From a virus: a stretch of DNA of 22,332 bases. The stretch's first letter is position 1, and each line of letters opens with the position of its first letter. This document shows, piece after piece, positions 1-22,332 of this stretch. The notes under the pieces were generated by a model that saw nothing but the letters and a program-made list of their open reading frames with translations, did no database searches and was not told where the DNA came from. A program made the position numbers and the translations under genes. The stretch lies in the IMG/VR virus record IMGVR_UViG_3300009436_000122, positions 1 to 22,332 of that record. One strand, written 5' to 3'.

Positions 1-440
1 AATTATCAGCATTAGCAAATGATGGGACTTTTCGAGTTATATCTTTGTCAGATGGCTCTTCTTCTAATAGATTATGGTTATATTTTACAGTAGGAAGTAA
101 TTTGATACAAGTTTTTGATGGCACTACTATTATTGCTTATACAATAGTTGTTACAAATATGATAAAAGTAGCAGTAGTTTATGATAGTAACGGAACGAGA
201 ATGTGGGTAAATGGTTTGCAAGTAGGTTCAAATTCTTACGTTGGGTTTAGTGGATTTGACAGATTAAATTTTGATGATGGTGCTGGTGGTAATAAATTCT
301 TCGGCAAAGTAAAACAACTACAAGTCTACGATACTGCTTTAACAGATAATCAACTTATACAACTAACAGGAGAAGCAGGTACTCACTTTTTTGAATCTTA
401 TGCAGAGATGGCATCAGCATTAACTTATACAATACAATAA
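1..440 (+). CDS. LamG-type tail/receptor-binding protein, C-terminal part (5' end outside window)
   Basis: The reading frame is open from base 3 to the TAA at 438-440 and has no start inside the window that is better than continuation from upstream, so this is the C-terminal end of a larger protein. The visible 145 residues alternate short beta strands and include WVNG and FGKVKQLQVYDT, which matches the final strands of a concanavalin-like LamG/pentraxin domain as found in phage tail-tip and receptor-binding proteins. A short tail, GEAGTHFFESYAEMASALTY, follows the LamG fold and is absent from the downstream paralogue. The next gene starts on the last base of the stop (TAATG). The likely role is binding of host surface glycan at the virion tip. 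The fold is called with fair confidence, the ligand is unknown, and the N-terminal architecture cannot be seen. Confidence 0.72.
   Translation, partial: LSALANDGTFRVISLSDGSSSNRLWLYFTVGSNLIQVFDGTTIIAYTIVVTNMIKVAVVYDSNGTRMWVNGLQVGSNSYVGFSGFDRLNFDDGAGGNKFFGKVKQLQVYDTALTDNQLIQLTGEAGTHFFESYAEMASALTYTIQ
302..335 (+). repeat. 34-base direct repeat, copy 1 (LamG C-terminus)
   Basis: These 34 bases are identical to 1936-1969. They encode the last LamG strand (GKVKQLQVYDT). Flanking sequence diverges quickly on both sides, so the identity is stronger than the surrounding paralogy. Confidence 0.9.
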
Positions 441-2008
441 TGGCGAATCCAAGTTTACAAATAGGTAATAGTAATTGGGCAATAAAAGAAGATAATCTTT
501 TAGGCTATAGTACGGCAGGTACAAGGTTTATACCTCAGCCTATAACAATGACAAGAGCATCAGCAGGTACTAGAGTTAATCCTCAAGGCTTGGTTGAAAC
601 TGTTGAGTTGTTGGGTAGTGAGTTGGTAACTAATGGAGATTTTGCTACTGATACGGATTGGACTAAAGGTACAGGTTGGACTATTAGTGGTGGTACTGCT
701 AATGCTAATACAACAGGTAGTTTTGTTAACTTAACACAAAACAATGTATTTGAAAATGGTAAAACATACAAAACTTCATTTACTATTACTAATTATACTC
801 AAGGAGAAATTAGACTAACACAAGCAGGTATTGATATATCAGGTAGTCAAAACAGTTTAGGAACTTATGAAACAACATTTACTTCTTCAAGTGCTGATGC
901 AAGGTGTATTATGCAAGGAATTAATTCTTTTATAGGTTCAATAGAGAACGTATCAGTAAAAGAAGTAACAAGAAACAATCTTGCAAGAGTAGATTATGAT
1001 GGTACTGCTTCTTCATTATTAGTAGAGCCACAGAGGACTAATTTAGTTACTTATTCAGAAGATTTTAGTCAATCTTTTTGGACAAAAACCACAGCAACTT
1101 TAACTACAGGTTTTGTTGCTCCAGATGGAACTACTAATGCTTCTAAATTAAATGCCACTGCTAATAATGGACAAGTTTCATTTAATGTAGCGACTAGCAC
1201 AACAGACAACAAATCTATATCAGTTTTTGCTAAAGCAAATACATCAACATCTCAGCTAAGAATTAATGAAGAAAATTATAATGGAAACCTTACACTTTTT
1301 GATTTAAACTTAGGTGTTATAATATTTAGTAATGGAGCAAGTAGTAAAATGGAAAATTATGGTAATGGGTGGTATAAATGCACACATATTCAAGATTATG
1401 CAGCAGGTCAAACATCAGTTGTTTTTGCTTTGAGGTCGCAAACAGTAGATAGTTTTTATTTGTGGGGTGCGCAAGTAGAAGCAGGTTCTTACGCTACATC
1501 TTACATACCTACAAGTGGTTCTACAGTTACAAGAGTAGCAGACCAATACTCAAAGACAGGTATTAGTAATTTGATAAATAGTGAGGAAGGGGTTTTGTTT
1601 GTTGAAATGGCTGCACTTGCAGATGATTCGACAGATAGAAGAATAACTATGTCAGATGGAACAACTCAAAATAGAATGGCTATTGGATTTGATAATGCAT
1701 CCAATAAAATTAAATATTTCTTAATATCATCAAATATTACACAAGTAAACAAAGATATAAGTGTAAGCAATATAACTCAATTTAATAAGATTGCATTTAA
1801 GTATAAATTAAATGATTTTGCATTATGGGTAAATGGTGTAGAAGTCGATACTGATACAAGTGGAAGTACGTTTTCTGCAAATACTTTAAGTGTTTTAAGG
1901 TTTGCTGGCTACTCGGGTGCTTCACAAAACTTCTACGGCAAAGTAAAACAACTACAAGTCTACGATACTTCGTTGAGCGATACTCAATTAGCAGCATTAA
2001 CTTCATAA
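440..2008 (+). CDS. Tail/receptor-binding protein with carbohydrate-binding-like and LamG domains
   Basis: This 522-residue protein appears to be a chain of beta-sandwich domains. Residues about 60-175 (ELVTNGDFATDTDWTKG onward) look like a CBM4/9-type jelly roll. Residues about 200-360 form a second sandwich, opening with TNLVTYSEDFSQSFWTK and closing with YLWGAQVEAGSYATSYIPT, a signature I know from phage tip proteins. Residues about 380-522 are a LamG domain with WVNG and YGKVKQLQVYDT. The C-terminus is paralogous to the preceding gene, including a 34-base identical stretch. There is no signal peptide, as expected for a virion protein. It is translationally coupled to the upstream gene by TAATG. 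I infer a role in host recognition; it could instead be a head or tail decoration protein. No catalytic motif is seen. Confidence 0.72.
   Translation: MANPSLQIGNSNWAIKEDNLLGYSTAGTRFIPQPITMTRASAGTRVNPQGLVETVELLGSELVTNGDFATDTDWTKGTGWTISGGTANANTTGSFVNLTQNNVFENGKTYKTSFTITNYTQGEIRLTQAGIDISGSQNSLGTYETTFTSSSADARCIMQGINSFIGSIENVSVKEVTRNNLARVDYDGTASSLLVEPQRTNLVTYSEDFSQSFWTKTTATLTTGFVAPDGTTNASKLNATANNGQVSFNVATSTTDNKSISVFAKANTSTSQLRINEENYNGNLTLFDLNLGVIIFSNGASSKMENYGNGWYKCTHIQDYAAGQTSVVFALRSQTVDSFYLWGAQVEAGSYATSYIPTSGSTVTRVADQYSKTGISNLINSEEGVLFVEMAALADDSTDRRITMSDGTTQNRMAIGFDNASNKIKYFLISSNITQVNKDISVSNITQFNKIAFKYKLNDFALWVNGVEVDTDTSGSTFSANTLSVLRFAGYSGASQNFYGKVKQLQVYDTSLSDTQLAALTS
1936..1969 (+). repeat. 34-base direct repeat, copy 2 (LamG C-terminus)
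   Basis: Identical to 302-335 and in the same reading register of the paralogous LamG domain. Either recent duplication or recombination between the two tail genes would explain it. Confidence 0.9.
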
Positions 2009-2018
2009 ATAAAAAGAA

Positions 2019-2378
2019 ATGAATATATATAAATTACAATACACAGACAAAGCAGAAGGAGATGCTGACTTACTTGCTAAAGGTACTTATGAAGTAGTAA
2101 CTGAAGAAGGTGTTACTCAAGAAGTCTATATTAATGGTACACAGGCAATAGTCTATATAGGACAGATAGTAGAGATACCTGCAACTTATGACAAAGATGG
2201 ACACGAATTAACTCCTCCTGTTTATTATAGTGGAGTATTCTATGACTTAATGACTACAGAAGAATATGACTTTGGAACTAATGAGTTATTTCCAACAGAT
2301 TGCGTACATTCGTTTTTAGGATATGCAAAAAATGCTGAAGGTACTGACATAGACCCTGATGAATTAATAATAGAATAA
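2019..2378 (+). CDS. Conserved phage protein of unknown function, in the virion gene group
   Basis: A 119-residue acidic protein with an A-rich leader (AAAAAGAAATG) and no Shine-Dalgarno site. It has no signal peptide or membrane segment. Mixed alpha/beta character is suggested by an N-terminal strand (MNIYKLQYTDKAEGDADLLA) and an acidic C-terminus (DPDELIIE). Short proteins opening in this way and lying between tail-tip and head genes are common in flavobacterial phages, but I do not know a function. It sits 10 bases after the LamG protein and 2 bases before the portal gene, so it is co-expressed with virion genes. A small structural or chaperone role is possible but unproven. Confidence 0.7.
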   Translation: MNIYKLQYTDKAEGDADLLAKGTYEVVTEEGVTQEVYINGTQAIVYIGQIVEIPATYDKDGHELTPPVYYSGVFYDLMTTEEYDFGTNELFPTDCVHSFLGYAKNAEGTDIDPDELIIE

Positions 2379-2380
2379 AA

Positions 2381-4456
2381 ATGGAAAATATACTAAGTGT
2401 AGATTTATCAAGTGAAACAAGTCCAGTAGTACAAGAAGTACGAGGTCGTGAATATATAGAATATGGTACTGAAAATTGGAAAAATTTATATCCACAATTT
2501 CTTATTGACTTATATTACAATTCTAGTACTCATGCTGCTATTGTAAATACTACTTCGGAAATGATTTCAGGAGAAGATATTATAGTAGAAGAAAATGATA
2601 ATCTTGAACAATTTGTTAAACTTAAAAAATTCTTAGCTAATGCAAATGGTAAAGAATCTCTACACGAAGTATTAAAAAAAGTAAGTTTAGATTTTAAACT
2701 ACAAGGTGCGTTTGGTTTACATATTATTTGGAATAAAGCCAAAACAGAAATAGTAGAAATATACCATGTTCCATGTGAACGTATTAGAGCAGGTAAACCT
2801 AATGATATGGGTGTAGTAGATACTTACTATATTTCAGCAGATTGGTCTAACACAAGAACAAACAGACCTACACCTATAGCAGCATTTAATAGTAAAGACA
2901 GAACTAATCCTAGTCAATTATTATATACTGGTTTATATAGTCCTAATATGGATATATACCATACTCCTGATTATTTAGCAGCAAACAACTGGGCGTTAGT
3001 AGATTCTAGAGTATCTGAATTTCATCTTAACAATATCAGTAACGGATTTTCTGGAAGCTATATGATTTCTTTTGCAAATGGAATACCTACGCAAGAGGAG
3101 AGAATGCAGATAGAAAGAAGTTTAGCAGATAAATTTACTGGTGCTAGTAATTCAGGAAAGTTTGTGTTGACTTTCTCAGATGATAAAACTAGAACTCCTG
3201 AAATAACTCCTATATCAGTTAGCAACGCAGACAAGCAATATCTTGCGTTACAGGAACTTTTAGTACAAAACATACTTACAGGTCATAGAGTTACTTCTCC
3301 GATGCTTATGGGTATTAAAAACGATACAGGGCTAGGTTCTAATGTAGATGAGATGAACGCAGCTTTTGAGATATACTTAAATACTGTTATTGTACCTTAT
3401 CAAAAACACATACTAAAAACATTATCTAAAATATTTGATATTAATGGTATAAATATTCCTTTATCTTTCGTACAAGCTAAACCAATTACTACTAAGTTTT
3501 CAATAGAAGATTTGAAAGAGGTAATGACTCAGGATGAGATAAGAGAAGAACTTGGATTGAAACCTTTAAATGATGAAGAACTAACGGCAGAAGATGATGA
3601 TAACTATAGTTTAAAAAAAGTAGGTACAATAGTTTCTGATGGTAAAGAGTTACCTTTATTTGATAGTATAGAAGAAGCTGAAGCAGAAGCAGAAAGAATA
3701 GGTTGTAGTGGGCATCATATACATACGCAAGATGGTAAAGATTATTTTATGCCATGTCAAGACCATGATCAATTAATTAATTTAAAAGATTGTGATTGTG
3801 ATAAGAACAAAGAGAACTGCGACAAAAAGTGTTATGAGAAAACTGAGTTAGATGCTTTCTTAGAAACTGTTGAAGATATTCCAGAGGGTTGGGAATTAGT
3901 AGATGAAGAAGTAGTAGATGGAGAACACGCAGACTTTGACTTTGAAGATGAGTTAAATAAAATAGCTAGTGAAAAAATAGAGTTTGCAACTACTGGAGTT
4001 GCTAGACCTGATTCTAAATCTGAACAAGATGGTATATCTAAAAAAACATATGACTATTATAGAGTTAGATATGTATACGCACAAGATAACTTTTTAACTA
4101 GAAAGTCAGGTAAAAAAAGAGATTTTTGCCAAAAAATGGTAGAAGCTAAAAAACTTTATCGTAAAGAAGATATAGAAAGAATGTCTACTAAAAGAGTAAA
4201 TGCAGGATGGGGTAAAGGTGGTGCAGATACTTACGATATATTTTTATTTAAAGGTGGTGGTAATTGTCATCATTTTTGGTTAAGACAAATATACAGAACA
4301 GAATTAGGTATATCTGTAAGTACAAAGATTAAAGATGCAGATTTAGTAGGATATACTAAAGCAAGGTCAGAGGGGTTTACTGCTAAGAAAAACGACAAGA
4401 GAGTAGCTATAGCACCTAAAAGAATGAAAAATAACGGATTTGTAAAAAAGAGATAA
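2381..4456 (+). CDS. Phage portal protein with long Cys/His-rich C-terminal extension
   Basis: At 691 residues this is longer than a typical portal (about 400-550). Residues about 30-400 show portal features: an N-terminal segment reading YPQFLIDLYYNSSTHAAIV, the VPCERIRAG turn in the middle, and a C-terminal core with SPMLMGIKNDTGLGSN followed by a helix and DEIREELGLKPL, typical of the crown region. After that come a Cys/His cluster (C442, H445, H446, H448, C459, H462) and a CDCD...C...C segment at 471-484. Residues about 550-640 form a further compact basic block (RDFCQKM, GWGKGGADTYDIF, GGGNCHHFW). That block is conserved-looking and may be a minor-head-like module, which is inference. 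The portal forms the dodecameric DNA channel at the capsid vertex. It is followed one base later by a connector gene. Confidence 0.88.
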   Translation: MENILSVDLSSETSPVVQEVRGREYIEYGTENWKNLYPQFLIDLYYNSSTHAAIVNTTSEMISGEDIIVEENDNLEQFVKLKKFLANANGKESLHEVLKKVSLDFKLQGAFGLHIIWNKAKTEIVEIYHVPCERIRAGKPNDMGVVDTYYISADWSNTRTNRPTPIAAFNSKDRTNPSQLLYTGLYSPNMDIYHTPDYLAANNWALVDSRVSEFHLNNISNGFSGSYMISFANGIPTQEERMQIERSLADKFTGASNSGKFVLTFSDDKTRTPEITPISVSNADKQYLALQELLVQNILTGHRVTSPMLMGIKNDTGLGSNVDEMNAAFEIYLNTVIVPYQKHILKTLSKIFDINGINIPLSFVQAKPITTKFSIEDLKEVMTQDEIREELGLKPLNDEELTAEDDDNYSLKKVGTIVSDGKELPLFDSIEEAEAEAERIGCSGHHIHTQDGKDYFMPCQDHDQLINLKDCDCDKNKENCDKKCYEKTELDAFLETVEDIPEGWELVDEEVVDGEHADFDFEDELNKIASEKIEFATTGVARPDSKSEQDGISKKTYDYYRVRYVYAQDNFLTRKSGKKRDFCQKMVEAKKLYRKEDIERMSTKRVNAGWGKGGADTYDIFLFKGGGNCHHFWLRQIYRTELGISVSTKIKDADLVGYTKARSEGFTAKKNDKRVAIAPKRMKNNGFVKKR

Positions 4457-4457
4457 T

Positions 4458-5036
4458 ATGGCATACGTTTTATTTATATCAGAAGAAAAATTAAAAGATA
4501 GCACAAGTATATATGGTTCAGTAGAAACTTCAATGTTACTTCCATTTGTAAAACAGGCACAAAAATTATACTGCGAAACAAAACTAGGAACTAAATTAAA
4601 TGATAAATTAAAAGATTTAATTGTAGCAGGTACAGTAAATAATGTAGGTAATGAATACTATGCAACATTATTAAATACATACATAGGAGATTTTCTACCT
4701 AACATGGCTTTGTATCATGCACTACCTTTTTTACGTTTTAAGATTGAAAATGGTAATATATATTCTAAAACATCAGAAACTGGTACTGCATTGACTACAT
4801 CAGAATCACAACACTTAAGAAGTGAAATTTTAAATACTGGAGAGTATTACATTGAAAGAATGATTGATTACATTAAAAACAACATTAGTCGTTTTCCTGA
4901 GTACAATACAAATTCAGGTGCAGATGTATCTCCTGATTCAAATGGTTTTTCTTATCAAGGAATGAATTTAGATAGACCACAAGGACAAGGAGATAAGATA
5001 ACTCTTAGAGATTTTTTAACTCCTGATTTAACATAA
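4458..5036 (+). CDS. Head-tail connector-like protein (DUF6712-like)
   Basis: This 192-residue protein follows the portal directly. It has a largely helical N-terminal half with QAQKLYCETKLGTKLNDKLKDLI, then YIGDFLPNMALYHALPFLRFKIENGNIY and a helix ending YYIERMIDYIKNNISRFPEY. This order of motifs matches what I know as DUF6712, a Bacteroidota phage family placed after the portal and resembling head-tail adaptors. The likely role is a ring below the portal that joins the head to the tail. The disordered C-terminus (SPDSNGFSYQG...) may contact partners. The stop overlaps the next possible start (TAATG). Family identification is from memory of motifs; the adaptor role is inferred from family and position. 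Confidence 0.66.
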   Translation: MAYVLFISEEKLKDSTSIYGSVETSMLLPFVKQAQKLYCETKLGTKLNDKLKDLIVAGTVNNVGNEYYATLLNTYIGDFLPNMALYHALPFLRFKIENGNIYSKTSETGTALTTSESQHLRSEILNTGEYYIERMIDYIKNNISRFPEYNTNSGADVSPDSNGFSYQGMNLDRPQGQGDKITLRDFLTPDLT

Positions 5037-5176
5037 TGAAGAAACATTATAAAGTAAAAGAAGAAAATAAAACCAAATTGATTAAATTTTTGAGAAATGC
5101 CAATACAAAAAACAATACAGGACAGTCTAGAAGTAGCAGCAGTCAACGGAACAGTCTTAAGCGTAACAACGTTTAG
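5036..5176 (+). CDS. Small basic ORF (46 aa) overlapping the holin-like gene
   Basis: The ATG overlaps the stop of the connector gene (TAATG) and the frame runs for 46 codons to the TAG at 5174-5176. The product is very basic and polar (KKHYKVKEENKTKLIKFLRN, then a Ser/Asn/Arg-rich tail). The first 60 bases lie alone between genes, but the rest overlaps the membrane protein starting at 5097 in another frame. Coupling and the A-rich start argue for translation; the low-complexity tail argues that it may only be a translational bridge to 5097. Function unknown. Confidence 0.4.
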   Translation: MKKHYKVKEENKTKLIKFLRNANTKNNTGQSRSSSSQRNSLKRNNV

Positions 5177-5279
5177 CAACATAGAGATAGCTTTAAAAAT
5201 TATTTTGTTAGTTGTGTCTATAGCGTACACGATTGACAAGTGGTATAGTCAAAAGAAAAAGCACAATGAAAAAAAATAA
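5097..5279 (+). CDS. Small membrane protein, holin-like
   Basis: A 60-residue protein with one clear membrane helix at about residues 30-46 (ALKIILLVVSIAYTI), a short polar N-terminus (MPIQKTIQDSLEVAAVNGTV) and a positively charged C-terminal tail (KWYSQKKKHNEKK). Small single-pass proteins of this form, with the AAVNGT...IEIALK pattern, lie next to the endolysin in many flavobacterial phages. A charged tail and location in the lysis group suit a holin or pinholin, which would permeabilise the inner membrane at the end of infection. Sequence alone cannot separate a holin from another small membrane factor. It overlaps the small ORFs on both sides. Confidence 0.6.
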   Translation: MPIQKTIQDSLEVAAVNGTVLSVTTFSNIEIALKIILLVVSIAYTIDKWYSQKKKHNEKK

Positions 5280-5391
5280 GTTAAACAGTACAAATCCACG
5301 ATACAAAAAAATTCAAGAAGTAGAAAAAACTAGAAAAGTTTTAATCAATAATGTAAAAGGGATTAAAATTTATGCAGTCTATAATATATGA
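5266..5391 (+). CDS. Small basic ORF (41 aa) coupled to the M15 peptidase gene
   Basis: It starts at the ATG at 5266 inside the 3' end of the holin-like gene and ends with the TGA at 5389-5391, which overlaps the peptidase start as ATGA. The product is 41 residues and highly basic (MKKNKLNSTNPRYKKIQEVEKT...), with no membrane segment. It fills the 108-base gap that would otherwise separate the holin-like and peptidase genes, and the four-base overlap is typical of translational coupling. It is probably a real gene or an upstream ORF that carries ribosomes to the peptidase. Function unknown. Confidence 0.55.
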   Translation: MKKNKLNSTNPRYKKIQEVEKTRKVLINNVKGIKIYAVYNI

Positions 5392-5753
5392 TAAAACATT
5401 TTAAAACATCTGAGTTTGATAGTCCTGATAAAGTTGGTAGTGGAGATAAGATGGATAAAGATTTTTTAATGTTATTAGATCAAGCTAGAGAATTAGCAGG
5501 AGTACCTTTTAAAATTACAAGTGGCTATAGAACAAAAGAATGGAATCTTAAAGTAGGAGGGCGAGTAGGTTCTAGCCATTGTAAAGGTTTGGCAGCAGAT
5601 ATACATTTGCCAAAAAGTTCAAGAGAGAGATTTTTAATTATCAATTCAATCTTAAGTGTAGGAATAAACAGAATAGGAATAAGTTTTAAAAATGGTTTTC
5701 TACATTGTGATGTTGATAAATTAAAAGATGAGCAAGTTTTATGGAGTTATTAA
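5388..5753 (+). CDS. M15-family zinc peptidase (D,D-carboxypeptidase-like endolysin)
   Basis: At 121 residues this fits the compact Peptidase_M15_3 family. The characteristic motifs are present in order: SGYRT (45-49), the zinc motif SSHCKGLAADIH at 62-73 with ligands H64 and D71, and FLHCDVD at 104-110 with the third ligand H106 and the neighbouring acidic D108. These enzymes cleave peptide cross-links or termini in peptidoglycan, and in phages they act as endolysins at cell lysis. No signal peptide is seen, so release would depend on a holin, for which there are candidates on both sides. The start overlaps the previous small ORF (ATGA). The family call is firm; the exact bond cut is not known from sequence. 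Confidence 0.88.
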   Translation: MIKHFKTSEFDSPDKVGSGDKMDKDFLMLLDQARELAGVPFKITSGYRTKEWNLKVGGRVGSSHCKGLAADIHLPKSSRERFLIINSILSVGINRIGISFKNGFLHCDVDKLKDEQVLWSY

Positions 5754-5778
5754 TTATTAATTTTAAAATAAAAATCAA

Positions 5779-5967
5779 ATGAAAAATTATATTCTTACAC
5801 AATTACTTACATCAAAAAAAGTTTGGTTAGGTATTTCATCTATTGTTATACCTTTAATTGCAACAACTTTAGGTGTAGATGAAGATGCAGTATCTAAAAT
5901 TTGGTGGAGTTTAATTGCCATGCTTATGGGGCAATCAGCAGCAGATTTCGGAAAGTCTAAGAAATAA
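5779..5967 (+). CDS. Small membrane protein, second holin-like candidate
   Basis: A 62-residue protein with a hydrophobic segment at about 16-32 (WLGISSIVIPLIATTLGV) and a second moderately hydrophobic helix at about 42-53 (WWSLIAMLMGQ), ending in a basic tail (FGKSKK). This two-helix arrangement is compatible with a small holin or a holin regulator. It lies 25 bases downstream of the M15 peptidase and upstream of the metallophosphoesterase. The leader TAAAATAAAAATCAAATG is A-rich as usual for Bacteroidota. It could be the partner or antagonist of the membrane protein at 5097. The role in lysis is inferred from size, topology and position only. Confidence 0.55.
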   Translation: MKNYILTQLLTSKKVWLGISSIVIPLIATTLGVDEDAVSKIWWSLIAMLMGQSAADFGKSKK

Positions 5968-5974
5968 AAGATAA

Positions 5975-7060
5975 TTGTCTGTAAATGGTAAAAGACTAAG
6001 ATTGTCCTCTGAAGAAGTTGAACTAATCAACGAGTTCAGGGGGCAAAACTTAGACAACATAAATGGTAATACTGCACTAGACATACATCTTAAAGACAGA
6101 GGTATTAATAAAAAAGATGTTGTTAGTGTAAAGCATTGGCAAAGTATGTCAGGAGAACTAAGATTCTCTATAGTTACAAAAGAAGATTTTGGTGCAGAGC
6201 AAAAGAATTTGCTTGAAGATATTAAAAACTTAATAGATAATCATGCACCAACATATCCAACAATAAAAAGAACTAAGGGAGAACATCTTTTAGTTATAAA
6301 TCCTGCCGACATACATATTGGTAAACTTGCAGTAGCATTAGAAACTGGAGATGAATATAATAGCAAGATAGCTTGTGAAAGAGTTTTAGAGGGTGTTACA
6401 GGGCTTTTAAGCAAGTCTAAAGGGTTTAGTATAGATAGGGTGTTATTTTGCGTAGGAAACGATATTTTACATATTGACAATGTATACAATCAAACTACGG
6501 CAGGTACAAGGCAAGATGTAAATGGTAAGTGGTGGGAACATTTTGAATTAGCTTTAGATTTATATGTTAAATGTGTAGAGATGCTTAGAAATATAGCGCC
6601 TGTAGATGTTGTTCATTCAATGTCTAATCACGATTATCAAAGTGGATTTCACTTAGCACACGCACTTAAAAGTTGGTTTAGAAAAGCAGAAGATGTTACA
6701 TTTGATATAAGTGTAGCACATAGAAAATACTATAAGTATGGATCAAACCTAATAGGTTTAGAACATGGAGATGGTGCTAAGATGGATAATCTTCCTATGC
6801 TTATGGCTAATGAAAGACCAAATGATTGGTCAGATACTAAGTATAGATACTGGTATTTACATCACTTACATCACAAAATTAAATACAAGTGGAGAGATGC
6901 AAAAGATTTTATAGGAGTTACTGTAGAATATATGCGTTCTCCAAGTGGCACAGATAGTTGGCATAGCAGAAAAGGTTTTTGTGGAGTTCAAAAAGCAGTA
7001 GAGGGTTTTATACATTCTAAAGAATCAGGACAAATTGCAAGATTAGTACACTACTTCTAA
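5975..7060 (+). CDS. Calcineurin-like metallophosphoesterase
   Basis: A 361-residue protein with the metal-binding motifs of the calcineurin-like superfamily in order: DxH at 112-114 (PADIHIGKL), GND at 161-163, SNHD at 217-220 (in place of GNHD), HGD at 264-266 and an HLHH cluster at 297-300. Residues 1-100 form a separate N-terminal region that may bind DNA or partners. Such enzymes hydrolyse phosphomono- or diesters using two metal ions; phage members of this form are common in Bacteroidota but their substrate is not known to me. The frame opens immediately after an in-frame TAA and the first start codon is TTG at 5975, with no ATG until residue 58, so a TTG start is chosen. It could act on phage or host nucleic acid, or on nucleotides. 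Confidence 0.8.
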   Translation: MSVNGKRLRLSSEEVELINEFRGQNLDNINGNTALDIHLKDRGINKKDVVSVKHWQSMSGELRFSIVTKEDFGAEQKNLLEDIKNLIDNHAPTYPTIKRTKGEHLLVINPADIHIGKLAVALETGDEYNSKIACERVLEGVTGLLSKSKGFSIDRVLFCVGNDILHIDNVYNQTTAGTRQDVNGKWWEHFELALDLYVKCVEMLRNIAPVDVVHSMSNHDYQSGFHLAHALKSWFRKAEDVTFDISVAHRKYYKYGSNLIGLEHGDGAKMDNLPMLMANERPNDWSDTKYRYWYLHHLHHKIKYKWRDAKDFIGVTVEYMRSPSGTDSWHSRKGFCGVQKAVEGFIHSKESGQIARLVHYF

Positions 7061-7125
7061 TCTATTAAAAATCAATAGCTTACATTTATTTAACATTTAA
7101 ATTGTTAATAACTTATTTAATTACT

Positions 7126-7159
7126 TTGTTAATTAGCAAATTAATTAATTGTATATTTG
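7126..7159 (+). promoter_or_regulatory. Flavobacterium-type promoter of the early region
   Basis: TTG at 7126-7128 and TATATTTG at 7152-7159 (matching TAnnTTTG) are separated by 23 bases, at the upper end of the 17-23 spacing known for Flavobacterium housekeeping promoters. It lies in the 122-base gap 7061-7182, one of the largest in the window, and 23 bases before the ATG at 7183. It would drive the long run of replication genes to its right. The gap is also very AT-rich with TTAATTAA-type palindromes, so an origin cannot be excluded. Confidence 0.6.
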
Positions 7160-7182
7160 CAATCTAATTATAAATAAATTAT

Positions 7183-7401
7183 ATGAAAACTCAATACAAA
7201 GTTATTAATAGAAATAACAGAAAAGAATACACTTTAAATGCTGAAGAACTATCTAAGTTTTTTAAGCATCAATTAATGTCGGATTATGCAATATCAAAGC
7301 TACCTTCAAAACAAGAATCATTCCTTTTAAGTTTAGCGATAGGGTGTTTTTCTTTAGCTTTTATAGTTACTGCAACTAAAATTGTAATGCGATGGTTATA
7401 G
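7183..7401 (+). CDS. Small C-terminally anchored membrane protein, first early gene
   Basis: A 72-residue protein whose polar N-terminal half (MKTQYKVINRNNRKEYTLNA) is followed by a membrane helix at about residues 46-67 (FLLSLAIGCFSLAFIVTAT) and a short basic end. It is the first gene after the predicted promoter, so it should be made very early. Being tail-anchored, it would present its N-terminal part either to the cytoplasm or outward. Early phage membrane proteins can affect host envelope, superinfection or host take-over, but nothing in this sequence identifies which. It overlaps the next gene by 10 bases. Confidence 0.65.
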   Translation: MKTQYKVINRNNRKEYTLNAEELSKFFKHQLMSDYAISKLPSKQESFLLSLAIGCFSLAFIVTATKIVMRWL

Positions 7402-7769
7402 AAAGATTACCTACACCGACAAGACCAACTCCTCAAAGGTTAATAGAGATTCAAAAAGAGCATCAAGAGGCATTACAAAAGATATATGATAAATGTGATG
7501 ATAGGATAGTTCATGCTACACTACATTACTTTAAAGGTACTACTCAAGTATTAAAGCAAGTACATTATTTAAGTGGTGCTAATGGTAGAGCAATCTATTC
7601 ATCAGATGATGATAGGTGTTATAACTCTTGTATAATGGTAGGAACAGAGTTACAGATGGCTAAGGATAAAAGTGTATATAATATTACAGGATCTTATTCT
7701 TACAATCTAACAGAAGAAATGTTAAAGATGTATGAAGATAATGATAGACAGTTAATAATAATTAAATAA
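7392..7769 (+). CDS. Hypothetical early protein (125 aa)
   Basis: A 125-residue soluble protein of unknown family. The N-terminus is proline-rich (RLPTPTRPTPQRL) and leads into a helix (EIQKEHQEALQKIYDKCDD). The rest appears alpha/beta, with YNITGSYSYNLTEEMLKMYE near the C-terminus. Two cysteines (C74 and C78 region, DDRCYNSC) lie close together but do not make a complete metal site. It overlaps the membrane protein by 10 bases and is followed 11 bases later by the SSB-like gene, so it belongs to the early operon. No function can be assigned. Confidence 0.65.
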   Translation: MVIERLPTPTRPTPQRLIEIQKEHQEALQKIYDKCDDRIVHATLHYFKGTTQVLKQVHYLSGANGRAIYSSDDDRCYNSCIMVGTELQMAKDKSVYNITGSYSYNLTEEMLKMYEDNDRQLIIIK

Positions 7770-7780
7770 TAATAATAAAT

Positions 7781-8263
7781 ATGAAAAATAGTAAAGTAAC
7801 AAGTGTTCAATCAAATGGAAGTTGGGAGGGTAAATATGGTGTTATGTATAAATTTGAAATTGGTTTTGAAAATGGAGATGTAGGAGAATACTCATCTAAG
7901 AATCAAGAACAAAATAAATTTGTAATAGGAACTAATTCAGAATATGAATACACAGATGGTAAGTTTCCTAAAGTAAAACCAGTTTATATAAAACCTGATT
8001 CTTTTAATCAATCAAGTCCTAAACAAGATGTAAATGTAAATAATTCAATAGCGAGAGCAGTAGCTTTTAAAGGTGCTATAGATTATGATAATCAATGTAC
8101 ACAAGAAGATGTTATAAAAAATGCAAAGTATTTTTATGATAATTGGCTTTGTGATAATAATGTTGTGCAAAAAAAAGTAGATAAGGTAGCTGATCCTAAT
8201 CAATATGCTTCTGCTTTTGATGCAAAGTTTAAAGGTTCTACACCTGATGATTTACCTTTCTAA
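7781..8263 (+). CDS. Single-stranded DNA-binding-like protein with SSB-type C-terminal tip
   Basis: The 160-residue protein has an N-terminal beta-rich region of about 60 residues (KVTSVQSNGSWEGKYGVMYKFEIGF...) consistent with a small OB-fold, a central helical part (SIARAVAFKGAIDYD) and a flexible end closing in PDDLPF. Bacterial SSB proteins end in an acidic tip, usually DDDIPF, that recruits DNA-processing partners; DDLPF closely resembles it. The position at the head of the replication genes fits a phage SSB that coats single strands during replication or recombination. The OB-fold is inferred from pattern, not shown by a diagnostic motif. It could alternatively be a replication cofactor that borrows SSB-binding sites on host enzymes. 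Confidence 0.55.
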   Translation: MKNSKVTSVQSNGSWEGKYGVMYKFEIGFENGDVGEYSSKNQEQNKFVIGTNSEYEYTDGKFPKVKPVYIKPDSFNQSSPKQDVNVNNSIARAVAFKGAIDYDNQCTQEDVIKNAKYFYDNWLCDNNVVQKKVDKVADPNQYASAFDAKFKGSTPDDLPF

Positions 8264-8264
8264 A

Positions 8265-8780
8265 ATGACTGATACAGAAAAGTTTATAAATATATGCGAC
8301 CTTACTACCAGTTTAGTAGGGTTGCATAAAGGTTCTTTAGCTGATAAAACTAGAAAGCAAGAATATCAGATACCTAGAATGGTAGCATCTATAATTGCTT
8401 TGTTAGAAAAAGAGATACATTATAAAGTTATAGCTAAAGTTTTAAATAGAGATAGGAGTTTAATTTATCATTACAAAAAAAAACATAAGTACAATTACTC
8501 ATCTTTTCCAAAGTATAGAGATATGTTTAATCTTGTATACAATTCTTTTAAAGAAATTGATGTATCTAAAAAGATTTTTAAGACAAGAGAGGATTTAATG
8601 AGTTGTTTAAAAATAGCAGGTATTAAGTCTGTAGTCAAACCACAAGTTAAAATTAAGATCAAAAGTGGAGATGCACTATTTACATTAAATACTAACTATT
8701 TTGATTTTTCAAATAATATTAATATTATTAAGGAATCATTAAAAGATTATGATTACAAAACTAATATAATAACATTATGA
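8265..8780 (+). CDS. DnaA domain-IV-like helix-turn-helix protein
   Basis: The frame is open from about 8205, but the ATG at 8265 is preferred: it lies just after the SSB-like stop, and the upstream codons duplicate the coding region of that gene. The product is 171 residues. Residues about 28-75 resemble the DNA-binding domain IV of DnaA: a basic helix (DKTRKQEYQIPRMVASIIAL) followed by YKVIAKVLNRDRSLIYHYKKKH, corresponding to the IG..lgRDHtTV.h motif. The ATPase domain of DnaA is absent. The remaining 100 residues are of unknown fold. It probably binds double-stranded sites at the phage origin or at a promoter. The gene overlaps the next one by ATGA, so it is coupled to the winged-helix initiator. 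Confidence 0.65.
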   Translation: MTDTEKFINICDLTTSLVGLHKGSLADKTRKQEYQIPRMVASIIALLEKEIHYKVIAKVLNRDRSLIYHYKKKHKYNYSSFPKYRDMFNLVYNSFKEIDVSKKIFKTREDLMSCLKIAGIKSVVKPQVKIKIKSGDALFTLNTNYFDFSNNINIIKESLKDYDYKTNIITL

Positions 8781-9409
8781 AAGAATTACTAAGTAGTACG
8801 GCTTTTTTAGTAGTTAATAAAGAACTTGCTAGAAACATAGGATTAAAAGAAACTATTTTACTAGCTGACCTTATAAGTAAAGAAGAATACTTTATTAATA
8901 ATGGAATGACTGATGGATGGTTTTTTAACACAGAAGATAATATATTTAAAGATACTACACTTACTCCTTATCAGCAGAGAAATGCTCTTAAAACTCTTAA
9001 AAAGTATGAAATAATAGAAACTAAGCGTAAGGGTATACCTGCTAAACAATACTTTAAAATAAATGAAGAACAAGTTATTAAGTTTCTTAACAACAAGTCA
9101 TCAACTAACTTAACAACTATTAATAAGAATAAAGAAATAATATTAAATAATAAATTATCTATAAAGGAAAAATTTATTAATCAGGTTATGTTTTTTGATT
9201 ACCCAAAAGAAATGAAAGAAGATTTTATTAATTACTGGACAGAGGGTAAAAATAAGATGAGGTATCAAAAGCAGGTAACATTTGAAATTAAATTAAGATT
9301 GGAGAGGTGGTCAAAAAATTCTGCTAAGTGGGATAAACCAAAAAAGAATAATAATACAACATCTCATTTTCACAAAGCAGGAGGTGATTATGGAGATGGA
9401 ACATTTTAA
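8777..9409 (+). CDS. Winged-helix replication initiator-like protein
   Basis: The 210-residue protein has an N-terminal winged-helix region (about 10-100) with the pattern NKELARNIGLKETILLADLISKEEYF, then TPYQQRNALKTLKKYEIIETKRKGIPAKQYFKI, as in phage replication initiators and RepA/DnaD-type N-domains. After a linker rich in Asn/Lys comes a second block at about 145-182 (DFINYWTEGKNKMRYQKQVTFEIKLRLERW), which resembles the helicase-loader-binding block of primosomal proteins such as DnaT or DnaD. It is translationally coupled upstream and followed 3 bases later by a DnaC-like loader, supporting a role in assembling the primosome at the phage origin. It is soluble, with a disordered C-terminus. 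Confidence 0.7.
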   Translation: MKELLSSTAFLVVNKELARNIGLKETILLADLISKEEYFINNGMTDGWFFNTEDNIFKDTTLTPYQQRNALKTLKKYEIIETKRKGIPAKQYFKINEEQVIKFLNNKSSTNLTTINKNKEIILNNKLSIKEKFINQVMFFDYPKEMKEDFINYWTEGKNKMRYQKQVTFEIKLRLERWSKNSAKWDKPKKNNNTTSHFHKAGGDYGDGTF

Positions 9410-9412
9410 GAT

Positions 9413-9988
9413 ATGAGAACAATAGAAGATACATTTAAGATTACAGACTTTCTTCAGCCAAAAGTTTACAATAGATATAGATTAGGAACAAAAGAAGAAT
9501 TAAAAGAAATGTTTGTAAAATCATTTAAGCATTATGATCGTACTATTAATGAGTATAATCATAAGCCAGAGTATGATAAGGTTATTGACTGGATGGTAGA
9601 TACTAAAGGCAAAGGTTTAATGCTGATGGGGGATTGTGGTACTGGTAAATCAACTATATTAAATTATGTAATACCTGCTATTTTTAGAACTTTAACAAAC
9701 AAGATATTAAGAAGTGTACCAGCAAAAGAATTAGGTGTAGTAGAAAGAAATAAATCTCCTTTTATTATTATTGATGATTTAGGTACTGAGAGTATTAAAA
9801 ATGATTATGGAACAAAAATAGATGCAGTAGCAGATGCAATATCTTATGCAGAGGATAGTTCAAAAACTTTACTGGTAACTACAAATCTAACTCCTAAATC
9901 ACTTGATGAGAGATACAGTGATAGGACTTTAGATAGACTTAGGAAATGTAAAGTAGTTGTAATAAAAGGAAAAAGTTTTAGAAAATAA
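9413..9988 (+). CDS. DnaC-like AAA+ helicase loader
   Basis: The 191-residue protein has a full set of AAA+ motifs: Walker A GDCGTGKS at 73-80, Walker B FIIIDD at 117-122, sensor-1 TTN at 156-158, and an arginine-rich segment RTLDRLRK at 171-178 that holds the likely arginine finger. The length and spacing match phage DnaC/IstB-type loaders rather than full helicases. The role is ATP-dependent loading of a replicative helicase, presumably host DnaB because no helicase is encoded in the window, onto DNA opened by the upstream initiator proteins. It follows the winged-helix gene by 3 bases. The family call is secure; the identity of the helicase partner is inferred. Confidence 0.85.
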   Translation: MRTIEDTFKITDFLQPKVYNRYRLGTKEELKEMFVKSFKHYDRTINEYNHKPEYDKVIDWMVDTKGKGLMLMGDCGTGKSTILNYVIPAIFRTLTNKILRSVPAKELGVVERNKSPFIIIDDLGTESIKNDYGTKIDAVADAISYAEDSSKTLLVTTNLTPKSLDERYSDRTLDRLRKCKVVVIKGKSFRK

Positions 9989-10002
9989 TAAAAACTATAG
10001 AT

Positions 10003-10218
10003 ATGAAAGCAGAAAGTATAGTAGAGGAATTAAAATATAGAAAAGTTATAGCTTTAATTAAAAAAGAAAATTTTATTGAGTTAGATAATTATTTTAAATA
10101 TAGTGGTATGCAAGAGGTAAATAACAGATTAGTATCTTTAACACCAACTTATAGAAAAGATAATACTTTTAAATTAATAAATGTTATGACTAAGTATAAA
10201 TTAAAAAAATTAAAATAA
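10003..10218 (+). CDS. Hypothetical small basic protein (71 aa)
   Basis: A 71-residue lysine-rich, mostly helical protein (SIVEELKYRKVIALIKKENF, then LINVMTKYKLKKLK) with no membrane segment and no metal motif. It lies 14 bases after the DnaC-like gene, within the early operon and in the same AT-rich composition. The charge would suit nucleic-acid or acidic-partner binding, but that is only a possibility. Not recognised. Confidence 0.55.
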   Translation: MKAESIVEELKYRKVIALIKKENFIELDNYFKYSGMQEVNNRLVSLTPTYRKDNTFKLINVMTKYKLKKLK

Positions 10219-10225
10219 CTAAATT

Positions 10226-10450
10226 ATGAAAGAAAATTATAAAGAACTTTATGAAAATGTAGAATATTTATTTTTAAATCAAAAAAAAATAACTAATAAA
10301 AAACAAGAAAAAATATATTGGTTAAAAACATTTACAGAATTTATAAAAGAAAAAAATATAAATTTATATAATGAAGCAACAAAACATACTAATAAATTAG
10401 AGAGTAATAATTATTTTACTGAAGAAGAATTAAAAAAATTTAAATCTTAA
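10226..10450 (+). CDS. Hypothetical small protein (74 aa)
   Basis: A 74-residue lysine/asparagine/glutamate-rich protein, probably helical throughout (KELYENVEYLFLNQKKITNK, ending FTEEELKKFKS). It starts 7 bases after the preceding stop. It has no cysteine cluster, signal or membrane helix. The composition is among the most AT-driven in the window. Not recognised; its place between replication genes and the HTH protein is the only clue. Confidence 0.5.
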   Translation: MKENYKELYENVEYLFLNQKKITNKKQEKIYWLKTFTEFIKEKNINLYNEATKHTNKLESNNYFTEEELKKFKS

Positions 10451-10459
10451 ATTAATTAA

Positions 10460-10738
10460 ATGAAAACAATTAAAATTACTAAAGATCAAGTTAAAACACA
10501 AAAGGATGCAATTAAATGGCATTTAAAAAACTATGGACATATTACAAGTTGGGAAGCTATAAAAGAATATGGTGCTACTAGACTTGCTGATATTATATAT
10601 AAATTAAAAAAAGATGGTTATAGAATACATACATCTGATTTAAAAGTAGAATCAAGATTTGGTAAACAAACAACTATAGCTAAATACTTATATTTTAAAC
10701 CTACACCAGTATTTGAACAAAAATTAATATGGGGTTAA
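10460..10738 (+). CDS. Helix-turn-helix DNA-binding protein (HTH_39-like)
   Basis: A 92-residue protein with a compact winged-helix/HTH at about 12-58: QKDAIKWHLKNYGHITSWEAIKEYGATRLADIIYKLKKDGYRI. The TSWEAIKEYG.TRLA.I..L...GY.I signature is that of a phage HTH family I know as HTH_39. The remainder (RFGKQTTIAKYLYF) would be the wing and C-terminal strand. Such small phage proteins usually sit near recombination or replication genes and are thought to bind DNA, with target unknown. The 3' end overlaps the NinG start by 10 bases. Here it could regulate the early operon or assist NinG. Confidence 0.7.
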   Translation: MKTIKITKDQVKTQKDAIKWHLKNYGHITSWEAIKEYGATRLADIIYKLKKDGYRIHTSDLKVESRFGKQTTIAKYLYFKPTPVFEQKLIWG

Positions 10739-11142
10739 AGACAATAAGTAAGTTAAAGAAAGAGTTAGATAAATTTTTTAGTCTTTACATAAGACTTAAA
10801 TTTTCAAGTATAGAAGGAATAGTAAGTTGTTGTACTTGTGGTAAAATGGGGCATTACAAAGTAGGTATGCAATGTGGTCATTTTCAATCTCGCAGACATC
10901 ATTCTACAAGATGGAATGAAAAAAATTGTGCAGTACAATGTGTAAAATGTAATATGTTTGAACAAGGAGAGCAGTATCGTTTCTCAATTTATATTAATAA
11001 TAAGTATGGAGAAGGAACTTCAGAAGAATTAGAAATGGAAGCTAGGCAAATAGTTAAAATGTCAAGATCAGATTATGAAGAAAAGATAACTTATTATAAA
11101 TCAGTTGTTAATAAAATTAAACAAGAAAAAAATATAGAATAA
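10729..11142 (+). CDS. ninG: NinG-like recombination protein (Rap family)
   Basis: The 137-residue protein has a Cys/His array typical of the NinG/Rap family: CCTCGKMG at 34-41, QCGHFQSRRHHSTRW at 48-62 (the conserved CGHF block), and CAVQCVKCN at 67-75. It begins with a basic helix (SKLKKELDKFFSLYIRLK), as in NinG. In lambda, Rap binds branched DNA and promotes resolution of recombination joints. The protein is shorter than lambda NinG (about 200 residues) but keeps the metal-binding core. It overlaps the HTH gene by 10 bases and is followed by a 21-base gap with a possible promoter element. The exact nuclease activity is not shown by sequence. Confidence 0.78.
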   Translation: MGLKTISKLKKELDKFFSLYIRLKFSSIEGIVSCCTCGKMGHYKVGMQCGHFQSRRHHSTRWNEKNCAVQCVKCNMFEQGEQYRFSIYINNKYGEGTSEELEMEARQIVKMSRSDYEEKITYYKSVVNKIKQEKNIE

Positions 11143-11152
11143 TATTTATTAT

Positions 11153-11160
11153 TATATTTG
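11153..11160 (+). promoter_or_regulatory. Possible -7 element TATATTTG before the 11164 gene
   Basis: TATATTTG matches TAnnTTTG exactly, is identical to the element at 7152-7159, and falls in the short gap after ninG. No TTG is found 17-23 bases upstream, so this is a half-site only. Transcription from it would begin at or close to the ATG at 11164, giving an almost leaderless message. Confidence 0.3.
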
Positions 11161-11163
11161 ATA

Positions 11164-11520
11164 ATGGAAAAACCAATTTTTTCTAGTACAAAGCATCAAA
11201 TTTTAGTTTCGGAGTATATGAATTTAATGTTATCATCTGTTAAAGAATGTTCTACAAAATCTAAGTTTGAAAATTTTAAAGAGGTATTTAATATAATTAT
11301 TGAATATCACAATGGTTACGGAAAAAGTGTAGGTATGGGTAACTGGAATGATTGGTTAATGATTCTACCAATTAATTTATCAGTTATGACTAATGGGTAT
11401 TTTGCAGGACTAGAAACAAAACGAAATGCAAAATCAATAAGAGTATACAAAGTTTTATTAGATAAATATTTAGAGGATTTAGTTTTAGATTTATCAGAAT
11501 TAGAATTTGTAAATGAATAA
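11164..11520 (+). CDS. Hypothetical protein (118 aa) preceding the sigma-like gene
   Basis: The frame can be read from a TTG at 11158, but that codon is part of the TATATTTG element, and the ATG two codons later (MEKPIFSSTKHQ...) is preferred. The 118-residue product is soluble and mainly helical, with an aromatic centre (GKSVGMGNWNDWLMILPINL) and an acidic end (LDLSELEFVNE). No family is recognised. It overlaps the sigma-like gene by 8 bases, so the two are probably translated together, which makes a partner or regulator of that factor a reasonable but unproven idea. Confidence 0.6.
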   Translation: MEKPIFSSTKHQILVSEYMNLMLSSVKECSTKSKFENFKEVFNIIIEYHNGYGKSVGMGNWNDWLMILPINLSVMTNGYFAGLETKRNAKSIRVYKVLLDKYLEDLVLDLSELEFVNE

Positions 11521-12067
11521 AATTTATATAGAAATATCAAAGCTAACTGATAAGTTTATAGAGATGTCTTATGGTCTTGTTCAAAATGAAACAGAAATAA
11601 AAAACGCAGTACAAGAGTTAATGCTTTATTTTCTTTCAATGAATCCTGATCAATTAAAAAGTATTTGGGAAAAAGATGGTAGGGATGGTATTATAAAATA
11701 TGGTGCAGTAGTTTTAAAAAGAAGTTACACATCTGTAAGAAGTCCTTTTTATTATAAGTATAAAAAATACTACAGGAACTTAGTTACACCTACTGCTAAT
11801 TATTCATTTGCAAAAAATAACTTTCATAAAAGTATTTATAATTTACCAAATGTAAAAGTAGATACCTACCAAAATGATAAGATAGAACTTATAGAAAAAG
11901 AATTAAATAAGTTGTGTTGGTATGATAAAAAAATTTTCGAGTTATATTATGGAGAGTCTAATACACTAGATAGTCTCGCAAAGAAAACTGGTATAAGTAG
12001 GAATAGTTTATTTACTACAATAGATAAAGTAAGAAATATATTAAAAGAAGAATTATTAGATGAGTAA
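11513..12067 (+). CDS. Sigma-70-like transcription factor
   Basis: The 184-residue protein ends in a sigma region-4-like helix-turn-helix at about 126-180: LIEKELNKLCWYDKKIFELYYGESNTLDSLAKKTGISRNSLFTTIDKVRNILKEE, read as a short acidic helix, the L.....D..IFELYY helix, and the HTH with SRNSLF in the recognition helix. The N-terminal 70 residues could hold a reduced region 2 (EIKNAVQELMLYFLSMNP). This is the organisation of small phage sigma-like factors in flavobacterial phages. It would bind host RNA polymerase and direct it to phage promoters, most likely those of the terminase and tail units downstream. Region 2 is weak, so it could instead be a DNA-binding regulator without full sigma activity. 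Confidence 0.62.
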   Translation: MNKIYIEISKLTDKFIEMSYGLVQNETEIKNAVQELMLYFLSMNPDQLKSIWEKDGRDGIIKYGAVVLKRSYTSVRSPFYYKYKKYYRNLVTPTANYSFAKNNFHKSIYNLPNVKVDTYQNDKIELIEKELNKLCWYDKKIFELYYGESNTLDSLAKKTGISRNSLFTTIDKVRNILKEELLDE

Positions 12068-12461
12068 TTTTTTTGTCAAAGATGAGGTGTATCAAGAACG
12101 CATAGCATTATGTAGAGAATGTGTTTATTATTTTAAACCTACAGGAACTTGTAAGGTCTTCTTATGTTTTATGAAAGTAAAAGCTAGGATAGGAGTAATG
12201 GAATGTCCTCAGAAGTATTGGAGTAAGACAACAGAAGTAGAAAGACCTGATCACATACCTGAAGAACTAATAGAAGAATGTCTATTGATTTGGGATGATG
12301 TAAAGACTGGAGTAGCAAAAAACATAACAGTAAAAAAGAAAATGATTGAATTGTATAATACAATACATGGTACAAATTATAAACCAACAAGTAATTGTGG
12401 AACTTGTTTAAATAATTGTTATCATGGAATAAGACAAATAGTAGAAAAACATAAAATATAA
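12060..12461 (+). CDS. Zinc-binding protein with two Cys clusters (unknown function)
   Basis: A 133-residue protein with an N-terminal cluster C18-x2-C21, C31, C36 and C49 (LCRECVYYFKPTGTCKVFLCF then ECPQKYW) and a C-terminal cluster C113-x2-C116-x3-C120-x-H (NCGTCLNNCYHGIRQIVEK). The first looks like a structural zinc site. The second resembles the SCGSC ending common in small phage proteins, with a preceding helix. It overlaps the sigma-like gene by 8 bases and is followed by the DUF3310 gene 3 bases later. Zinc binding is likely; the biological role, possibly nucleic-acid binding or RNA-polymerase contact, is unknown. Confidence 0.62.
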   Translation: MSNFFVKDEVYQERIALCRECVYYFKPTGTCKVFLCFMKVKARIGVMECPQKYWSKTTEVERPDHIPEELIEECLLIWDDVKTGVAKNITVKKKMIELYNTIHGTNYKPTSNCGTCLNNCYHGIRQIVEKHKI

Positions 12462-12464
12462 AAC

Positions 12465-12695
12465 ATGAAAGATAAGACACCAAATTATTATACAGGAAAA
12501 GTTTATGGATATAAAGCATTTGATATTATAGAGGATTACGAATTAAACTATAACTGTGCTACTGCACTTACTTACATTTTGAGAAGTGATAGAAAACATA
12601 GTAGTGCTGATGAATGTTTACAAAAAGCAATAGACCATTTAGAAAATGAATTAAAAATTTTAAAAAAAAACAAACCTAGAATAAGTCATATATAA
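12465..12695 (+). CDS. DUF3310 family protein
   Basis: A 76-residue protein matching the DUF3310 pattern almost completely: YYTGKVYGYKAFDIIEDYELNYNCATALTYILRSDRK at 8-44, followed by CLQKAIDHLENEL at 51-63, equivalent to the usual Y..G..E..D.IE...L.F..G.A.KYI.R...K and DL.KA..YL..EL. The family is frequent in tailed phages and is often annotated as a nucleotide kinase, but the short length and lack of a P-loop make that doubtful. It is all-helical and probably interacts with nucleotides or a partner protein. It is the last gene before the 95-base gap with a long hairpin. Confidence 0.78.
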   Translation: MKDKTPNYYTGKVYGYKAFDIIEDYELNYNCATALTYILRSDRKHSSADECLQKAIDHLENELKILKKNKPRISHI

Positions 12696-12697
12696 CT

Positions 12698-12776
12698 AAA
12701 TAAGGGAGAGTAGGCGTATTGCCAAAAAATAACCAATTAGATTTTAGATATTTTTCTTTTCAACTCTCCTTTATTT
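12698..12776 (+). promoter_or_regulatory. Long intergenic hairpin (14-bp stem)
   Basis: The arms 12698-12711 and 12763-12776 pair over 14 positions (AAATAAGGGAGAGT against ACTCTCCTTTATTT) with one G-U pair and no mismatch. The 51-base loop contains a smaller GGC/GCC hairpin at 12713-12723. It occupies most of the gap between the DUF3310 gene and the ATG at 12791. No long T tract follows, so it is not a classical terminator; an mRNA-processing or translation-control structure, or a small RNA, are possible. Confidence 0.5.
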
Positions 12777-12790
12777 TAAACAAAACAAAT

Positions 12791-12958
12791 ATGGAAAAAA
12801 CAAAAAAATTATATTGTTCTAAGACTTGTAATATATTTGAAATGCAATTTGGTTTTTCTTATCCTGTTGCAGCTTGGACTACAATGGGAAGAAAAGATAC
12901 AAGAACAAAGGCACATGGTAAGCAAAGAATAGAACTTAATAAAAAAGCTATATGTTAA
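12791..12958 (+). CDS. Hypothetical small basic protein (55 aa)
   Basis: A longer reading from a TTG at 12719 is possible but would start within the hairpin and add low-complexity residues, so the ATG at 12791 (MEKTKKLYCSKTCNIFEMQF) is preferred, giving 55 residues. The product is basic, with two cysteines four residues apart (C9 and C13) and SYPVAAWTTMGRKDTRTKAHGKQRIE. No family is recognised. It overlaps the zinc-ribbon gene by 7 bases. The position just after a strong RNA structure suggests that its translation may be controlled. Confidence 0.5.
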   Translation: MEKTKKLYCSKTCNIFEMQFGFSYPVAAWTTMGRKDTRTKAHGKQRIELNKKAIC

Positions 12959-13188
12959 AATATCAATGTAACAAATGTGAGATACAAAAAGAATTTAGCA
13001 AGGTAATAATGAAAGTTGAAAACGGAAAAATTATTAATGTGGGAACAGAGTGTCCAAACTGTAACGAGTATATGCAAGAAATAGAAAAAGAGTTTGGTGG
13101 CTTTCCTTCACTTAAAAGAACAGAACCATCATTAAGTAAAAGCAAAGATAGATTGTGGAAAGATACTAAGTCTAAATTTACTAGCTAA
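12952..13188 (+). CDS. Zinc-ribbon-like small protein
   Basis: A 78-residue protein with CxxC pairs at C6/C9 (YQCNKCE) and C34/C37 (ECPNCNEY), the spacing of a zinc ribbon, and a basic C-terminal tail (SLSKSKDRLWKDTKSKF) preceded by FGGFPSLKRTEPS. This combination occurs in small phage proteins near the ninB region, but the function is not known to me. A structural zinc site and nucleic-acid or partner binding are plausible. The start overlaps the upstream gene, and the TAA overlaps the ninB start (TAATG). Confidence 0.65.
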   Translation: MLKYQCNKCEIQKEFSKVIMKVENGKIINVGTECPNCNEYMQEIEKEFGGFPSLKRTEPSLSKSKDRLWKDTKSKFTS

Positions 13189-13571
13189 TGAAATTTGTAA
13201 TAAAGGATAATAAAGACAAGCAAAGTCTGATAAACTATTTAAAGGAGTTAGGAAACGATTATATAGTTGATGTAAAGAAACAAAGAAACAATAGATCAAA
13301 TATGCAGAATAATTATTATTGGAAATGTATAGTGCAAGAATTAGGAAATTCACTTGGATATTTCCCACAAGAAATGCACGATATACTTAGGGCTAAGTTT
13401 CTTAATGAATGGGAGATGTTAGAGATAAACGATAAGAAAGTAGGTATAAACAAAATAGGAAGTACTGCAACACTAAACACTAAAGCATTTGAAGTCTATG
13501 CAGAACAGATTAGGATATGGGCTATGACAGAGTTAGGTATAAGATTAATGCTACCAAACGAATACAACTAA
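13188..13571 (+). CDS. ninB: NinB-like recombination mediator (lambda Orf family)
   Basis: The 127-residue protein shows the NinB/Orf layout: an N-terminal strand region, then RSNMQNNYYWKCIVQELGNS at 36-55 (the RS..QN block), a helix with MHDILRAKFL at 63-72, and GSTATLNTKAFEVYAEQIRIWAMTELGI at 91-118, equivalent to the ST..L....f..yie.i..wa...g motif. Lambda Orf binds single-stranded DNA and SSB and helps load recombinases in place of host RecFOR. Together with the NinG homologue upstream, this reconstructs a lambda nin-like recombination set. It starts on the stop of the zinc-ribbon gene. Sequence similarity is judged by eye only. Confidence 0.68.
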   Translation: MKFVIKDNKDKQSLINYLKELGNDYIVDVKKQRNNRSNMQNNYYWKCIVQELGNSLGYFPQEMHDILRAKFLNEWEMLEINDKKVGINKIGSTATLNTKAFEVYAEQIRIWAMTELGIRLMLPNEYN

Positions 13572-13584
13572 TTTCTATTATATA
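13570..13584 (+). repeat. 15-base late element, copy 1 (before terS)
   Basis: AATTTCTATTATATA occurs here and again at 15163-15177, in both cases in the short non-coding stretch before a virion gene unit. I noticed no other copy in the window. It is AT-rich, so chance is not excluded. Confidence 0.5.
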
Positions 13585-13588
13585 ATAG
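13575..13588. promoter_or_regulatory. 14-bp perfect palindrome upstream of terS, overlapping a TAGATTTG element
   Basis: CTATTATATAATAG is its own reverse complement. It lies between ninB and terS, and its last bases form the beginning of TAGATTTG (13586-13593), which matches TAnnTTTG. No TTG is present 17-23 bases upstream. The arrangement is that of an operator on a promoter -7 element, or of an activator-dependent promoter. Confidence 0.4.
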
Positions 13589-13614
13589 ATTTGAATAATC
13601 AATCTTTTTCAATT

Positions 13615-13884
13615 ATGGATAAACGAATAAACAACGGAGGTAAAAGAGAGGGTGCAGGTCGTAAAGGCAAAGCAGAGGAACAGAAACTAATAGAGAATCT
13701 TACACCTATGAATCCTGATGCTTTAAAGTCATTAGAGATAGGTTTAAAGAACAAGGAACAATGGGCAGTTAAATTATTCTTTGAATACTTTTATGGTAGA
13801 CCTCAACAAAGAGTTGATGTTACCAGTAATAGTGAAACATTAAATATACCTATAATAAACTTCATTGAATCCGAAACTGAATAA
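13615..13884 (+). CDS. terS: Terminase small subunit-like protein
   Basis: The ATG at 13615 is preferred to the TTG at 13591, which lies within the TAGATTTG element. The 89-residue product begins MDKRINNGGKREGAGRKGK, and the GGKREGAGRK block is characteristic of small terminase-associated proteins (DUF5681-like) in phages. It then forms two or three helices (DALKSLEIGLKNKEQWAVKLFFEYFYGRPQQ). Small subunits recognise the packaging site and regulate the large subunit. The gene overlaps the start of the large-subunit gene by 20 bases, which supports the assignment. It is short for a full TerS, so an accessory role cannot be excluded. Confidence 0.75.
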   Translation: MDKRINNGGKREGAGRKGKAEEQKLIENLTPMNPDALKSLEIGLKNKEQWAVKLFFEYFYGRPQQRVDVTSNSETLNIPIINFIESETE

Positions 13885-15073
13885 AAAGTATAGTGTACTA
13901 TTTTCTTCTGATTGTAGATACTATATAATTACAGGAGGGCGAGGTTCAGGTAAGTCCTATGCAGTAACTGTATTTCTTACTTTGCTTACAATGGCACAAG
14001 GCATAAGAGTTTTGTTTACAAGATACACTATGGTATCTGCACATCTATCTATTATACCTGAGTTTTTAGAAAAGATAGGTTTATTAGGATATGATTCTAT
14101 CTTTAGTATTAATAAATCAGAAGTAGTAAATGAATCAACTAAAAGTGATATACTATTTAGAGGGATTAAAACTTCATCAGGTAATCAGACAGGTAATTTA
14201 AAATCTTTAACTAATGTTTCAAATTGGATTTTAGATGAAGCAGAAGAACTTGTTGATGAGAATATATTTGATACTATTGATTTAAGTATAAGAGAGAAGA
14301 ACATACAGAATAGAATTATATTAATACTTAATCCTACAACTAAAGAGCATTGGATATATAAAAGATTCTTTGAAGATAAAGGTATACAAGCAGGTTTTAA
14401 TGGTATTAAAGATAATGTCTGTTACATTCATTCTACTTACTTAGATAACAAGCAGAACCTATCAGATAGTTTCTTAGAAAGGATATATACACTTAAAGAA
14501 AACAATCCTAAAAAATATCTACACAAAATTCTTGGAGGTTGGTTAGATAAAGCAGAGGGTGTAGTATTTGATAACTGGACAATAGGGGATTTTAATCCTG
14601 ATGGTTTACAAACATCTTGTGGTATGGACTTTGGATTTTCTATTGATCCTGATAGTCTTACAGAAGTAGCTATAGATAAAAGAAAGATGAAGATATACAT
14701 TAAGGAACACATTTACAGAAATGGTTTAAAATCTCATGAGTTAGCTAAGATTATATTAGACAAGGTAGAAAACAAATTAATAATAGCAGATAGTGCTGAA
14801 CCAAGACTAATAGAAGATTTAAGGCATCTAGGAGTTAATATAAGACCAGTTAAGAAAGGAACTATAGAAAGTGGTGTAACTCGTATGCAAGACTATCAAT
14901 TAGTTGTTACTGCTGAATCTACTAACATAGCTAAAGAATTAAACAATTATGTATATGCAGACAAAGGTTCTAAGTTATATGTAGATAATTACAATCATGC
15001 CATAGATGGAATCCGTTATAACGTTATATATCATTTAGACAATCCAAACTTAGGTAAATACTATGTGCAATAA
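13865..15073 (+). CDS. terL: Terminase large subunit
   Basis: The 402-residue protein has both domains of a packaging motor. The ATPase part has Walker A GGRGSGKS at 24-31 and Walker B WILDE at 121-125 with the catalytic E125. The RNase H-like nuclease part has three acidic residues, D255 (CGMDFGFS), D309 (LIIADSAEPR) and D381 (NYNHAIDGIRY). It pumps DNA into the prohead through the portal and cuts the concatemer. An in-frame TAA at 13856-13858 and absence of ATG force a TTG start at 13865, inside terS. A terminator-like hairpin follows the stop. The assignment is secure. Packaging type (headful or cos) cannot be told without a family tree. Confidence 0.95.
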   Translation: MNPKLNKKYSVLFSSDCRYYIITGGRGSGKSYAVTVFLTLLTMAQGIRVLFTRYTMVSAHLSIIPEFLEKIGLLGYDSIFSINKSEVVNESTKSDILFRGIKTSSGNQTGNLKSLTNVSNWILDEAEELVDENIFDTIDLSIREKNIQNRIILILNPTTKEHWIYKRFFEDKGIQAGFNGIKDNVCYIHSTYLDNKQNLSDSFLERIYTLKENNPKKYLHKILGGWLDKAEGVVFDNWTIGDFNPDGLQTSCGMDFGFSIDPDSLTEVAIDKRKMKIYIKEHIYRNGLKSHELAKIILDKVENKLIIADSAEPRLIEDLRHLGVNIRPVKKGTIESGVTRMQDYQLVVTAESTNIAKELNNYVYADKGSKLYVDNYNHAIDGIRYNVIYHLDNPNLGKYYVQ

Positions 15074-15074
15074 A

Positions 15075-15106
15075 AAAAGGTGCAATTCTAAGAATTAACA
15101 CCTTTT
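15075..15106 (+). terminator. Terminator-like hairpin after terL
   Basis: AAAAGGTG (15075-15082) pairs with CACCTTTT (15099-15106). An inner stem AATTC/GAATT (15084-15088 with 15092-15096) extends it, closed by a TAA loop. The descending arm ends in four T, so it could work as an intrinsic terminator for the terS-terL unit. It is the main feature of the 106-base gap at 15074-15179. Confidence 0.6.
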
Positions 15107-15162
15107 AACTAATTAAAGCTATGAAAACGATGCAATACTACGATATTAAACTAAATTAACCA

Positions 15163-15177
15163 AATTTCTATTATATA
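15163..15177 (+). repeat. 15-base late element, copy 2 (before the tail unit)
   Basis: AATTTCTATTATATA, identical to 13570-13584. It ends 2 bases before the ATG of the tail chaperone gene, so if it were a promoter the transcript would have to start within the gene; it might instead act as a translation or operator element. Confidence 0.5.
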
Positions 15178-15179
15178 TT

Positions 15180-15824
15180 ATGCAGGTAAAAATTAAAAAA
15201 GATGGTAAGCAAAAAAACTACAATCTTATTAATAGTTGGGAAGATGTAACACTTGAGAAATGGTCTAAACTAATTAATAGTCAAACCAAATCTAAAACAA
15301 AAGAAGCATTAGATACAATAAGTGTTTTATCTGATATACCTGCAAAACTTATTAAGGAGTTAAAGATTAGTGATGTATCAGTTATTTTAAGTAAGATAGC
15401 TGAGTTACAATCTAAAGCAAATAGTACCTTAAGAAGAATTATTAAAGTAGATGGTGTTGAGTATGGGTTTCATCCTAGTTTATCAGATATTAGTTTAGGA
15501 GAATATGCAGACTTAGAAACATATATACAAAACGGAGTAGAAAAAAACTTGCCTAATATAATGGCAGTTCTTTATAGACCGATTGTAGAAAAGAAAAATA
15601 AATTTTATACCATTACATCTTATGATGGTAGTGGTGTAAGAGTTAGGGCAGAGAAATTTAAACAGATGAAAGCAATTGATGTTAATAGTGCTTTGGTTTT
15701 TTTTTGGACTTTAGGCAACAAACTGTCAACGATTTTGCCATTGTATTTAATGGAACAAACGAAGAAAGTGATAGAATCTCTACAGATGAACAATTCGCAA
15801 AAAAGTGGAGTTGGTTTGGTATAA
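15180..15824 (+). CDS. Tail assembly chaperone, zero-frame product (gpG-like)
   Basis: A 214-residue protein opening MQVKIKKDGKQKNYNLINSWEDVTLEKW, followed by helical segments and FHPSLSDISLGEYADLE and IMAVLYRPI. These features recur in Bacteroidota phage proteins encoded at the start of tail modules that I interpret as tail assembly chaperones. Near the C-terminus the codons GTT TTT TTT TGG form a run of nine T (15697-15705), at which the -1 frame opens into a second coding region. After the T run the zero frame continues for 39 residues (WTLGNKLSTILPLYLM...). The protein would assist polymerisation of tail tube around the tape measure and is not expected in the virion. The chaperone call rests on gene order and the frameshift more than on motifs. 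Confidence 0.62.
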   Translation: MQVKIKKDGKQKNYNLINSWEDVTLEKWSKLINSQTKSKTKEALDTISVLSDIPAKLIKELKISDVSVILSKIAELQSKANSTLRRIIKVDGVEYGFHPSLSDISLGEYADLETYIQNGVEKNLPNIMAVLYRPIVEKKNKFYTITSYDGSGVRVRAEKFKQMKAIDVNSALVFFWTLGNKLSTILPLYLMEQTKKVIESLQMNNSQKSGVGLV

Positions 15825-15949
15825 TGTATAGATTAACAAATGGAGAGATAGTAAATTTAGAAAGGATAACAAAGTTAAGTTTATATGAATGTTTAACTTG
15901 GTTAAGTTACGAAGTAGATTTAAATGAAATAAAAACAGTTCAAAGATGA
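15180..15949 (+). CDS. Tail assembly chaperone, -1 frameshift fusion product (gpGT-like, predicted)
   Basis: Predicted joint product: the first 175 codons of the zero frame through the second TTT (15702-15704), then the -1 frame from base 15704 to the stop at 15947-15949, about 256 residues in all. The -1 segment encodes DFRQQTVNDFAIVFNG and then FAKKWSWFGIMYRLTNGEIVNLERITKLSLYECLTWLSYEVD, which has the conserved look of a tail chaperone C-domain. In the -1 frame there are stops (TGA, TAA, TAG) just upstream of the T run and no ATG before the KKWSWFG core, so independent initiation is unlikely apart from a TTG in the T run itself. The next gene overlaps its stop as ATGA. A homopolymer sequencing error is the main alternative. 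Confidence 0.6.
15698..15705 (+). other. Putative -1 ribosomal frameshift site (T run) with downstream hairpin
   Basis: In the zero frame the run reads T TTT TTT (15698-15704) before TGG, matching the X XXY YYZ slippery form. Eight to nine bases downstream GGCAA (15714-15718) can pair with TTGCC (15735-15739) as a 5-bp stem with a 16-base loop, which is a modest stimulator. Confidence 0.6.
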
Positions 15950-16440
15950 CACATTTTAAAAATTACAACAACACGATAGATACCTTAAAACAATTAGGTT
16001 CTAATCACTATCAGATTAAAACTGTTACTACTGGAGATATTTGGGAGATTGATTTAGAGAAAAATACTTTATTTCCTTTAATGCACATCAATCCAATTAA
16101 TGCAGTAGCTGGTACTCATCAAATGACTTTAAACTTTCAAATCTTTATTATGGATTTAGTATTTAATGATGAGAGTAATGAGCAAGAAGTCTTATCAGAT
16201 TGTTTAAGTATATGTAATGATCTAATAGGTACACTAAAGAACGGAGAGAGTCTTTATCTGTCAGGTGCAAGTCAAGGAGAAAGTCCTGCATACTTTACAG
16301 AGGGAGATGTAACTATAGAACCATTTACAGAAAGATTTGATAACTCAGTTACTGGTTGGGTATTTACTTTACCAATAATAATAGAGAATAACTACAATAC
16401 TTGTATAGCACCACAAGCAACAACATACGCAGGTAAATAA
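15946..16440 (+). CDS. Tail-module structural protein (tail completion/terminator-like)
   Basis: The 164-residue protein starts in the stop of the chaperone fusion (ATGA). It has an N-terminal helix (YNNTIDTLKQLGSNHYQIKT) and strands with HQMTLNFQIFIMDLVFNDESNEQEVLSDCLSICNDLIGTL at 57-97, followed by FTERFDNSVTGWVFTLPIIIEN. The DESNE..VLSD helix and FTERF.....GW.F strand are a recognisable pair in Bacteroidota phage tail modules. The layout (helix, sheet with an inserted helix) is that of tail terminator or tail completion proteins. The role is inferred from layout and position; no biochemical motif is present. Confidence 0.55.
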   Translation: MTHFKNYNNTIDTLKQLGSNHYQIKTVTTGDIWEIDLEKNTLFPLMHINPINAVAGTHQMTLNFQIFIMDLVFNDESNEQEVLSDCLSICNDLIGTLKNGESLYLSGASQGESPAYFTEGDVTIEPFTERFDNSVTGWVFTLPIIIENNYNTCIAPQATTYAGK

Positions 16441-16508
16441 TGTTTAAAATAAAAATAGGAAAATTAACAATACAATTAATACCACCAAAAATAACTTATA
16501 AAATATAA
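16440..16508 (+). CDS. Very small ORF (22 aa)
   Basis: An ATG overlapping the previous stop (TAATG) opens a 22-codon frame (MFKIKIGKLTIQLIPPKITY...) that ends 2 bases before the next gene, so the whole 70-base gap is used. The product is basic with alternating hydrophobic residues. The junctions on both sides suggest translation, perhaps only to couple its neighbours. Confidence 0.4.
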   Translation: MFKIKIGKLTIQLIPPKITYKI

Positions 16509-16510
16509 TT

Positions 16511-16954
16511 ATGGCAGATTTAACAACAACACTATCTGAATCAGTAACACTTAATGGTGCAGTTAGAGGAACAACAAACACAGTAACAACTACAGGAATA
16601 AATAATGTTTATGAAAGAATTGTAACTTGTACAATAGATGAAACAACACATCTTGCAACTTTTAATTCTGATTCTTTTGGTTCAGCAGTTCAAATAGACA
16701 AACAAGATGTAAGGTATATCAGAATAACAAATCTTGATGCTACAAACACTTTAGAATTAGCAGTAGTTGGTGCAGCTACATTATACCAAGTATTACTAAA
16801 AGCAGGTCAATCACATATACTTTGTGCAGCAGAAGCAGTTATGTTAGCAGAAGCAGATACATCTCCTAGCTTTGGTACTATGGCTGACTTAACAAGTATT
16901 CAAGTTGAACCTGTTGCTACTTTAGATGTAGAAGTATTTGTAGCTAGTGTATAG
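16511..16954 (+). CDS. Probable virion structural protein (147 aa, beta-rich)
   Basis: A 147-residue protein with low charge, rich in Thr, Ala and Val (MADLTTTLSESVTLNGAVRG...) and with alternating strand patterns, including VRYIRITNLDATNTLELAVVG and LLKAGQSHILCAAEAVML. This type of sequence is typical of beta-sandwich virion proteins and recurs in flavobacterial phage tail modules. Its place after the chaperone and before the gp10-like protein suggests a tail tube or small structural component. It is short for a major tail protein. An ATG follows an A-rich leader. Structural nature is likely; the precise part is not known. Confidence 0.55.
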   Translation: MADLTTTLSESVTLNGAVRGTTNTVTTTGINNVYERIVTCTIDETTHLATFNSDSFGSAVQIDKQDVRYIRITNLDATNTLELAVVGAATLYQVLLKAGQSHILCAAEAVMLAEADTSPSFGTMADLTSIQVEPVATLDVEVFVASV

Positions 16955-17475
16955 TGGAAGCAATAGAAAGATACTTAAATAGCTTTGGACAAAGTGTAGT
17001 AAATAAATCAAAAGGTATACTTAAAAAAAAGAAAAAGGTAGTAACTGGAACTCTTTTAAATAGTATATCTTATACTTTAAGTGAAAGTAAGCAAGGATTT
17101 ACATTAAAGTTTTTAATGGCTGACTATGGTAAGTTTATAGACAAAGGGGTATCAGGATCAAAAAAAGATAGATATTATGTAGACTATAAAGGAAAGAAAA
17201 GAAAAAGTCCTTTTACTTATGGTAAAACAAGAGATGGTAGTTTAACTAGGGCATTAGATAAATGGATTGTAATGCGAGGTATAGCACCAAGAGATGATAA
17301 AGGTAGGTTTATATCTCGTAAGAGTTTAAAGTTCCTTATAGCTAGAAAAATATATACACAAGGTAAAGAGGGAATTAGTTTCTTTCAAAAACCATTAAAA
17401 TTAGAAATGAAAGGTTTTACTACATCAATGGGTAAGGCACTTAAAGAAGATATAATAAATACAATAGAGAAATGA
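16954..17475 (+). CDS. HK97 gp10-like neck/tail completion protein
   Basis: It starts with GTG overlapping the previous TAG (TAGTG). The 173-residue basic protein has VTGTLLNSISYTL at 30-42 and ADYGKFIDKGVSG at 56-68, the two landmark motifs of HK97 gp10-type proteins (a loop after the first helices and Y..Y...v..G near the sheet). It ends in a helix with MGKALKEDIINTI. Such proteins join the neck to the tail, or form part of the tail completion ring, in siphovirus-like phages. The long basic insert (SGSKKDRYYVDYKGKKRKSP, a lysine-rich loop) could contact DNA in the channel, which is speculative. It overlaps the next gene by ATGA. Confidence 0.66.
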   Translation: MEAIERYLNSFGQSVVNKSKGILKKKKKVVTGTLLNSISYTLSESKQGFTLKFLMADYGKFIDKGVSGSKKDRYYVDYKGKKRKSPFTYGKTRDGSLTRALDKWIVMRGIAPRDDKGRFISRKSLKFLIARKIYTQGKEGISFFQKPLKLEMKGFTTSMGKALKEDIINTIEK

Positions 17476-18929
17476 TAATAGAACAAAAACCTTTATATAA
17501 TACTTTACCAATAGGACAAGATATAATGTTTACAGTATCAGATGAAACTATTATAGTAAATAATTTTCAGCCAAAATTTACTGCTGAAGTTTATGTTGCA
17601 GATGAATCTAGTAATTTAGGTTTAATTGCATCAAAAGTTGCAACATTAAAAGTAACTCCTAATAACAAAGGTGTAGGTATTTTTTCTTTACAATCAATAT
17701 TAGAAAGTTATGTAGAATCTCAACAAGAAGGTGTTAATTATTTACAAACCAGTATTAGTCAGTTTAAAGGAGTTAATTATTCATTAGACAATCCACATCC
17801 AATACATCTTATAGATAAGTTTTGTGTTAATACTAAAAATGCTAAATATTTTGCAATATCATTTAACGTTGAATATTATGAAACAAATACATTAGATGTT
17901 TTAAAATTTGGTAAATCTGTAAGAACAGAAAACTATTTATATTTTAACGGAGTTTTAGATTATGATGAACCTTTAGTATTAGATAAATCAAATTATGGTT
18001 ATAATTTAAATGTTCCTAAATTAATTTTTAATGATACTTACGGAAGTTTAGGAAAGTTTATAAGTAACGCACCTATAGAACAATATGCACGATTAGAAGA
18101 TTATGGTACACTATCATTTTTTAATTTCTTAAACACATCTACAAATAGTTTTCAAGTAGGTACTGATAATGCTACTAATAACAGGGTAGACAATATAGAA
18201 ATAAGTCTGTATAATAGTGCAGGTGCATTATTAGTTAGTCCTTTCCAAATAGATTGTATTGATAATAATGGAGGTTGGCAACATATAACAGATTTTTCTG
18301 CTGCTAGACTTTTATACTTTGGTGCTTTTCCTGCTAATTTAGATGGATGGAGTACAGTTTGGGATACATATAAAACACAAGTAAGTTATTATACTATAAA
18401 AGCATTTGATGATCAAACTACTGAAATAAGCCAATTATATAAAATTAACATAGTAGGTAATGATTGTAAAGGTTTTGAATCAATTAGATTAACTTGGTTA
18501 AATCAATGGGGAACTTGGGATTATTATACTTTTAAAAAGAAATCAGTTAAGTCATTACAAACAAATAGAACATCATATACACAACAAGGAGGTACTTGGA
18601 ACAGTAATACATTTAGAATAAATGGGTATAAAGGTGGAAAGAAAAACTTTAGAGTAAATACAAAACAACTTATAACAATTAATACAGATTATATATTAGA
18701 TAGTGAAGCAGTTTGGTTTGAAGATTTAATAAATAGTCCTGAAGTGTATTTGTTAAATAGTTTTAATAGTTCTTTACAAGATAATAGAAGTGGTATAACA
18801 AATAAATATGTAGAACCTGTAACATTAACTACATCAAGTTATACTAGGAAAACTAAAGCTAATGATAAGCTAATACAATATACTTTTCAATTAGAAAAAA
18901 CTAAAAACAAAAGAACACAAGCAATATAA
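17472..18929 (+). CDS. Tail tip/baseplate structural protein (485 aa)
   Basis: A 485-residue beta-rich protein. The N-terminal 115 residues look like a sandwich domain (IGQDIMFTVSDETIIVNNFQPKFTAEVYV...). The middle contains GWQHITDFSAARLLYFGAFPANLDGWSTVW, and the region about 330-350 has FESIRLTWLNQWGTWDYYTFKKKS, a block I associate with Bacteroidota phage tail proteins next to the large hub protein. The C-terminus (YTRKTKANDKLIQYTFQLE) is strand-like. The role is probably a distal tail or baseplate component linking the tube and the hub. It is coupled on both sides (ATGA before, TAATG after). The exact component is not determined. Confidence 0.58.
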   Translation: MIIEQKPLYNTLPIGQDIMFTVSDETIIVNNFQPKFTAEVYVADESSNLGLIASKVATLKVTPNNKGVGIFSLQSILESYVESQQEGVNYLQTSISQFKGVNYSLDNPHPIHLIDKFCVNTKNAKYFAISFNVEYYETNTLDVLKFGKSVRTENYLYFNGVLDYDEPLVLDKSNYGYNLNVPKLIFNDTYGSLGKFISNAPIEQYARLEDYGTLSFFNFLNTSTNSFQVGTDNATNNRVDNIEISLYNSAGALLVSPFQIDCIDNNGGWQHITDFSAARLLYFGAFPANLDGWSTVWDTYKTQVSYYTIKAFDDQTTEISQLYKINIVGNDCKGFESIRLTWLNQWGTWDYYTFKKKSVKSLQTNRTSYTQQGGTWNSNTFRINGYKGGKKNFRVNTKQLITINTDYILDSEAVWFEDLINSPEVYLLNSFNSSLQDNRSGITNKYVEPVTLTTSSYTRKTKANDKLIQYTFQLEKTKNKRTQAI

Positions 18930-21682
18930 TGTCAATACAATTAGTTTTATATCCACAAAATCATGATGGAGTTTATACTACTACATCTTTTCCTGTATTA
19001 AGAGAATATGTATCAGATGGTAAGTTTTTTAATTCTATTAATTTTTTATCAGGATATGATGCACCAACTACATCTACAAATCCTGCATTTGATGCTTTAA
19101 CATCTTCTCCTGCTATACCATCATGGAAAAAATTTAGAAGTACAAATACATCGGGTATATATGGTATTACAACTATGCCATCTCAAAGTTTTCTTAATAG
19201 ACTTGTTATAAATTCTTCATCAAGTAATTTATCAAGTAGTGGTGTATATCAAAAAATACAAAATTTATATGTAGGTGTACAATATGAATTAAATATAAAT
19301 ATAACACAAGCAGGTGCAGGAGGTATTTTAATAATTGGTAATTCTTTATCTACTAACACAATAGGAGGAGGTTTGGTAACTCAATTAAGTACATCAGCTA
19401 CTGGAACACAAACAATATTATTTACTGCTGCTAATACTACAGAAACATTAATATTAGATTATAGGAATAGTAATGGAACTACAATTAGAATAAATAAAAT
19501 TAGTATAAAAGATAAAGTAAATGCACCATCTCAAACTTACGGAGAATTATCAGATGGACAAGTAATCTGTGATACTTATGAAGAAGAAGATATACCATTA
19601 ACTTTATCAATAGATAACTTTAAAAATGTAGCTGAAAAAGTACAGAGTTATTCTAAAGATTTTAATTTACCTGCAACAAAAAGAAACAACAAAATATTTA
19701 CACATTTATTTGAAGTAACTAAAACACAAGATGGTTTAAGTTTTAATCCTTATGTAAAAACTGAATGTATATTAAAACAAGATGGTTATACTATATTTCA
19801 GGGTTTTCTTAAATTAATAGACATAGTAAACAAAGAAGAAGAAATTAGTTATAATGTTAATTTATATTCAGAACCTATTGCGTTAAAAGATATATTAGAA
19901 AATAAAAAGTTTAGAGATTTAGATTTTTCTGAATTAGAACATGATTACAACAAAACAAATATAAAAGCAAGTTGGTATGATTCTACTGGTATTACATTAA
20001 ATACTCCATTAAGTACAGATTCTAATGCTTATGATCCTACTTTAACAGATCCTACATTACATACAACTGTATTAAAATACCCTTTTGTAAATTGGGTAGG
20101 AGATTTTGAATTAGATGCAAACGATAATATTATACTTGCAAGTTTAGAAGATGCTTTTAGACCATTTATAAATTGTAAATATATCTTAGATCAAATATTT
20201 AGAGATACAAATATTTTTACATACACTTCAGAATTTTTAAATACTTCAAGATTTACAGATTTGTTTATGGACTTTAATTGGGGAGAAGGTAATGCACCAA
20301 ACGATATAGTTCATTTAGGAGAAGCATCACTATCAACTGATGATAACATTGTTAATACATTTACACCTTTAAATTTTGATGCTACAACTTTTACACCTGA
20401 TTTTGGATTTGATTTGTCTACAGATATTTTTACTTGTACTGCTGACAACACAATATATCAATTTAATTATGGTGCAAGATTTGTATGGTCTGATGTAAGT
20501 AGTGCTTTACAAGTAAGATGGTTAAAAACTTCAGGTGGTGTTACTACTGTAATTAATCTTCAAGGTACAGTAGTTACTTCAGGTTCTTTACCTTTTCAAT
20601 ATCTTTATCAAGGTACTATTAATGTAACTTTAGATGATGGAGATACTTTACAATTTCAGGCAGTATCAACTGTTTCTTCAGGTATTAAATGCACATCAGC
20701 ATTAATTACTGGTTCGGTAACTTTTACTACAATGACTAATTCAATTTTATTAAACACTTTAAGAGGGGATTTAGGTCAGTGGGAATATTTAAAAGGATTT
20801 TTTAATATGTTTAACTTAGTTGTATTACAAGATAAAAACAATCCTAATAATTTAATTATAGAACCATACAATGATATATTTATTAAAAACACTTCAGGAA
20901 CTTCTTTAGCATCTAGAAGTATATTACATGATTGGACAGATAAAATAGATGTTACTGAAATAAAACTATCTCCATTAGAATTAGTTAAAAAAACTATTTT
21001 TAAATATGTTGATGATGATGGAGATTATCCTAGAAATCTTTATAAAAATACAACTAATAAAGATTATGGTAGTTATTCTTATCCATCTTCTTTAAATCCT
21101 GATTTAACTTTACTTACTGGAGAAGAAGAAATATTAGCTACACCATTTGCATCAACTGTTGTAAAACCAATAGCAGATTATTTAGGAGAATTTATAGTAC
21201 CTGTAATCTATTCATCAAATGATGATAATACAGAATTTGAAAGTTTTAATAATAAACCAAGAATACTTTATAAAGTTTCTGCTAGTCCTTTTACTTTGTC
21301 AGGTTCAGTAACATATAAAATACCTACACAAAATTCAGTATCTGGAGAAAATGCTGAAGATTATTTGAGATTTAGTCATACTTCTGCTTTACCATCTACA
21401 ATAGATGATTCAGATTTAAATTATGGAGAGATTCAATTAATAGGTACTGTAGGAGATTCTCCTGTAGATAATTTATATAATACTTATTGGAGTCCTTACT
21501 ATGATGAGTTATATAATTCTGATACAAGATATATGACATTAAAAGTAAACCTTAACGCAGCAGATATTAACCAGTTTAATTTTTTTGATCAAGTAATGAT
21601 AAAAAATAGAAACTATAGAGTTAATAAAATAGAATACAAGCCAAATGATTTATCAACTGTTGAATTTATACTTATACCATAA
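18929..21682 (+). CDS. Large tail hub/baseplate protein with jelly-roll insertions (917 aa)
   Basis: The 917-residue protein has a conserved-looking core at about 205-335 (ISIDNF...VAEKVQSYSKDFNLPATKRNNKIFTHL, then FNPYVKTECILKQDGYTIFQGFLKLIDI), in which KSYSK.F.LP.TK.NN..F.H.F recalls a tail hub family of Bacteroidota phages. It is interrupted by two domains: about 35-195 (from NFLSGYD to INKISIKD), similar to a carbohydrate-binding jelly roll, and about 465-600 (YQFNYGARFVW, VTLDDGDTLQFQAVS), like a C1q/TNF-type jelly roll. The C-terminal half ends with NQFNFFDQVMIKNRNYRVNKIEYKP. It would form the tip hub and may contact host glycans through the inserts. No lysozyme motif is seen. Confidence 0.6.
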   Translation: MSIQLVLYPQNHDGVYTTTSFPVLREYVSDGKFFNSINFLSGYDAPTTSTNPAFDALTSSPAIPSWKKFRSTNTSGIYGITTMPSQSFLNRLVINSSSSNLSSSGVYQKIQNLYVGVQYELNINITQAGAGGILIIGNSLSTNTIGGGLVTQLSTSATGTQTILFTAANTTETLILDYRNSNGTTIRINKISIKDKVNAPSQTYGELSDGQVICDTYEEEDIPLTLSIDNFKNVAEKVQSYSKDFNLPATKRNNKIFTHLFEVTKTQDGLSFNPYVKTECILKQDGYTIFQGFLKLIDIVNKEEEISYNVNLYSEPIALKDILENKKFRDLDFSELEHDYNKTNIKASWYDSTGITLNTPLSTDSNAYDPTLTDPTLHTTVLKYPFVNWVGDFELDANDNIILASLEDAFRPFINCKYILDQIFRDTNIFTYTSEFLNTSRFTDLFMDFNWGEGNAPNDIVHLGEASLSTDDNIVNTFTPLNFDATTFTPDFGFDLSTDIFTCTADNTIYQFNYGARFVWSDVSSALQVRWLKTSGGVTTVINLQGTVVTSGSLPFQYLYQGTINVTLDDGDTLQFQAVSTVSSGIKCTSALITGSVTFTTMTNSILLNTLRGDLGQWEYLKGFFNMFNLVVLQDKNNPNNLIIEPYNDIFIKNTSGTSLASRSILHDWTDKIDVTEIKLSPLELVKKTIFKYVDDDGDYPRNLYKNTTNKDYGSYSYPSSLNPDLTLLTGEEEILATPFASTVVKPIADYLGEFIVPVIYSSNDDNTEFESFNNKPRILYKVSASPFTLSGSVTYKIPTQNSVSGENAEDYLRFSHTSALPSTIDDSDLNYGEIQLIGTVGDSPVDNLYNTYWSPYYDELYNSDTRYMTLKVNLNAADINQFNFFDQVMIKNRNYRVNKIEYKPNDLSTVEFILIP

Positions 21683-22332
21683 TGGAATATAAAAAAGGAT
21701 TTAATATAAAACCTAAAAAAGTTTTAAGTACAGGAGAGATTAGATTTACTGATGGAACAAATGATGTAATACCTAATCAATTAGCTTGTGAAGCATACGG
21801 ATATGTTTACAATTCAAATACTGGTACTTGTAATGCTTTTGAATTTAATTCTACTTTAGACAGAAAATTTTATGATATACACAATAATGTTAGTGGAGGT
21901 ACAACAGAAAACGGAACAAAAAACACTATACTTAATGGTCAAAAGAATTTAACTAAAGGAGGTAATATAAATAATATTATAAACGGAGAATTTCATGAAT
22001 TAGAAAATGGTATAAAAAATTCTATAATTCTTGCAGGTTCTTATGGACAAGCAGAAAATCAAGGAGAGGTAGTTATAGGTGGAGGTGGTTTTAACGAAGC
22101 ATTAGGTTTAGGATTAAGCCAACAATCATTTGTACAACAATCTAATAAGACTTTAGATGCTACAGAAACTGCTTTACTTACTCAATACTTACCAATTACA
22201 TATATACAAAAAGTAAAAAATTCAGTAATAGGTTTTGAAGCTAATGTAATAGGTGTTAATTATGGAGGAGAGGGAGAAGTTGGAGAATATGGATATGTTC
22301 AAATTACAGGTGCAGTTACATTTACAGATGGT
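21682..22332 (+). CDS. Tail fibre-like protein, N-terminal part (runs off right edge)
   Basis: The ATG overlaps the preceding stop (TAATG) and the frame stays open to the last base (217 codons). After a basic start (MEYKKGFNIKPKKVLSTGEI) and FTDGTNDVIPNQLACEAYGYVYNS, residues about 77-155 form a glycine/asparagine-rich repetitive stretch (GGTTENGTKNTILNGQKNL, GGNINNIINGEF, GIKNSIILAGSYGQAENQGE, VVIGGGGFNEALGLG). This recalls trimeric beta-helix or YadA-head-like repeats (G..N.I..G..A...). A further sandwich begins after about 170 (LPITYIQKVKNSVIGFEANVIG). The likely role is a tail fibre or spike. The C-terminus is not visible. Confidence 0.62.
   Translation, partial: MEYKKGFNIKPKKVLSTGEIRFTDGTNDVIPNQLACEAYGYVYNSNTGTCNAFEFNSTLDRKFYDIHNNVSGGTTENGTKNTILNGQKNLTKGGNINNIINGEFHELENGIKNSIILAGSYGQAENQGEVVIGGGGFNEALGLGLSQQSFVQQSNKTLDATETALLTQYLPITYIQKVKNSVIGFEANVIGVNYGGEGEVGEYGYVQITGAVTFTDG

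Follow-up and report, generated by a model that had tools for sequence, protein, structure and literature searches.

A phage gene near the terminase carries two reading frames that overlap across a run of nine T, which raises the question of whether one start yields two proteins there and, if so, whether the ribosome or RNA polymerase slips on the run. The gene lies in IMG/VR virus record IMGVR_UViG_3300009436_000122; the window, the whole stretch of DNA that we analysed, covers 22,332 bases at 28.5% G+C. Directly 5′ of the gene is the terminase large subunit gene (13865–15073, plus strand; Pfam Terminase_3, E 7e-33). ORF calling places the zero frame at 15180–15824 on the plus strand, encoding a G-like protein of 214 amino acids. 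The T run occupies 15697–15705 (plus strand) in the sequence ...GCT TTG GTT TTT TTT TGG ACT... and holds the in-frame heptamer T_TTT_TTT at 15698–15704, just before TGG. Shortly 5′ of the run the −1 frame has stops at 15677, 15683 and 15686; from 15689 it stays open until a stop at 15947–15949. Counted from the TTG at 15704, it comprises 81 codons and shares 121 bases with the zero frame. The run, the three stops, the 81 codons and the overlap had all been reported in a preliminary description of this DNA and were reproduced here. A slip on the run would join the N-terminal 175 residues of the G-like protein to a T-like domain of 81 amino acids (15704–15949 including the stop, plus strand; delimited by the ORF, by selection and by a T-domain profile), giving a fusion of 256 amino acids (...NSALVFF-LDFRQQ...). 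The TGA that ends the fusion overlaps, as ATGA, the start of the next gene (15946–16440, plus strand; 164 amino acids, PHROG 30964).

T9 alone is not rare in a window of this composition (4 on both strands versus 5.8 expected); what goes beyond chance is its conservation. A first scan for homologues gave 80 loci, further scans queried with divergent members added more, and one scan matched at least 554 relatives, making this a large and mostly unannotated family. Each of the 248 homologous loci extending as far as the site has an unbroken T run (T9 in 241, T10 in 7); 111 of them are non-redundant and some only ~25% identical. The heptamer T_TTT_TTT is likewise in frame in 248 of 248, every one of these loci has two overlapping frames with the −1 shift placed late in the first, and the −1 frame behind the run encodes a conserved domain, LxFR...KWGWY, in the relatives. 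In one locus (L117 and L222, same contig) a later indel breaks the −1 ORF. An alignment of homologues had been proposed as a check in the preliminary description; both frames and the T run are kept in it, and no family member has a fused ORF or frames joined at the DNA level.

Homopolymers are error-prone and a T9 could mutate to T10, so the two frames might be an artefact of sequencing or assembly, or a case of replication-level phase variation. We regard this as exceedingly improbable. Independent assemblies agree, among them those of the isolate phages P12024S and P12024L and of a Galbibacter isolate genome (~413× coverage stated for the contig), and the T10 members have moved the register in such a way that the −1 relation is kept in all of them. 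Both error and phase variation are refuted by these independent T9 and T10 genomes. The two Nonlabens phages, P12024S and P12024L, resemble the window in the gene pair (gp38–39 and gp40–41, respectively), in T9 and in the −1 relation, and are isolated phages; they differ in that the pair is annotated as two separate hypothetical genes, with no annotation of the frame change.

Profile searches of ~400 genomes from each of two orders, Bacteroidales and Flavobacteriales, added six Bacteroidales prophages (L320–L325; L320 and L238 come from a single genome) and one from Flavobacteriales (L331). T9 is present in all seven despite an ORF G+C content of 37–47%. Their Phe pair is always followed by TTA or TTG, whereas CTN makes up 60% of the Leu codons elsewhere in those genes, and the T-domain profile matched all four prophage −1 frames tested (E 5e-18 to 4e-5). 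A scan of the genome collection with L183 gave no relatives, and neither did scans of viral contigs and of phages with L238. Four members (L231, L235, L236 and L237) were found within metagenome-assembled genomes labelled Epsilonproteobacteria, Euryarchaeota and Pseudooceanicola, and are probably mis-binned phage contigs of Bacteroidota. Three very distant Bacteroidales homologues of G (L326, L327 and L329) have a T-domain-like C terminus in the same frame and no T9; their G and T seem to be encoded together without a frame change (a weak T match), and they were set aside as evidence on mechanism. Gp10 of Flavobacterium phage 6H (L319, 10044–10927, minus strand) is a distant structural relative of G. 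It was considered as an instance of the same arrangement and rejected, having no T9 and a TAG in the −1 frame after T_TTT_TTC. An unannotated −1-frame ORF of 105 codons follows gp10 in the gap before gp09, with no clear slip site.

To ask which frame is translated, we counted substitutions by codon position in pairs of 5–25% divergence. Upstream of the overlap, zero-frame positions 1, 2 and 3 had 1918, 976 and 4262 substitutions. The −1-frame positions had 3625, 1781 and 3877 in the overlap and 1357, 1297 and 3831 beyond the zero-frame stop. Because the third position of the −1 frame is the second of the zero frame, the position that is most conserved upstream is the most variable in the overlap, which argues that the −1 frame is translated there. 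By this pattern the −1 frame in the overlap is under purifying selection. The zero frame also matters: a conserved Arg is encoded by AGG in 68 of 88 cases versus 27 of 407 elsewhere, and AGA or CGA would put Asp or Glu in the zero frame. Judged from these comparisons, the original observation is real and the recoding site functional, and a G/GT-type fusion is almost certainly made.

A second route to the T part would be termination–reinitiation, in which it is made as a small protein of its own, translated from the ATG of TAATG (15822–15826, plus strand), where the zero-frame stop overlaps a −1-frame ATG. Of the 111 relatives, 38 have such a stop–start overlap and 62 an ATG within 30 nt, and P12024L gp41 is annotated as a reinitiated separate gene from the equivalent ATG. 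The −1 frame, however, shows conservation and selection starting at the run, 40 codons ahead of this ATG, an ATG falls within its first 20 codons in only 3 of 111 relatives, and reinitiation leaves the invariant T run unexplained. As the source of the T part it is thus very unlikely; TAATG could serve as a secondary reinitiation site in addition to slippage.

The length of the run bears on which machine slips. A −1 ribosomal slip needs only T_TTT_TTT, that is, seven T. Among the 111 non-redundant lineages, the extra T's upstream and downstream of the heptamer were (1,1) in 96, (0,2) in 8, (1,2) in 3, (2,0) in 2 and (2,1) in 2. They are never fewer than two with all three codon registers included, and a quick tree implies at least seven changes of register or length. 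The run is therefore held at nine or more T irrespective of codon register, as expected of programmed transcriptional realignment. Such runs were counted in 699 other genes of these phages (486 kb) against expectations from synonymous shuffles. T9 or longer was observed 0 times versus 6.8 expected, T8 11 times versus 17, and T7 35 times versus 73 (0.48); T_TTT_TTT in frame occurred 35 times. Nine is the length from which A or T runs become prone to slippage in many bacteria (PMC1088944; also PMC5009743). The sense strand of the window also has three A9 runs (8475–8483, 10281–10289 and 12662–12670), within or at the end of early ORFs; across these phages A9 was observed 12 times versus 29 expected, under-represented yet tolerated, unlike T9.

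The preliminary description had taken the frameshift to be ribosomal, and had placed a small hairpin behind the slip site. A 4-bp stem, GGCA/UGUC, does begin 8 nt past the run, but it is not conserved and the region downstream of the run in the window folds no better than shuffles (z 0.27). Across the 111 relatives there is no downstream structure (mean z −0.20) and no conserved RNA fold on either side of the run, and a hairpin or pseudoknot as stimulator was dropped for lack of signal in this set. SD-like tetramers in the 16 nt upstream are in slight excess (30 of 111, 27%, versus 14% in control windows). Downstream structures or upstream SD-like elements often accompany −1 ribosomal frameshifting but are not required for it. 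A +1-frame stop lies within 3 codons in 97 of 111 relatives; we rejected it as a safety stop for U8 messages, since it follows from double coding.

A T total of at least nine across registers, the absence of T9 elsewhere and the lack of conserved structure fit programmed transcriptional slippage, and the comparative evidence favours RNA polymerase over the ribosome that was originally assumed. We infer that one coding start would give two proteins in the following way. Most messages would carry nine U and be translated into the 214-amino-acid G-like protein. In a minority of transcripts RNA polymerase would slip on T9 and add one U, and ordinary translation of the U10 message would pass into the −1 frame, yielding the 256-amino-acid G–T fusion. 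We consider it probable that this tail gene makes its two products by such T9-to-U10 slippage. For the Bacteroidota phages at large, we lean, a shade less firmly, towards RNA-polymerase slippage on an invariant nine-T run, and not ribosomal frameshifting, as what sets the ratio of the two chaperone forms.

The same protein would result from programmed −1 ribosomal frameshifting in the manner of lambda G/GT, with tandem Phe-tRNAs slipping back one base on T_TTT_TTT to add the T domain, and the evidence on mechanism is therefore indirect. Frameshifting in tail chaperones is textbook ribosomal recoding. A perfect slippery heptamer of the X_XXY_YYZ type is in frame at every locus, so ribosomal slippage would work too, and it is the known mechanism for tail assembly chaperones in many phages (PMC5009743). 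Also to be set against the transcriptional reading are the partial fixation of some flanking T's by the amino acids of either frame, the under-representation of T7 as well, and the SD-like excess upstream. The ribosomal explanation nonetheless seems the less probable of the two, if a substantial contender: seven T suffice for it, yet no locus has a run of just seven or eight there, and the number of extra T's balances out between registers. Nor was a variant heptamer such as T_TTT_TTC seen there, a stimulatory structure is missing, and these phages tolerate the heptamer at 35 other positions. Polymerase and ribosomal slippage may both act.

Programmed transcriptional realignment on runs of nine A or T has been described in Shigella mxiE and spa13, Thermus dnaX and IS elements (PMC1088944, PMC5009743). 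The present locus resembles these systems in having a conserved A/T run of at least nine within the coding sequence, with such runs avoided elsewhere, and resembles mxiE in that the addition of a single base gives access to the extended ORF. It differs from all four systems in being a phage tail gene kept across phages of Flavobacteriales and Bacteroidales, where slippage is proposed from comparison. Searches of an open-access library gave no account of transcriptional slippage for a tail assembly chaperone. With respect to lambda gpG/gpGT and its counterparts in other long-tailed phages, the locus is alike in its single start, with a short common product and a longer one in the −1 frame, and, as in lambda, the shift comes near the end of the G part, the C-terminal T domain is small and the context is a siphovirus tail. 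It is unlike them in its invariant run of at least nine T, where other phages have variable heptamers, in the lack of detectable sequence homology and in its position right after the terminase with genes before the tape measure gene. The invariant run, together with a likely transcriptional mechanism, sets the locus apart from known G/GT pairs.

In G/GT chaperones, G binds the tape measure protein and T the tail tube protein, and neither is part of the virion. By analogy with lambda, coating of the tape measure protein would fall to the common short form and recruitment of the tail tube protein to the rarer long one. An AlphaFold model of G (mean pLDDT 89) matched I6R9M9 of Nonlabens phage P12024S (E 2.8e-12) and uncharacterized phage proteins, and in BFVD it weakly resembled a protein annotated as a tail assembly chaperone (E 0.011, probability 0.98); the T domain was predicted with low confidence (pLDDT 58). 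Six members weakly match PHROG 166, ‘tail protein’. There was no match in Pfam, tail-chaperone families included, and the G model had none in the PDB.

The part of the genome missing from the window is supplied by the relative L085, in which the order is terminase, G/GT, small tail genes, two large tail genes, tape measure, a likely capsid gene and portal. Its tape measure gene (8575–9981, 468 amino acids, assigned by PHROG) lies ~7 kb downstream of G/GT. The Galbibacter prophage L234 has terminase, GT, two small genes, two large genes and tape measure, with four genes between. These gene orders support a tailed phage that encodes a tape measure protein, and in neither relative is G/GT just upstream of the tape measure gene. 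Since such adjacency is typical but not obligatory, its absence lowers the claim of a lambda-type module and not that of function. Of the G/GT arrangement proposed in the preliminary description, the conserved −1 change joining two ORFs and the fitting siphovirus gene content stood; neither adjacency to the tape measure gene nor a sequence match to Pfam tail-chaperone families was found. Recoding might be real and the product still have some other virion-assembly role next to the terminase, as the missing Pfam and PDB matches and the several genes before the tape measure gene would allow. We think this unlikely in view of the two-frame design, the size, the helical T domain, the tail gene neighbourhood with a tape measure gene in both relatives, and the weak fold and PHROG matches. 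From design and context we infer a chaperone role; on the alignments, this tail assembly chaperone-like gene has a recoding site that is real and strongly conserved.

If polymerase slippage is correct, two different machines would have arrived at one two-product design, as is reported for dnaX; and if a large phage group uses it, the ratio would be the conserved quantity and the machine replaceable. A T9 rule would help annotators to find tail chaperones, and then the tail module, in Bacteroidota phages.

Several other features of these genomes were observed. The ORF at 11513–12067 encodes a small protein with a weak helix–turn–helix match (UPF0122), in the position of P12024L gp35 (annotated as sigma-70 region 2); a phage transcription factor of this kind might influence how the T run is transcribed late in infection. 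The source contig of L085 (31,072 bases) has two non-identical portal genes, with matches at 836–2734 and 28140–30218, ~27.3 kb from one another (their identity to the window is 87/79% and 83%); the contig is either a chimera or a ~27 kb genome whose assembly, drawing on two strains, ran beyond its ends. In the window, the portal protein (2381–4456) has an unusual C-terminal extension, in which a DUF3721 motif (GCSGHHIHTQDGKDYF) is accompanied by another domain that is basic and conserved. Two successive tail-fibre-like ORFs (3–440 and 440–2008) have a common laminin-G-type C terminus (FYGKVKQLQVYDT...), which suggests duplicated receptor-binding domains.
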